Part shown: piece after piece, positions 1-64,000 of the stretch
Layout of the letters: each line of letters opens with the position of its first letter
How positions within the stretch are numbered: position 1 is the first letter of the stretch
NCBI GenBank assembly: GCA_018816345.1
Contig: JAHIWG010000012.1
Coordinates: 1-64,000, forward strand
Length of the DNA stretch: 64,000 bases
Origin: Spirochaetota bacterium
GTDB lineage: Bacteria > Spirochaetota > Spirochaetia > Treponematales > UBA12059
Direction: 5' to 3'
The notes under the pieces: model-generated
What the model was told of the DNA's origin: nothing
Databases searched by the model: none
The model's input: the letters and a program-made list of their open reading frames with translations, nothing else
Position numbers and translations under genes: made by a program

Positions 1-1366
1 GGATGGCGTCGGCCTTGGCGAAGTCCCTGGCCTTCTTCGCCTCTATCCGCTCGGCTATCAAGGCCTCCACCTCGGCCGCCAGGGCGGCGTCGACGGGCGC
101 GGCCTCATCGCGCGCGAGGCCGGCCAGCCCGAGCCCCAGCACGCGGTCCATGTCGAAGGCCGCGCCGAGGGCGTCCGCGGCGGGTACGCCCTGATCCCTG
201 AGCACGCCCCATAGCTCCGCCAGGGCGCGCGGGGTCGAGAGGTCGTCCTCGACGGCGAGCCGGAACGCGTCGAGCCTGGCCCTGGCCGCCGGGCAGAGGG
301 CGTCGGCCGCGGTCGGGCCGGCCCCTCCCGCGGGCACCTTCTCCCGGAGCGCCAGCACCCTGTCGACGAGGGCCTTGCGCGACGCCTTGGCCGAGCCGAG
401 CGCCTCGTACGAGAACTGGAGCTGGGACCGGTAGTGCCCGCCCAGGAGGAAGAACCTATAGTCGAGCGGATCGAAGCCCGCGTCGACGAGGACCTTGAGC
501 GTCAGGAAGCCGCCCTTGGACTTGCTCATCTTGGCCGCGCCCATGACGAGGAATTCGTTATGGATCCAATAGTTGACCCACTTGCTCCCGGTCGCGGCCT
601 CGCTCTGGGCGATCTCGTTGGTATGGTGCACCGGGATATGGTCTATGCCGCCGGCATGGATGTCGAAGCTCTCGCCCAGGTACTTCATACTCATCGCGGA
701 GCACTCGACGTGCCAGCCCGGATAGCCGCGGCCCCAGGGACTGTCCCACTGCAGGGCCTGGTCCTCGAACTTGCTCTTGGTGAACCATAGCACGAAGTCC
801 TGAGGATTGCGCTTATTGCCGTCGACCTCTATACGGGCCCCCGACTGGAGCTCGTCTAGCTTGAGCATGGCGAGCTCGCCGTAGCCGGGGAACTTGGATA
901 CGTCGAAGTAGAGGTTGCCGCCGGCCGAGTAGGTGAAGCCGTTGGCCTCGATGCGCCTTATGAGCTCGATCATGTCGCCGATATGCTCGGTGGCCTTGCA
1001 GACGACGTCGGGGCGGACGATGTTAAGCCTGTCCGTATCGCCGAAGAAGGCGTCGGTATAGTACTGGGCCACCTCGAGGACCGACTTATGCCGTTCCTGG
1101 GCGCTCTTGACCATCTTATCCTCTCCCGAGTCGTCGTCTCCCGAGAGATGGCCCACGTCAGTGATGTTCATCACGTGCTTGACCTCGTAGCCGAGGTAGC
1201 GCAACGACCGGGCGACCACGTCGTCGAAGACGTAGGCGCGAAGATTGCCTATGTGGGCGAAGTTATAGACGGTCGGGCCGCATCCGTAGAAACCTACTTT
1301 TCCCGGCTGTATCGGTTCGAACGCCTGTATGGAACGTCCGAGCGTGTTGTAGAGTCGTAAACCCAT
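1..1366 (-). CDS. cysS: Cysteinyl-tRNA synthetase (partial; C-terminus runs off the window)
   Basis: Manual reverse translation gives [51 protein letters not shown]...[19 protein letters not shown]...[12 protein letters not shown] and KMSKS motifs; RBS gaaaggagg upstream of ATG. Missing from ORF track because no stop in window. Confidence 0.96.
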
Positions 1367-1411
1367 GCGGTCCTCCTTTCTAAATATACACTAATGGATA
1401 TCGGGGAGTTC

Positions 1412-1549
1412 AGGCACAGAGACACGGAGAAGACGAGAAGAAAAAGGATAGGATAGTATTAGAGATGGCAGAAGCATGATTGAGCGCACGCTTCGTCTTC
1501 GATTCCATACAATTCCCACCTCATCTTCTCCGTGGCTCGGTGCGAGCCC
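1412..1549. repeat. Inverted-repeat (MITE-like) element copy A, gene-less
   Basis: Left arm GGCACAGAGACACGGAGAAGACGAGAAG (1413-1440), right arm CCTCATCTTCTCCGTGGCTCGGTGCGAG (1519-1546), about 22/28 complementary; shares arm sequence with copies at 6363, 16306, 18121. Confidence 0.8.
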
Positions 1550-1609
1550 TGTATTCCGAGCCATACTCATCTTAACACGTTGCGCATGGTGGGGTACCAT
1601 GCCATCAGC

Positions 1610-2557
1610 ATGACTACACTACGGAAATTCATAGAGAAATGCAATATCGACGCGGATATAGCCTACGACGAGCCGATGGCGCCTCATACGACGTTCCGCA
1701 TAGGCGGCCCCGCCGACGTCTTCGCGAGGCCGAGGACGCCGGAAGCGCTCGCCGCGCTCTTGAAGGCCGCTCGCGACGAGGGCGTCCCCGTAGCCGTCGT
1801 CGGCGGCGGCGCCAACCTCCTCGTCGCCGACGCGGGCGTGCGGGGCGTCGTCGCGTCTACCGAGCTCCTGCGCGGGGCCCGGCCCGACGGCGACGGGAGG
1901 CTGTTCGCGGAGGCCGGCCTGCCCGTGGTCGTCCTCGTCCGCATGGCCATGGAAGCGGGCCTGGCCGGGCTAGAGTTCGCGGCCGGCTTGCCGGGCTCCG
2001 TAGGCGGGGCCGCCTACATGAACGCCCGCTGCTACGAGCGGGAATTCGCCGACGCCCTCGTCCGCGTCGATTACCTCGAGCCGGGTACGTTCCGCCCCGC
2101 GAGCGTCGCCGTCGACCGATCGGCCTGGGCCTACAAGAGGACGCCGTTCATGCCGGACGGCGCCCTCGCCGGCGCGGTCGTCGTCGGGGCGGCCTTCGGG
2201 CTCTCGCCCGGGGACCCGGCCAGCCTCGCCGCCAGGATGGCGGAGCTCGAGGCGGACCGGGCCGCCAAGGGGCACTTCGACTACCCGAGCGCCGGCAGCC
2301 TCTTCAAGAACGACAGGAGCCACGGCAGGCCCGTCGGCCGCATCCTGGACGAGCTCGGGTTCAAGGGGAGGCGCATCGGCGACGCCATGGTCAATCCGAA
2401 GCATGCCAACATCTTCGTGAACGCGGGCGAGGCGAGGGCCTCGGACATGGTCGCCCTTATCGACGAGGCGCGCGCCGCCGCGAGAGCGGCCTTCGGCGTA
2501 GAACTCGAGCCGGAAGTGGCCATGCTAGGATCGTTCCAGCCGCCGGCGCGCGCGTAG
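1610..2557 (+). CDS. murB: UDP-N-acetylmuramate dehydrogenase
   Basis: TTFRIGGPADVFARP...GGGANLLVAD...GLAGLEFAAGLPGSVGGAAYMNA...YPSAGSLFKN; start chosen at MTTLRKFIEK. Confidence 0.95.
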   Translation: MTTLRKFIEKCNIDADIAYDEPMAPHTTFRIGGPADVFARPRTPEALAALLKAARDEGVPVAVVGGGANLLVADAGVRGVVASTELLRGARPDGDGRLFAEAGLPVVVLVRMAMEAGLAGLEFAAGLPGSVGGAAYMNARCYEREFADALVRVDYLEPGTFRPASVAVDRSAWAYKRTPFMPDGALAGAVVVGAAFGLSPGDPASLAARMAELEADRAAKGHFDYPSAGSLFKNDRSHGRPVGRILDELGFKGRRIGDAMVNPKHANIFVNAGEARASDMVALIDEARAAARAAFGVELEPEVAMLGSFQPPARA

Positions 2558-2610
2558 GCGTATCGGGGCTTGCGCTAAGCTCGTCCTTGGCCTAGCCTTA
2601 TAGCACGGCC

Positions 2611-5019
2611 ATGATAGCGGAACTGGAATACCTGCCGCTCCTCGTACCTTTCCTCGCCTATCTAGTCGCCCGGGGGCTCGCCTCGGCGCTAGAGCGTCGG
2701 CTTCCGTCGTGCTCCGCCGCCGCGCTCGCGGCCTTGGGGGCGGCGAGCGCGGCGCTATGGGCAGGGCTCCGGCCCGGAGCCCTCCTCCTCGGCGGGGCCT
2801 ACCCCGCGCTCGCCGACGCGGCCTCCGTCGCCGGGACCATGGCCCTGGGGCTAGGCGCCAGAAGCGTGTCGACCGGCTCGAGGGCGGGTTCCGTGCCCGT
2901 CTCGCCGCGATGGCGCCGAGCGGCCGCGCTCGCCTCGCCGGGCCTGGCGGCGGCGGCCCTCTCGGCCGCGCTCGCCATGGGGCCTGGTTCGCCTGGAGGC
3001 GCCGGCCTCCTATCCGTCGCGCGGGCGGCCGGCTATTTCGCGGCGGCCCTCTGGCTCTCGGGCGGACCGGGCGGAGCGGGCGGACCGGGCGGACCGGGTA
3101 CGATCGCCGCGATAGCGGCCATGACGCTAGCCTCCACCCCGTGGCGGGCATCGGCCGCGCTAGTCGCCCTAGGCCTGGGCGTCGCCATGGCCGCCGCCTC
3201 CCGGCTCGAGCGCGGCCGGCACGGGCCGGGGCTGCCGTTCCCGCTCCTATCGCCGGCTCTCTCCGTGGCGCTCCTATGGGCCCTGCGGACGGCGGGCCTC
3301 CCATGGCCGGCCGCCGGCCTCGTCGCCGGCTACTCGCTCCTCTTCCAGCGCCGCAGCGCCGACGGGAAAGCCTTCGCTACGCCTGCGCGCGTCTCCGCGG
3401 GATCGATGCGCAGGGCGGCCTCCAAGGAGGCCGGCTACGCCCTCGCCTTCGTGGCGGGGCTCGGGGCGTGGCAGGGCGTCGCCGCGGGCGAATGGCCCTC
3501 GGCGCTCGCGGTCTGCGTCGCCTTTCTCGCGTCGTCGGCCGTAAGAGCGGCGCTATCAGGTTCCGGGAGCTCCTTCCTCCCCGTCGGGGCCGCGGCCTTC
3601 GCGGCGCTGATCGCCGCCGAGCGGGCCGGCCTCGCGAGCGGCGGGGCTACGGCCGGCATGGCCTTGGCGTACCTGGTAGCCGTCCCGCTATCGAGAGGCC
3701 GCGCGATGGCGGCCCTCGTCCCGACCGTGCGCTCGCCGGTCAAGGCGATCGTCGGCGTACCGGCCAGCGGCCCGACGCTCGAGGCGCTGTCGTTCGCCCA
3801 GGCTATCGGCGAGAGGGGCTCCTCGATCAGGGCCGCGTGCGTGTCCCCGACGGACGGCACCTCGCCTAGCCCGGGCGAGGCGGAGGACGCGCTAATACGA
3901 TGCGTGGCGGCGGGCGCCTCGGCGGAGATACCGGTACTACCGTCGGTAGTCGTCTCGTCGAGCGTCCCGGACGGGCTGGCGAGGGCGGCCCTCGAGAGGC
4001 GCGCCGACGCGGTCATACTCGAGATGCAAGCCGGCTTCCGCCCCGTCGTCGCCGGGCAGGGCCCCGTCGCCGCTAATAGGAAGCGGACCCTCGAAGGGCT
4101 GCTCGACGCGTTCTCCGGCTCGGTGATAGCCCTCGGCGGGTCGCGCCCCATCTCGTCGGCCCAGCGGCTCGTAGCCATGACGGTGGCCGGGGCGGAGACC
4201 GTCCCGGGATTCGCCCAGGCGCTCGAGGCGACGAGCCGGGCCTGGGGACGCCCCGGGTCGTCGATGAGGGGCGTGATGATAGGGGCCCCGGCGTCGGCCC
4301 TGGTCGACGCATCGGCCGGCCTCCTGGACGAGCGGGCTACCGTCGCCGTCGACTCGTGGAGGGACGCCGCGGCGATAGTCGACGAGCGCTCGTCCCAGGA
4401 CACCGCCTTCGTGGTTTTCTCCTCGCGGCCGGGCGCGGAGGCGTGGAACCCCGGTCACGAGCGCCTGCCCGTAGTCCTGGAATCCGCCTACCCCGGGTCC
4501 GCCCTCGCCGTGTGGTTCCTGCCCCGGGCGGTCCGTCCCGACGCGCCTGGCGACGACCTGGCCTCGGCGACGGGCCCGGACGAACGACGCTGGCCCCCTA
4601 TAGTCGCCGCGGCCTTCTCGTCGGGCAGGATACAGACCGGCATGCGCGAGGCGGCCCTCGTCGACGCCATCAGGCGCCTGACCGACTCGGTCTTCCCGGG
4701 CGACAGAGGCGCGGCCGGACGGCTGGCCTCGGAGTTCTCCGGCATCGCGCGAACGGAGCCGATAGAGCTGGCCGCGGGCGTGCTCCTGCTCCACGCCAGG
4801 GCTTCCGGACTCGTCGAGCCGACGCTGGCTATAGGCGCCAGGCCCTCGGGCTGGCCGCTCGTCGCCCTGTCGTCCCCCGTGAGGATAGCCGTGGCCCTCG
4901 TGTCGCCGGTGGATTCCGGCCCCGAGGCGCACCTGGAGGCGCTTACCCAGATAGCGACCGCGTTCCGGAACCAGGGCCTGGCCGACAGGCTCCTCTCGCC
5001 GCCCGATTCTTCCCTATAG
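2611..5019 (+). CDS. Multi-domain membrane protein: hydrophobic transporter-like N-terminus, USP-like middle, PTS EIIA(fructose-type)-like C-terminus
   Basis: Many hydrophobic segments to ~aa 380, then PVKAIVGVPASGPTLEALSFAQAI (USP-like), then GVLLLHARASGLVEPTLAIGARPSGWPLVALSSPVRIAVALVSPVD (EIIA-2-like). Confidence 0.6.
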   Translation: MIAELEYLPLLVPFLAYLVARGLASALERRLPSCSAAALAALGAASAALWAGLRPGALLLGGAYPALADAASVAGTMALGLGARSVSTGSRAGSVPVSPRWRRAAALASPGLAAAALSAALAMGPGSPGGAGLLSVARAAGYFAAALWLSGGPGGAGGPGGPGTIAAIAAMTLASTPWRASAALVALGLGVAMAAASRLERGRHGPGLPFPLLSPALSVALLWALRTAGLPWPAAGLVAGYSLLFQRRSADGKAFATPARVSAGSMRRAASKEAGYALAFVAGLGAWQGVAAGEWPSALAVCVAFLASSAVRAALSGSGSSFLPVGAAAFAALIAAERAGLASGGATAGMALAYLVAVPLSRGRAMAALVPTVRSPVKAIVGVPASGPTLEALSFAQAIGERGSSIRAACVSPTDGTSPSPGEAEDALIRCVAAGASAEIPVLPSVVVSSSVPDGLARAALERRADAVILEMQAGFRPVVAGQGPVAANRKRTLEGLLDAFSGSVIALGGSRPISSAQRLVAMTVAGAETVPGFAQALEATSRAWGRPGSSMRGVMIGAPASALVDASAGLLDERATVAVDSWRDAAAIVDERSSQDTAFVVFSSRPGAEAWNPGHERLPVVLESAYPGSALAVWFLPRAVRPDAPGDDLASATGPDERRWPPIVAAAFSSGRIQTGMREAALVDAIRRLTDSVFPGDRGAAGRLASEFSGIARTEPIELAAGVLLLHARASGLVEPTLAIGARPSGWPLVALSSPVRIAVALVSPVDSGPEAHLEALTQIATAFRNQGLADRLLSPPDSSL

Positions 5020-5075
5020 GGAGAAACGACGCGATCGCTTGATAATACGCGGAAGCGGGGGCATACTGCTTCGCT

Positions 5076-6335
5076 ATGAAAGATTACGCCGCCATACTAG
5101 CAAGGCCGCATACGGCCGAGACGATCGACAGGCTCGTGCGTTACGCCAAGATAGAGACCACGAGCGACCGCCATGCAGACGTCATACCGTCGACCCCCTC
5201 CCAATGGAACCTCGCGAGGCTGCTCGAGGCAGAGCTCAAGGGACTGGGCGTCTCGGACGTCTCGATAGACGAGCACTGCTTCGTCGTCGCCCGCGTACCC
5301 GCGACCAAGGGCTGCGAGAAGAGGCCGACGATAGGGCTCATGGCCCACCTCGACACCTCGAGCGAGGTCTCTGGAGCCGACGTCAAGCCGCGCGTGATAC
5401 GTGACTACGACGGCAAGGCCCTCCCCCTGTCCGCGGGCTGGACCCTCGACCCCGCCGAGTTCCTCGAGCTCAAGGAGTACGTGGGCGATACGCTCGTCGT
5501 CACCGACGGCACGACCCTCCTCGGCGCCGACGACAAGAGCGGGATAGCGATCGTGATGACCGCCGTCGCCGCGGCGCTCAAGGACCCGGCCCTGGCCCAC
5601 GGGCCCCTGGTCGTCATCTTCTCGCCCGACGAGGAGACGGGCAAGGGCATGGACGGCTTCCCCGCTGACAAGGTGAGGATGGACGCGTGCTACACCTTCG
5701 ACGGCGGGCGCGGCGGGGAGATAGAGTCCGAGTGCTTCACCGCCTACGAGGCCAAGCTGTCGTTCGCCGGCAAGTCGGCCCACCCCGGCTACGCCCGCGG
5801 CGTCATGGCCAACGCCGTCTCGATGGCCGCCAGCCTCGTCGCGATGCTGCCGCGCAGCGAGAGCCCCGAGGCCACCGACGGCTGGTTCGGCTACTACTAC
5901 GCGCACGAGATACACGGCGGCGTGGAGACGGCCAACGTCGACGTGCTGCTCCGCGACTTCACCGACGAGGGCATGGCCCGCAGGCAGGAGACTATACGGG
6001 CGCTCGCCGCCGCGGTCGAGGCCCAGTTCCCCGGCGGCAAGGTATCCGTCGATATGCGCAAGCAGTATCTCAATATGAAGAAGAAGCTGGACGCCAGCCC
6101 GAAGGTCCTCGAGCTGCTCTACGAGGCGGCCCGCAAGGCCGGGGCGGAGCCGTACTCCAAGCCCATACGCGGCGGCACCGACGGCGCCCGGCTAACGGAG
6201 ATGGGCGTGCCTACCCCCAACATCTTCGCCGGCATGCACAATTTCCACGGCCGCCACGAGTGGGCCAGCGCCGCCGAGATGGTGCTAGCCGTAGACACCA
6301 CCCTGGAGCTCATTAAACTCTGGTCGAAGGCCTGA
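5076..6335 (+). CDS. pepT: Peptidase T (tripeptide aminopeptidase, M20)
   Basis: GLMAHLDTSSEVSGADVKP, LGADDKSGIA, FSPDEETGKGMD, TFDGGRGGEIESECF, IRGGTDGARLTEMGVPTPNIFAGMHNFHGRHEW. Confidence 0.95.
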   Translation: MKDYAAILARPHTAETIDRLVRYAKIETTSDRHADVIPSTPSQWNLARLLEAELKGLGVSDVSIDEHCFVVARVPATKGCEKRPTIGLMAHLDTSSEVSGADVKPRVIRDYDGKALPLSAGWTLDPAEFLELKEYVGDTLVVTDGTTLLGADDKSGIAIVMTAVAAALKDPALAHGPLVVIFSPDEETGKGMDGFPADKVRMDACYTFDGGRGGEIESECFTAYEAKLSFAGKSAHPGYARGVMANAVSMAASLVAMLPRSESPEATDGWFGYYYAHEIHGGVETANVDVLLRDFTDEGMARRQETIRALAAAVEAQFPGGKVSVDMRKQYLNMKKKLDASPKVLELLYEAARKAGAEPYSKPIRGGTDGARLTEMGVPTPNIFAGMHNFHGRHEWASAAEMVLAVDTTLELIKLWSKA

Positions 6336-6362
6336 TACGGGAGTGAACGTATCTTGATTATC

Positions 6363-6496
6363 GGCGCAGAGACGCGGAGATGATGGGAATTAGGAAAGTC
6401 TAATAGCGCCGGAAAGTTAAGGGAGGGGAGCGGATCAGCCATGAACCGCTCCCCTCCCGCGTACTTTACCTCATCGTCTCCGTGTCCCTGCGTTCG
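6363..6496. repeat. Inverted-repeat (MITE-like) element copy B, gene-less, with internal 13-bp perfect hairpin
   Basis: Left arm GGCGCAGAGACGCGGAGATGATGGG (6363-6387), right arm CCTCATCGTCTCCGTGTCCCTGCG (6469-6492); inner stem GGGAGGGGAGCGG (6421-6433)/CCGCTCCCCTCCC (6446-6458). Confidence 0.8.
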
Positions 6497-6524
6497 AATT
6501 GCCTGGGGCTAATCTTTTTTCCAA

Positions 6525-7703
6525 TCAACGCTCGACGCACATCGCTACGCCCATGCCGCCGCCTATGCAGAGGGTGGCCAGGCCTTTCTTGGCGCCGCGC
6601 CGCTTCATCTCGTGGAGCAGGGTGACGAGTATGCGGGCGCCCGACGCGCCGATGGGGTGGCCGAGCGCAATGGCTCCTCCGTTGACGTTGACGCGGGCCA
6701 TGTCGAAGCGGAGCTCCTTGGCCACCGACAGCGCCTGGGATGCGAAGGCCTCGTTGGCCTCGATGAGCTCGACCTCCTCCAGGCTCCAGCCCGCCCTCCT
6801 GAGCGCCAGGCGAACGGCCTCCACGGGGCCTATGCCCATGATCGCCGGGTCGCAGCCGTGCCAGCCGTACGAGACGACGCGCGCGAGCGGCGTGTAGCCC
6901 TTCGCCTTGACGGCGTCCTCGCCGGCGACTATGAGCGCCGCGGCGCCGTCGTTGATGCCGGAGGCGTTGCCCGCGGTTACGGTGCCGTCGGGCTTGAAAG
7001 CCGGGCGCAGCTTCCCGAGGGCGTCGGCGGTAACGCCCGCGCGGGGGAACTCGTCGGTATCGACGACGACGGGGTCGCCCTTCTTCTGGGGCAGGACGAC
7101 TGGAACGATCTCGTCGGCGAACCTGCCCGCCTTCATCGCGGCCTCGGCCCTGTTCTGGCTCCCCGCGGCGAACTCGTCCTGCTCGCGACGTGAGAGCGAG
7201 TACTTCGCGGCCAGGTTCTCGGCGGTGATGCCCATGTGGTAGCCGCCGAACGCGTCGGTCAGGCCCTCGTAGACCATGGAATCGATGATCTCCCCGTTGC
7301 CCATCCTATAGCCGTTACGCGCCTGCCTAAGGAGATAGGGAGCCTGGCTCATGTTCTCGGTTCCGCCCGCGAGCACGACCGAGGCGTCGCCGGCCTTGAC
7401 GGCCTGGGCCCCGGCTGCGACGGCGCGGAGCCCTGAGCCGCAGACCATGTTGATGGTCAGGGCCGTACGCTCCAGGGGCAGGCCCGCCTTCACGACGACC
7501 TGCCGCGCTACGTTCTGGCCGAGGCCGGCCTGGAGCACGCAGCCGAGCACGGCCTCGTCGATATCGGCCGGCGCCGCGCCGGCGCGCTCCATGGCGGCAG
7601 TCGCGGCAATCCTTCCTAGCTCGACGGGGCTCACGCCCGCCAGGGCCCCGTTAAAACTACCGATAGCCGTTCGCGCGGCCCCAACGATAAAGACGTCTTT
7701 CAT
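6525..7703 (-). CDS. Acetyl-CoA C-acetyltransferase (thiolase)
   Basis: [21 protein letters not shown]...[11 protein letters not shown]...[20 protein letters not shown]...[10 protein letters not shown]. Confidence 0.95.
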
Positions 7704-7868
7704 AGAATCCCCCCTAAAAAAATATAGTGAATCACCCCTCATTAATAATACGCTGATAGCCGGACTAAAAGTCCGGCTATCAAGGCTACATCATAGTCCT
7801 ATGCATATCGACGATCCGTCAATAGTAAAATTAGCCCGGGTGCTATAGAGGCCTAAGGCCTCGGGGCC

Positions 7869-8531
7869 TCACTCGAATATCCCGCAATCGTCCGCTACGG
7901 CTATATCGGCGTCGGTGCTCGCGAGTATCCATTCCGGCGTATACGGGGCGAAGCATTCCTCGAGGCGGAATTTCCCGCCCGATACGGAGAAATAGCCGAC
8001 GTCGGTCACGACTATGTCGACCTCGTGGGCGGCCGTCAGAGGCAGTGTGCATAGCCTCTTGAGCTTCGACGCGCCCGACTTCTCGAGATGGGTGGTAGCG
8101 GCTATCACCTTCTTCGATCCGGCGACGAGGTCCATGGCGCCGCCCATCCCGGGCACCATCTTGCCCGGGATCTTATAGTTGGCCAGGTTGCCTTCCTGGT
8201 CTACCTCCAGGACGCCGAGCACGGTGAAGTCGACGTGGCCGCCGCGGATAATGCCGAAGCTCTCGGCCGAGTCGAAGAAGCAGCCGCCCGGCAGCACCGT
8301 AACGGGCATGCCCCCGGCGTTCGTCAGGTCCTTGTCGCCCTTGCCCTTCTCGGGAGCCGGGCCGAGCCCCATCATGCCGTTCTCCGACTGCAGGATGACC
8401 GTGACCTCGGGCGGCACGAAATTGCCGACCATCGTCGGAAGCCCTATGCCGAGGTTGACCACGTCCCCGGAACGGAAGAAGCGGGCTATCCTGCGGGCTA
8501 TTATTTCCTTGTTCTCGACGTATTCTATCAT
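7869..8531 (-). CDS. CoA-transferase subunit B (acetoacetate CoA-transferase type)
   Basis: GDVVNLGIGLPTMVGNF...VILQSENGMMGLGPAP...GGHVDFTVLGVLEVDQEGNLANYKIPGKMVPGMGGAMDLV. Confidence 0.93.
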   Translation of the reverse strand: MIEYVENKEIIARRIARFFRSGDVVNLGIGLPTMVGNFVPPEVTVILQSENGMMGLGPAPEKGKGDKDLTNAGGMPVTVLPGGCFFDSAESFGIIRGGHVDFTVLGVLEVDQEGNLANYKIPGKMVPGMGGAMDLVAGSKKVIAATTHLEKSGASKLKRLCTLPLTAAHEVDIVVTDVGYFSVSGGKFRLEECFAPYTPEWILASTDADIAVADDCGIFE

Positions 8532-8543
8532 TGCGCCCCTCCC

Positions 8544-9218
8544 TTACTCGGCCATTACGATGTAGTCGACGAAGATGCTCGGCGTATGCACCTGGTCCGG
8601 GTCGATGGAGCCGATCGCCACGAGTTCCTCGACCTCGGCTATGACCACGGTACAGGCCGAGGCCATCAGCGGGTTGAAGTTACGGGCCGTCTTGGCGTAG
8701 ACGAGGTTGCCGGCCTCGTCGGCCTTCTTAGCCTTGATGAGGGCCACGTTGCCGGGCAGGGCCTCCTCGAGGAGGAAATCCTTCCCGTTTAGGCGTATCT
8801 TCTGCTTACCCTGCTCCACCTCGGTCCCGACGCCCGTAGGCGTAAGGACGCCGCCGAGGCCGTTGCCCGCCGCGCGGACCCGCTCCGCGAGCGTTCCCTG
8901 CGGCACGAGCAGGACCTCGGACTCGCCGGAGTTCATCTGGCGCTGGGTCTCCGGGTTGGTTCCGATATGGGAGACGATCATCGTCTTGAAGGCCTTCTGC
9001 TTGATGAGGGGAGCCGGCCCCGTGGAGCGGCCTTTTTCCTCGTTGAAGATGCCGGTATCGTTGCAGACGAGCGTCAGGCCCTTAGTACCGGCGGCGACGA
9101 GCGCCTTGACGATGGCGTCCGGGCAGCCGCATCCGAGGAACCCGCCCAGGTGGACGACGTCGCCCGGCCGAATCTTGGCGGCCGCCTCGTCCGCCCGTAT
9201 CACTGGCTTCTTGATCAT
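8544..9218 (-). CDS. CoA-transferase subunit A
   Basis: GDVVHLGGFLGCGCPDAIVKAL...GGVLTPTGVGTEVEQGKQ...ALIKAKKADEAGNLVY. Confidence 0.92.
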   Translation of the reverse strand: MIKKPVIRADEAAAKIRPGDVVHLGGFLGCGCPDAIVKALVAAGTKGLTLVCNDTGIFNEEKGRSTGPAPLIKQKAFKTMIVSHIGTNPETQRQMNSGESEVLLVPQGTLAERVRAAGNGLGGVLTPTGVGTEVEQGKQKIRLNGKDFLLEEALPGNVALIKAKKADEAGNLVYAKTARNFNPLMASACTVVIAEVEELVAIGSIDPDQVHTPSIFVDYIVMAE

Positions 9219-9448
9219 GATGTACCTCCGATTGCGTTCGCCGGCGGCCGCGCCGGCGCGCTCGACCCCGTATATCCTAGACGGAAGGACTATAGCACGG
9301 CCTCCGGCCGGCGTGAAGCGCGGACCGCCGGGGCAGAAAAAGGACGGCCGCGCGTTCGCGCGGCCGTCCGGAATTCCTCGTGCTCGGCGCGGAGCCCTAG
9401 CGGCCGGGGCCGCGCTCGGCGGCTCTCGGACCGCGCGGGGCCCTAGCC

Positions 9449-11095
9449 TTAGTCCTCGAGCTTATAGTGGGCCTCTCCCAGCCACCTGGGCAGGAGCAGC
9501 GTGCCCGCGACGAAGACGACGGCGGTCACGGCGAGGCCTACGATGGCGTTGAAGCCCGCGAGGCTCGCGGCCACGATGCCGATGCCGGCGCACAGGGCCA
9601 CGAAGGCGGCGTACGGCAGCTGCGTGGCGACGTGCTCGAGGTGCGGGCACGCGGCCCCGGTGGACGACAGTATCGTCGTGTCGGAGATCGGGGAGCAATG
9701 GTCGCCGAAGACCGAGCCGCCGAGCACCGCGCCGATGGCGAGGGCCGTGGCGTTGATCACGGCGTTAGGATCCATGCCGGCGTTCTTGGCAAGCGTGATC
9801 ATCACCGGCATCGTTATCGGCACCATGATGCCCATCGTGCCCCAGCTGGTGCCGGCCGCGAAGGATATCAGGCAGGAGATTATGAACACCACGATCGGCA
9901 CGAAGTAGAGCGGGAAGTTGCCGTTCACGACGAAGTCCGATACGTACGCGGCCATGCCCACGCCGCCATCGGCGGGAGCGCTCTTTATGATGCTACCGAT
10001 GCCCCAGGCGAGCGTCAGGATGGTGACGGCGGGCGTCATCGCCTTGAAGCCGTCCAGGAGGGCCTCTCCGCCGGTCGTCATCTTGATGAGGCCGCGGATC
10101 AGGTAATAGACGTACGCGAACGCGAGCGAGATGATCGACGCGTACATGAGGGCCTTGGAGGAGTCGCTGTTATTGAAGGCCTCGGCGAAGGGCGTGGCGG
10201 CGATGGCCGCGCCTAGGGTGGCTACCTGCCCCTCGCCCGAGCCGACCTGCGACATCCAGAACTGGAGAGGGAAGAACGTCAGGGCTATGACGACGAAGGC
10301 CAGTATGGGCACGACGAAGTCGAAGGCCTTGGCCTTGCCGGAATCGTGCGCCTTGGACTCGACCTGGGCGGCGATGATGCCGTACTTCTTGGAGTCGTAG
10401 AGTCCGATGCCCTTCTCGGCGCGGGCAGCGGAGCGGGCCATGGGGCCGAAATCCTTGTAGGTGATGGTAATGAACAGGACCATGAACACCGCGAAGATGG
10501 CGTAGAGGTTGAACGGGATCGACCGCAGGAACAGCTGCATCGGGGTGACGCCCAGCGACTCGAATTCGGCGCCGGAGAACTGGCCCATGACGTAGACGAC
10601 CCAGGTCGATAGCGGCGCCAGGATGGCCACCGGAGCGGCCGTCGAATCCAGTATGTACGCGAGCTTGGCGCGGCTGATCCTCTTGGCGTCGGTCAGCGGG
10701 CGCATGCAGGTGCCGATGGTCAACGAGTTGAAGTAGTCGTCGAAGAAGATTAGGAGCCCGAACACCCAGGTGAAGAGGAGGGCGCCGGTCTTGGTCTTGA
10801 TCTTCTTGGACGCCCAGTCGCCCAACGCGTAGGCCGAGCCGGTCTTGGACAGGAGGCCGACCATCATGCCGAGCAGGATGGTGAACAGCACGATGCGGAT
10901 GCTCCAGCCGTCGGCCAGCGTGTCGGCTATCTTATCGGCGAGCATGAGCATGGCCTGGAAGGGATTGCCCCCGGCCACGATGAGCGTCCCCGAGAAGATC
11001 CCGAGGAACAGCGAGACGATGACGTCCTTCGTGAGGATCGCCAGGATAATCGTCAGCAAGGGCGGGATGATGGATAGAATGCCGAAATGTTCCAT
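9449..11095 (-). CDS. NhaC-family Na+/H+ antiporter-like transporter (candidate lysine transporter)
   Basis: MEHFGILSIIPPLLTIILAILTKDVIVSLFLGIFSGTLIV...GTSWGTMGIMVPI...GSVFGDHCSPISDTTILSSTGAACPHLEHV; location inside kam cluster supports the substrate guess. Confidence 0.85.
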   Translation of the reverse strand: MEHFGILSIIPPLLTIILAILTKDVIVSLFLGIFSGTLIVAGGNPFQAMLMLADKIADTLADGWSIRIVLFTILLGMMVGLLSKTGSAYALGDWASKKIKTKTGALLFTWVFGLLIFFDDYFNSLTIGTCMRPLTDAKRISRAKLAYILDSTAAPVAILAPLSTWVVYVMGQFSGAEFESLGVTPMQLFLRSIPFNLYAIFAVFMVLFITITYKDFGPMARSAARAEKGIGLYDSKKYGIIAAQVESKAHDSGKAKAFDFVVPILAFVVIALTFFPLQFWMSQVGSGEGQVATLGAAIAATPFAEAFNNSDSSKALMYASIISLAFAYVYYLIRGLIKMTTGGEALLDGFKAMTPAVTILTLAWGIGSIIKSAPADGGVGMAAYVSDFVVNGNFPLYFVPIVVFIISCLISFAAGTSWGTMGIMVPITMPVMITLAKNAGMDPNAVINATALAIGAVLGGSVFGDHCSPISDTTILSSTGAACPHLEHVATQLPYAAFVALCAGIGIVAASLAGFNAIVGLAVTAVVFVAGTLLLPRWLGEAHYKLED

Positions 11096-11263
11096 GATCA
11101 GATGCCTCCTTAATGATGGAACGGAACGTATTTTCCTAGCTTGCACCCGAAACAATAATTACGCAATGTTTTTTTCGCGCCGGCCGAAGCCTGCGCAGCG
11201 ACGTGCGATACGTTGGCGCGCGCCGCGGACGCCGCGCAGGACGGCTTCGGCCGCGACGCTACC

Positions 11264-11995
11264 TTAGGTGCGCTCGGCCAGCTTCTTGACTATGAACGTG
11301 GCCACGTCGTTGGCGTAGGCGCCGCGGCCGAAGCCGACGTCGAAGCCTAGTTCCACGGCGAGCTTGTTGCCGATGCGGGGGCCGCCGGCGACGCAGATGA
11401 ACTTGTCGCGCAGGCCCTTAGCCTCGAGCAGCTCTATGAACTCGGTCATGTTGTGGACGTGGGTGTCCTTCTGCGTGACGACCTGGCTGATCAGTATGGC
11501 GTCGGCCTTCACCTTGAGCGCGAACTCGATGAGGCGCTCGTTGGGGACCTGGGCGCCCAGGTTGAACGCCTCCATCTCCGGGTAGCGCTCGAGGCCGTAG
11601 TGGTGGTTATAGCCCTTCATGTTCATGATGGCGTCGATTCCCACGGTATGCGCGTCGAAGCCGGTGCACGCCCCGACTATGACGACCTTGCGCCCGATAT
11701 GCCGCCTTATATACTCGTTGACCGCGTCCATGTCCATGGACGCGTCGGCGGACGCCTCGTCGGCCACGACGGAATCGTAGTCTATGGACGCCTCGGTCTT
11801 GCCGTACGCCACGTACATCGAGTACTCGGCGGACAGCGGGTTGGAATGGACGACCTCGCAATCCTTGAAGCCCCACGAGAGGACGAGCTTGCGCGCCGCC
11901 TCCCGGCCCTTGGCCCCGTCGGGGACGGGGAGCGTGAAGGACAACTGGACCTTGCCGTCGTCCATGGTGTCGCCGTACGGCCTTACTACCCTCAT
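11264..11995 (-). CDS. kamE: Lysine 5,6-aminomutase beta subunit (cobalamin-binding)
   Basis: IVGACTGFDAHTVGIDAIMNMKGYNHHYGLERYPEMEAFNLGAQV; adjacent to kamD. Confidence 0.93.
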   Translation of the reverse strand: MRVVRPYGDTMDDGKVQLSFTLPVPDGAKGREAARKLVLSWGFKDCEVVHSNPLSAEYSMYVAYGKTEASIDYDSVVADEASADASMDMDAVNEYIRRHIGRKVVIVGACTGFDAHTVGIDAIMNMKGYNHHYGLERYPEMEAFNLGAQVPNERLIEFALKVKADAILISQVVTQKDTHVHNMTEFIELLEAKGLRDKFICVAGGPRIGNKLAVELGFDVGFGRGAYANDVATFIVKKLAERT

Positions 11996-12007
11996 GTCGT
12001 CCTCCTC

Positions 12008-13579
12008 CTACCTAGCGAGCCCGAGCTCGCGCTTGAGCCCCGACTCGAACGGGTTATAATAAGCGGGGCCCTTCCTGACCAGGCCCTCGAAGCCCTTGCC
12101 GCCGTCCTTCGGCCGCTTGACCTCGGCGAACAGGCCCTGCTCTATCGAATCGAACATGCCTACCTTCTCCACGTGCTCCATGAACTCTATGGTCTCCTTG
12201 AGCACCTGGTGGGCTCGCGAGACGACGATGCCGTCGGCCTTGAATTCGATATCGTCGTAGAACCCGTCCATGCTGTTCATCACGTAGCGGGCGTTGTCCA
12301 CCGCCAGGAAGCGGTCCATCATGAACGGCGTGTGTATCGCCTCGGTCAGCATGCCCAGGAGGTGGATGCCCTGGTCGGTCGCCTTGGACACGAAGTTGAA
12401 CAGGGTGTTCATCGCCACTCCCTTGAAGATGTCGCCCGACATGAACTTTGTCGGGGGCATGTACTTGAGCGGGTGCTCGGGGAATATCTCCCGGGCCATC
12501 TGCGCCTGGGACAGCTCGTACAGGAACCCGTTCTTTATCGTCGGGTCCATCTCGAAGGCGTGGCCGAGCCCCTGGAACCGGGCCTCGAGGCCGGCCTGGA
12601 AGCCGAAGCGCTCGTTCAGGAACTGGCTCGCGAGCACGGTGTACGCCTTCTCGAAGGCGTCGCTCGTCGTCAGGTAGTTGTCCTCGCCGGTATTTATGAT
12701 GACGCCCGCGTAGGCGTTGATCATGCGGCTGAACTTCTGGTCGACGAAGGTGCGGTACATGTTGATGTCGCGGAACAGGATGCCGTACATGGAGTCGTTG
12801 AGCATCATGTCCAGGCGCTCCACGGCGCCCATCGCCGCTATCTCCGGCATGCACAGGCCCGACGCGTAGTTGGTCAGCCTGATATACCGCCGCTGCCTCT
12901 CGCCCACCTCGTCGAGGGCGGCGCGCATGATGCGGAAGTTCTCCTGGGTGGCGTAGGTGCCGCCGAAGCCCTCGGTGGTGGCGCCGAAGGGCACGTAGTC
13001 GAGGAGGCTCTGGGCCGTAGTGCGGATGACGGCTATGACGTCCGCGCCCTGCTCAGCGGCCGCGGCGGCCTGCTTGACGTCCTCGTATATGTTGCCGGTG
13101 GCGACGATGAGGTACAGGAGGGGGCTGTTGTTCCGGCCCTTCCACTGCTCGAGCTTCCGCTCGCGGAAGCCGCGGTTCTCCTTCACGCGGGCGAGGGTCC
13201 CCGCGACGAGCTCCTCGGCCTTGGCCTCGATGGCCGCGCGGTCGCCGAGGGGCAGGCTCATCACGTCGAAGCCCGCGGCTATCCTGTCGTTGAGGGCCCG
13301 TACCGCCCCGCCCGACTTGATGAGCGCGTTGACGTAGCGGACGGTGGCGCCGTCCTCGAGGGCTGCGGGATCGGCCGCCCGGATGCTGTCGACGACGAGG
13401 TTGGGCACCGGCACGCCGTCCGGCGTGGCGCCGTCGGCGCCGGCCAGGCGCAGCGTCGCGCGCTCCACGGTGACCGAGCTATGCCCGTCTATGAAATCCT
13501 GCACGGGCGCGGTGATGCGCTCGGCCAGGGCCCGCGCGTACGCGACGCGATCGGCCGGTAGGTTCAGCTTGCTTCTCAT
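12008..13579 (-). CDS. kamD: Lysine 5,6-aminomutase alpha subunit
   Basis: MRSKLNLPADRVAYARALAERITAPVQDFIDGHSSVTVERATLRLAGADG...; overlaps kamC stop by 4 nt. Confidence 0.93.
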   Translation of the reverse strand: MRSKLNLPADRVAYARALAERITAPVQDFIDGHSSVTVERATLRLAGADGATPDGVPVPNLVVDSIRAADPAALEDGATVRYVNALIKSGGAVRALNDRIAAGFDVMSLPLGDRAAIEAKAEELVAGTLARVKENRGFRERKLEQWKGRNNSPLLYLIVATGNIYEDVKQAAAAAEQGADVIAVIRTTAQSLLDYVPFGATTEGFGGTYATQENFRIMRAALDEVGERQRRYIRLTNYASGLCMPEIAAMGAVERLDMMLNDSMYGILFRDINMYRTFVDQKFSRMINAYAGVIINTGEDNYLTTSDAFEKAYTVLASQFLNERFGFQAGLEARFQGLGHAFEMDPTIKNGFLYELSQAQMAREIFPEHPLKYMPPTKFMSGDIFKGVAMNTLFNFVSKATDQGIHLLGMLTEAIHTPFMMDRFLAVDNARYVMNSMDGFYDDIEFKADGIVVSRAHQVLKETIEFMEHVEKVGMFDSIEQGLFAEVKRPKDGGKGFEGLVRKGPAYYNPFESGLKRELGLAR

Positions 13580-15348
13580 ACTCCATCCTTCGTTAGATAG
13601 TATCGGGCCCGCTCGACGATTCGCGGATCGAGCCCTAGGAGCGACGCTATGGCGAGCGCGTCGCTCTCGGAGCCCGAGCCGTCGTCGTCGACGACCTCGT
13701 ACCTCATATGCCTATTGATGCCGGCCAGGCGCTCCGATAGCTCCGCGCCCGCGACCGGCCCGGCCCCGCCCGTCCGTTCCAAGGCCGCGGCGGCCGCCGC
13801 CCTGTCCAGTCCCCTCATGCGCCTGTACTCGGCGCCCTCTATCCTGGCGACCCCGCGGAAATGCGTCGCGAAGAAGGCCCGGTCGCCGCCCGCGCCGCCT
13901 GCCACGGCCTCGTAGGCGCGCGCGTAGGACTCTACCACGGCCGAGAGCAGGGCCTCCGCCTCGTGGGAGCCCGTGGTCCTGGCCAGCTCGTCGAACGCGA
14001 CGAGCACCCGCCGGTCTCCCCGGTCTCCCCGGTCTCCCTGGTCTCCCGGCCCGCCGGGGCCCGCTCCCCCGGCCCCGGCAGCCATGAGGCGCCAGACTTC
14101 CAGGCCGAACCCCGACAGGCCCGCGAGCCGCTCGCCGGACAGCTCGCCCACGTACTCCACCCGGTCGTAGACGCTCGTCTCGAAGGTGCGCGCGGGTACG
14201 AAGAGCCCGGCCTGGGCCAGGAGCTGGAAGAAAAGCAGCGTCTTAAGCACGACGGTCTTGCCGCCCATATTCGAGCCGAACAGCACCACGGCTCCCGAAT
14301 CGAACTCGGCGCTCAAAGGCGAGTACTCGAGCCCCATGCCACGGCACTCGTCGGCGCACGGCACGAATCGAGCATCCACGAGCCTCGTAGCGCACGAGGA
14401 AAGCCGAGGCCGGCTCATGCCGAACGCCAAGGCCAGCTCGGCGCCGGCCCGCGCCCTATCGAGGCGCGTGGTCGCCGCCACCGCGGAGGCGAGAGCAGGC
14501 ATGGCCGCCGCCGCGAGCGCGGACAGGCGCGCGACTACCCGCTCCTCGGCGCGGCGCTCGTCGGCAAGGTAGCGCTCGCGCTCCGCCATCGCCTCGACGG
14601 CGCGCGGCGAAGGCAGGAGCCTGACCAGGTAGCGCGCGTCGTCGTAGGGCTCCGCGGCGTAGCGGCCCGCCGCGCCGCCCATGCGCCCGTCGGGGCCCTC
14701 CCCGGACAGCATGGCCCGAGCCGCGTCCTTGGGCGCCACGATGAACTCCCGCCCGTCGAACGATACCCCGAAGGCGAGGCGAGCCTCGGCCTCGGCCCTG
14801 ACGCGCTCCTCCGCGACGATAGCGTCGGCGGCCGCTATCCCGGCCCGCGCATCCGCGAGGCCGGGGTCGTAGCAGTCCGCCACGTAGAACGTCTCCGGGT
14901 CTGACCCGCCCCTATCCAGCTCGGACGCCAGCGAGCTAGCGGCGGAGCCCCGTTCGAGCGGGGACATGCCGAAGGCCGCGGACAGGCCCTCCCCGAGCGC
15001 CGAGACAGCGCCCTTATAATTAGCGATGAATTTCTTTATCTGGAATAGCTCCAGGACCTCGTACAGGGCCCTAGGCTCGAGCGTCAGCCTCGGCATGCGG
15101 CGGAGATGGTACGACACCCTGTCCCTAGCCAGCGAGTCGAGCGACTCGGGCGCGGCCTTATCCTCGCGCATGAGCCCAAGGACGGCCTCTATATCGTCGT
15201 ACCGGCCTTCGAGGAGCTCCGCGTCCGCGTACACGACCCGAGCCTCGCGCTCGTCCTTGCCCCAGGGCGTCAAGGGCGAGTAGCGGTCCCAGAAATCGTC
15301 GAGCTGGGCGAAGGACCAGGCCTCCGCGCACGGGGCGGCCAGCCTCAT
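13576..15348 (-). CDS. kamC: MutS-like ATPase, lysine 5,6-aminomutase reactivase ATPase KamC
   Basis: MutS-type Walker A VVLFGSNMGGKTVVLKTLLFFQLLAQAGLFVPA, Walker B RVLVAFDELARTTGSHEAEALL; position between kamD and kamB. Confidence 0.85.
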   Translation of the reverse strand: MRLAAPCAEAWSFAQLDDFWDRYSPLTPWGKDEREARVVYADAELLEGRYDDIEAVLGLMREDKAAPESLDSLARDRVSYHLRRMPRLTLEPRALYEVLELFQIKKFIANYKGAVSALGEGLSAAFGMSPLERGSAASSLASELDRGGSDPETFYVADCYDPGLADARAGIAAADAIVAEERVRAEAEARLAFGVSFDGREFIVAPKDAARAMLSGEGPDGRMGGAAGRYAAEPYDDARYLVRLLPSPRAVEAMAERERYLADERRAEERVVARLSALAAAAMPALASAVAATTRLDRARAGAELALAFGMSRPRLSSCATRLVDARFVPCADECRGMGLEYSPLSAEFDSGAVVLFGSNMGGKTVVLKTLLFFQLLAQAGLFVPARTFETSVYDRVEYVGELSGERLAGLSGFGLEVWRLMAAGAGGAGPGGPGDQGDRGDRGDRRVLVAFDELARTTGSHEAEALLSAVVESYARAYEAVAGGAGGDRAFFATHFRGVARIEGAEYRRMRGLDRAAAAAALERTGGAGPVAGAELSERLAGINRHMRYEVVDDDGSGSESDALAIASLLGLDPRIVERARYYLTKDGV

Positions 15349-16271
15349 GCCGCCCGCCCTTCCGCGACCTCGTACGGGTTGTACGAGACGAGCGCGGCGA
15401 TGGAGTCGTCGGCGAGCCTCGAGGCGAACTCGGCGTCGCTAACGCCTCGGCACGCGACGACGAAGCCGCCGAACTCGATTCGCCGGGCGACGAGGAGCTC
15501 GCGCCCGCGCATGAAGGCCGACAGCTCCTGGTCGCTTAAGAACACCTTGGTAAAATCCTCGACGATGACCGAGGAGGCCCATCGGGGCAGCCTGGCGGCC
15601 GTCTCGGCGGTCAGCGCCCCCTCGAGCGCGTACTGGCCCGCGTCGCCGCCCAAGCCCGCTCCCGAGCCTCCGGCGCAGTCGAGCGGCGGATCGGCCACGG
15701 GAAGCCTGGCCAGCGTCGCCATGCGCCTCACGCGCGCGACGGCGCGCTCGAGCCCCGCCCCGTCGGCCCTGAGCGCGTAGACGAAGCGGGCGCCGGGGAT
15801 GGAGGCGGCCTGCGTGATCCTATTGATGGCCCCGTCGACCAGCACCGTGCCCGTGAGCCCCTCGTCGACTATGCGCCTGACGGCCCAGGCGACGAGGGAG
15901 TTGCCTTCCGGCCCGACGAGGGCGACCGTAGCCGCCCTACGCGCGCGCGCGACGCAGAGGCGCCCGAGGGCGCACGAGCCCGGCAGGACGTCGAGGATCT
16001 CGGGGGAGCAGGGCCGCGCGAAGCGCTCGGTCGTCACGACTACGTCGCCGGCGGCGACCGGCACAGCCGGCTTCCGCGCCCCGGACAGGAAATCCCTGGC
16101 CTCGCCGTCGTAGCCCACGGTCAGGAGGGCGGGCCCGGCCAGGCCCGCCTCGCGGGCGCCCCGCCGCGCGAGCTGGGCCGCCCGGTTCATGAGGGTAGTC
16201 TTGCCGCAGTGCTTTTCCGGCCCCGTCACGAACGTGACCCTCCCCAGGAAATCCCCCGCATTATCGATCAT
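15345..16271 (-). CDS. kamB: Lysine 5,6-aminomutase reactivase subunit KamB
   Basis: P-loop FVTGPEKHCGKTTLMNRAAQLA; translationally coupled to kamC (ATG/stop overlap); operon context. Confidence 0.8.
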   Translation of the reverse strand: MIDNAGDFLGRVTFVTGPEKHCGKTTLMNRAAQLARRGAREAGLAGPALLTVGYDGEARDFLSGARKPAVPVAAGDVVVTTERFARPCSPEILDVLPGSCALGRLCVARARRAATVALVGPEGNSLVAWAVRRIVDEGLTGTVLVDGAINRITQAASIPGARFVYALRADGAGLERAVARVRRMATLARLPVADPPLDCAGGSGAGLGGDAGQYALEGALTAETAARLPRWASSVIVEDFTKVFLSDQELSAFMRGRELLVARRIEFGGFVVACRGVSDAEFASRLADDSIAALVSYNPYEVAEGRAA

Positions 16272-16305
16272 TGCATAGCCCCGAAAGCTTGGTCGAGTAG
16301 TTCTC

Positions 16306-16785
16306 GCACAGAGACACAGAGAAGAAGAAGAGCGATATTGGCCGTATCATAGCATCATCCTATAGATACCATTCTTTAAGTCTGTAGATTTGAAATTCAA
16401 GAGCAGCCCAGTATTCCAGCCTCCAAGCCGCATATACGATAAAAGCTGAGCCTTATGAATCGAGATGATTGTATCTACGCACTTCAGCTCGAGTGCTATC
16501 GAATTTTCTACAACCATATCCACTCTGAACGAACCCGAAAGTAGAGCGCCTTTATAGACGACAGGCAACTCCGCTTGACGGACGAACGACAAGCCGCTCT
16601 CTGCGAGTTCTAGGGATAGAGCCTCCTCGTAGATCGATTCGAGGAGGCCCGGCCCGAGCTCGCGATGTACGGATATCGCGCATCCGATGATCCTATCGCT
16701 CAGCATATCATGCTCCAACAGCTACTCCATCCTACCCATATTCTTCATATGCAAGGCTCTTCTCATCTTCTCTGTGTCTCTGTGC
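16306..16785. mobile_element. Inverted-repeat element copy C, carrying a GxxExxY gene between its arms (putative autonomous copy)
   Basis: Left arm GCACAGAGACACAGAGAAGAAGAAGAGC (16306-16333), right arm GCTCTTCTCATCTTCTCTGTGTCTCTGTGC (16756-16785), nearly perfect inverted repeats flanking the ORF 16347-16718. Confidence 0.72.
16347..16718 (-). CDS. GxxExxY protein (PD-(D/E)XK nuclease superfamily-like)
   Basis: Motif GLLESIY in ELGPGLLESIYEEAL; candidate active site FRVDMVVENSIALELKCVDTI (D...ExK) followed by HKAQLLSYMRLGGWNTGLLLNF. Confidence 0.9.
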   Translation of the reverse strand: MEHDMLSDRIIGCAISVHRELGPGLLESIYEEALSLELAESGLSFVRQAELPVVYKGALLSGSFRVDMVVENSIALELKCVDTIISIHKAQLLSYMRLGGWNTGLLLNFKSTDLKNGIYRMML

Positions 16786-16801
16786 TTATTTCTTCGAATA
16801 C

Positions 16802-18097
16802 TTACTTCTTCTTCCGGGGGGAGAAGGCGGTAGTGCCCCTCGCGGCGCGGACCAGGTTCTTGGGCTCCAGGGTCTTCTCGTCGCCCGACAGGAGCCTCGC
16901 GACGCCGCAGGTGGCGTTGAGCTGGGGCTCGTCGAAGCAGATGCGGCACTTGCCGCAGTCCTCGTGGTAGCCGTCCGGCTCGTCATACGTGGTTATCACG
17001 CCCTCGTAGTTGCGGAGTATGACGCGCTTGTCGTTGCTCGAGATCATGTAGTCGGGCATCACCGGGGTCTTGCCGCCGCCGCCGGGCGCGTCGATCACGA
17101 AGGTCGGCACCGCCATGCCGGAGGTGTGGCCGCGCAGGTTCTCGATGATCTCTATGCCCTTGCTCACCGTCGTGCGGAAGTGGCTGATGCCGCGGGATAG
17201 GTCGCACTGGTAGATATAGTACGGCTTGACGCGGATGGTCAGGAGCTTCTGCACGAGCTGCTTCATGAGCACCGGGCAGTCGTTGACATCGCGCAGGAGC
17301 ACGCTCTGGTTGCCCAGCTGGATGCCCGCGTCGGCGAGCTTGCGGCAGGCCTCGCGCGATTCCGCGGTGATCTCCTTGGGATGGTTGAAGTGCGTGTTGA
17401 CGTACAGCGGGTGGTACTTCTTGAGCATGCCCACGAGGTTCTCGGTGATGCGCTGGGGCATGACCACCGGCGTGCGGGTGCCGATGCGGATGATCTCCAC
17501 GTGCGGGATGGCGCGTATCTTCTTGATGATGCCCTCGAGCTTCTCGTCGGACAGTATCAGGGGGTCGCCGCCGGAGATGAGCACGTCGCGGATTATGGGC
17601 GTCTTCCTGATGTACTCGATGGCCGCGTCGATGTACTCCTCGTTCATGTTGGCGTCTTCCTCGCCGACGATGCGCCTGCGGGTGCAGTGGCGGCAATTCA
17701 TCGAGCAGATATGCGTGACGAGGAGGAGGACGCGGTCGGGATAGCGGTGCGTCAGGCCCGGGACGGGGCTATCGGAGTCCTCATGGAGGGGGTCGTCCTG
17801 GTCGCTCTCGTCGAAGTGGGTCTCCGGCAGGCGCGGGATGGCCTGGAGGCGGACCGGGCAGCCGGGGTTGGCCGGGTCAATCAGGGAGGCGTAGTACGGC
17901 GTTATGGCCATGCGGAAGACCTTGAGGACCTCGCTCACGTCGGCCTTGTCCTTCTCGGTCAGCGGCACGACCTTGGCCAGGGTCTCGACGTCCTTGATGT
18001 TGTTCTTCATCTGCCAGCGCCAGTCGTTCCACTGCTCCGGCGTCACGTCCTTGTACAGCGGGATGCGCGTGTAATCGTAAGTCGGGTACGTATGCAT
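16802..18097 (-). CDS. kamA: L-lysine 2,3-aminomutase (radical SAM)
   Basis: CSMNCRHCTRRR CxxxCxxC motif, DVLISGGDPLILSDEKLE, GMAVPTFVIDAPGGGGKTPVMPDY. Confidence 0.96.
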   Translation of the reverse strand: MHTYPTYDYTRIPLYKDVTPEQWNDWRWQMKNNIKDVETLAKVVPLTEKDKADVSEVLKVFRMAITPYYASLIDPANPGCPVRLQAIPRLPETHFDESDQDDPLHEDSDSPVPGLTHRYPDRVLLLVTHICSMNCRHCTRRRIVGEEDANMNEEYIDAAIEYIRKTPIIRDVLISGGDPLILSDEKLEGIIKKIRAIPHVEIIRIGTRTPVVMPQRITENLVGMLKKYHPLYVNTHFNHPKEITAESREACRKLADAGIQLGNQSVLLRDVNDCPVLMKQLVQKLLTIRVKPYYIYQCDLSRGISHFRTTVSKGIEIIENLRGHTSGMAVPTFVIDAPGGGGKTPVMPDYMISSNDKRVILRNYEGVITTYDEPDGYHEDCGKCRICFDEPQLNATCGVARLLSGDEKTLEPKNLVRAARGTTAFSPRKKK

Positions 18098-18120
18098 GAT
18101 CTGCCTCCTAAGATTTCCAA

Positions 18121-18227
18121 GCACAGAGAAGATGAGACGCAGAGAGTAGAATCCAAGATAGAGAACCTATGCTCGCTTTCCTTGGCAGCATTCCCTTCCT
18201 CCCTCATCCACTCCGCGTCTCTTTGCG
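18121..18227. repeat. Inverted-repeat (MITE-like) element copy D, gene-less, left arm with ~8-bp deletion
   Basis: Left GCACAGAGAAGATGAG (18121-18136), right CCTCATCCACTCCGCGTCTCTTTGCG (18202-18227); fills the kamA-kce gap. Confidence 0.7.
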
Positions 18228-18241
18228 AATTACCTTGCCAT

Positions 18242-19069
18242 TCAACCCTTTAGTTTCAGGTACTTGCGGACGTCGTCGGGGCTGGCGGGAGAGAGGCCGG
18301 CCTCGCCGGCTATCCTCGCGGCGCGCTCGACGAGCTGGGCGTTGCTCTTGGCCAGGACGCCCTTAGAGAAGAATACGTTATCCTCGAAGCCGACGCGAAT
18401 CCAGCCTCCGTTGGCTACGGCGCCGTACTGCGCGGGCAGGGACGAGCGCCCTATGCCCATCACGGTGTAGTCGGCCCCCGCCGGCATAGCCTTGATGAAC
18501 GCGGAGAGGTTCTCCACGCTATACGGCACCGCCCCGGGCACGTTGAGCACGAAGCCGTAGTGGAAGGGCGCCTCGATGAGGCCTTCCTTGACGAGGTAGT
18601 GGCTCGCGTAGACGTGCCCGAGGTCGAAGCATTCCAGCGTCGCCCGCACCCCGCGGCGCTTGAACTCGGCGGCGAACTCGCGCATCGTCGGCAGCGTGTT
18701 GACGATATACTCGTCCCCGAAGTTGACCGTGCCGCAGTCCAGCGACGCCATCTCCGGCTCGAGCTCCTTGACCGGGCGGAGGCGCTCCTCGGCCGTATCG
18801 CCCACAGCCCCGCCGGTCGTTATCTCGATGACGATGTCGGTCTTCCTCCGTATCGCGTCGATCGCCTCCTTGAAGCGCGCGACGCTCTGCGTCGCGTTGC
18901 CCTGATCGTCCCTCACGTGCAGGTGGAGGATGGCGGCGCCCGCCGCCCTGCACTCCTGGGCGGTCGCGGCGACCTGGTCCGGGGTGATGGGCAGCGCGGG
19001 ATTCTGAGCTACCGTCGTCTCGGCGCCGGTGCACGCGCAGGTGATTACTATCTTACCGTCAAGAGCCAT
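18242..19069 (-). CDS. kce: 3-keto-5-aminohexanoate cleavage enzyme (BKACE family)
   Basis: KIVITCACTGAETTVAQNPALPITPDQVAATAQECRAAGAAILHLHVRD...GTVNFGDEYIVNT...MGIGRSSLP...RVGFEDNVFFSKG. Confidence 0.95.
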   Translation of the reverse strand: MALDGKIVITCACTGAETTVAQNPALPITPDQVAATAQECRAAGAAILHLHVRDDQGNATQSVARFKEAIDAIRRKTDIVIEITTGGAVGDTAEERLRPVKELEPEMASLDCGTVNFGDEYIVNTLPTMREFAAEFKRRGVRATLECFDLGHVYASHYLVKEGLIEAPFHYGFVLNVPGAVPYSVENLSAFIKAMPAGADYTVMGIGRSSLPAQYGAVANGGWIRVGFEDNVFFSKGVLAKSNAQLVERAARIAGEAGLSPASPDDVRKYLKLKG

Positions 19070-19570
19070 ATGCCCTCCTTATTTCGATGGGGCGCGAACC
19101 GGGGATACGGCGGCAGGGCTGGCGACGGCGCGCGCATCGGGACGGCCCGAACGCCGTTATAGTACGTGCATGCGCCCTCGTAAGCCCTGCCGCCCCCTCC
19201 GTAGACGCGTAGACCCGTAGACTAGAAACGAGAACCGAAGGAATTACATAGAATCGGCTCGGATGGTCTCGTCCACCCTCCGGCCCCCGCGGGCCGTCTT
19301 CCGATACGTTCCAGCTCGCTCGAGCTCGTCCGAGGCGTAGCCGCCTAGGCCGCTCTCGCTCGCCGCGCCGGGGACGGGGAGCCCCCGGGGCGAGAGACGG
19401 TTTCCCGCCTTCCCACGTTTTTTTTCGCCGACTCGATCCTTACCAGCCGCGCTCGGCCGCGTACGAACCGGGAGACGGACTGCCCCCGCCGGTCTATCGC
19501 GCGCTCGCGCGGCCCGGCTCGCCGTCCTCCCATCGTCAGGCTGCTCTACGATTTCGCCCTCTCGGACGAT

Positions 19571-20611
19571 CTACTTGACGTACTGATCCTCGAAGTACTT
19601 GCGGAGCTGGGCGTTCTCGCGGAGCTCCCACAGCGTTATCTCGGCGTGGTCCTTGGTATAGCCGTTGCCGATTATCATGAGGACGTCCTTGCCGATGCCC
19701 TCGGCCCCGAGCGCGGCGCGGGTGAAGCTCGTCGCCATGCTGAAGAAGTAGACGATGCCGTTGTCCCGGACCGGCAGGATGCTGGCCATCTCGCAGCCGG
19801 CGATGTTGACGCAGTTGATGACGATGTCCACTTCCTTGCCGCCGTTGGCCTTGAGGACCGCCTCGAGCACCTCGACCGGCTTGGTGGAATCGGCCATCAC
19901 GATCTCGTGGCACAGCTTCATCTCGGTCAGGGGCTTCACGTACTTCTCGTTGCGGATGTTGGCGATCACCCTGCCGGTGGGGCCGACGCGCTTCATGGCC
20001 TCATAGCAGCACATGAGCCCGGACTTGCCGCCGGCTCCGAGCACGAGCACGCTGTCGCCGGGCTTGACGAGCTTGGCGGTCTGCGCGGGGGCCCCGGCCA
20101 CGTCCAGGGCGGCGAGCGCGAGGCCCTCGTCCATGTCGGCGGGAAGCTTGGCGTAGATGCCGGACTCGAAGAGTATGGCCTGGCCGTCTATCAGGACGCG
20201 ATCCACCTCGGGCATGACCTTGATGATCTTGTTGATCTTGAGCGGGGTCAGGGACAGGGACACGAGGCTGGCGATCTTGTCGCCCACCTTGAGGTCGCGG
20301 CCCGCGAGCGCGGAGCCTATCCTGGCCACCTTGCCGATGAGCATGCCGCCCGAGCCCGTCACGGGGTTCTGCTGCTTGCCGCGCTCCGCGACGATGGACA
20401 TGATCTTCTTGCCGATCTTGTCGACGTCGTGCCCGGCCTCTTCCTCGATCTGCGTGAAGCTGGCCGAGTCGACGTTGAGCGCGATCACGTCGATCAGGAT
20501 CTCGTTGTCGTAGACCTTCGACATGTCGTTGTCGATCCTCTGCGCGGTCTGCGGCATGGCGCCTACCGGGTCGATGACGCGGTGGGTGCCGTACTTGCTG
20601 CCTAGAGCCAT
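19571..20611 (-). CDS. kdd: L-erythro-3,5-diaminohexanoate dehydrogenase
   Basis: KYGTHRVIDPVGAMPQTAQRIDNDMSKVYDNEILIDVIALNVDSASF; Rossmann VLVLGAGGKSGLMCCYEA; operon context. Confidence 0.93.
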   Translation of the reverse strand: MALGSKYGTHRVIDPVGAMPQTAQRIDNDMSKVYDNEILIDVIALNVDSASFTQIEEEAGHDVDKIGKKIMSIVAERGKQQNPVTGSGGMLIGKVARIGSALAGRDLKVGDKIASLVSLSLTPLKINKIIKVMPEVDRVLIDGQAILFESGIYAKLPADMDEGLALAALDVAGAPAQTAKLVKPGDSVLVLGAGGKSGLMCCYEAMKRVGPTGRVIANIRNEKYVKPLTEMKLCHEIVMADSTKPVEVLEAVLKANGGKEVDIVINCVNIAGCEMASILPVRDNGIVYFFSMATSFTRAALGAEGIGKDVLMIIGNGYTKDHAEITLWELRENAQLRKYFEDQYVK

Positions 20612-20856
20612 GGTACCTCCTTGTGGTTTTTTTCCGGAGAGATGCGATTAGTATGACGCCGGAATAGGATGAGAAGCTACTACTTATAAACCCGGCCTTC
20701 GCGCGCCGTCAAGCGATGAAAAATTCAGAGAATAAACCGCCCGTTTCGATTTCTAAAGCGCCTTTTCTCGGCGCGTGATAAAATAAGCCCGGGTCGATCG
20801 GCGTCGAACAGGCGAAACAGAGCGGACGGTATCGATTCCAAGAAGGAGGCCAGCCC

Positions 20857-22005
20857 GTGAGGAAGCTCCTCGGAGCCGCCATGGCATCGCTCGTAGGCTC
20901 GTGCCTCCTGTCCGCCTCCTGCGCCGGCCGAGACGCCTCGGGAGTCGAGGCCGCCGTGGCAGCGCGCGCGGCCGCGATCTCGTCCGGCGACAAGGCCCTC
21001 TACATGAGCCTCCTCGTCCCCGACGACCCCGAATTCACCCTGGAACAGTCCCGCTGGTTCGATTATAGGCTATCGGCGACGATAAGCGGCTTCGAGCTGC
21101 GCGTCGAGTCGCTCGAGAAGCTAGGCGAGGACGAGTACGTCGCCGCGATCCGGCAATCCTACCGGATCGGCGAGCCCGGCGAACCAGGCGAGCCCCGCGA
21201 AGTAGCCTACACGGAGCGTTACCGCAGGGTAAACGGAGCATGGCTCGACGCCGACCTCTACCTGAAGGCCAAGGAATCGGACCATTTCGTACTCAAGTAC
21301 CAGGCCTCCGTCGAGGACAAGAGCGCCGCCGCCATCCTCGAGCAGGCGGAGTCGGCCTGGTACTCCGTCCGCCGGGCCTACGGGGACGCGCCCGCCGGGA
21401 AGACCACCCTCAAGGCCTTCTCGGACCGCGAGCTGCTCAGGCAGAACAGCAAGATAACCATAGGCAGGCTGTTCTCCGGCTGGGCCGAGCCGGGCGAGTC
21501 AATAAAGATGTGGGTACGTCCCGACCCCAAGTACGCCTACAAGCCGACCCTCGCCCACGAGCTCGTGCACAAGCTGACGCTATCCGTCGCGCCCAACCAA
21601 TGCTCCTGGCTAGCGGAGGGCCTGGCCAATTACTACGGCAACTTCGCGGCCCAGGACTGGGACTACCTCAGCTCCGGCTACCATAAGCCCTCCGACTACG
21701 ACAGGAGCGTCGCCTGGCTCGCCGGGATCGATTCCCAGCTCATAGCCGACGACGCCGAGTGGGCCCTCTACGGCGGCATGGCCGGCACCGTCGTCCGGTT
21801 CATGGCCGAGCGCTACGGCAAGGAGACGCCCCGGGCCGTCGTCAAGGCCCTCAGCGCCGGAGCCTCGCCCGTCCGCGGCGGCTACGTCTACGCGATCCAC
21901 GACGCCGCGTGGCGCGAAGACCTGGCCGCCGCTATTCTCACGGTCCTCGGCATCGGCATGGACCGCTTCGACGCCGACTGGCGGGCCTGGATCGAGGAGC
22001 TATAG
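20857..22005 (+). CDS. Lipoprotein with peptidase MA-like metallopeptidase domain
   Basis: GTG start; lipobox-like LLSASC; TLAHELVHKLTLS...WLAEGLANYYGNF (HExxH + E). Confidence 0.75.
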   Translation: MRKLLGAAMASLVGSCLLSASCAGRDASGVEAAVAARAAAISSGDKALYMSLLVPDDPEFTLEQSRWFDYRLSATISGFELRVESLEKLGEDEYVAAIRQSYRIGEPGEPGEPREVAYTERYRRVNGAWLDADLYLKAKESDHFVLKYQASVEDKSAAAILEQAESAWYSVRRAYGDAPAGKTTLKAFSDRELLRQNSKITIGRLFSGWAEPGESIKMWVRPDPKYAYKPTLAHELVHKLTLSVAPNQCSWLAEGLANYYGNFAAQDWDYLSSGYHKPSDYDRSVAWLAGIDSQLIADDAEWALYGGMAGTVVRFMAERYGKETPRAVVKALSAGASPVRGGYVYAIHDAAWREDLAAAILTVLGIGMDRFDADWRAWIEEL

Positions 22006-22045
22006 CGATCTTGATTATATAGTGTTTTCTATATATTCTAGTGGG

Positions 22046-22531
22046 ATGACTACCAGGACGACGATTCAATCGGCGATCTCGATCGCCTTCGTGCTAGCCG
22101 TAGCCGTCGGGGGCTTCTATTACCCGCTCATAGGCTTCGCCGTGGCGTTGGTCATGGTCGTCGCCCTGGCGATGACGCTAGCAAGGCCTAAATCCTTCTG
22201 CGCCTACGCCTGTCCCAGGGGCAAGGCCCTCGGCCTAGCGCTTCGGCCCTTCAGCCGGGGCAAGCCCCTTCCACGCGGTTTCGCCTCGCCTACTTCTAAA
22301 CGCGCGCTCTGCGGCTTCATGATGTTCTGCGTCATAGGCAATATAGCCCGCCTCGCCGAGGCGCCCCAGGCGCTCGGAACCTTCTTCTGGGGCCTCTGCG
22401 TCATCTCCCTGGCCGCCGGAGTCGTCATCGGCCTCATCTACCGCCCCCGCGCCTGGTGCGCCGTCTGCCCCATGGGGACCCTGCAGGAGACCGTAGGCGC
22501 GGTCGGCCTAGGCAAGCGGAAGGAGGCGTGA
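22046..22531 (+). CDS. NapH/NosR C-terminal-like small membrane protein with two CxxxCP-type motifs
   Basis: PKSFCAYACPRGKALG and RAWCAVCPMGTLQETVG with hydrophobic segments. Confidence 0.55.
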   Translation: MTTRTTIQSAISIAFVLAVAVGGFYYPLIGFAVALVMVVALAMTLARPKSFCAYACPRGKALGLALRPFSRGKPLPRGFASPTSKRALCGFMMFCVIGNIARLAEAPQALGTFFWGLCVISLAAGVVIGLIYRPRAWCAVCPMGTLQETVGAVGLGKRKEA

Positions 22532-22648
22532 GCGACGGGAGGAAGTCGCGCTCTGCGCCGAGGGGTCGCGCGCGCGAAAGCTTGCGCCGCTGGCGCGAAT
22601 CACTGCGTACTTCGCCTCGCTTGCTCCGGGCTTATCCGCGATAGAAAA

Positions 22649-22674
22649 CAGGCTCCCTCCGAGGAAGGAGCCTG
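22649..22674 (-). terminator. Rho-independent terminator of the 22719-23732 lipoprotein gene
   Basis: On minus strand: CAGGCTCCTTCCTCGGAGGGAGCCTG followed by TTTTCT; second hairpin at 22677-22703 (TAGCCTCGCC/GGCGAGGCTA). Confidence 0.7.
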
Positions 22675-22718
22675 CATAGCCTCGCCGAGAAATGGCGAGG
22701 CTAATCGTTCACGAGCGC

Positions 22719-23732
22719 TTACTCCGTGACAATACCCTTCGCGGTAGGTAACCCGTCTGCTGGGGTCTCGTTGCCGTAGGACTTGATGACGTAGGACGTC
22801 GTCGACGTACCCGCATTGTACGTCACGTCTATCTTGATGATGCCTAGCATCTTCTCGTAGCTATCGAGCGCGATATTGAAGATACCCAAAAGGCCGTCGG
22901 TGGCGGTGGAAGAAGGCTGCATGACCGTGACCGTCGCATAAGTGGAAGGTATCGGGGTTGTGCCGTACGAGTCGCCCGTCAGGGTAGCGCTATCGAACGC
23001 GTTGAGGAAGTAGCGCAACTGACCGTTGCCCGTGGTCCACGGGTTGGACTTAATCCTGATGGTCTCTACGAGCGGAGTCGTAGCGGTATATGCCAAGTTC
23101 GTCGCGCCGTACACGTCGCGATCCTGGGTTATCGCCGATCCCGAGTACCGAGTAGGTACGTCGTAGATTGTAGAGGCCCCATAATTATAGGCCGATGAGA
23201 ATACGGCCGACTGGCCGGTACCCGTAGTATTCGCATCGAGGACGAGGATGCTGTCTACGTCGATGGCGGCGACGCTCTCGGGCCTCTGCCATTCGACGAC
23301 GATGAGGATCTCGGAGGTATTAGCAGGCGTCTCGAAGGCCAGGATGGGCTCGGCCGAGGAGAGCAGGCCGGTTATCTCGATTTCCTTGGGTATGAAGGTC
23401 CAACCGGTCTTTTCTCCGGTGATCCGATACTTGCCCGCGGCGACGTTAGCTGCGGTCCAGCTACCGTCGCTACCGACGACCGCGCTAGAGTTCTTCGTGG
23501 CATCGTAGACGTTCGTAAGAGTAATGGTAGCGTTGGCCAGGGTCAGCGTGGTATCGGTTGACCCCTTCCAATACTCCGTACTAGATACAGGCTGGGCCAC
23601 GTTTACAGCGGTACCGGTAACGCTAAAAAGCCCCGCTCCCAGCGCATCCAAGAACCATTGGCAACCGCTGAACCCGACGACCGTCAACGCGACTAGTAGC
23701 GTCAACGCTACATGGATAGATTTACGCCTCAC
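22719..23732 (-). CDS. Lipoprotein, hypothetical (carboxypeptidase-regulatory-like domain)
   Basis: Signal VALTVVGFSGC; DGSWTAANVAAGKYRITGEKTGWTFIPKEIEITG resembles CarboxypepD_reg repeats. Confidence 0.65.
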   Translation of the reverse strand: MRRKSIHVALTLLVALTVVGFSGCQWFLDALGAGLFSVTGTAVNVAQPVSSTEYWKGSTDTTLTLANATITLTNVYDATKNSSAVVGSDGSWTAANVAAGKYRITGEKTGWTFIPKEIEITGLLSSAEPILAFETPANTSEILIVVEWQRPESVAAIDVDSILVLDANTTGTGQSAVFSSAYNYGASTIYDVPTRYSGSAITQDRDVYGATNLAYTATTPLVETIRIKSNPWTTGNGQLRYFLNAFDSATLTGDSYGTTPIPSTYATVTVMQPSSTATDGLLGIFNIALDSYEKMLGIIKIDVTYNAGTSTTSYVIKSYGNETPADGLPTAKGIVTE

Positions 23733-23987
23733 TTGGTATCCTCCTTAAGGATTACGAAAAACATAGGCAACACGACAATATAAGTATATAGGCTTTCTAT
23801 CGATTTTCAAGGCAGGCAGGAATCATCACTGAATAATCATACGCTTTCAGCCCCTACCGGTTATTCGAATATTGACTTTGTATCTTTTAACGATAGACTT
23901 ACTTATGTTTAAGAATGCCTATAGTATCATGGACGGGCGCTACGCTATAGTCCGCCGGTACTGGGCGGTAGAATACAAGGAGTTGAT

Positions 23988-24929
23988 ATGAAGAAATTTG
24001 CGATCCTCGCCCTAGCGGCGTTCCTCATCCTCCCCGGGGCCGTTTTCGCGCAGCGGACGGCTACCCAGCCCGCGGCCCCCACGAGCTTCCAGCTCACGAT
24101 AGCGGTAAACCCGGGCAACGCGGCCATATTCGTCGACGGGACGCAGATCAAGGGCAACGTGGCAACCGTAACGGCGGGCAACCACACGGTCATGACCCAG
24201 GCCAAGGGCTACCTGGACTTCTCGACGACGGTCAGCGTGGCTGGGAACATGACGCTGCCTATCACGATGCAGCCGGCGACCTTCCAGCTCTCGGTCAACG
24301 CGGCCAACGTCAAGGGCGCCCAGGTGATGCTTAACGGCGCCATGGCGGGCGCGACGCCGTTCGCCGGTCAGATCGCCCCGGGCAGCTACACCGTCACGGT
24401 GCAGGCGCCGGGATTCCTGTCGTACAGCGAGAGCTTCACCCTCGCCGGGCCCAAGGCGATTAACGTGACCCTCCAGCCGGCCACGTTCCAGCTTTCGGTA
24501 AACGCGACTAACGTCAAGGGCGCCCAGGTGCTCCTCAACGGCGGCGCGGCCGGGACGGCCCCGTTCAACACGCAGCTATCGCCGGGTACGTACACCGTCA
24601 CGGTCCAGGCGCCCGGCTTCGTGTCGTACAGCGAGAGCTTCATGCTGACCGGTCCCAAGAGCATCAGCGTGACGCTCCAGCCCGCGATGGGCACGGTCTC
24701 CATCAACCTTCCCGCGGCCAGCATCAATACCGACCTCAAGGGCGGCCACTGGAGCCAGATCCTGATCTTCGTCGACGGGGCGCCGCAGAAGGGCCAGACG
24801 GTCCAGGTGACGCCGGGTAGGCACCTGATCAAGATAACCTCGGGCGGCCTCCAGATAGAAGGCTTCTACGACATCCAGGCGGGCCAGACTATCACCTTCG
24901 AGCCCTACCTCGGCATCAACGTCAAGTAA
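23988..24929 (+). CDS. Secreted PEGA-domain repeat protein
   Basis: Signal peptide MKKFAILALAAFLILPGAVFA; tandem modules PG(S/T)YTVTVQAPGFLSYSESF; 68-aa units duplicated. Confidence 0.8.
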   Translation: MKKFAILALAAFLILPGAVFAQRTATQPAAPTSFQLTIAVNPGNAAIFVDGTQIKGNVATVTAGNHTVMTQAKGYLDFSTTVSVAGNMTLPITMQPATFQLSVNAANVKGAQVMLNGAMAGATPFAGQIAPGSYTVTVQAPGFLSYSESFTLAGPKAINVTLQPATFQLSVNATNVKGAQVLLNGGAAGTAPFNTQLSPGTYTVTVQAPGFVSYSESFMLTGPKSISVTLQPAMGTVSINLPAASINTDLKGGHWSQILIFVDGAPQKGQTVQVTPGRHLIKITSGGLQIEGFYDIQAGQTITFEPYLGINVK

Positions 24930-24988
24930 GGCTACGATTTCGCCTCGCCTACCGTAGCGAGGCTGTCGTAGCTATCGATCCGTACGAC

Positions 24989-25018
24989 CGCCCGGGACCG
25001 AACCCGGGCGTTTTTTTT
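24989..25018 (+). terminator. Rho-independent terminator
   Basis: CGCCCGGGACCGAACCCGGGCG followed by 8 T. Confidence 0.9.
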
Positions 25019-25129
25019 GAGCCGGCGTAGCGTCCTAAGCGGCTCGGGCGGCCGCCCCGCTTGCCCAGCCTTACGGCCGGGTATAGTATGGCCGTCCGCG
25101 GAGCGCGCACGCGCGCGGGGAGGTACGCG

Positions 25130-25570
25130 ATGAGCAGGATAGAAAAGGCGCTGGCGATTTCTATCGCCGTCGTCGCGGTGATAATCGTCGCGGGGACCGC
25201 CTACGCCGGGGTAACGGACTCGAGGGCGCGGAAGCTCGCCAGGGCCGCCGTCCCCGCCTCTATCGCCGAGGCCGGAGTCTACGACGGGCTAGGCAGGATC
25301 AGGGCCAAGACGAGCGACCGGGCGGTAGCCATCGTGGACATAGCCTTCCCGTACGACGCCTCGGACAGGCAATTCCGGGAGGAGCTGGCCAGGAGGCGGA
25401 CCGACTTACGCGTAGCCGCCGGCTCGTTCCTGTCATCGAGGCGAGCCGACGAGCTCGGCCCGGCTAACGAAGCGAGCGTCAAGGCCGCGCTCCGCGATAC
25501 CCTCAACGCGCTCCTGGCCATCGGCAAGATCGAGGAGCTGTATTTCTCGGAATTCCGCGTAATAGAATAA
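25130..25570 (+). CDS. Hypothetical membrane-anchored protein
   Basis: ATG after plausible upstream region; N-terminal TM segment ALAISIAVVAVIIVAGTAYAG. Confidence 0.6.
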   Translation: MSRIEKALAISIAVVAVIIVAGTAYAGVTDSRARKLARAAVPASIAEAGVYDGLGRIRAKTSDRAVAIVDIAFPYDASDRQFREELARRRTDLRVAAGSFLSSRRADELGPANEASVKAALRDTLNALLAIGKIEELYFSEFRVIE

Positions 25571-25581
25571 GCGTCGCGGGC

Positions 25582-26244
25582 CTACGCCTCGCCCCTCACC
25601 TCGAGCTCCATATCGGCCAGGAAAAGCCTCATACGCTCATGGCGCCCCGCCGCGAGAGCGCGGCCGCTTTCCGTGTACAGGGCGTCCTTGAGCCCCGACA
25701 GCTTTATCTGCCATTCCCGCTGGATAGAATCGTTCTCGGTCGCGTTATTAGCCGGGTCGACGCCGGCCCACGACTCGGCCGTATAGTGCACTGACCGGCC
25801 GTGCTCTCCTAGCCAGAGGTAGGCCCGCGCCACGCCGACGGCGCCGAGCGAGTCCAGCTTATCGGCGTCGTAGAGGCACTTGGCCTCGATGCTAGAAGGC
25901 GTTCGGCCCCTGCGGTGCCTATGGTTGAGGATGGCGTCGAGCACCGCGTCGATAACGGATCGCGGGAGCCCGCGGGCCTCGAGGAAAGGACCCGCGATCT
26001 CTACGGACAGCTCCTCGTGCCTGTCCGGCAGGGGGCCGAGCCTCGGCTCCAGTCCCCTGCCTATATCGTGGAGCAGGGCGGCGAGACTGACGACGAACGG
26101 GTCCGCGCCTTCTTCCAGGGCGAGCCGCTCGGCCGTCGCCAACACACGCTCGACATGGGAGAAATCGTGGCACGGTGCGGTATCGGCATGGCGCGCCATC
26201 GAGAATTCCCGCGTAGCGCGGAGAATCGCGGCGGTATCGATCAT
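25582..26244 (-). CDS. HD-domain phosphohydrolase
   Basis: CHDFSHVERVLATAERL...SLAALLHDIGRG...LYDADKLDSLGAVGVARAY. Confidence 0.88.
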   Translation of the reverse strand: MIDTAAILRATREFSMARHADTAPCHDFSHVERVLATAERLALEEGADPFVVSLAALLHDIGRGLEPRLGPLPDRHEELSVEIAGPFLEARGLPRSVIDAVLDAILNHRHRRGRTPSSIEAKCLYDADKLDSLGAVGVARAYLWLGEHGRSVHYTAESWAGVDPANNATENDSIQREWQIKLSGLKDALYTESGRALAAGRHERMRLFLADMELEVRGEA

Positions 26245-26297
26245 GATGCGACGATACCCGCTTGCGGCGCGCGCGGCAAGCGGGTATACCATCCTTT

Positions 26298-26699
26298 ATG
26301 CAGGTAGAGATTCTAGCGCTATGCGATTTCGCCCAGGACGCGATGGGGAAGCTTAACGTCGTAGGAGCCTTCGACGCTATCACGGTCAGGGAATTCCCCT
26401 CGGTACACCCGCTCATGTGCGTGGCCGCCCGTATCAGGTTCCCCGTATATGAGCTTGGCGCCCATTCCGTCAGGCTAGAGATCGTCGACGCGGAAGGAGA
26501 GAGGCTCGCGCCCCCGCTGGACGGCTCCATGAGCGTGGACGGCATAGGCGGGGACTCGGCGTGCGCGAATCTCGCGCTCACTATGCATAATCTTAGGGTC
26601 GAGCGCGAGGCCTCATGGAGACTCGCGCTTTCCATCGACGGCCAAGAACGCGCCTCGGTACCGCTGTATATCAGGAAAGCCGCCTCTCATCGCTCCTAA
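26298..26699 (+). CDS. Hypothetical protein, DUF6941-like
   Basis: MQVEILALCDFAQDAMGKLNVVGAFDAITVREFPSVHPLMCVAARIRF. Confidence 0.6.
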   Translation: MQVEILALCDFAQDAMGKLNVVGAFDAITVREFPSVHPLMCVAARIRFPVYELGAHSVRLEIVDAEGERLAPPLDGSMSVDGIGGDSACANLALTMHNLRVEREASWRLALSIDGQERASVPLYIRKAASHRS

Positions 26700-26953
26700 G
26701 GAACAGCAAGCAGGCTCGATGCCATTAAATCGTTTCTTTTTGATACACCATGATGTTTACTAATTACCCGGTATGTATTTCCATGTAACACCGCGACAAT
26801 AACAATCAGTAAGCGCACCTATCTACATTTCTACTAGGGTAACTTCATCGTGAGCGCAAAACAAGAAACTACTCATCACATTTCATTATTATATATATAC
26901 ATATTTCTACTCGTGCCTAGGAATGCCATATTCATTGAAATTCGCCCCGCTAT

Positions 26954-26969
26954 TGGCACGCTCCCTGCA
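26954..26969 (+). promoter_or_regulatory. Sigma-54 (-24/-12) promoter upstream of hsp20
   Basis: TGGCACGCTCCCTGCA versus consensus TGGCACGN4TTGCA, correct GG-GC spacing, one mismatch; in AT-rich intergenic DNA 85 nt before the Hsp20 start. Confidence 0.7.
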
Positions 26970-27053
26970 TATATATAAGTGGACGCGGCGAACGGCCGTA
27001 GGCCATAAGGCGCCGCGCCGAAAAGTTATACCACACCTTTATGGAGGTTTATC

Positions 27054-27497
27054 ATGAAGAGCGTAATCACCTACAATCCCAGTTCCGTACTGTCCGCCCT
27101 CAACGACTGGGACAAGCTGGTCGGAAGCGTCTTCGACCGCGACTATCCCAGCAGCGCGGCCACGATGGGTTACCCCGTCGTGGACATCCGCGAGGAGAAG
27201 GAGCGCTACGTCCTCGAGGCCGAGCTGCCCGGCTTCGCCGAGAAGGACGTCGACATCAAAGTCAACGACAGGATACTGACCGTCTCGTCATCCAAGGACG
27301 AGGCCAAGAACGTCGGCGGCGAAGGCGTCTGGCTCATCAGGGAGCGCGGCGTCAGGACCTTCCGCCGCTCGTTCAGCATGCCTAGGGACGTAGACCTCGA
27401 CGGCATCAAGGCGTCGTTCAAGGACGGCCTCCTAAGCGTCGTCCTTCCCAAGCGCCCCGAGGCCAGGGAGAAGACTGTCGCCATAACCCGCGGTTGA
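27054..27497 (+). CDS. Hsp20/alpha-crystallin family small heat-shock protein
   Basis: VVDIREEKERYVLEAELPGFAEKDVDIKVNDRILTVSS...RSFSMPRDVDLDGIKASFKDGLLSVVLPK. Confidence 0.95.
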   Translation: MKSVITYNPSSVLSALNDWDKLVGSVFDRDYPSSAATMGYPVVDIREEKERYVLEAELPGFAEKDVDIKVNDRILTVSSSKDEAKNVGGEGVWLIRERGVRTFRRSFSMPRDVDLDGIKASFKDGLLSVVLPKRPEAREKTVAITRG

Positions 27498-27547
27498 TCC
27501 GCGGCTGGACCGCGGCGAATCCGCGGCGAATCCGCGGCTGAACCGCG
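27488..27547. repeat. 11-bp tandem repeat with CCGCGG palindromes
   Basis: CCGCGGTTGAT CCGCGGCTGGA CCGCGGCGAAT CCGCGGCGAAT CCGCGGCTGAA CCGCG. Confidence 0.85.
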
Positions 27548-27591
27548 CCGCCGAGGGGCGAGAGGACTACGAGAAGCGTCTAACGGACGGA

Positions 27592-27629
27592 ACCAGGCGT
27601 ATCGCCGAGCGAGGCGATACTCCTGGTTT
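27592..27629 (+). terminator. Hairpin downstream of hsp20
   Basis: ACCAGG-CGTATCGCC-GAGCGA-GGCGATAC-TCCTGGT then TTATTAAT. Confidence 0.6.
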
Positions 27630-27754
27630 ATTAATAATGCCGAACGGCTAGAGGTACTTATATATCAACAAACCACATTATGTAAAAATCAAAGCTTGCT
27701 TTCTTGCTTCACGGGGAATACAATGGCGGGACAAAGTTCCATTAAGGAGGAACC

Positions 27755-29338
27755 ATGAAACGTGTTCTCTCAGGCTTACTGCTGATCGTCCTGGCGGCGA
27801 CCCTCGTCGTCTCCTGCGGCGGCAAGGCCGGTACCGCCAAGGGCGTCGAGTTCGTAATGGGCAACGGCGCCGAACCCCAGACGCTCGATCCCTCCAAGAT
27901 CCAGGGCGTCCCCGAGCACCATATCTACATGGCGCTGTTCGAGGGCCTCGTCGGCTACGATCCCAAGACCTCTCTCGCCACGCCCGGCCTAGCCTCGAGC
28001 TGGACCATTTCCCCCGCTGGCGACCAGATCACCTTCAAGCTCCGCAAGGCCACCTGGTCCGACGGCACCAAGATCACCGCCCAGACCGTGGTAGACAGCT
28101 GGCTCCGCTCGCTCGATCCCGCCACCGCCTCCGAGTACGCCTATATGATGGGCATGGTCGTTAAGGGCGCCGCGGACTACAACGGCGGCAATGGCGCCAA
28201 GGAAGCCGTAGCCATCCGCGCCCTCGACGAGACGACCTTCCAGGCCGACCTCCTGGGCCCGATGCCCTACGCGGTCGACATGATGGCCCACTACGCCTTC
28301 GCCGTGCTCCCGATGCACGTCATCAACGCGAAGGGCGACGCCTGGATCAAGGCCGAGAACTTCGTCTGCAACGGCCCGTACAAGCTCCTCGAGTGGAAGC
28401 CCCAAGAGTCGCTCTCCGTCGTCAAGAACGACAAGTACTGGGACGCCAAGAACGTATTCCTGTCCAAGATCACCTTCCTCCCGATCGACGACAACCTCAC
28501 CGCCTATAATAAATTCAAGGCCGGCGAGATGGACTGGAGCTACGGCATCCCGCTCGACCTGATCGACGAGGTCAAGCTCCGCCCCGACTACCAGGTATCC
28601 CCGCAGGTAGCGACCTACTACTACATCTTCAACATGACCCGCAAGCCGTTCACCGACATCCGCGTCCGCAGGGCGCTGACGATGGCGCTCGACAAGCAGG
28701 AGCTCGTCGACAAGGTAACCAAGGGCGGCCAGCTCGCCACCACGTCGATGGTACCGGTCATGGCCGGCTACACTCCCGCCAAGGGACCGGATTTCAACGT
28801 CGAAGAGGCCCGCAAGCTCCTCGCCGAGGCCGGTTTCCCCGACGGCAAGGGCTTCCCCAAGACCCCGATCATCTATAACACCAGCTCCGGCCACAAGAAG
28901 ATCGCCGAGTGGGTACAGGAGTCCTGGAAGAAGAACCTCGGCATCGACGTGACGCTCGTCAACCAGGAGTGGACGACCTTCCTCGACACCCGTTCCAACG
29001 CGCACGACTTCGACATCGCCCGCGCCGGCTGGGTAGGCGACTACCTCGACCCGAACACCTTCCTCGACATGTTCATCATCGGTTCCGGCAACAACGACGG
29101 ACTGTACGCCAATCCTGAGTACGACGCCCTCGTGAAGAAGGCCGCCACGATGAAGGCCGGCCCCGAGCGCATGGCCGTGCTGCAGCAGGCCGAGTCGTTC
29201 CTGATCACCAAGGATCAGGCTGTCATTCCGTTCTATCACTACGTGTCCCAGGACATGATCGATACCACGAAGTGGGACGGCTGGTATCCCAACCCGCTCG
29301 GCTCGCACGAGTGGAAGTACATTACCCTGAAGAAGTAA
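27755..29338 (+). CDS. oppA: Oligopeptide ABC transporter substrate-binding protein
   Basis: Lipoprotein signal; EFVMGNGAEPQTLDPSKIQGVPEHHIYMALFEGLVGYDP; followed by oppBCDF. Confidence 0.93.
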   Translation: MKRVLSGLLLIVLAATLVVSCGGKAGTAKGVEFVMGNGAEPQTLDPSKIQGVPEHHIYMALFEGLVGYDPKTSLATPGLASSWTISPAGDQITFKLRKATWSDGTKITAQTVVDSWLRSLDPATASEYAYMMGMVVKGAADYNGGNGAKEAVAIRALDETTFQADLLGPMPYAVDMMAHYAFAVLPMHVINAKGDAWIKAENFVCNGPYKLLEWKPQESLSVVKNDKYWDAKNVFLSKITFLPIDDNLTAYNKFKAGEMDWSYGIPLDLIDEVKLRPDYQVSPQVATYYYIFNMTRKPFTDIRVRRALTMALDKQELVDKVTKGGQLATTSMVPVMAGYTPAKGPDFNVEEARKLLAEAGFPDGKGFPKTPIIYNTSSGHKKIAEWVQESWKKNLGIDVTLVNQEWTTFLDTRSNAHDFDIARAGWVGDYLDPNTFLDMFIIGSGNNDGLYANPEYDALVKKAATMKAGPERMAVLQQAESFLITKDQAVIPFYHYVSQDMIDTTKWDGWYPNPLGSHEWKYITLKK

Positions 29339-29352
29339 GTCGATAGGCTTAT

Positions 29353-29381
29353 GGCCCGGCGCTTGAGCGCCGGGCTTTTTT
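29353..29381 (+). terminator. Rho-independent terminator/attenuator after oppA
   Basis: GCCCGGCGCTTGAGCGCCGGGC followed by TTTTTT. Confidence 0.85.
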
Positions 29382-29575
29382 CGTATAAACGCACATTTAA
29401 TTTCAGATAACAAAACGACATTTCAGATATTGGCGCTTTTTTGTAGTTTCCTCTGGCGCTATACCAAAAACCGGGTTTATACTACATAATCGCGCCGCGT
29501 TCTTCCAATCGGGTTAACGCGGCTCATAGGATCGCCGCTATAGGACGATCCGTACCCCTTATAAGCGAGGAAACG

Positions 29576-30505
29576 ATGTCTAGATTCATCGTCCGCAGAT
29601 TATTGAGCGTCATACCTACGTTCTTCATAATCGTGACGCTCAGTTTCTTCTTGATCAGGCTAGCCCCGGGCGGGCCGTTCTCGAGGGAGAAGAAGATCCC
29701 CCCGGAGATCATGGCTAACATCATGGCCAAGTACCACATGGACGAGCCCCTCCTGAACCAGTACTTCCGCTATATCGGCGACGTTCTGAAATTCGACCTC
29801 GGGCCCTCCTATCGTTACAAGGACCACTCGGTCAACGACCTCCTCGGAGCCGCCTTCCCGGTATCCATCATGCTGGGAACCATGGCCCTAGGGGTCGCCC
29901 TGCTGCTAGGCACCCTGGTCGGCGTGACTTCGGCGCTCAACCAGAATAAATGGCAAGATTACGCGGCGATGTCCGTGGCGGTACTGGGCATCTCGGTCCC
30001 GCTATTCGTGATCGGGCCGGTGCTGATGCTGGTATTCGCGCTGCAGCTAAAGTGGCTGCCGACCTCAGGCTGGATAAACAGCCGGGCCGGCTGGAAAACG
30101 GTCATCATGCCTATCGCCACGCTGATGATGCCCTACTTCGCCTATATCGCCCGACTCTCCCGCGGCTCCATCATCGAGGTTCTCCGTTCCGATTACGTCA
30201 GGACGGCCAGGGCCAAGGGCCTCAAGGAACGGGTCGTGATCGCCAAGCACGTGCTCAAGGGAGGCATGCTCCCCATAGTCACCTATCTGGGGCCGGCGTT
30301 CTCCGGCATAATCATCGGATCGCTCGCCGTCGAGCAGATCTTCGTCATCCCCGGAATCGGAAAGATCTTCGTGCAATCGGCCCTGAATCGGGATTATACG
30401 GTCATCATGGGCGAGGTCATCGTATATTCCCTCATACTCATAGCAGCCAACTTCGTCGTGGACATACTATATGGCCTCCTCGACCCCCGTATCTCGTACA
30501 AATAA
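29576..30505 (+). CDS. oppB: Oligopeptide ABC transporter permease
   Basis: MSRFIVRRLLSVIPTFFIIVTLSFFLIRLAPGGPF...RTARAKGLKERVVIAKHVLKGGMLPIVTYLGP. Confidence 0.93.
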   Translation: MSRFIVRRLLSVIPTFFIIVTLSFFLIRLAPGGPFSREKKIPPEIMANIMAKYHMDEPLLNQYFRYIGDVLKFDLGPSYRYKDHSVNDLLGAAFPVSIMLGTMALGVALLLGTLVGVTSALNQNKWQDYAAMSVAVLGISVPLFVIGPVLMLVFALQLKWLPTSGWINSRAGWKTVIMPIATLMMPYFAYIARLSRGSIIEVLRSDYVRTARAKGLKERVVIAKHVLKGGMLPIVTYLGPAFSGIIIGSLAVEQIFVIPGIGKIFVQSALNRDYTVIMGEVIVYSLILIAANFVVDILYGLLDPRISYK

Positions 30506-30518
30506 GGAGCCGAAGGAT

Positions 30519-31604
30519 ATGCCGTTACTCGATAAGAAGACCGACAAGGCAGTCAACGAGTTCAATCAGTACGTGAAGCCGGTATCCCTCTGGGCGGACG
30601 CCTGGAAGCGGCTGAGGCGCAATAAGATGGCCGTGCTGGGCATGTGGATCGTAGGCGCATACCTGGTAGTCACCTTCGGCGCGAGCGTATTGCCGTTCCA
30701 TAGCTATACCGAGCAGCAGATGCTCCACGTCAACCTCCCGCCCTCGCTCAAGCCGGCGGGCGTAGTCGCGCTGGGCGAGCACGAGAAGAGGCGGGTCGAC
30801 CTCAAGGAAGCGATCGAGAGGAGCGGGCGCAGCGATCTCAAGACCGACCTCGAGCGCGTAGACGCTGAGATCATCCAGCTCAAGGGCGACATGGACGTCA
30901 ACCCCGTTCATAAGCGGGTCTACATCCTTGGCACGGACTACCTGGGCCGGGATATGCTGGCGCGGACCATCTACGGCGGGCAGATATCGATCATGATAGG
31001 CCTCATAGGCACGCTGACGGCGGCCTTCATCGGCATCGTGCTCGGCTCGCTCGGCGGCTACCTGGGCGGCTGGGTCGATAACCTCATAGGCCGCTTCGTC
31101 GACCTGATGTACAGCCTCCCGTACATGCTCATCGTCATCATCATCATGTCGATGCTACCGACCGGCTCCAACAGCATCTTCGTCCTCTATCTAGCGATAG
31201 CGATGATATCGTGGCTGACCATCTCTCGAGTCGTACGGGGACAGATCATCAGCCTCAAGAATTCAGAGTTCGTCGAGGCCGCCAAGTCCATGGGCGCTAG
31301 CTCTAACCGCATCATCTTCAGGCACCTGCTGCCCAACTCGCTAGGCATCATCATCATCTACTCCACCCTGCAGTTCCCCAGCTTCATCATGAACGAGAGC
31401 TTCCTCTCGTTCCTGGGCCTCGGCGTCTCGGCGCCGCAGGCCTCGTGGGGAACGCTGGTGAGCGAGGGCGTGCAAGGCATGCAGCTATACCCGTGGCGCC
31501 TGCTCGTGCCGGCCGTCGCCATGACGGTGTTCCTCTTCGCCATGAACTTCCTCGGGGACGGATTACGCGACGCTCTGGATCCTCAGAGCAAGAATAGAAG
31601 CTAA
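30519..31604 (+). CDS. oppC: Oligopeptide ABC transporter permease
   Basis: LGTDYLGRDMLARTIYGGQISIMIGLIGTLTAAFIGI...EAAKSMGASSNRIIFRHLLPNSLGIIIIYSTLQFPSFIMNESFLSFLGLG. Confidence 0.93.
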   Translation: MPLLDKKTDKAVNEFNQYVKPVSLWADAWKRLRRNKMAVLGMWIVGAYLVVTFGASVLPFHSYTEQQMLHVNLPPSLKPAGVVALGEHEKRRVDLKEAIERSGRSDLKTDLERVDAEIIQLKGDMDVNPVHKRVYILGTDYLGRDMLARTIYGGQISIMIGLIGTLTAAFIGIVLGSLGGYLGGWVDNLIGRFVDLMYSLPYMLIVIIIMSMLPTGSNSIFVLYLAIAMISWLTISRVVRGQIISLKNSEFVEAAKSMGASSNRIIFRHLLPNSLGIIIIYSTLQFPSFIMNESFLSFLGLGVSAPQASWGTLVSEGVQGMQLYPWRLLVPAVAMTVFLFAMNFLGDGLRDALDPQSKNRS

Positions 31605-31616
31605 GGAGACCATCGA

Positions 31617-32600
31617 ATGACCGATGACGTCATACTCCAGGTCAAGGACCTGAAGGCATACTTCAAGCTCGACGAGGGGCTCCTTAAAGCCGTCGACGGC
31701 GTGAGCTTCGACCTGCGCAAGGGCGAGACCCTCGGCATCGTGGGCGAATCCGGCTCCGGCAAGAGCGTGACCAACCTGGCGATCATGAAGCTGATACCTA
31801 CCCCCCCGGGACGTATAGCCGGCGGCGAGGTGCTGTTCATAGGCAAGGACATCTTCAAGATGTCCGACGAGGAGGTCAGGAAGATACGCGGCAACAAGAT
31901 ATCGATGATCTTCCAGGATCCGATGACCTGCCTCAACCCCTTCCTGCGCATCAGCACGCAGATGATCGAGACGATCGTCCTGCACCAGGGCCTCGACAAG
32001 AAGGCCGCCAAGGCCAAGGCCATCGAGATGCTCAAGCTCGCAGGCATACCGGCCCCCGAGAAGCGCATAGACCAGTACCCTCACCAGTTCTCGGGCGGGA
32101 TGCGCCAGCGCGTCATGATAGCCATGGCGCTCTCCTGCGAGCCGGAGATACTCATCGCCGACGAGCCGACGACGGCCCTCGACGTGACGATCCAGGCCCA
32201 GATACTCGAGCTCATCAAGGAGCTGTCCGCGCGCCTCGGCACCGCAGTTATCCTCATCACCCACTCGCTGGGCGTCGTGGCCGGCATGTGCGACGCGATA
32301 TGCGTAATGTACGCAGGCCGCATCGTCGAGCGCGGCACGGCCGACGAGATCTTCGCCGATCCCAAGCATCCGTACACCCAGGGCCTGATCAAGAGCGTGC
32401 CGCGACTGGACAAGGTAAGCAGCCAGAGGCTCTACTCCATCCCCGGCCAGCCGCCCAACGTCATCAACCTTCCCGATTGCTGCCCGTTCTTCCCGCGCTG
32501 CGAGCGCGCCATGGACGTATGCAAGACTAAGTATCCTAAGATCGCCGAGATTGGCGCCAAGCGCAGCGTCGCCTGCTGGCTCTACGGGGAGGGAAAGTAA
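31617..32600 (+). CDS. oppD: Oligopeptide ABC transporter ATP-binding protein
   Basis: GIVGESGSGKSVTNLAIMKL...SGGMRQRVMIAMALSCEPEILIADEPTTALDVTIQAQILELIKEL. Confidence 0.94.
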   Translation: MTDDVILQVKDLKAYFKLDEGLLKAVDGVSFDLRKGETLGIVGESGSGKSVTNLAIMKLIPTPPGRIAGGEVLFIGKDIFKMSDEEVRKIRGNKISMIFQDPMTCLNPFLRISTQMIETIVLHQGLDKKAAKAKAIEMLKLAGIPAPEKRIDQYPHQFSGGMRQRVMIAMALSCEPEILIADEPTTALDVTIQAQILELIKELSARLGTAVILITHSLGVVAGMCDAICVMYAGRIVERGTADEIFADPKHPYTQGLIKSVPRLDKVSSQRLYSIPGQPPNVINLPDCCPFFPRCERAMDVCKTKYPKIAEIGAKRSVACWLYGEGK

Positions 32601-33614
<1,014 letters not shown>

Positions 33615-33635
33615 ACGCCGGGATACCGGGAATAA

Positions 33636-33666
33636 AGCCCGCCCCGCGTTACGGGGCGGGCTTTTT
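33636..33666 (+). terminator. Rho-independent terminator at end of opp operon
   Basis: AAGCCCGCCCCGCGTTACGGGGCGGGCTTTTT. Confidence 0.9.
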
Positions 33667-33718
33667 ATACTATACGGCCGGGCGGCTCGGGCCGCCCGAT
33701 GACGCGGAGGCCTAGACC

Positions 33719-35344
33719 ATGGACGCGCGGCGTGACGACCTGTCTATCGAGTCGCTCGGGACCCTCTCGGAGGAGATGAGGGGGCTATACCGCGACTTGT
33801 CCGATCATCTCTGGTCGCTGACCCTGGAGTCTGGCCTGACCGCCGACTTCTTCCAGGAGACCCTTAACGCGAATTCCGTTAACCGCGAGGCGACGCGATC
33901 GGTAGACGGCGAGCTCGACTCGCTAAAGGCGGGCGCCGCGTCGGTCCTCGCCTCCGCCGCCAACGCGAGCGAGAAGCTGTCCGCCGCCGCCGACTCCTCG
34001 CGAGCCTCCCTGGCGGCGATAGAGGCCGGCGGCGCCGCGCTCGGTATGATGGACCGGCGCCTGGACGATTTCATGGCCATCTTCAGGCGCGTGGCCGAGG
34101 CCATGGAGCGTATAGACGGCACACTCCGCTCCATAGACGAGATATCGGAGCTGACCAACCTGCTATCGCTCAACGCCGCCATCGAGGCGGCTAGGGCGGG
34201 AGCCCACGGCAAGGGTTTCAAGGTCGTGGCCAACGAGGTCAAGGCGCTCGCGGGCAAGAGCAAGGACCTGACCGAGTCGGCGTCGCGCATCCTGGGGACG
34301 CTACGCTCGGATATGGGCGACGCGGCGGCGGGCCTCAAGGCCATAGAGCAGGGCAAGCTAGAGCTTGCCCTGCGCATGGAAGCCTCGCGCGCGGAACAGG
34401 ACAGGAGCGCCGGATCGATGTCGGGCGCCGCCGACGACATGAAGGACATACGCGCCTCGCTCCAAGGCCAGACGGCCAACTCCGAGCGCATAGCCTCGTC
34501 GATGGCCAGGCTCGCCGAGGCCGTCGACCTGCTCTCGGACAGCTCCGGGCTTATACAAGGCAACCTGCAGAGGCAGAGGGCCTCGTCGGACGAGGTCCTG
34601 CGCTCCGCCGGCCGGCTCAAGTCGTCGCTCAGCGAGCTGAGCCGGCGGGTCGACGCGACGAAGTCGGAGGGCGAGTGCCGGGAGGCCGTCGCCATAGGGC
34701 ACGACGTAACGTATCCGCCATGGGTCCATATTAGGGACGGCCATTCGGCCGGCATATCGATAGAGCTGGCGCAGCGCTTCGTCGAGGGACGCGGGATGAC
34801 GCCGGAATTCAGGCCCGGCCAGTTCGCGGCCGCGCTGGACAAGCTATACTCGGGCGCTATACGCATCGTAGCCAACGTCGGCTGGCCGAACGCCTATTTC
34901 ACCGGCAAGCCGGTCATTCCCACGACGCCGTTCGCCTCGTTCCGGCCGGCGATCTTCGCGTTCGACTCGAACCGGGGCTCGTTCAGGGGCATGCCGGACC
35001 TCGCCGGGAAGCGGGTGGCCGCCCAGAAAGGCTCGTACGTCCTGGACTGCCTGGCCGGAGCGGGCTGCGAGCCCGTCGTCGCCGACAACGACGTGGAGGC
35101 CTTCGCGGCGGTCATCTGGCGCAGGGCCGACTGCGCCATCACCGAGCGGCTCGTAGGCTCGTTCCTCTCCAGGAACTACTTCTCCGGGAAACTGGCGCAG
35201 TGCTTCGAGACCGGGCACGAGACGAGCGTGGTTTTCCTGCTACGCGAGGACGACGTCGCGCTCAGGGACGCCATGGACGAGTGGATCCGGAGCCCCGAGA
35301 CCGCCGAATTCACGCGGCGGCTCGTGGCCCGGACCCGGGAATAG
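33719..35344 (+). CDS. Soluble MCP-signalling domain protein fused to a C-terminal bacterial extracellular SBP family 3-like domain
   Basis: MCP hairpin core [42 protein letters not shown]-terminus [29 protein letters not shown]...[18 protein letters not shown]...[16 protein letters not shown]; no evident signal peptide or TM. Confidence 0.82.
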
Positions 35345-35351
35345 CCGGGCC

Positions 35352-36689
35352 CTACCTGACTATCTTCCTAGCCTCGACGTAGAAGCGCTTCTCCGGCGCC
35401 TCGCCCATCGAGAACGTCTTGCGCGGCATCGCGCCGTCGCGGATAACGGTGCCGAAGAAGCTCGCCTTGTCGATGGGCGGCAGGTACAGCCCGAAGTTGC
35501 CCGGCTTCCTCGCGAGCGCCTCGAGGCTCTCGGTGCCGTGGATGTAGTCGATCGAGGTCCCGGGATGCGCCTTGAGGTGCGCGTCGAGGGGCTCCTGGAT
35601 AGTGCCCGCGGCCAGGTTGGCCTTCGGCCTTACGAAGCGCGCTAGGCCCGATCCGGAGGCCGAAACGTACGCGAAGCGATGCTCCCCTGGCGCGGCCTCG
35701 TCGGTCCTCCGCACCGCCTGTTTCCAGTCCATCTTCTCGAAGGCCGCCCCGGCCGCGGAGAGGTCGGAGAGCAGGGCCTTCTCGTCGGCCTTGAATAGGA
35801 CGCGGTGTATAGGATGGAAGGGCAAGCCCTCGTCGTAGATATTGACCAGCTCGACGAGCGCGTAGCGGGCGGGGTGGTCCATGAGGCCCGGGAGCCCCGA
35901 GTTGGCCTTCTTCGTCTCTTCCCATATCGCCTTGGCGGTCGCCAGGGAGTGGTTGCCGTCGCCGACCGCGAACAGGAGCACGTCGGGCGAGCCGTACTTG
36001 GCCTCGTAGGCCTTCCGGTCGGCTATGGCCTCGAGGGCCGAGGCTACGGCGGCGAGGTCCGCCTCGCTCGCCACGTGGGCGCCGCGTACCCTTCCGGAAT
36101 CCTTCATGAGGCTAAAATCGTACAGCCTGGGCAACGCGTCGATCTTGGCGTACAGGGGCTCTATGACGCTACGCGCCGGGTCGTCGATCAGGAGCATGAT
36201 ATGGGGCAGCTCGAGGGGCGCGCCGCGGCGTATGTCCATCCGGGGAGGCAGCCGCTCGACGATGGTGCCCTCCGTGGGCCGGATCTTGCTGGTGACGCCC
36301 TTGCCGTACTGGTAGGCCTCGAGGTCGACCGACATCATCAAGCCCTTGCGGGGCTGCTTCTCGAAGGGGGTCGTCCGCTCGACGAGGACGAAGCCGGGAG
36401 CGCGCTTGGATACGACGCCCGCCTCCAGGTACGAGCTCATGGCGGCCCGGATGCGCTCGACGCGCAGGGCCTTGTCGTCGTCCTCGAGGTAGCACTCGGG
36501 GAAGACCAGGTTGAGGGTGCTCGGCTCGGCGCCGACGATCCTGGACACGTCCTCCCAGTACTCGCGCTCGCTGGAATACTGGTCGCATGCGACTACCGCC
36601 CACTTCTGATAGTCGGCGCCCTCCGCGGGAAGGTACACCTCGGGCACGGCGACGCCTAGCGCCGCGAGCCTGCTCGTTACATCGCTCAT
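35352..36689 (-). CDS. DUF1015 family protein
   Basis: QKWAVVACDQYSSEREYWEDV...ADRKAYEAKYGSPDVLLFAVGDGNHSLATAKAIWE...SIDYIHGTESLEALA. Confidence 0.85.
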   Translation of the reverse strand: MSDVTSRLAALGVAVPEVYLPAEGADYQKWAVVACDQYSSEREYWEDVSRIVGAEPSTLNLVFPECYLEDDDKALRVERIRAAMSSYLEAGVVSKRAPGFVLVERTTPFEKQPRKGLMMSVDLEAYQYGKGVTSKIRPTEGTIVERLPPRMDIRRGAPLELPHIMLLIDDPARSVIEPLYAKIDALPRLYDFSLMKDSGRVRGAHVASEADLAAVASALEAIADRKAYEAKYGSPDVLLFAVGDGNHSLATAKAIWEETKKANSGLPGLMDHPARYALVELVNIYDEGLPFHPIHRVLFKADEKALLSDLSAAGAAFEKMDWKQAVRRTDEAAPGEHRFAYVSASGSGLARFVRPKANLAAGTIQEPLDAHLKAHPGTSIDYIHGTESLEALARKPGNFGLYLPPIDKASFFGTVIRDGAMPRKTFSMGEAPEKRFYVEARKIVR

Positions 36690-36870
36690 CTTCGACTCCT
36701 TTTGAACCGCTAACGGACCGCCCCGACCGGGCGGGACCTTCACGGAAGGCCGATAGTATGCGACGATTACTTGAAATGGTCAAATCTCCCAGGCGGCCCG
36801 GCGTCCCAGGCGGCCCGGACGCTTGCGCTAGCCGCGGCCGCCGAGCTAGTATCCGAGCGCGAGGTACGGG

Positions 36871-37836
36871 ATGAAAATCGCTGCGAAGAATACGTTGAGG
36901 AAGGCCGCGATAATCGTGATAGGCCTGTCCATGATCTCGGCCATAGTGATCCTTACGTCCGCGCCCGTGCAGAGCCGGTTCGTCGAGGCCAGGCACGGCG
37001 GCGCGTTGGTGTTCATGGACAAGTACGTGCCGCGCCCCCTCCGCGCCGAATTCTCCCGTGACCTCGGCGAGGCTACCGAGGGCTTCCTCCTCGAGGCCGG
37101 CCTGCTGGAGGCGATCCCGCCCGAGGGCCCCGTAGCGTTCTTCGCGGGCGATAGGCATTACGGCGTCATAAGCGCCGACGATCCCCTGATACGGAAGCGC
37201 CTCGCGGGGCGGCCGTCGTCGGACTTCGTGCTCTTCCGCTCCATAGGCATGAATTTCTACGCCAACGAGCTAGTTACCCGCTCGGTAGCCGCCCAGGACG
37301 GCTCGTACGTCTTCGTGAACGTCGACGAGGATTGGCGGGCCTCTGCATTGCACGCCTACGCGCACGCTATCGCGGCGGCGAACGCCCCGGCCGCCGTCAA
37401 GGCGTCCTTCAAGCCGGACCAGGGCTTCGATCCGGACCTTCGCTTCGCCTTCAGGTTCGCGGACGAGACCCTTGCCCTGCTCGCGAGCGATCTCTTCGAG
37501 CTATCGCTGGGGCTCGGCGGCGCAGACGGGGCCTGGGACGCCTTTCCGGAGGCTTCCGCTCGGCGCTACGCCGGGGCCGATTCCGACGTCATGGAGAGGC
37601 AGGCGGAGATCATCATGGCGACCTACGACCTGCCGCAGAAGTCGGCCGTATTCTACGCCGCGTGCAACTCGTTCGCCTCGTGGATACTGCGCGAGCGCGG
37701 CGCCGACTCCCTGCGCGCCGTAGCTCGGTCATTCTTCTCAGGAGCGTACTCTACCCTGGACGAGGCATTCTCTCCCATCGGGGGCTTCTACGCGTCCGTG
37801 GAGGCCTGGAAAGGAGACGCGTCCATCCCCCTGTAG
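36871..37836 (+). CDS. Hypothetical membrane-anchored protein
   Basis: 966-nt ORF with N-terminal hydrophobic segment; low-overlap with neighbours; family not recognised. Confidence 0.6.
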   Translation: MKIAAKNTLRKAAIIVIGLSMISAIVILTSAPVQSRFVEARHGGALVFMDKYVPRPLRAEFSRDLGEATEGFLLEAGLLEAIPPEGPVAFFAGDRHYGVISADDPLIRKRLAGRPSSDFVLFRSIGMNFYANELVTRSVAAQDGSYVFVNVDEDWRASALHAYAHAIAAANAPAAVKASFKPDQGFDPDLRFAFRFADETLALLASDLFELSLGLGGADGAWDAFPEASARRYAGADSDVMERQAEIIMATYDLPQKSAVFYAACNSFASWILRERGADSLRAVARSFFSGAYSTLDEAFSPIGGFYASVEAWKGDASIPL

Positions 37837-37854
37837 GATGGCGCGGAACGTCGT

Positions 37855-38778
37855 ATGGCTATTACCAAGCGCCTGGCTATAGGATTGGCGACGGCGACCG
37901 CCGTCATATGGGGGCTATCGTTCCTGAGCATCAAGACGGCCGTCGCGGCCATACCGCCCGTCAGCCTCGGGCTGGCGCGGTTCATAGTCGCGAGCGCCGT
38001 GCTCCTCGCGGTATTCGCCGTCATGCGAAGGCGCCCGACCCTGGCGCTCAAGGACCTGCCGCGGATGGCCGGGGCCGGGCTGGTCGGGGTCACGCTCTAT
38101 TTCCTCGGGGAGAATAACGGCGTCCTGCTATTATCCGCGTCTGAGGCCTCCATCATCGTGGGCACCATACCGGTCCTGACGATGATCGCGGATCGAGTCC
38201 TCGTAAGGACGAGGCTGACGGCGGCTCAATACGCCGGGGCGGGCCTATCGGCCGTCGGCGTCTCGCTCATAGTGGTCGAGTCGCTGAGGCTGAGCCCGGC
38301 GCCCCTGGGATACCTGTACATGGGGCTCGCGGCCGTCGCGTGGGTCGCCTACGCCTTCATGACCAGGCCGTTGCTCGCCAAGTACGATAGCCTGGAGGTA
38401 ACCCTATGGCAGAGCCTCTTCGGGGCCGTAGGGTTCGTGCCTTTCGCTCTCTTCGAGCGCGTGGAATGGGCCCTCGTGACGCCGGTAGTCGTCGTCAACG
38501 TGCTATACCTGGGCGTATTCTGCTCGGCTATCGGCTACCTCTTCTATATCGCCAGCCTGAACGCTCTCGGCGCGGGCGTTTCGAGCGTCTTCATTAACCT
38601 GATCCCGGTCGTCTCGGTGGCCGCGTCCTTCGTTATACTCGGGGAGAGGCTCAGCCCCGTCCAGCTCGCGGGCGGCGCGGTCGCCGTCGGGGGCGTGTAC
38701 ATGGCGAGCTTCGCCGGGGGCGAGGGCCGGGGAGGCGCGGGGAGGCGGAACGGGAAGCGCCCAGCGGACGGCGCCTAG
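37855..38778 (+). CDS. EamA/DMT-type transporter
   Basis: TATAVIWGLSFLSIKTAVAAIPPVSLGLARFIVASAVLL...FINLIPVVSVAASFVILGERLSPVQLAGGAVAVGGVYMA. Confidence 0.9.
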   Translation: MAITKRLAIGLATATAVIWGLSFLSIKTAVAAIPPVSLGLARFIVASAVLLAVFAVMRRRPTLALKDLPRMAGAGLVGVTLYFLGENNGVLLLSASEASIIVGTIPVLTMIADRVLVRTRLTAAQYAGAGLSAVGVSLIVVESLRLSPAPLGYLYMGLAAVAWVAYAFMTRPLLAKYDSLEVTLWQSLFGAVGFVPFALFERVEWALVTPVVVVNVLYLGVFCSAIGYLFYIASLNALGAGVSSVFINLIPVVSVAASFVILGERLSPVQLAGGAVAVGGVYMASFAGGEGRGGAGRRNGKRPADGA

Positions 38779-40442
38779 TAGCCGTCGGACAGGGTCTTAT
38801 TGATGTCCCTCTGGTACAGCTCCTGGTAGACGAAGCTCCTATCGCGGAGCTTCTCCTTGATGGGCTGGGAGAACGGCATGAGACGCCAGAAGATGCCCCG
38901 GATATCCTTATCCAGCTTCTGTATGCCTTCGCTCTCCTTCGTAAGCCAGGTGATGTAGTCCTGGATGAAGAATTCCTTGACGTCGCCCTTGAGCTTCTGC
39001 TTGACGAACCACTGGTAGTACTGCCCGGTCAGGCCCTCCTCCATCCAGTAGTACGAGGCCTTCTCCTTGGCGGCCTGCCAGCGCATATCGGCGACGGCGA
39101 CGGCCACGGCGACCTTTAGGTTCTTCGGGTACATGGGCACCGCTATCCTCGACCGGCTCGTATGCCTGTTATACCGATCGAAGGGCTCCCAGCAGACTCC
39201 CTGGTCGCCGTAGCTCGGGAGCAGTATGACGAACGGCTCGATACGGTTGAGGGAGCTCTTATACGGCCGGCAATAGGCCTGGCAATCTATGCTCTCCAAC
39301 CAGGTCAGCGCGTCGATGACGTTCTCCCGCGTGCCCATCTCCCGTAGGTTCAGGTGGAAGTATTCCTTCGTGACGAGGGGGAAATGGTTGCCTTGCCTGC
39401 CGACGCACATCTTGAGCATCTGCCTGGCGGTCTCGAATTCCTGGTTCAGGGCCTGGAGATTCGCCTTGGTATCCTCCCCAAGCGACCCGACCTTCTCCTT
39501 GATCGTCTGGACGTCCTTAGTCGCGTCCTCGAACGAGTCGACGCTGGAGACGAGCTCCTTGTCGGCCGCCAGGAGGCGGCGCATTATATCGGACAGCTCG
39601 GCGATGGTCTTCTTCTGCCCTTCGGTATAGGGCGCGGGGATCTGGAAGAAGCCGGGCAGGCCGCCGTGCTCGCAGACGATGTCGATCCTATCCCGGAGCA
39701 TGCTCTCCAGGGACTTGCGCTCCTCGGCCTTGGCCTTGAGGAAGGCTTCAGCGGTATCGCGCTTGCCCATGGCCTTTTGGAGCAGGTTATTGAAACGGGC
39801 GCGCTCGTCCCCGCGCGCCGCGTTAACCTCGTCGGTGCTGCTCGGGTTGATCTGCCCTAGCGCGGCGGCGCGAAGCCACTCGTCGAGGTAATACACGGGC
39901 TCGGAGCTGACCTTCTTGTAGATGACCTTAGCGAACAGGGCCCTCTGTTCCGGCGTTATCATCGTGGGGAGCGAAAGCCCGAACCGGACCATGAGCTGCT
40001 TTGGGAGGATCGGAGCGGTAGCGACGACACGGGGGGCCATGTGCGCGACCATGTTCCAATACGCCGTGATCACCTGCTGCCTATACATGCCCCTATCCTT
40101 GGGGTCGGTTGCCTGCAGGTACTTCTTGAGGAGCTCGTGGAAACGCTGGGACGACTCGCCCTCGCCGGCCAGGGCCTTCTGGTAGTACTGGGGATCGTCG
40201 AAGAAGGTATTCGGGGGATCCGACTCGAAGCTCGCGACGGGATCGTAGGCCTTCTTCGCGAGGTCCACGTCGAACTCGCCCTTCGTCTCGAGTTCACCCG
40301 AGACGCTCATGCCCCCGAAGAGGGCCTCGAAGCTCGGTCCGCCCGACGGCGCGGCGGACTTCGAACGGCCAGGCTGCATCGAATACTCTTCGACGCTTCC
40401 GCCAAGGAGCGCGGCGATCTCGGGATCGATCTCTTCGGGCAT
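38775..40442 (-). CDS. Conserved hypothetical protein (coiled-coil segments)
   Basis: 555-aa ORF; family not recognised; amphipathic middle region SSVDSFEDATKDVQTIKEKVGSLGEDTKANLQALNQEFETARQML. Confidence 0.7.
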   Translation of the reverse strand: MPEEIDPEIAALLGGSVEEYSMQPGRSKSAAPSGGPSFEALFGGMSVSGELETKGEFDVDLAKKAYDPVASFESDPPNTFFDDPQYYQKALAGEGESSQRFHELLKKYLQATDPKDRGMYRQQVITAYWNMVAHMAPRVVATAPILPKQLMVRFGLSLPTMITPEQRALFAKVIYKKVSSEPVYYLDEWLRAAALGQINPSSTDEVNAARGDERARFNNLLQKAMGKRDTAEAFLKAKAEERKSLESMLRDRIDIVCEHGGLPGFFQIPAPYTEGQKKTIAELSDIMRRLLAADKELVSSVDSFEDATKDVQTIKEKVGSLGEDTKANLQALNQEFETARQMLKMCVGRQGNHFPLVTKEYFHLNLREMGTRENVIDALTWLESIDCQAYCRPYKSSLNRIEPFVILLPSYGDQGVCWEPFDRYNRHTSRSRIAVPMYPKNLKVAVAVAVADMRWQAAKEKASYYWMEEGLTGQYYQWFVKQKLKGDVKEFFIQDYITWLTKESEGIQKLDKDIRGIFWRLMPFSQPIKEKLRDRSFVYQELYQRDINKTLSDGY

Positions 40443-40596
40443 TCGGCACCGTCCTACGTTTTAATCTTGCGACCGGGTCCGCTCGGGCTCGGGGCCACGC
40501 GGGTCGGCCGGAACCGATCCGGGTCTCGTATCCAGTGTACCTTATAGCGGACCGCGAGACAAGTTTCCCCGAGGGCGATTCTTTCGGGGGCGGTTC

Positions 40597-41586
40597 CTAA
40601 GGCGCGATCCCGGCGGGCCTGTTCAGCCGGCTGAACAGCTCCGTCTGCCCTATAGTCGCCGCAATATACGGGCATATCCCGTTGAGGGCGTACTCGTCCT
40701 CCTTGGTGATGGCCGAGGCCGGGTCGTAGCTCTGGATGACGACGACGCCGATGATGCGGTCGCGGCAAAAGAGAGGCGCCCCGAGCCAATGGCTGGGCAT
40801 CTGCCCGATGGGGATGAAGCCGGGCGGCAGAGACGTGCGTCCTTCCTCGAAGATGTACGACGACCGGGCCGAGTTGTAGATGTGGCCGCTCAAGCCCACG
40901 CTCAGGGGCCAGGGCATCGAGTCGTAGTCGTCCTTCTGATCGCGCCAGTAGACGGGCCGGAAGACGCCCGCCTTCTCGTCCACGCGGGCTATGATGATGT
41001 TGTCGCGCGCCGCGGGGATAACGAGGCTCATGATCTCGTGCAGCTTGGGGTACAGCTCGTCCATATCGATGGTCTCGTCGACGAGCGCGGCGATGCGCTG
41101 GATGGCTATCTCCCGATCGAGGAGCGCCAGCTGGATGGCCAGGGAGAGGGCCGAGGCTACAAACCTGACGAACGCGTAATCGTCCGCCGAATACAGGGTC
41201 CCCGCCTCGTACGTCTGCACCACGAGCGCCCCGAGCACTACCCCGTCCCGGTTCGTGAAGGGAATGCCTATCCAATCCTCGGGGATGGTCCCGATAGCCT
41301 TGACGCCCTCCCCCGGGGAGCCATCGGCGCTGAGCCAATGGCTATCCCGTTTATCGAGGATAAACGCGGTCCATCCTCGCCTCGGCTCGATGGTCAGGGT
41401 GCTCTGCGGATTCTGCTCGTCGACGTAATAGGGGAATCGCAATCCAGCCTGCTCGACGACGCATACGAACATGTTGCGGGCGGGCATCCTGGACGCGAGC
41501 ATCTCGTGGCAGGCCGCGTACACCAGCGGCAGCGATAGCCTGGAATCGAGGAGGCTTAATACTCGCTGATAGTCGTCCTCCGCCAA
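40597..41586 (-). CDS. Tandem GAF-domain protein
   Basis: Two similar modules each with GIPFTNRDGVVLGALVVQTYEAGTLYSADDYAFVRFVA / LGAPLFCRDRIIGVVVIQSYDPASAITKEDEYALNGI. Confidence 0.82.
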   Translation of the reverse strand: MAEDDYQRVLSLLDSRLSLPLVYAACHEMLASRMPARNMFVCVVEQAGLRFPYYVDEQNPQSTLTIEPRRGWTAFILDKRDSHWLSADGSPGEGVKAIGTIPEDWIGIPFTNRDGVVLGALVVQTYEAGTLYSADDYAFVRFVASALSLAIQLALLDREIAIQRIAALVDETIDMDELYPKLHEIMSLVIPAARDNIIIARVDEKAGVFRPVYWRDQKDDYDSMPWPLSVGLSGHIYNSARSSYIFEEGRTSLPPGFIPIGQMPSHWLGAPLFCRDRIIGVVVIQSYDPASAITKEDEYALNGICPYIAATIGQTELFSRLNRPAGIAP

Positions 41587-41640
41587 TCTAAACCTCCGCG
41601 CGCTTCCCCTAGCATAACGTACCGGGCGGATTATTCAAAT

Positions 41641-41668
41641 AAAAAAGGGTCGCCATGAGGCGACCCTT
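41641..41668 (-). terminator. Terminator hairpin after tRNA-end-like element
   Basis: Minus strand AAGGGTCGCC TCAT GGCGACCCTT TTTT. Confidence 0.75.
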
Positions 41669-41674
41669 CTGTTC

Positions 41675-41820
41675 GCTAAGTGGAGGTGAGGGGAATTGCC
41701 CTCCGATCGAAAACCTCCTATTTTCGATCGGAGGGCCGCGGCCGATAGCTGGCGGCGCCCTCCATGGCGCCTCTTCCTCGCTACCGCTCGGCGCTCTCGG
41801 CCGTTCAATTCCCCTCGCCT
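41675..41820. repeat. tRNA-3'-end duplication with nested inverted repeats
   Basis: 24-bp GCTAAGTGGAGGTGAGGGGAATTG (41675-41698) identical to the tRNA-Ala 3' end at 41864-41887; inner perfect 15-bp stem CCCTCCGATCGAAAA/TTTTCGATCGGAGGG (41699-41713/41721-41735); closing inverted copy TTCAATTCCCCTCGCCT (41804-41820). Confidence 0.75.
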
Positions 41821-41830
41821 CGGCGGGAAT

Positions 41831-41860
41831 AAAAAAAGGTTACCAGTAGGTAACCTTTTT
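41831..41860 (-). terminator. Terminator downstream of tRNA-Ala
   Basis: AAAAAGGTTACC-TACT-GGTAACCTTTTTTT on minus strand. Confidence 0.85.
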
Positions 41861-41869
41861 AATGCTAAG

Positions 41870-41942
<73 letters not shown>

Positions 41943-42045
41943 GAAGCGAGTGGCATTCTAACGAGCGCGAGCGGGCGTGTCAATATCGCCTCGGGAAAAA
42001 ATTCCGCGCTTGCGCTTAGAGGCACGAAAGACGCATACTAGGCCT

Positions 42046-43206
42046 ATGGAAACGACCATGAGAATCTCGGCGTCATGCGCCGTAGGCATAGAGAAGGTAC
42101 TCGCCGGAGAGCTGGAAAGGCTCGGCATCGCGCCGGGAACGCGTTCGGCGGGCCGCGTGAGCTTCGAGACCGATAAAGCGGGGCTCGCGAGGGCCCTCGT
42201 CGGCCTGCGTACCGCCGACAGGCTCTTCCTCGTCGCCGGGACCTTCCCGGCCAAGGACTTCGACCAGCTATTCGACGGCTTTAACGCCATCCCCTGGGAA
42301 CGCTGGGTAGGGCCCCGGGACAGGCTCGTCATCGAGAAGGCGAAGTCTATCCGATCCGCGCTATCGGCGCAGAATTCAATCCAATCGGTGGGGCAGAAGG
42401 CCGCGTACGACAGGCTCTGCGCCGAGTACGGCGTCAATCGAATGCCCGAGACGGGGGAGACGGTGATGACCCGCGTCCGCGTCGAGGGCGATATAGCCGC
42501 CGTCGAGCTGGACCTCTGCGGGGAAGCGCTCTCGAGACGCGGCTACCGCAAGCGCCCGACCGAGGCGCCGCTCAAGGAGAGCGTGGCGGCGGCGGTACTG
42601 TTCCTCTCGGGCTGGCGCCGCTCCTTCGCCCTCTACGACCCGTTCTGCGGCTCGGGCACGATACCCATCGAAGCGGCCCTCTACGCGTTCGATATAGCCC
42701 CGGGACTGGGACGGGGCTTCTCGTGGGAGCGGATGCCGGACGGAGGCGCCAAGGAGGTGGCCGCGGCCAAGGAGCGCGCCCGCGCCGCCGTGGACCCGAC
42801 CCGCGACGTCATGATAGCCGGATCCGACGCCGACCAGGCCGCCCTCGACGCGGCCCTGGCCAACGCCGGGCTGGCGGGCGTCGGCGACAGGATACGGTTC
42901 TTCAGGGCGAGGGCCGAGGAGGCGGCTCCGTTCGAGGAGCGCGGCTTCATAGTCACGGACCCGCCGTACGGGAAGCGCCTAGGGACTCCCGCCGAGGCCG
43001 ACGCGCTGTACGCATCGCTCGGCGCGTTCTCCGGGCGCTTCGCCAGGTGGGAGCTATGCTTCGTCGTGGACAGGGAGGAATTCGGCGGTTTCGCCGGGGA
43101 GCGCGCCGTGCCGAAGGCGGCGGGAGCGTGGAAGCGGACCAAGATAGTCGACGGGGCGGAGACGCGCTGGCTACACCGCTCTATCGCCGGCGGCGCCTCG
43201 AGATGA
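42046..43206 (+). CDS. THUMP-domain class I SAM-dependent RNA methyltransferase (RlmL/YpsC-like)
   Basis: ALYDPFCGSGTIPIEAALYAFDIAPGLGRGF...VTDPPYGKRLG. Confidence 0.92.
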   Translation: METTMRISASCAVGIEKVLAGELERLGIAPGTRSAGRVSFETDKAGLARALVGLRTADRLFLVAGTFPAKDFDQLFDGFNAIPWERWVGPRDRLVIEKAKSIRSALSAQNSIQSVGQKAAYDRLCAEYGVNRMPETGETVMTRVRVEGDIAAVELDLCGEALSRRGYRKRPTEAPLKESVAAAVLFLSGWRRSFALYDPFCGSGTIPIEAALYAFDIAPGLGRGFSWERMPDGGAKEVAAAKERARAAVDPTRDVMIAGSDADQAALDAALANAGLAGVGDRIRFFRARAEEAAPFEERGFIVTDPPYGKRLGTPAEADALYASLGAFSGRFARWELCFVVDREEFGGFAGERAVPKAAGAWKRTKIVDGAETRWLHRSIAGGASR

Positions 43207-43921
43207 CGCGCTCGACGAAGCCGTGGAGCCGCTCGCGGAAGACGAGCCCGAGGAATAGCAGCACCGCGGATATCGATACGACGACAATCGCCGCCGCGTA
43301 ATCCTGCTCGAACACCGCGGAGCCCATGTACGAGGTGCCGACGATGCCTGGCAGGCGGCCGATGGTCGAGACGGCTATAAAGGCGCCGAACGACAGCCGG
43401 CTCGCGCCCGCCGCATAGGTGAGCGCGTCCTTAGGTATGCCCGGTATGGCGAAAAGCAGCAGGAAACCGGCGGCGGCCCGGCCTCCCTTCGTCGACGCGT
43501 CGATGCGCTCTATCGTATCGGCTCCTAGGACCGCCACCGCGAAGGGGCGCCCTAGCGCCCGCCCCACCCCGAAGTTGAAGAGCGAGCCTAGCAATATCCC
43601 GACGACGGACCAGAGCGTCCCCCCGAGCAGGCCGAAGGCGAAGCCGCCCGCGACCTGGACGACCTCCCCGGGAATGACGAAGACGATTACCTGCAGGGCC
43701 TGTAGGCCGACGAAGGCCGCCGGGCCGAGCGCCCCCCGCTCCGCGACCCAGCCGCGGATAGACTCGGCCGACCTGAACAGGCCGAACAGCTCCGCGCGGA
43801 AGGAGAAGGCGAGGCCGCCCAGCAAGGCTAAGGAGAGCGGGAACCCTATCAGGGACAGCATCCGCTTATGACGATCGCTTAGTCGCATACGCAGACTATA
43901 CGGCGGAATCGACGGGGCCAC
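43181..43921 (-). CDS. TVP38/TMEM64 (DedA/VTT) family membrane protein
   Basis: LQVIVFVIPGEVVQVAGGFAFGLLGGTLWSVVGILLGSLFNFGVGRALGRPF...FAIPGIPKDALTYAAGAS. Confidence 0.9.
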   Translation of the reverse strand: MAPSIPPYSLRMRLSDRHKRMLSLIGFPLSLALLGGLAFSFRAELFGLFRSAESIRGWVAERGALGPAAFVGLQALQVIVFVIPGEVVQVAGGFAFGLLGGTLWSVVGILLGSLFNFGVGRALGRPFAVAVLGADTIERIDASTKGGRAAAGFLLLFAIPGIPKDALTYAAGASRLSFGAFIAVSTIGRLPGIVGTSYMGSAVFEQDYAAAIVVVSISAVLLFLGLVFRERLHGFVERVISRRRRR

Positions 43922-43997
43922 AAGCCGCAGGCCGCCCGCCGCCCGCCGCGGGGTACCACTTGCCCTCGCCCCCGGCAGGTTCTATGCTTACGTCACT

Positions 43998-44636
43998 ATG
44001 GCCAATGAAAACGTTATCCAATTCGAGTCGGGCGACACGGTATTCAAGGAAGGCGAGCTAGGGGACCGCATGTACATCCTGCTAGCGGGCGCCGTCGAGC
44101 TGAAGAAGAAGGTAGACAGGGGAGAGACGGTGCTCAAGACCGTCGACGCCCCCAACGAGTTCTTCGGGGAGATGGCGCTTATAGACGATAGGCCCAGGTC
44201 GGCGAGCGCCGTGGCCGTCAAGAGGACGAACGTGCTGGCCGTGGACGGTCCTACCTTCGAGACGATGATACTGACCAACGGGAAATTCGCCCTCAAGATA
44301 ATCAAGGTGCTCTCGGAGCGGATCAGGCGATCGAACGACCAGGTCTCGGATCTCATCGAGACGATGCCGCGCGAGCGCGTCGCGCGCAGCATGGTGGATT
44401 TCGCCGTGCGCAACGGGGAGAGGATTCACGACGGCAGCGTCAAGGTCAACCTCGAGGCGATGAAGGCCTGGATCAACGGGCACATAGGCACGCCGGCGGA
44501 CGAGATAGAGTCGACGGTATACAGGTTCCTTAAGATGGAGAGCATCGCGTGGGCGGCGACGAGCGCCAAGACGAAGGAATGCGTCGTCCTGCCCCCGGCC
44601 TTCATAGAAGCGAATGACAGACGGACCAAGCCCTAG
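43998..44636 (+). CDS. Cyclic nucleotide-binding (Crp/Fnr-type) domain protein
   Basis: ESGDTVFKEGELGDRMYILLAGAVELKKKV...NEFFGEMALIDDRPRSASAVA. Confidence 0.88.
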   Translation: MANENVIQFESGDTVFKEGELGDRMYILLAGAVELKKKVDRGETVLKTVDAPNEFFGEMALIDDRPRSASAVAVKRTNVLAVDGPTFETMILTNGKFALKIIKVLSERIRRSNDQVSDLIETMPRERVARSMVDFAVRNGERIHDGSVKVNLEAMKAWINGHIGTPADEIESTVYRFLKMESIAWAATSAKTKECVVLPPAFIEANDRRTKP

Positions 44637-45258
44637 CCGGGCGCGGCCGACGGGCCGGGACGAGGTCGTCAAGGCGCTCGTCGAGGCAGCCGCGGACCTC
44701 TTCTCGGAGGCCGGCGTCGACGGGGTCTCGGTCAGGCAGATAGCGGATCGCGCAGGAGTCAACCACGGTCTCGTGCACCGGCATTTCGGGTCCAAGGACG
44801 AGCTCGCGAGGCGCGTCGGCGAGTTCCTGGACGCCGAGATTCGGGACGCCGTCGGGGAGCCGGCCGATTTCATGGAGGCGATCGACCGGGCCTCGGTCGC
44901 GGCAAGGCGGGATCCGCGGCTTTGGCGCTTCATCGCCCGCCTCCTCGTCGACGGCAAGGGGGGCGTCATGCCCGAGGGCCACGGCAGCTACCTGCGAGCC
45001 CTAGCGTCGCTCGCGGAGCGAGACCAGGCGCGGGGGAAGATATCGGGCTCCGCCGACCCGCGCGAGGTAGTGTTCGCTATCGCTGCGCTCGGGCTAGGCA
45101 TCGAGATGTTCGGAGACTACCTCTCCGGCGCCATCGGCATGGGCGTTCCCGACAAGGCGGCCCTCGAGGACCGCTTCCGAGACATCGCGCTACGGGCCCT
45201 CGGCCCGGGTCCGGCGAGCCGGCCGCAGGGCGAGCCGCGCTCGGATGGCGATGAATAA
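44614..45258 (+). CDS. TetR/AcrR family transcriptional regulator
   Basis: VVKALVEAAADLFSEAGVDGVSVRQIADRAGVNHGLVHRHFGSKDEL. Confidence 0.95.
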   Translation: MTDGPSPSRARPTGRDEVVKALVEAAADLFSEAGVDGVSVRQIADRAGVNHGLVHRHFGSKDELARRVGEFLDAEIRDAVGEPADFMEAIDRASVAARRDPRLWRFIARLLVDGKGGVMPEGHGSYLRALASLAERDQARGKISGSADPREVVFAIAALGLGIEMFGDYLSGAIGMGVPDKAALEDRFRDIALRALGPGPASRPQGEPRSDGDE

Positions 45259-45260
45259 AA

Positions 45261-45289
45261 TTGACAAAGCGTAGTCGCTCGACTACACT
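45261..45289 (+). promoter_or_regulatory. Sigma-70-type promoter with embedded palindromic operator
   Basis: TTGACA (45261-45266), 17-bp spacer, TACACT (45284-45289); palindrome GTAGTCG-CT-CGACTAC at 45271-45286. Confidence 0.82.
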
Positions 45290-45338
45290 ACCTCCAAGCC
45301 TCCCTCCGATGCGGTCGGAGGCCGGCACGGAGGCGCGC

Positions 45339-46343
45339 ATGAACGTATTCATGGTCGGGGGCACCGGGTTCCTCGGGTACTACACGGTTAGGGAGCTCAT
45401 CGCGCGGGGGCACGCGGTATCGACGATAGCCTTGCCCCCCATGCCCGCCGAGGGTCTACTGCCCCCTCAGGTGCGCTGCAGGCTGGGGAACGTCTTCGAG
45501 CTATCCGACGACGAGATCCTCGCGATGCTCGCGGGACAGGACGGCTTCATGTACGCCGCCGGCCTGGACGACAGGGTCATCGTCGACAGGCCCGCCTACC
45601 CGAAATTCCGGGAAGCCAACGTAGATCAGTGCATGCGCCTCGTGGGCCTGGCCAGGCGCGCCGGCGTCAAGAAGGTCGTCGTCTACGGCTCGTACTTCAC
45701 CTACTGCGACAGGATGTGGCCCGAGCTGGACCTGACGGGACGGCATTGCTATATACGTAGCCGCGACGAGCAGCGAACGGCCGCGCTCGCCGCCTCGGGC
45801 GACGGCATGGAGGTCGTCGTCCTCGAGCTACCGTACATATTCGGCACCATGCCAGGCAGGAAGCCCCTCTGGACCTTCCTGGTCGATATTCTCCGAGGCA
45901 TGGGCGGGACGGTTTACTACCCGCAGAAATCCGGAGGCACCGCGATGGTCACCGTCTCCCAGGTGGCCAAGGCGGCCGCGGGAGCGCTCGAGCGCGGCGA
46001 GGGAGGGAAGTCCTACCCGATAGGCGGCGTCAACATGCCGTGGTCGGAGTTCATACCGCTCCTCCTCGAGGGCATAGGGGAAGGAGCCGGGGTCGTCCAC
46101 CTGCCGAAGCTCCTCTACAAGCTAGGCAACCTCAAGATGGTCCTTGACCATAAGAAGCACGGCAAGGAGGGGGGCCTCGATCTCATAGCGCTCGCCGAGA
46201 TCATGTACCGGGAGGCGTACATAGATCCCGAGCCGTCCATGCTGGCCCTCGGCTACGGGCACGACGACGTGAAGGCCGCGATCCGGGAGACCGTGGCCGA
46301 ATGCCTCGCGGACGGGCCGGCGGCGAGCGACGAACGGGAATAG
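45339..46343 (+). CDS. NAD-dependent epimerase/dehydratase (extended SDR)
   Basis: MNVFMVGGTGFLGYYTVRELIARGHAV; downstream of TetR operator. Confidence 0.88.
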   Translation: MNVFMVGGTGFLGYYTVRELIARGHAVSTIALPPMPAEGLLPPQVRCRLGNVFELSDDEILAMLAGQDGFMYAAGLDDRVIVDRPAYPKFREANVDQCMRLVGLARRAGVKKVVVYGSYFTYCDRMWPELDLTGRHCYIRSRDEQRTAALAASGDGMEVVVLELPYIFGTMPGRKPLWTFLVDILRGMGGTVYYPQKSGGTAMVTVSQVAKAAAGALERGEGGKSYPIGGVNMPWSEFIPLLLEGIGEGAGVVHLPKLLYKLGNLKMVLDHKKHGKEGGLDLIALAEIMYREAYIDPEPSMLALGYGHDDVKAAIRETVAECLADGPAASDERE

Positions 46344-46374
46344 AGGCGAGGCCTGATGATCCGCAAAAGGAGAC

Positions 46375-47961
46375 ATGATGGCGAAAGCCGGTAAGATACG
46401 CGTAGCGTTGTTTGGCGGCTCGGGAACCATGGGCTTCGAGGCGTTCAAGGCCCTATGGGCCCGCCGCGACGAGTTCGATATAGTCCTCCTCCTTCGCCCG
46501 TCGGAGAAGAATAGGCGGCTCATGGCTCCATTCGCCAGGGAGGCGAGGCTCCCCGCGCTATCGGGTCCCGGGCGGGCCGACGGCGAGGGGCTTTCCATCC
46601 AATGGGGGGACGCGGGAGCCTTCGGCGACGTCAAGGCGACGATACGCGGCGTCGACGCGGTGCTCGACGCGATGGCCTTCATATCGCCTCAGGCCGATTA
46701 CCACCCGGAGCAGGCCCGCGTAGTCAACACCGAGGGCGTCCGCAATATCGTGAGGGCCATCGAGGAGGAGCCGGAAGGGCGCGAGCGTATACGCTTCGCC
46801 TACACGGGCACGGTGGCGGAGACGGGCGACCGCATGCCCCCGATCCACTGGGGCCGAGTCGGGGACCCCTTGAAGCCGTCGATCTACGACTTCTACGCCG
46901 CTACCAAGATAGCCGGCGAGCGCGCGGTGCTCGAGTCGGGCATACGGCACTGGGTGAGCCTGCGCATGACCTATATCATGCCGGTCGACTACGCCGACTA
47001 CATGAGCCTCATGGACCCTATAATGTTCCATATGCCGCTCGCGTCGTGCATGGAGAACGTATCGAGCCGCGACGCGGGCTTCGGGCTCGTCAACTGCCTC
47101 GACGTGCCGCCTGAATCCGATTTCTGGCGCCGGGCCTACAATATGGGCGGAGGGCCGGGCATGCGCATCACGGCCTACGACTACCAGAACAAGGCGCTCG
47201 CCTGCAACGGCATTTCGGGCATCAAGGCGGTAGCCGAGCGCAAGTGGTTCGCGCTCGGCAATTTCCACATGCAGTACTTCGAGGATTCGCCGGAGCTGGA
47301 GCGGTACCTGCATTTCTGGCGCGACGACTACGACAGCTGGGAGCGCGCGCTCTTCAAGGATACGCCCCTGGCCATGCGCGCCGTAGCGTTCCTGGCCAAG
47401 CGGCTCCCAGGCTTCCGAGCCAGGGTCGAGGCCGAGACGCGCAAGCGGCTCGGGGCTATGGCCGAGCGGCATAAGAACGGCACCGCGTACTGGGCCGCCC
47501 ACGGCAACGAGAAACGCATAGAGGCGTTCTACGGGAGCCGGGCTGCGTACGATGCAATCCCGGGCTGGGACGCTCCCCTCCCCGAGATGAAATCGGGCGA
47601 CGGCCCCGTGGAGAAGAGGCTCTCTCACGGCTACGACGAGTCTAAAGCTAGGCTCGACATAAGCGACCTACGCGGCGCGGCGGCGTTCCGAGGCGGGTCG
47701 TGCCTATCAGGATCATGGACGGGCGACCTGTACGAGGCGGTCGAATGGGAGTGCGCCTTCGGCCACAGGTTCTCGATGAAGCCGTATACCGCGCTCAAGG
47801 CGGGGCATTGGTGCCCCGAGTGCGAGGGGCCTCCGTGGCGCTACCACGAGATCGCCGCTCGGAACCCTTTTTTCGCTCAGGTGTGGACGCCCCTGCACGC
47901 GGCGACCGAGGACCGCGTCTACGAGGAGGCGGACATAGCCGACATAGCCGGCGCCGACTAG
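46375..47961 (+). CDS. NAD-dependent epimerase (extended SDR) with C-terminal zinc-ribbon-like domain
   Basis: KIRVALFGGSGTMGFEAFKAL...YDFYAATKIAGERAVLESG; C-terminus VEWECAFGHRFSMKPYTALKAGHWCPECEG. Confidence 0.85.
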   Translation: MMAKAGKIRVALFGGSGTMGFEAFKALWARRDEFDIVLLLRPSEKNRRLMAPFAREARLPALSGPGRADGEGLSIQWGDAGAFGDVKATIRGVDAVLDAMAFISPQADYHPEQARVVNTEGVRNIVRAIEEEPEGRERIRFAYTGTVAETGDRMPPIHWGRVGDPLKPSIYDFYAATKIAGERAVLESGIRHWVSLRMTYIMPVDYADYMSLMDPIMFHMPLASCMENVSSRDAGFGLVNCLDVPPESDFWRRAYNMGGGPGMRITAYDYQNKALACNGISGIKAVAERKWFALGNFHMQYFEDSPELERYLHFWRDDYDSWERALFKDTPLAMRAVAFLAKRLPGFRARVEAETRKRLGAMAERHKNGTAYWAAHGNEKRIEAFYGSRAAYDAIPGWDAPLPEMKSGDGPVEKRLSHGYDESKARLDISDLRGAAAFRGGSCLSGSWTGDLYEAVEWECAFGHRFSMKPYTALKAGHWCPECEGPPWRYHEIAARNPFFAQVWTPLHAATEDRVYEEADIADIAGAD

Positions 47962-48034
47962 GCCGGGGGCGAGGCCCGGTGGCCCGGGCCCGTCCTTTTC
48001 AGCCGGCGCCTATCTGCTATATACTCTTTTCGAT

Positions 48035-49495
48035 ATGGCGTACAAGGACTTGCAGGACTTCATGGCCGCCCTCGAGAAGAAGGGCGAACTAAGGCGGATA
48101 TCGGTCGAGGTCGATCCCGAGCTCGAGATCACGGAGATAGCCGATCGCGTCATGCGCTCGCCCGGCGGCGGCCCCGCCCTCCTGTTCGAGAAGGTGAAGG
48201 GCTCTGCCTACCCGCTGCTCATCAACGCGATGGGTAGCGAGGCGCGCATGGCGCTGGCCTTCGGGGCGGCCAGCCTCGACGAGAAGGCGGCGGAGATCGA
48301 GGGCCTCATAGCCTGGGCGTGGAAGCAGCTCCGCGGCTTCAACCTGCTCACGGCCGTCCCCGAGGCGCTGCCCAAGCTACCCGTCGCGCTCAGCCTCTTC
48401 CCGAGGCGGATAGCCCGGCCCAAGTGCCAGGAGGTCAAGGACGACTCGGCCGGCTTCGACAGCCTGCCGGTACTCAAGTGCTGGCCCCTGGACGGCGGAC
48501 GGTTCCTAACCCTGCCGCTCGTATGCACGCGCGACCCCGAGACCGGCGCGCAGAACGTAGGCATGTACCGCATGCAGGTCTACGACGACAGGACCGCGGG
48601 CATGCACTGGCACCTCCACAAGGACGGCGCGCATTTCTTCCAGAAGTATAAGGAGCTCGGGCGGCGCATGCCCGTCGCGGTCGCCCTCGGCTGCGACCCG
48701 GCGGTTACCTACGCGTCGACCGCTCCCCTGCCCGAGGGCGTCTGGGAGATGCTGTTCGCCGGCTTCCTGCGAGGCAAGCCCGCGGACATAGCCAAGGCCA
48801 CCATGAGCGACCTGGACGTGCCGGCCGACGCGGAATTCGTGCTCGAGGGCTACGTCGACCCGACGGAGACCAGGACCGAGGGGCCCTTCGGCGACCATAC
48901 GGGCTTCTACTCGCTCGAGGACGAGTATCCCGTCTTCCACCTGGAACGCATAACCAGGCGCAGGAAGCCCGTCTACCCGGCCACGATAGTCGGCATCCCT
49001 CCCAAGGAAGACTGCTGGATGGCCAAGGCTACCGAGCGGCTGTTCCTGCCGCTCCTCAAGCAGATGTGCCCCGAGATCGTGGACCTATCCATGCCGCTCG
49101 AGGGCGTATTCCACAACTGCGTCATCGTGTCTATAAAGAAGCGCTTCCCCGGGCAGGCCCGCAAGGTGATGAACTTCATGTGGGGCATGGGCCAGATGAT
49201 GTACACGAAGCTGATCGTCGTGGTCGACGACGACGTGAGGCCGTCCGACGTCTCGACGGTAGCGTGGCGGGCCTTCAACAACATCGACGCCAAGCGCGAC
49301 CTCGTCTTCTCGGACGGCCCGCTTGACGCCCTCGACCACTCTTCTCCCCTGCCGCGCTACGGCACGAGGCTCGGCATCGACGCGACGCGCAAGGGCCCCG
49401 AGGAAGGGCATACGAGGCCGTGGCCCGCCCCGCTCGCGATGGACGAGCGCGTCAAGAGCCTAGTCGACGGGCGATGGGACCAGTATGGCCTCTGA
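48035..49495 (+). CDS. UbiD family decarboxylase
   Basis: MAYKDLQDFMAALEKKGELRRISVEVDPELEITEIADRV...TEGPFGDHTGFYS...IVVVDDDVRPSDVSTVAWRAFNNIDAKRD. Confidence 0.94.
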   Translation: MAYKDLQDFMAALEKKGELRRISVEVDPELEITEIADRVMRSPGGGPALLFEKVKGSAYPLLINAMGSEARMALAFGAASLDEKAAEIEGLIAWAWKQLRGFNLLTAVPEALPKLPVALSLFPRRIARPKCQEVKDDSAGFDSLPVLKCWPLDGGRFLTLPLVCTRDPETGAQNVGMYRMQVYDDRTAGMHWHLHKDGAHFFQKYKELGRRMPVAVALGCDPAVTYASTAPLPEGVWEMLFAGFLRGKPADIAKATMSDLDVPADAEFVLEGYVDPTETRTEGPFGDHTGFYSLEDEYPVFHLERITRRRKPVYPATIVGIPPKEDCWMAKATERLFLPLLKQMCPEIVDLSMPLEGVFHNCVIVSIKKRFPGQARKVMNFMWGMGQMMYTKLIVVVDDDVRPSDVSTVAWRAFNNIDAKRDLVFSDGPLDALDHSSPLPRYGTRLGIDATRKGPEEGHTRPWPAPLAMDERVKSLVDGRWDQYGL

Positions 49496-50444
49496 GGCCG
49501 GCGCTCCCGGGGCCGGCGCCACTCGGGCCGGCGATTCGAAGCCCGGAGCGAAGCCGAGCGCGCGGTTAGGCCAGGGGGTGAGCCGGAGGCTCGGCCGGCG
49601 GCTCGGCATGATAGGCGACGCGGTGATAGTCAGGCATACGCTGTTCTCCCTGCCGTTCGCGCTGGTCGCCATACTGCTGGAGACCGGGGGGCGCCTCCAG
49701 CCGCGGCCGCTGCTCCTCATCGTGCTCGCGGCGGCCTCGGCCCGCAACGCCGCCAACGCGCTCAACCGCGTCGTCGACGCCGAGATAGACGCCAGGAACC
49801 CGAGGACCGCAGGGAGGCACCTGCCTACCGGCAGGCTGTCCAAGCGCGAGCTATTGGCATTCGCGGGCGTCATGATAGCCCTGCTGGTCGCGTCCGCGTT
49901 CATGCTCAACTGGCTATGCGTGGCCCTCCTGCCGGTCGCCGCGGTCCTGGTCGGCGGCTACTCGTATACGAAGCACTTCACGTGGCTCTGCCACTACTGG
50001 CTCGGCGTCGCCTGCGCCGCCGCCCCGATGGGCGCCTTCGTCGCGCTCGCCGGCCGCTTCGAATTCAGGTATTTCGTCCTGGCGGGCGCCGTCGCGCTAT
50101 GGGTCGCGGGCTTCGATATACTCTACGCGCTCCAGGATATAGACTTCGACAGGCGGGAAGGCGTCAGGTCGATCCCGGCGCGGTTCGGGGCCCCCGGAGC
50201 GCGGGCCGTATCGGCGCTATCCCACGCGGGCACCGTGGCGGGCCTGGCCGCCCTGCCGCTGTTCTGGGACCTATCATGGGCCTACGGGGCCGGCGTCGCT
50301 ATAGCGGCCGCGCTACTGATCGCCGAGCACGTCGTCGTACGGGGCGGCACCGAGCGCCACGTACGCATCGCCAGCTATTCTATCAACGAGGTGCTGCCGC
50401 TCGTCATGCTCGCGGCGACGGCCCTCGACGTCTATCTTCTGTAA
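49485..50444 (+). CDS. UbiA-like prenyltransferase
   Basis: [32 protein letters not shown]...[25 protein letters not shown]. Confidence 0.93.
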
Positions 50445-50454
50445 AGGAGACGGC

Positions 50455-51030
50455 ATGGGACGGTACCTAGTATGCGTCACGGGCGCGAGCGGCTCCGCCT
50501 ACGGCAGGCGGACGCTCGAGGCGCTCATCGACGCCGGCCACGAGGTCCACGCCGTCTTCTCGGCCTGGGGCGAGCGGGTCTTCGAGACGGAGACCGGGCT
50601 CGCGGCGGACGCGTGGCTCTCGGGCCTCGGCCTTACGCCGGAACGGCGCTATGCCTCGGGCGACATGGCGGCGCCGCCCTCGTCGGGCTCGTGGCGCCTC
50701 GACGGCACCGTCATCGTCCCCTGCTCGATGAGTACCGTCGGAGCCGTAGCCTCCGGAGCGACGACCAACCTGATCCACCGCGCCGCGGCGGTCGCGCTCA
50801 AGGAAGGCCGGCGCCTCGTCGTCGTGCCCCGCGAGACGCCGTGGTCGCTCGTCGACCTGCGCAACATGACGAGCCTCGCGGAGGCCGGGGCCGCCATCCT
50901 TCCCGCGTGCCCGGGCTTCTACCACGCGCCTACGAGCATCGAGGAGCTCGTCGACTTCGTCGCCGGGAAGATACTCGACAGGCTCGGGGTAGAGCACGAG
51001 CTGTACGCCAGGTGGGCGGGCGGCAGTTAG
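50455..51030 (+). CDS. UbiX family flavin prenyltransferase
   Basis: [31 protein letters not shown]...[45 protein letters not shown]. Confidence 0.95.
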
Positions 51031-51255
51031 CGCGGAAGGCGCCTCGGTATCGTTTCTATAAGAGGCAATCTATAAATTATACACTGCTATTTTAGTATGG
51101 TATTATACATTAGCGCGTAGTATAATCTGAATATCGGGAAGCGGGCTTCGCCCGGGCCGTCTCGAAAAAAATGAATCAATATTACTCGCTCGATTAAAAA
51201 CCTATTCGATGAGGCTTCTATTTCCCGTCTCGGCGGCAAACGGAGGAGGTACGTC

Positions 51256-53352
51256 ATGCGCAGGTTGATCGCGCTATCCATCGCCGCGCTCGCGCTCTCC
51301 CAAGCGAGCTTCGGCCAGAACGCGGAGAACTTCTCCATCCACGTACGACCCGGCGCTGAAATACCCCTAGGACCGAAGAGCGCCCTCTTCGACGAGACCG
51401 CCATCTATACCGTGGGCGGATCGGCGAGCGTCGTCGGGCAATATATCTTCCCCGAGCTGCCGTTCCTCTACGCGGAAGGCCTCGTCGACGCCGGCCTGCA
51501 CCCTACCCAGGCCCAGGACTCCCTGGCCATAGCCTCCGCGGGCATGGGCATCGGAGTGGACCTCCGGGTCGCCGATAGGATGAGCCTCCAACTCGGGGCG
51601 GTAGGCGGCGCGAGCCTCGGCTTCTTCGGCGCCGCCGAGCCGGCCGGGAACCCTTACCTCGGAGGCAGCGTCTCGGCCAACTGGGACCTGAGCCCGGGCT
51701 TCGCCCTTTCGGCGGGAGGCACGTACCGGTACCACGTGGGCTGGGACGAGTCGGCGAGCGCCTTCGCCGACCTGTACCAGGGGATGAGCGTCTGGGCCGG
51801 CGCGATACTCCGTTTCAAGCCCGACTCGGGCAGGCAGAAGCTGAGGATCACCGACGTGAAGACCCAGCCGCTCTTCCCGGTATTCTTCGGATACTACGAG
51901 CATAACCCGTTCGGGAGCCTGGTCCTCCACAACCTCGAGAACAGCGCGATAACCAACGTCGACGTATCGTTCTACGTAGGCGAGTACATGGAACAGCCGA
52001 TGCTGACCGCCAGCTACCCCTCCCTGGCCAGGAAGCAGAGCGTCGAGGTACCCATCAAGGCCCTATTCACGAGCAGGCTGATGAACCTGACGGAGAGCGC
52101 CAAGGTAGCGACGGAGATAAGGATCGCCTACACCTACCTTGGCGAGCGCTTCTCTTATACCCACCCTCTGACGGTCACGGTGCTGGATAGGAACAGCATG
52201 ACCTGGGACGACGACCGCAAGGCCGCGTCCTTCGTGACTCCGCGAGACCCGACGGTGCTGATATTCTCCAAGAATACCGCGGGCCTGGTCCGGGACCAGG
52301 GGAACAATCCCCTCAACCTTAACTTCCGCATAGCGATGGGCATCTTCGAGGCGCTCAGGCTATACGGCATGAACTACGTGATCGATCCACAGTCCTCCTT
52401 CATAGAGGCCTCGCAGGACGAGCTTTTCCTCGACTATCTCCAGTTCCCCTCGCAGACCCTCATCTATCGGGCCGGCGATTGCGACGACCTCTCCATACTC
52501 TTCTCCGCCCTCCTCGAGTCCGTGGGCATCGAGACCGCGTTCATCACGGTCCCCGGCCATATATTCATGGCCTTCTCCCTGGGCATCACCGAGGCGGAAG
52601 CCAGGAAATCGTTCACCAGCGCGAGCGACTTCATATACAAGGACGACAAGGCCTGGATCCCGATAGAGGTGACGATAGTCCAGGAAGGCTTCCTGAAGGC
52701 GTACAAGACCGCGACGAAGCAATGGAAGGAGGCCGTAAGCAAGGACGTAGCCGGCTTCTTCCCCATACATAGCGCGTGGCAGACCTACCAGCCCGTAGGG
52801 TTCTCCGGGGGGAGCCTCTCCCTGCTCTTCCCGTCCGCGGACTCGGTCATACAGAGCTACAAGACCAACCTGGACGCCTTCGTGGCCCAGGAGATACAGA
52901 CGAAGGTGGAGAGCTTCGAGTCGACGATAAGGCGAGGGGGCGACAGGGCCTCAATCAGGAACAGCTTCGGGATACTCTACGCCAAGTACGGGCTCTTCAA
53001 GGAAGCCGAGGCCCAGTTCAAGTCGGCCCTCAAGCTGGATAAGAAGGCGTACAACGCGATGATCAACCTCGCCAACCTCTTCTTCCTGCAGGAGCGGATG
53101 GATGACGCTCTGGAGTGGTACCGCGCCGCCTACGAGATTGTGCCGAATAACGAGCTCGTCCTCGCAGGCCTCGCCAGGGCGGAATTCGAGAACGAGGACT
53201 ATAAGGCCTCCCAGGACCATTACGCCAAGCTGAGCGCGCTCAATCCCAGGATCGCCAAGGAATACGCGTACCTGGGCTCGACGTCGACCTCGATCGTCCG
53301 GGCCTCGGTCGCCAGGGATAAGGGCGAGACGTTCTGGGACGAGGAGGAATAG
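51256..53352 (+). CDS. Secreted protein with transglutaminase-like core and TPR repeats
   Basis: Signal peptide; IYRAGDCDDLSILFSALLESVGIETAFITVPGHIFMAF (Cys-His core); C-terminal TPR-like NSFGILYAKYGLFKEAEAQFKSALKLDKKAYNAMINLANL. Confidence 0.78.
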   Translation: MRRLIALSIAALALSQASFGQNAENFSIHVRPGAEIPLGPKSALFDETAIYTVGGSASVVGQYIFPELPFLYAEGLVDAGLHPTQAQDSLAIASAGMGIGVDLRVADRMSLQLGAVGGASLGFFGAAEPAGNPYLGGSVSANWDLSPGFALSAGGTYRYHVGWDESASAFADLYQGMSVWAGAILRFKPDSGRQKLRITDVKTQPLFPVFFGYYEHNPFGSLVLHNLENSAITNVDVSFYVGEYMEQPMLTASYPSLARKQSVEVPIKALFTSRLMNLTESAKVATEIRIAYTYLGERFSYTHPLTVTVLDRNSMTWDDDRKAASFVTPRDPTVLIFSKNTAGLVRDQGNNPLNLNFRIAMGIFEALRLYGMNYVIDPQSSFIEASQDELFLDYLQFPSQTLIYRAGDCDDLSILFSALLESVGIETAFITVPGHIFMAFSLGITEAEARKSFTSASDFIYKDDKAWIPIEVTIVQEGFLKAYKTATKQWKEAVSKDVAGFFPIHSAWQTYQPVGFSGGSLSLLFPSADSVIQSYKTNLDAFVAQEIQTKVESFESTIRRGGDRASIRNSFGILYAKYGLFKEAEAQFKSALKLDKKAYNAMINLANLFFLQERMDDALEWYRAAYEIVPNNELVLAGLARAEFENEDYKASQDHYAKLSALNPRIAKEYAYLGSTSTSIVRASVARDKGETFWDEEE

Positions 53353-53356
53353 CATC

Positions 53357-56300
53357 ATGGAAGCGACCGTCGCCGCCCGCGCCACGCGGCTCACCCGTTT
53401 CTCCGTCGTCGCGCTGCTCTCGGCGCTCTCGGCGTTCGGATGCAAGAGCCCGCTCCTGAGCTTAGTGATCGAGGAAGTGGCGACCGCGGTGACGCATCCG
53501 GTCATATCGGCGACATACCCTACAGCGTCGGCCTCCGAGATACCGGTGAACGCGGAAATTTCGATAACGTTCTCGAAGAACATCGATCCCGCCACCGTGA
53601 ATAGCGGGACGCTGACGATAGTGGACTCTCAAGGAGCGGCCGTCGCGGGCAGGTACTCGGTCCAGGACGCCACGGTCACCTTCACGGCCACCGGGGGATT
53701 CGCGTACGGGCGGACGTATACCGCTACCGTGACCTCCATGATTCTGGATACCGACGGAAAATCGATCTCGGAGGAGTACTCCTGGACCTTCACGACGAGC
53801 CTGACCGCCGACGTCACGGCGCCTACCTTGACTTCGCTAACGTTCTCGGCGGCTGGCGTCATCCTCGTCGACGGCGCCAAATGGACCGGGTCGCTAACGG
53901 TATCGGTCGCTATCGACGGCGGAGACGACAGGTCCTTGGCCCAGGTGGCGCTATCGGAGAGCGCCTCGATGGCGGGAGCCGCGTGGGAGACCTATAACGC
54001 CTCCGACCCGACGTATGAATTCACGTTCGCAGGCTCAGGCGGCTTAAAGCGCCTGTACGGGCAGGTCAAGGACGGGGCCGGCAACGTCAGCGGCGTAAAG
54101 CAATCCGAGGATATATACGTCGATATCGCCGCGCCCAGGGTCACGAACTTCTTGATCAACGCCGGAGCCAGCGCCACTAAATCCGATTCCGTATCCTTGG
54201 ACGTGTTCGCCACGGACGACGCCCCCTCTGGGGGACTATCGAATTTCCGGTACCGACTGGAGGGCGGCGAGTGGGGGGCGTGGGAGCCCCTGACGATCGA
54301 GAGCGACGTCCACAAGGGCAGCGCCGCGAACGTGCCCCTGGGCGTCGCCTTGAACGAGACGGCCGTCATCGAGGTCCAGGCGATGGACGCGGTCGGCCAC
54401 GTATCGGCGGTCGGCGCCGGCTCCATCCTGTACGAGCGGGATCCGCCCGTGATCCTGGACGTCAACTGGGACGACGCCCCGCTCTACCCGTATAACGGCA
54501 GCGTCCTCAGGATAGCGTTCAACGAGGAGATGAGCCCGGCCAGCTTCTCTACCGCCAGGTTCACCCTGACGAACGTGGCGACCTCGGCCCCGATCAGCGG
54601 CATGGTAAGCCTTACCTCGGTAGGCTCGGGCCATAACAACGCCGCCGAGCTTTGGGGCCTGCAATTGGCGCCCCTTACCCTCTATCGGGTTACCCTAGCC
54701 GACTCGGTCCAGGACGTCGCCGGCAACGCCATAGGCATCGCCACGACCTGGACGCTCAGGACGGGAGACGCGCTCGATACCAGCGCGCCGTCGGGAGCCG
54801 TAACGCTCACGGACCGCGGGGGAGCCGCCACGGTGGTCACCCTCCCCTCCGAGATAATAGCGACCAATAGCGCGACGATCGAGCTCGACCTGAGCGCCGT
54901 CTCGGACGACTACAATAGCCCGGCGTACTATAAGATTTGGGGCGACAACGACGGGGCCCACACAACTACCGAGGTATCGTTCGTGGAAAGCGCCGCGTGG
55001 GTGCCGTGGAGCGACCTCGTCACCTGGCACCTACCGAACGTTTCCGGCACCAAATACGTGTTATGCAAATTCATGGACTCGGCCAGGAACGAGTCCTCGA
55101 CCCCGTATCAGCTGAAGATAATCCTCGACGCGGGCGTGGCCCCGACAGTAACGAGCGTCGCCGTCAACGGAGGCGCCGCCTACACTAACGCCACCAGCAT
55201 GGTCGTCCGCGTGGCCGTTTCGGCGGAGGACCTCCATAGCGGCGTCGAGGATATCAATATCTCGCAGACGGGCTCCTTCGACGACGAGGCGTGGCGGGCC
55301 TGGACGCCTAACGATATGGAATGGACGTTACCCGACTCCGACGGCCCGCATACGTTCTACGTAAAGGCGCGGGATTACCTCGGGAACGAGTCGGCTGTGA
55401 ATTCCAGCGCTTCCATAATCCTCGATAGGCTCAGCCCGGCTATAGGCCTCGCCGCGGGAACGAGCGCCATCGAATTCAAGACCGGGTCCCAGATACTAGA
55501 AGGCCCGGCCCCGTCCGATCGGTACCGCGTCGTCGAGGACTTCGGCATAGCCTCTTACGCCTGGGAGACCGTATCCGGCCCCGGGACGGTTTCCTTCAAC
55601 GCCTCCGACCCGTACAGCGCCAGCGAACCGCTGGCAGCGGCTACGAGCGAGGGCGAGTACATCATCAAGGTCACGGCCGTGGACTCCGCGGGCAATAGCG
55701 GCTCGGCTACTATACCCTTCATATGGGATACGACCCCCCCGGCGGACACGCTTAGCGTGACGACTAGCCAGTATAACGCCAACGGGCAGCCGGAATGGTC
55801 GTGGCCCCCGGTAGCGGGCGCGGATTTCTATAGGTATACCTTCGCCGCCGATCCCGACTGGGACGACCTCGGCAGCTTCGCGTACTATGAAAGCGAGCTA
55901 ACCTCCTTCGCTCCCTCGACCGCCCTCGCCGACGGCCAGCACACGCTCCGGGTGACGTCTTGGGACGACGCGGGCAACAGGGCCGCATCGGCCTCGGCCT
56001 CCACGACGACCGTGGACACGGTGAAGCCGTCGATCGCGGGCGGAGGACAGGTATTCCTCACCAATACCGCGACCGCCTTCGCGATTCCCGGTTCCGTCTC
56101 GGTAACCGAGACGGGGAGCGGCCTGAACGCCGCGGCCACGCTCTGGACACAAATTTCCGGCTCCGGGACGCTGACGTTCAGCGATACGAAGGCTATAAAC
56201 CCGAGCATCACGTCCACCGTAGCGGCCGGTTCCGGCTCGGTCTTCGTCATACGCCTCTCGGTGACGGATAACGCGGGCAACGCCAACTCCGCGGATTTCA

Positions 56301-58915
56301 CCATTAACTGGGACAGGGAGCCGCCTCGAGAGCCCGTCGTCACCGGCGTAGGCACGCTAGAGCCATCGGGGAACTACCACACGCCGGACTTGACTCCGAC
56401 CTGGTTCTGGCAGAGCGGAGGCAACGGGGCGGGCGTCTTCAAGTACAAGTACGATTCCTCGGCCTGGTCGTCCGAGACGGCGGCGACCAGCTACACCCCT
56501 CCGACAGTAACCGTCTACGGAAGCAACGAATCCTTGCACACCCACTATTTACAGGTCCAGGAGCGCGACCTGGCGGGCAACTGGTCATCGATAACCACGA
56601 AGGGCATCTGGGTCGACAACCTGTTCGTCTCGGCTCCGAGCGTCGCAGCCAACCGCCCCGCGACGACGACGGCGACCTCCATAACCTGGACTTGGAGCTC
56701 GGGAGCGGGCGTCACGGGCAATCTGTACCGCTACAAGGTTAATGGAGTCTACAAGAATCCCTCGGGGAGCGCGGGCGACCTGGGCGAGACGTATACCTTC
56801 AACTCGGGCCAGGCGGCGGGGACCGCCACTACCTATACCTTCAGCGTCGAGGAATACAACGGGGCGTGGCTTAACAAATTCGGGGTCAGCTCGATTACGG
56901 TAGACCTCCAGGGGCCTACGCCCCCGACGGTAAGCGTCGCGCCCATCACGAACGACACCACCCCGACATGGGGCTGGGCCACCAACGGCGCTAGCGACGG
57001 GACGGGCATCTTCCGCTACCAGCTCGACGGCACGGCCGGGGCTTGGAGCGCCAATACCACCCAGACAGCGTATACCCCGGCCTCGGCCCTCAGCGAAGCG
57101 TCCCATACGCTCTACGTATGCGAGCAGGATCCCCTGGGCAACTGGTCTAATCCGCAGGGCGCGGCCACGACCATAGACGTCACCCCGCCGGTCCTCAACT
57201 CCGTCCTCATCAACAGCGACGCCAAGTACACCAACACCCGGGCCGGGCTCGTCCTGACCATCAGCGCCGTCGGCGAGAGCGGGCTCCAGATGAGCATCCT
57301 GGATTACGATCCTATCGCCGCGTGGGAGGCCTTCGAGGCCTTCAGCTCCAGCAAGACGGTAACGGTCCCCGCGGGGGACGGCCCTAAGAACGTATACGTC
57401 AGGCTCAAGGACTCGGCCGGCAACATATCGTCGTACAAGTACGATACCATCATACTCGACACGGCCGCGCCGACGGCCGGGGCCATATCGATCAACGGCG
57501 GGGAGACCTACACTCCGTCGTTCGACGGTTACTTCGACGCGAGCGCCGCCGACTCGTACGCCTCGGCCTCGGAGATATACGTGCAGCACGCCTACCACGA
57601 CGGCTCTACCTGGTTCACCTCGAGCTGGGACCCGATAGGCACGGCGATACCGTTCGACTCGATGTACACGAACGGCACGGGCTACAAGTACGTCTACGCG
57701 CGGTTCAAGGACCTCGCGGGCAACCTTACCTCCGCCGCCGCCGACCCGAGCGGGGGAGGCTGGATCTACGATTCGATATACATGCAGGTCCCGACCATGG
57801 GCTACGTCGACAAGGGCGTCTCGGGCGCGGGTACGTTGAACGTGTACTATTACGAGGTCACCGACCCTGCCGGAGACTACGTCAACAGGTACTATATCTA
57901 CAGCACCGCCGACCCTGACTTCGTGCCGACCACGAGCACGACCGGCATGACCTATCACGGCTACGCGGACCAGACGGCCTCGTCGTTCAAGAACGTATAC
58001 GTCACGCCCGGCGAGCTGCGGTATTTCTGGGTACGCGCGTATAACGCCGACTCAGGCGGATACGGATACTTCTCGCCGGGGGGGACGAGCGACGAGGACC
58101 TGATCAAGCGCGTCGGCTTCTCGTCCAACGTGACGGTAGTGTACGACGACGCGGAACCGAAGGACGTCCTGATCGCCGGGTACATAAAGGCGCTCCTCGA
58201 GGACAGCTACTGGAGCGGCGGCATACTCTCCCAGGCGAACATGGCGGGCACGATGCCCAGCTACTCGGTGACGCTCCTGCCCGAGAGGCTCGTGAGCAAC
58301 GCCAGCTACGGCTCCTTCTACAAGATCTACGGCGACCCTATAATCGTCACGCCCGGGGCCACGTTCTCGAGGACGCTCTCGACCTACGACGTACGGGCCA
58401 GGAACATCGCCTCCGGAGGCAACGGCCTCATCGCGATGGGCGCCAACGGCATCACCATCCTGGACAGGATCGAGGATAACTGGTCGGCCTGGGGCCTGAC
58501 GGGCACCGCGCCGACGCAGATCGGCGGCGGCGAGAGCGCCGGGCTGGCGGCCAGCATGTCCGCGAAGACCCGCGCGGCATCGGTATCGGAAAGCATCTGG
58601 CACTCCCCGATGCAGAACACCTACCTGACCGCTAACTTCTACTCGAGCTCGATCAACCTGAGCAACATCTTCAACTCCACCACCGGGAACGTATCGAGGA
58701 ACGGCGTCTACCTGGGCGCGAACCCCGTCGTGAGCGACGGCGTGGTATACGCGGCGGAGGAAAGCAACGGCAACTACTACCCCGTCGTCAGGCAAGGGCG
58801 ATTCCTCCAGTTCGGCTACGAGGACGTGCCCGGCAGGGGGTTCGCCTCGGCCACCACGTATCAGTACGGCCAGGTCTTCTTCATAAACCTGGTAGCTAGG
58901 ATGGACGACTTCTAG
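53357..58915 (+). CDS. Giant Ig-like (Big_5 and related) lipoprotein
   Basis: Lipobox-like LSALSAFGC; ISATYPTASASEIPVNAEISITFSKNIDPATVNSGTLTIVD; many repeated D.AGN/ITVDTTPP-like segments. Confidence 0.88.
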   Translation: MEATVAARATRLTRFSVVALLSALSAFGCKSPLLSLVIEEVATAVTHPVISATYPTASASEIPVNAEISITFSKNIDPATVNSGTLTIVDSQGAAVAGRYSVQDATVTFTATGGFAYGRTYTATVTSMILDTDGKSISEEYSWTFTTSLTADVTAPTLTSLTFSAAGVILVDGAKWTGSLTVSVAIDGGDDRSLAQVALSESASMAGAAWETYNASDPTYEFTFAGSGGLKRLYGQVKDGAGNVSGVKQSEDIYVDIAAPRVTNFLINAGASATKSDSVSLDVFATDDAPSGGLSNFRYRLEGGEWGAWEPLTIESDVHKGSAANVPLGVALNETAVIEVQAMDAVGHVSAVGAGSILYERDPPVILDVNWDDAPLYPYNGSVLRIAFNEEMSPASFSTARFTLTNVATSAPISGMVSLTSVGSGHNNAAELWGLQLAPLTLYRVTLADSVQDVAGNAIGIATTWTLRTGDALDTSAPSGAVTLTDRGGAATVVTLPSEIIATNSATIELDLSAVSDDYNSPAYYKIWGDNDGAHTTTEVSFVESAAWVPWSDLVTWHLPNVSGTKYVLCKFMDSARNESSTPYQLKIILDAGVAPTVTSVAVNGGAAYTNATSMVVRVAVSAEDLHSGVEDINISQTGSFDDEAWRAWTPNDMEWTLPDSDGPHTFYVKARDYLGNESAVNSSASIILDRLSPAIGLAAGTSAIEFKTGSQILEGPAPSDRYRVVEDFGIASYAWETVSGPGTVSFNASDPYSASEPLAAATSEGEYIIKVTAVDSAGNSGSATIPFIWDTTPPADTLSVTTSQYNANGQPEWSWPPVAGADFYRYTFAADPDWDDLGSFAYYESELTSFAPSTALADGQHTLRVTSWDDAGNRAASASASTTTVDTVKPSIAGGGQVFLTNTATAFAIPGSVSVTETGSGLNAAATLWTQISGSGTLTFSDTKAINPSITSTVAAGSGSVFVIRLSVTDNAGNANSADFTINWDREPPREPVVTGVGTLEPSGNYHTPDLTPTWFWQSGGNGAGVFKYKYDSSAWSSETAATSYTPPTVTVYGSNESLHTHYLQVQERDLAGNWSSITTKGIWVDNLFVSAPSVAANRPATTTATSITWTWSSGAGVTGNLYRYKVNGVYKNPSGSAGDLGETYTFNSGQAAGTATTYTFSVEEYNGAWLNKFGVSSITVDLQGPTPPTVSVAPITNDTTPTWGWATNGASDGTGIFRYQLDGTAGAWSANTTQTAYTPASALSEASHTLYVCEQDPLGNWSNPQGAATTIDVTPPVLNSVLINSDAKYTNTRAGLVLTISAVGESGLQMSILDYDPIAAWEAFEAFSSSKTVTVPAGDGPKNVYVRLKDSAGNISSYKYDTIILDTAAPTAGAISINGGETYTPSFDGYFDASAADSYASASEIYVQHAYHDGSTWFTSSWDPIGTAIPFDSMYTNGTGYKYVYARFKDLAGNLTSAAADPSGGGWIYDSIYMQVPTMGYVDKGVSGAGTLNVYYYEVTDPAGDYVNRYYIYSTADPDFVPTTSTTGMTYHGYADQTASSFKNVYVTPGELRYFWVRAYNADSGGYGYFSPGGTSDEDLIKRVGFSSNVTVVYDDAEPKDVLIAGYIKALLEDSYWSGGILSQANMAGTMPSYSVTLLPERLVSNASYGSFYKIYGDPIIVTPGATFSRTLSTYDVRARNIASGGNGLIAMGANGITILDRIEDNWSAWGLTGTAPTQIGGGESAGLAASMSAKTRAASVSESIWHSPMQNTYLTANFYSSSINLSNIFNSTTGNVSRNGVYLGANPVVSDGVVYAAEESNGNYYPVVRQGRFLQFGYEDVPGRGFASATTYQYGQVFFINLVARMDDF

Positions 58916-59047
58916 CCTCTTCTGGCAAGGCGGGCGGGTGCCCCCGGCCCCGCTCGCCTTGTCAGATTCCCTTCGCGTCGTTAAGATCACCCGTATCGGC
59001 AACTCGCGATAATCGGTACGCGAGGACTTCATCCCCAGGAGTAATCA

Positions 59048-60022
59048 ATGCATTCCGCTAATAAGACAGGCAGGTCGAACCTCAGGATCCCCGTAGTCGC
59101 GACCGCGCTCGCGGCGGCCCTCGCGCTCGCCGCTACGGGCCCGCTGGCGGCCGCGCCGGCGAAGCGAGCCGAGCCGATCAGGCTGGGCATCATGCCGGAC
59201 GCCGACTCCCTACCGTTCATGGTGGCCGAGGCGGAAGGGCTCTTCGCGGCGAACGGCGTGTCCGTCGAGCTGGTCACCTTCGCTAACGCGCAGGAACGCG
59301 ACGCGGCGATCCAGGCCGGCAGGCTGGACGGCGCCATATCCGACCTGCTCGCGGCCGCCTTCCTCGCGGCCGGCGGGTTCGACATGCGCGTGACGAGCGC
59401 CACGGACGGACGCTACGGCATCGCCGCGGCCCCCGGCTCCGGCATCGCCGACGCGGCGGGGCTGGCCGGCAAGAGGATCGGCCTTTCCACCAACACGATC
59501 ATCCAGTACTCGGTGGACGCCATAACCGGCGCGGCCGGGCTCCCGGCCTCAGGCTACTCCTCGGTCGCCATCCCCAAGATGCCAGTCAGGATGGAGATGC
59601 TGCTGGCCGGCCAGGTAGACGCCGCCGGGCTCCCGGAGCCCTTCCTGACTACCGCCGTCCAGCGCGGCGCGACCCTCGTGGGCACGACCGAGCAGTTCCA
59701 TATCGACGCCGCTGTCATCGTGTTCTCCAAGGCCGTCCTCGATTCCAGGCTCGACGAGGTCAAGCGGCTTTACGCGGCCTACGCCACGGCCGCCAAGAGA
59801 ATCAACACGTCGCCCGACTCGTACCGCGGCTTCCTCGTCGAGAAGGCCCGGTTCCCGGCCGAGGTCAAGGACGCGTACCGCTTCGTTACGTACCGCGCGC
59901 CCACCCTGCCCGCCGTCGCGCACGTGCAGGCCGCGATATCGTGGCTCAAGGCCCGCGGTCTACTGAGCAAGGATCTGGTCCCCGCCGACCTCCTCGATGG
60001 AAGGGCCGTCGCCGCGTGGTAG
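59048..60022 (+). CDS. ABC transporter substrate-binding protein (NMT1/THI5-like)
   Basis: IRLGIMPDADSLPFMVAEAEGLFAANGVSVELVTFANAQERDAAIQAGRLDGAISDLLAA. Confidence 0.87.
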   Translation: MHSANKTGRSNLRIPVVATALAAALALAATGPLAAAPAKRAEPIRLGIMPDADSLPFMVAEAEGLFAANGVSVELVTFANAQERDAAIQAGRLDGAISDLLAAAFLAAGGFDMRVTSATDGRYGIAAAPGSGIADAAGLAGKRIGLSTNTIIQYSVDAITGAAGLPASGYSSVAIPKMPVRMEMLLAGQVDAAGLPEPFLTTAVQRGATLVGTTEQFHIDAAVIVFSKAVLDSRLDEVKRLYAAYATAAKRINTSPDSYRGFLVEKARFPAEVKDAYRFVTYRAPTLPAVAHVQAAISWLKARGLLSKDLVPADLLDGRAVAAW

Positions 60023-60858
60023 AGCTCCGGGAGCTCGCGATCGACTACCCCGCGGGCTCCGCGAACGCGCGGGGCCGCGTCCCGGCCGTCGCCGGCGCCA
60101 GCGCCTTATTCCCGGCGGGAGGCGTCTCGGCCATAGTCGGCCCGTCCGGCTGCGGCAAGACGAGCGTCGCGCACGCCATAGCGGGGCTCCTCGCGCCTAG
60201 TTCCGGGCAGGTGCTCGTAGACGGCGAGCCGGTCCGCGGGGTCCGCGGCAGGACCGCGGTCATCTTCCAGGATTTCGGGCTCCTCCCATGGCGCACGGTC
60301 GAGGGCAACGCGGCGCTTCCGCTCGAGGTCGCCGGCGTCGGGCGCTCCGCGAGGCGCGAGAGGGTACGCCCAGTGCTCGAGGAGCTAGGGCTCTCGGGCT
60401 TCGGACGCTTCTACCCGAGCAGCCTCTCGGGCGGCATGAAGCAGCGCGTAGCCATAGCGCGGGCCCTCGTCTCCGAGCCCGACATCCTCGTGATGGACGA
60501 GCCGTTCTCCAGCCTCGACGCGCTCACGCGCGAGGCCGCCCAGGAGTTCCTCCTGGAAGTCAGGCGCAAGAGGCCCCTCTCGATCATCGTCATTACCCAT
60601 TCTATAGAAGAGGCCGTATACCTGGCCCAATCCGTCTTCGTCATGTCGGGCAAGAACCCGGGGACGATAAGCGGACGCTTCGACATCCCCGAGAACGAGG
60701 CCGCCTCTCGCTTCGCGGCGCGCCCGGATCCCGATGAGCGGGCGGACTCAGAAGGGCGGGCGGACTTCCGCTCCGCCCCCCGCTACCTCGAGCTGTGCGC
60801 CGCGATCCGGACGGCGCTCCGCGGCTCGGGCCGGACCGACGACGGGGCCGTGGCGTGA
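60016..60858 (+). CDS. ABC transporter ATP-binding protein (GTG start overlapping upstream stop)
   Basis: AIVGPSGCGKTSVAHAIAGLL...SLSGGMKQRVAIARALVSEPDILVMDEPFSSLDALTREAAQEFLLEV. Confidence 0.92.
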   Translation: MVELRELAIDYPAGSANARGRVPAVAGASALFPAGGVSAIVGPSGCGKTSVAHAIAGLLAPSSGQVLVDGEPVRGVRGRTAVIFQDFGLLPWRTVEGNAALPLEVAGVGRSARRERVRPVLEELGLSGFGRFYPSSLSGGMKQRVAIARALVSEPDILVMDEPFSSLDALTREAAQEFLLEVRRKRPLSIIVITHSIEEAVYLAQSVFVMSGKNPGTISGRFDIPENEAASRFAARPDPDERADSEGRADFRSAPRYLELCAAIRTALRGSGRTDDGAVA

Positions 60859-61625
60859 CCCCCTCCAGGCGGCCGGGAAGGTCCTCGGCGGCAGGCATAG
60901 CGATAGCCGCTACCTTCCTATTCGGGGCATGGGCGGTCGCCGCCGCCGCCGTCGGCAAGCCCTTCCTCCCGAGCCCGGCGAAGGCCGCGGCTGCGTTCGC
61001 CAGGCTCGCGGCCGACGGCGCGCTCGGCGTGCACGCCGGGGCCAGCCTCTCCAGGGTGGCCTGGGCGCTCGTAGCCAGCTTCGTCCCGGCGGCCGCGCTC
61101 GGCCTCGCGGCCGGGCGCTCCGCTCGCGTCGACGCCGTCGTCTCCCCCCTCGTCTATATCCTGCACCCGCTACCCAAGGCGGCTTTCCTGCCTATAATAC
61201 TCCTGGCCTTCGGGCTCGGCGAGGCGTCGAAGATATTCCTCGTCGGCGTCATAATATTCAGCCAGGTACTCGTCTCGGCGAGGGACTCCGCGAGGCGGAT
61301 CCCGAGGCAGCTCATCGACTCGGTCCGCTCGCTCGGGGCCTCCCGCCTCTCCCTGGCCGTCCTCGTCGTAGTCCCGGCGTCCCTGCCCGACCTCCTTACG
61401 TCGCTCCGCGTCAGCCTCGGCACCGCGGTCGCCGTGCTGTTCCTCGCCGAGACGTTCGCGACGGAGACGGGCTTAGGCTACCTCATAGTCGATTCCTGGG
61501 CGCGCGTAGCCTATCCGGAGATGTACGCCGCCATCATCGCGATGAGCCTCCTGGGGCTCGGCCTCTTCGCGGCCGTCGACGCGGCCGAGCGGCTCCTATG
61601 CCCGTGGCGCTCGTACAGGACGTAG
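60855..61625 (+). CDS. ABC transporter permease (GTG start)
   Basis: IDSVRSLGASRLSLAVLVVVPASLPDLLTSLRVSLGTAVAVLFLAETFATETGLGYLIVDSWARVAYPEMYAAIIAMSLLGLGLF. Confidence 0.92.
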   Translation: MTPSRRPGRSSAAGIAIAATFLFGAWAVAAAAVGKPFLPSPAKAAAAFARLAADGALGVHAGASLSRVAWALVASFVPAAALGLAAGRSARVDAVVSPLVYILHPLPKAAFLPIILLAFGLGEASKIFLVGVIIFSQVLVSARDSARRIPRQLIDSVRSLGASRLSLAVLVVVPASLPDLLTSLRVSLGTAVAVLFLAETFATETGLGYLIVDSWARVAYPEMYAAIIAMSLLGLGLFAAVDAAERLLCPWRSYRT

Positions 61626-61679
61626 GGCGAAGTCTCCGCCACTATGGAACCATGATAGGGCGGACCCGCTACGCGGGTA

Positions 61680-63617
61680 TCAGGCCAGGGGGAAGCGCGC
61701 CTCGACGAGCGTTCCGGGGGCCGCGGCCGATAGGTCGATCGTGCCGTTCAACTGCAGGACGAGGGCCCTGACAATCGTCAGGCCCAGCTTCCCCTCGACG
61801 CCCCCGGGCAGCCCGGCGCCGTAGTCCCTGACTCGTAGCGCGGCCTGGCTCCCGTCGCGGACGAAGGAGACGTCTATCCTGCCGCCTTTATCCTCGCCGT
61901 ACCCGTGCTGCATGGCGTTCGTCACGATCTCGCGATAGAGGAGCCCGAGCGACACCGCCGAGTCGAGCGATAGGGGTATGTCCTCGCACTCGATCACGAT
62001 GTCGAAGCGGGCGCCGACGCTCGCGGCCTCGGTCGACTGCGACGAGAGCACGTTCAGGTACTCCCTGACGTCGACCCTGAGCGACTCGGGCCGCTCGGCG
62101 GTTATCAAGTACGCCGCCGCAAGGGCGGACGTCCTCGACTGTATCTTCGCGAGGGCCAGCCGGACCTCCTCGGTAGCCTCGCCCTTCTGAAGCTCTATGA
62201 GGCTCTCCAGGAACTGGAAGTTATTCTTGACGCGGTGGTGCAGCTCGCGGAGGAGTATCTCCCTGTCGTCGAGGGCGTCGTGGAGCCTCTTGTCGTTGCG
62301 CTTACGCTCGCTTATATCGCGGATGAAGGCCTGGTACAGGACGCGCTCCCCGAGCCGTATCGGGGATACGCTTATCTCGGCGTCGAACGAGGAGCCGTCG
62401 CCCCGGGAATGCGTCCACTCGAATATCATCGAGCGGCCCGAGGAGACTTCCTTTAGGATACTCAATACCGCGTCAGCGCTCGCGCGGCCGTCCGGCTGGG
62501 AAACCGGGGAGAAATCTATGGGGCTACTCCCCAGGATCTCGGCGGCGGACCTTCCGTATAGCCGCTCCGCGCCCCGGTTGCACTCCACGACCTTGAACGA
62601 TCGGTCGACGATCAGGATGCCGTCGTTGGCGGCGTCGAACAGCTTACGGAACCTAAGCTCGGACTCCTCCAGCTCGCGCTCCCGGACGGCGACGCGCTCC
62701 GACAGGCGCTTCTCCTCCTCCGCGAGGACCAGCCGCTTGCCCCGCTCCAGGTACACGCGGCTAGCGGCGAACAGCGCCGCCGCGAGGAGCAGCACGCCCG
62801 CGGAGAAGACGAGCGTCCTCGGCGTCTCGACCGCATTGAGGTCGGCCATGAGCGAGGAGCGCGACTCGTCAGCGATTATGGTGAACTCGCCGCTGCCTAG
62901 CCTGAACGAGCGAGAGGTCATCAGGCTCCCCTCGTCGAGAGCGAAGAGCGTCGGCTTACGGTCGTCGGAGGCCCAGAGAATCCTACCGGCGCCGAACATC
63001 AGGAACGAGCGGCGGCCCTCGCCCGTGGCTAGCGGCGACAGGTACTTATCTATCGCCTTTCCTAGGCCGACCGCGGTACCCAGGACTCCCTTGAGGGCCC
63101 CCTCGACGTATACGGGGTAGAAGAACATGAAGTAAGGCTCGGGATCGGCCGAAGGCCCGTGCAGCACTACCGGGGCCTCGCCCGAGCCGAAGCCCTGCCA
63201 AAGCTCGGAGGAGGCCTGGGTCAGCGCGGCGACGACGCTCCCGGTACCTTGTCGCGCCTCGACGAATCGAGGCATCCCGGGACCGCGGAAATAAGCGTAG
63301 GCTATTGACTCCCTGTAGGACTCGCTCTCGAACTCGAGGAGCGAGACCATGGACGCGTCGTCGCGGATGCCGCGCTCGTACTCGTTGAAGGAATATGACG
63401 ATAGGATGCGGTTCTCCTCGAGCAGGCGGGAGAAGCTCTCCTCCATAGCGTTGCGAGCCAGATCGACCTGTAGCGCCCTATTGCGCTCCGCGAGGGCCAG
63501 GTGCGTCCTAGTGGACGCCCGATCGGCCACGTACCACGAGGCGGCGACCGCGGACGTCACGATGACGGCGGCGAATAAATACGCTAGCCTTAGCCACCGC
63601 TCGCGCTCGAATTTCAT
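61680..63617 (-). CDS. Membrane sensor histidine kinase: periplasmic sensor, PAS, HisKA_2-type
   Basis: FRKLFDAANDGILIVDRSFKVVECNRGAERLYGRSAAEIL (PAS); LLRELHHRVKNNFQFLESLIELQKGEA (HisKA_2); LGLLYREIVTNAMQHGYGEDKGGRI. Confidence 0.92.
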   Translation of the reverse strand: MKFERERWLRLAYLFAAVIVTSAVAASWYVADRASTRTHLALAERNRALQVDLARNAMEESFSRLLEENRILSSYSFNEYERGIRDDASMVSLLEFESESYRESIAYAYFRGPGMPRFVEARQGTGSVVAALTQASSELWQGFGSGEAPVVLHGPSADPEPYFMFFYPVYVEGALKGVLGTAVGLGKAIDKYLSPLATGEGRRSFLMFGAGRILWASDDRKPTLFALDEGSLMTSRSFRLGSGEFTIIADESRSSLMADLNAVETPRTLVFSAGVLLLAAALFAASRVYLERGKRLVLAEEEKRLSERVAVRERELEESELRFRKLFDAANDGILIVDRSFKVVECNRGAERLYGRSAAEILGSSPIDFSPVSQPDGRASADAVLSILKEVSSGRSMIFEWTHSRGDGSSFDAEISVSPIRLGERVLYQAFIRDISERKRNDKRLHDALDDREILLRELHHRVKNNFQFLESLIELQKGEATEEVRLALAKIQSRTSALAAAYLITAERPESLRVDVREYLNVLSSQSTEAASVGARFDIVIECEDIPLSLDSAVSLGLLYREIVTNAMQHGYGEDKGGRIDVSFVRDGSQAALRVRDYGAGLPGGVEGKLGLTIVRALVLQLNGTIDLSAAAPGTLVEARFPLA

Positions 63618-63712
63618 ACTATTATAATAGGCTACTGAGTATTGAGGTTCAAGACTGACACGTCGAAAACAGAATTCATCTTGACGATCGCTCCAAAATC
63701 TCTAATAATCTA

Positions 63713-64000
63713 ATGATGACGACTCAACTAATCGATTCCCTCTGGGAACGCCTCGCGGGGGTTTCTATAGAGGCCCTCAGGATGAGCGACGCCGAGGCGG
63801 CGCGCTTCCGCTCCAACCGCGTGGCCAAGCTCGTGGGGCTCCTACCCTTCCTGGCAGGCTGCGACGACGCCGAGCGCACGGCCCTGGCCCACCTGGCCGT
63901 CTTCGCTATAGCAGGCCGAGGCGAGGCCCGCCGCGTATTCGACCATTCGCCGGCCGACGACGCCGAGCCCCTCGCCAGGCTACGTACTATAGCCGACTTC
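63713..64000 (+). CDS. Hypothetical protein, partial (runs off the window)
   Basis: Open 96-codon frame from ATGATGACG with no stop: MMTTQLIDSLWERLAGVSIEALRMSDAEAARFRSNRVAKLVGLLPFLAG...; not in ORF track. Confidence 0.5.
   Translation, partial: MMTTQLIDSLWERLAGVSIEALRMSDAEAARFRSNRVAKLVGLLPFLAGCDDAERTALAHLAVFAIAGRGEARRVFDHSPADDAEPLARLRTIADF

Follow-up and report, generated by a model that had tools for sequence, protein, structure and literature searches.

A GxxExxY gene and its inverted tandem-unit arms form one unit: a candidate REPIN/RAYT-like system with an unrelated enzyme

A gene for a 123-aa GxxExxY protein and the inverted arms that bracket it form one unit, a conclusion that is well supported by observations in the window (the whole 64-kb stretch of DNA that was analyzed) and in other bacterial genomes. 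We consider it probable that this unit represents a two-part system resembling REPIN/RAYT, built on an unrelated enzyme, in which the nuclease would spread or convert the arms by acting on them. The gene-bearing unit (positions 16306–16785, about 480 bp) is sited in the kamA–kamB gap of a lysine-fermentation operon (Table 1). The outer parts of its arms, spaced 434 nt apart, are 96% complementary over 23 nt, the full arms with their inner extensions span about 28–30 nt, and the GxxExxY gene is the sole substantial ORF between them. The preliminary description of this DNA was accurate on the position of arms and gene, to which the inner extensions are a small addition. Its placement of the unit between the kamA stop and the kamB start agrees with the profile matches of the operon neighbors (KamA, KamB, KamC, lysine 5,6-aminomutase alpha, KCE, and KDD, with the KamB, KamC, and KCE matches scoring under curated cut-offs). 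As had also been claimed, no transposase-like gene is present in the unit, where PF13366 and TIGR04256 are the only matches. An Rfam scan of the window detected no RNA family at the unit, its sole match being a tRNA at 41870–41942.

Table 1. Features of the gene-bearing unit, its flanking genes, and gene-less doublets in the window
Feature	Position	Strand	Remarks
Left arm, outer part	16306–16328		GCACAGAGACACAGAGAAGAAGA; 23 nt, inverted match to right arm
Right arm, outer part	16763–16785		TCATCTTCTCTGTGTCTCTGTGC; 23 nt
Left arm	16306–16333	+	Two tandem copies of the CACAGAGA unit and inner AAGAAGAAGAGC box; 16306 is the outer tip
Right arm	16756–16785	-	Inverted copy of left arm; reads GCACAGAGACACAGAGAAGATGAGAAGAGC from the outside in
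GxxExxY gene	16347–16718	-	123 aa, TTG start; predicted minimal PD-(D/E)XK nuclease by profile, predicted fold, and conserved residues
kamA (lysine 2,3-aminomutase)	16802–18124	-	Stop at 16802; flank for empty-site comparison
kamB-like gene	15345–16271	-	Other flank; start at 16271; NF052386 score under its cut-off
Gene-less doublet, family of the window's unit	1414–1543	.	GCACAGAGACACGGAGAAGACGAG ... CTCATCTTCTCCGTGGCTCGGTGC
Gene-less doublet, diverged type	6365–6492	.	CGCAGAGACGCGGAGATGATG ... CATCGTCTCCGTGTCCCTGCG
Decayed gene-less doublet	18121–18226	.	GCACAGAGAAGATGAGACGCAGAGAG ... CTCATCCACTCCGCGTCTCTTTGC; kamA–kce gap of the kam operon

The protein matches both TIGR04256 (GxxExxY; 138.5 bits, cut-off 35) and PF13366 (PDDEXK_3; 134.4 bits, cut-off 22) over its full length, and neither family model mentions a flanking repeat. 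Among 79 proteins, E27, D67, E77, and K79 are invariant and Q91 and Y95 near-invariant; this set of residues would be that expected of an active PD-(D/E)XK nuclease in the Cas4/lambda-exonuclease branch. A search by sequence for a relative of solved structure returned none that was convincing. Foldseek comparison of an AlphaFold2 model built from the 79-sequence alignment (pLDDT 96.2, pTM 0.88) gives as its top PDB match 4ic1 (SSO0001; TM 0.60), which we take to be the Cas4 of Sulfolobus, with lambda exonuclease next and a weak fold match to the catalytic domain of I-Bth0305I (rank 24, E 0.16). From this model the protein is predicted to be a minimal Cas4/lambda-exonuclease-like PD-(D/E)XK nuclease. 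It shares the E-D-ExK-QxxxY residue order of these enzymes; unlike them, it is much smaller and is encoded outside a CRISPR or phage recombination locus, and unlike Cas4 it has no cysteine in its invariant or near-invariant columns (no Fe–S set) and lies in a kam-operon context. Ratios of dN/dS indicate that the gene is under purifying selection, with values of about 0.05–0.12 for distant pairs where computable (dS is saturated or incomputable in many pairs) and of 0.40, from very few changes, for genomes G003 and G005. Two loci (L104 and L120) carry GxxExxY genes with one in-frame stop between well-kept arms (scores 26 and 30). A defense-system or phage gene was considered and rejected on the basis that PADLOC, PHROGs, and phage records all lacked a match; since, in addition, only 8 plasmid records contain a GxxExxY match, the family appears to be mainly chromosomal.

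Arms of this kind accompany GxxExxY genes well beyond the window. In a motif-free test, each locus was scored by the best ungapped inverted match between the 250 bp upstream and the 250 bp downstream of the gene. We used 80 loci from public genomes, 76 of them with usable flanks; these are the best 80 of at least 584 confirmed relatives, so the sample leans to close relatives of the query, and it includes a few near-duplicates or loci overlapping an earlier-fetched set. The taxa sampled include Spirochaetota, Bacteroidota, Planctomycetota, Verrucomicrobiota, Proteobacteria, Chloroflexi, Acidobacteria, Geobacteraceae, and Ignavibacteria, among others. Scores of at least 12 were obtained for 75% of the 76 loci and of at least 20 for 39.5%, a quarter scoring below 12. 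The corresponding values were 1.9% and 0% at shifted sites in the same loci (n = 572, unmatched for intergenic content), 1.3% and 0% when the downstream flank was reversed without complementing, and 7.5% and 0.4% when flanks from different loci were paired. The expectation in the preliminary description that homologs would generally have such arms is borne out by the difference between true and shifted sites. Most arms consist of tandem 7-to-9-bp units, mostly of one polarity, such as CACAGAG, CACGGAG, CGCAGAG, CGCAAAG, CGCCAAG, and CACCAAG. Hymenobacter polaris and Spirosoma oryzae, two cultivable holders of the gene, have short arms. No paper describing these repeats or their association with GxxExxY genes was found in the searchable open-access literature, subscription papers being outside the scope of this search, and the association is apparently undescribed so far.

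In the sequences compared, the arm unit tracks the clade of the protein and not the host. A tree of 120 proteins contains a 19-member GFLE clade, the remainder being of the GLLES type. Arms of the GFLE clade are built from "...GAT" units (ACAGGAT, ACAAAGAT, CACACGGAT) and those of the GLLES clade from "...RAG" units (CRCnRAG). As scored, this holds for 15/15 GFLE loci and 72/73 GLLES loci; the one exception by score, L127, appears to be an artifact of the scoring, and two Bacteroidaceae loci in the GLLES clade that were scored as undecided (L080 and L122) have CGCAGAT-type arms and are real exceptions. The agreement requires only 2 changes on the tree, which argues for co-inheritance of arm and enzyme and not for their repeated co-evolution. 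In G022, a genome with genes from both clades, every gene is flanked by the arms of its own clade, so arm type is not mere host background.

The same arms recur away from the gene. Genome-wide scans, which combined pattern searches with extracted stretches, revealed arm doublets without a gene, of about 90–210 bp and numbering from tens up to hundreds, in GxxExxY-bearing genomes. The genome of the window (G000; 3.8 Mb) has 1 GxxExxY gene and 33 matches to a 19-mer arm pattern with up to 3 mismatches, and the reversed pattern has 1 match, so the arms are not due to chance. These matches are mostly arranged as head-to-head pairs of roughly 100–210 bp that are gene-less and intergenic (e.g., between rpoB and rpoC). 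Genome G019 has 1 gene and 240 arm matches, with CACGGAG in most of those listed. Adjacent arms are head-to-head versus in the opposite order in ratios of 27:2 in G019, 17:0 in G006, and 10:0 in G014, and the shuffled count is 0. Doublets also contain an inner box, GGGAGG...AAGAGGGAGG in G019 and AAGATGAGG in G000 and G006, and in G019 and G000 the copies with the gene have similar boxes. The gene-flanking arms best match the gene-less arms of their own genome in G017, and in G000 too when its congener G006 is set aside, and the CACGGAG genomes (G001, G003, G005, G019) score high among themselves; some genome sets in this comparison have only 3–5 arms. A script pattern applied to 20 contigs of G003 recovered no paired arms.

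Doublets differ in their apparent history. Those of G006 include near-identical copies of 108–116 bp as well as nested or adjacent doublets, which suggests a recent burst of amplification. Two related doublets of 148 bp in the same genome (L251:11150–11297 and L258:4505–4652) have a quite different interior (GCGCGAGACTCGTAGCGCCGCAAGGGGGTTTGGGGG...) and are possibly a separate subfamily or a composite. Mutual correction of the two arms of one element is not supported as the main process in the homogeneous genomes G019 and G006, where partner arms resemble each other no more closely than they do arms from other doublets (own versus different-doublet scores of 20.5 and 22.1 in G019 and of 23.0 and 22.8 in G006). 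A dispersed repeat of another kind, about 90 bp long, occurs at L281:4498–4590 and at many sites in G014 and G021 (genus g8), its longer matches being roughly 83–91% identical.

Across the phylum, a GxxExxY match is found in 90/394 genomes. The gene is present in 20 of the 27 genomes with at least 5 CACRGAGNCACRGAG arms versus 70 of the 367 others (Fisher P = 5.5e-9, a value that ignores kinship among related genomes whose events are not independent; the counts were compiled by hand and the 20 include G026, whose gene match has a marginal E value). How often arms are abundant without the gene, a point on which the preliminary description had staked its proposal, tells in part against it: a few such genomes exist, with many arms and no gene recovered (G006, 64% complete; G242, 71%; G015, 96%), but overall the gene is enriched in arm-rich genomes. 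The co-occurrence is strong, not absolute. We had also predicted in advance that ACARGATNNACARGAT arms, the ACARGAT family, would be abundant only in genomes with a GFLE-type gene, and this was half borne out. Among 41 genomes, the two highest counts are in GFLE-gene holders (G020, 89; G022, 49), the third is in G015 (42), which belongs to the genus of the top holders and yielded no gene, and the GFLE-gene holders G013 and G014 have only 2 and 5 such arms.

Comparison of orthologous sites revealed the empty sites that had been proposed as a check. At the kam site, G003 and G005 hold the gene with CACGGAG arms, G000 holds it with CACAGAG arms, and G002 has a decayed copy; the site is empty in G007, where a 42-bp gap contains neither arms nor gene, and in G004. 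Nine doublet sites of G019 could be placed in its sister species G014, where 1 is empty, 2 have the same type, and 6 have inverted doublets of other units, read by eye as CGCCGAG, CGCGGAG, CGCAGAG, and CACNAAG. Doublet positions can, therefore, persist while the unit is replaced, and this replacement could reflect either in-place conversion or re-insertion at favored sites. Decay of G014 doublets through loss of a GLLES-type gene was rejected because most of these sites are occupied by doublets with a different unit. Target-site duplications were apparent neither at the kam site nor at the L281 sites, where divergence of the relatives precludes placing junctions exactly, and the sites compared yielded neither a clean junction nor a product of excision. 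Between G003:C122 and G005:C32, the kam-site element is 96.6% identical, the kamB side 86.5%, and the kamA side 93.3%; recent transfer of the element between these genomes is a suggestive reading that we did not adopt, as differing constraint could also explain the identities.

RAYT/REPIN systems provide the closest parallel in layout: one enzyme gene, or a few, has the repeat on either side, the same genome contains many inverted doublets that lack a gene, and there are several repeat flavors, every one paired with a particular enzyme (PMC3116915). GxxExxY genes are likewise flanked by a repeat that recurs as inverted gene-less doublets. Unlike the HuH Y1 tyrosine transposase of RAYT/REPIN, however, the GxxExxY enzyme is a predicted PD-(D/E)XK nuclease, and its arms consist of 7-to-9-bp units arrayed in tandem, the two arrays being inverted, in place of short palindromic REPs; because the defining enzyme differs, we do not file the system as a RAYT/REPIN member. 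The earlier suggestion that the nuclease and arms form one RAYT/REP-like unit with a different fold is in agreement with the arms of homologs, the empty sites, and the gene-less doublets. PD-(D/E)XK homing endonucleases are also small nucleases, and the GxxExxY protein may similarly help to copy its own DNA; unlike them, it is intergenic, with no intron or intein, and the arms that it presumably recognizes are carried along with the gene. A further parallel is the IVS/S23p element, an element of about 430 nt, described as selfish, with a small ORF between inverted repeats and, in Coxiella, tandem GACAGAT heptamers upstream of the S23p ORF (PMC4990558). GxxExxY units share the small ORF, the inverted repeats, and the tandem short units, and differ in being intergenic and in encoding an unrelated fold, whereas IVS elements lie in rRNA, encode a four-helix bundle, and are excised from RNA by RNase III. 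In six loci (L144, L146–L149, and L153, in G023, G020, G015, G024, and G026), TIGR02436/S23p-type four-helix-bundle genes lie between inverted arms; 6/11 TIGR02436 loci score at least 17 (no null was computed for this family), with units that are mostly GTGAGGG, GTGAATRG, GTAGCAGG, and GTGGACA. This hints that the inverted-array layout is common to two unrelated small proteins.

To account for these observations we propose, as the probable explanation stated at the outset, that the 480-bp unit and the gene-less inverted doublets belong to one dispersed repeat family, of which the unit is the copy with the gene. The nuclease would recognize its cognate arm, either in duplex form or as an extruded DNA hairpin, and would cut it; doublets could then be spread and homogenized in trans when the cut is repaired from a second copy or the extruded hairpin is copied. 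RAYTs have reportedly been proposed to spread REPINs in trans in a like manner. We advance more tentatively, as a possibility that we hold below even odds, that these elements constitute a separate and very widespread class of bacterial repeats in which a lone PD-(D/E)XK nuclease converts scattered intergenic sites in a sequence-specific way, the doublets of a whole genome switching unit in concert and in place.

As RNA, the doublets would form hairpins of very high stability (z -5.4 to -9.8), which makes a role at the RNA level, or a function for the host as hairpins, conceivable. In one such reading, the host maintains the doublets as RNA hairpins for mRNA stability, termination, or processing, they spread by other means, and GxxExxY is a cargo gene protected or regulated by the flanking hairpin. 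The intergenic location of the doublets, including that between rpoB and rpoC, and the conservation of their positions between sister species while units change are in keeping with it. Nevertheless, we regard it as unlikely, as it leaves unexplained why GxxExxY is the enclosed gene across phyla, why the arm unit tracks the protein clade, and why the gene is enriched in arm-rich genomes. It is less probable still that the nuclease works on RNA, cutting or protecting transcripts at the arm hairpins in a manner akin to RNase III excision of the 23S rRNA IVS with S23p ORFs: the layout does parallel that of IVS/S23p elements (PMC4990558), several TIGR02436 loci in relatives are also enclosed by inverted tandem-unit arms, and the gene is co-oriented with the kam operon, but the predicted fold and active site are closest to the DNA nucleases Cas4 and lambda exonuclease, and action on RNA by itself spreads no DNA copies. 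Terminal inverted repeats, presence or absence at orthologous sites, and short non-coding copies are also what would be seen if the doublets were MITEs of an unseen DDE or HuH transposon with GxxExxY as a captured passenger. This we consider very improbable: among the doublets and loci examined, none has a transposase between its arms, other arm pairs being short and gene-less; target-site duplications are likewise not apparent at junctions blurred by the divergence of relatives; the gene would need to have been captured repeatedly, for two clades and in many phyla; and arrays of 8-bp units are unusual as the ends of such elements.

We retain the REPIN/RAYT-like reading, in which the nuclease and its arms act together, as the preferred one. 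GxxExxY is a named and functionally blank family in many bacterial phyla, and the adjacent arms offer a candidate target for it. If our proposal is true, it would account for dispersed intergenic repeats of the CACAGAG, CACGGAG, and CGCCGAG types, would add a second and independently evolved counterpart of REPIN/RAYT, and would provide a ready natural set of candidate enzyme–substrate pairs with differing specificity.
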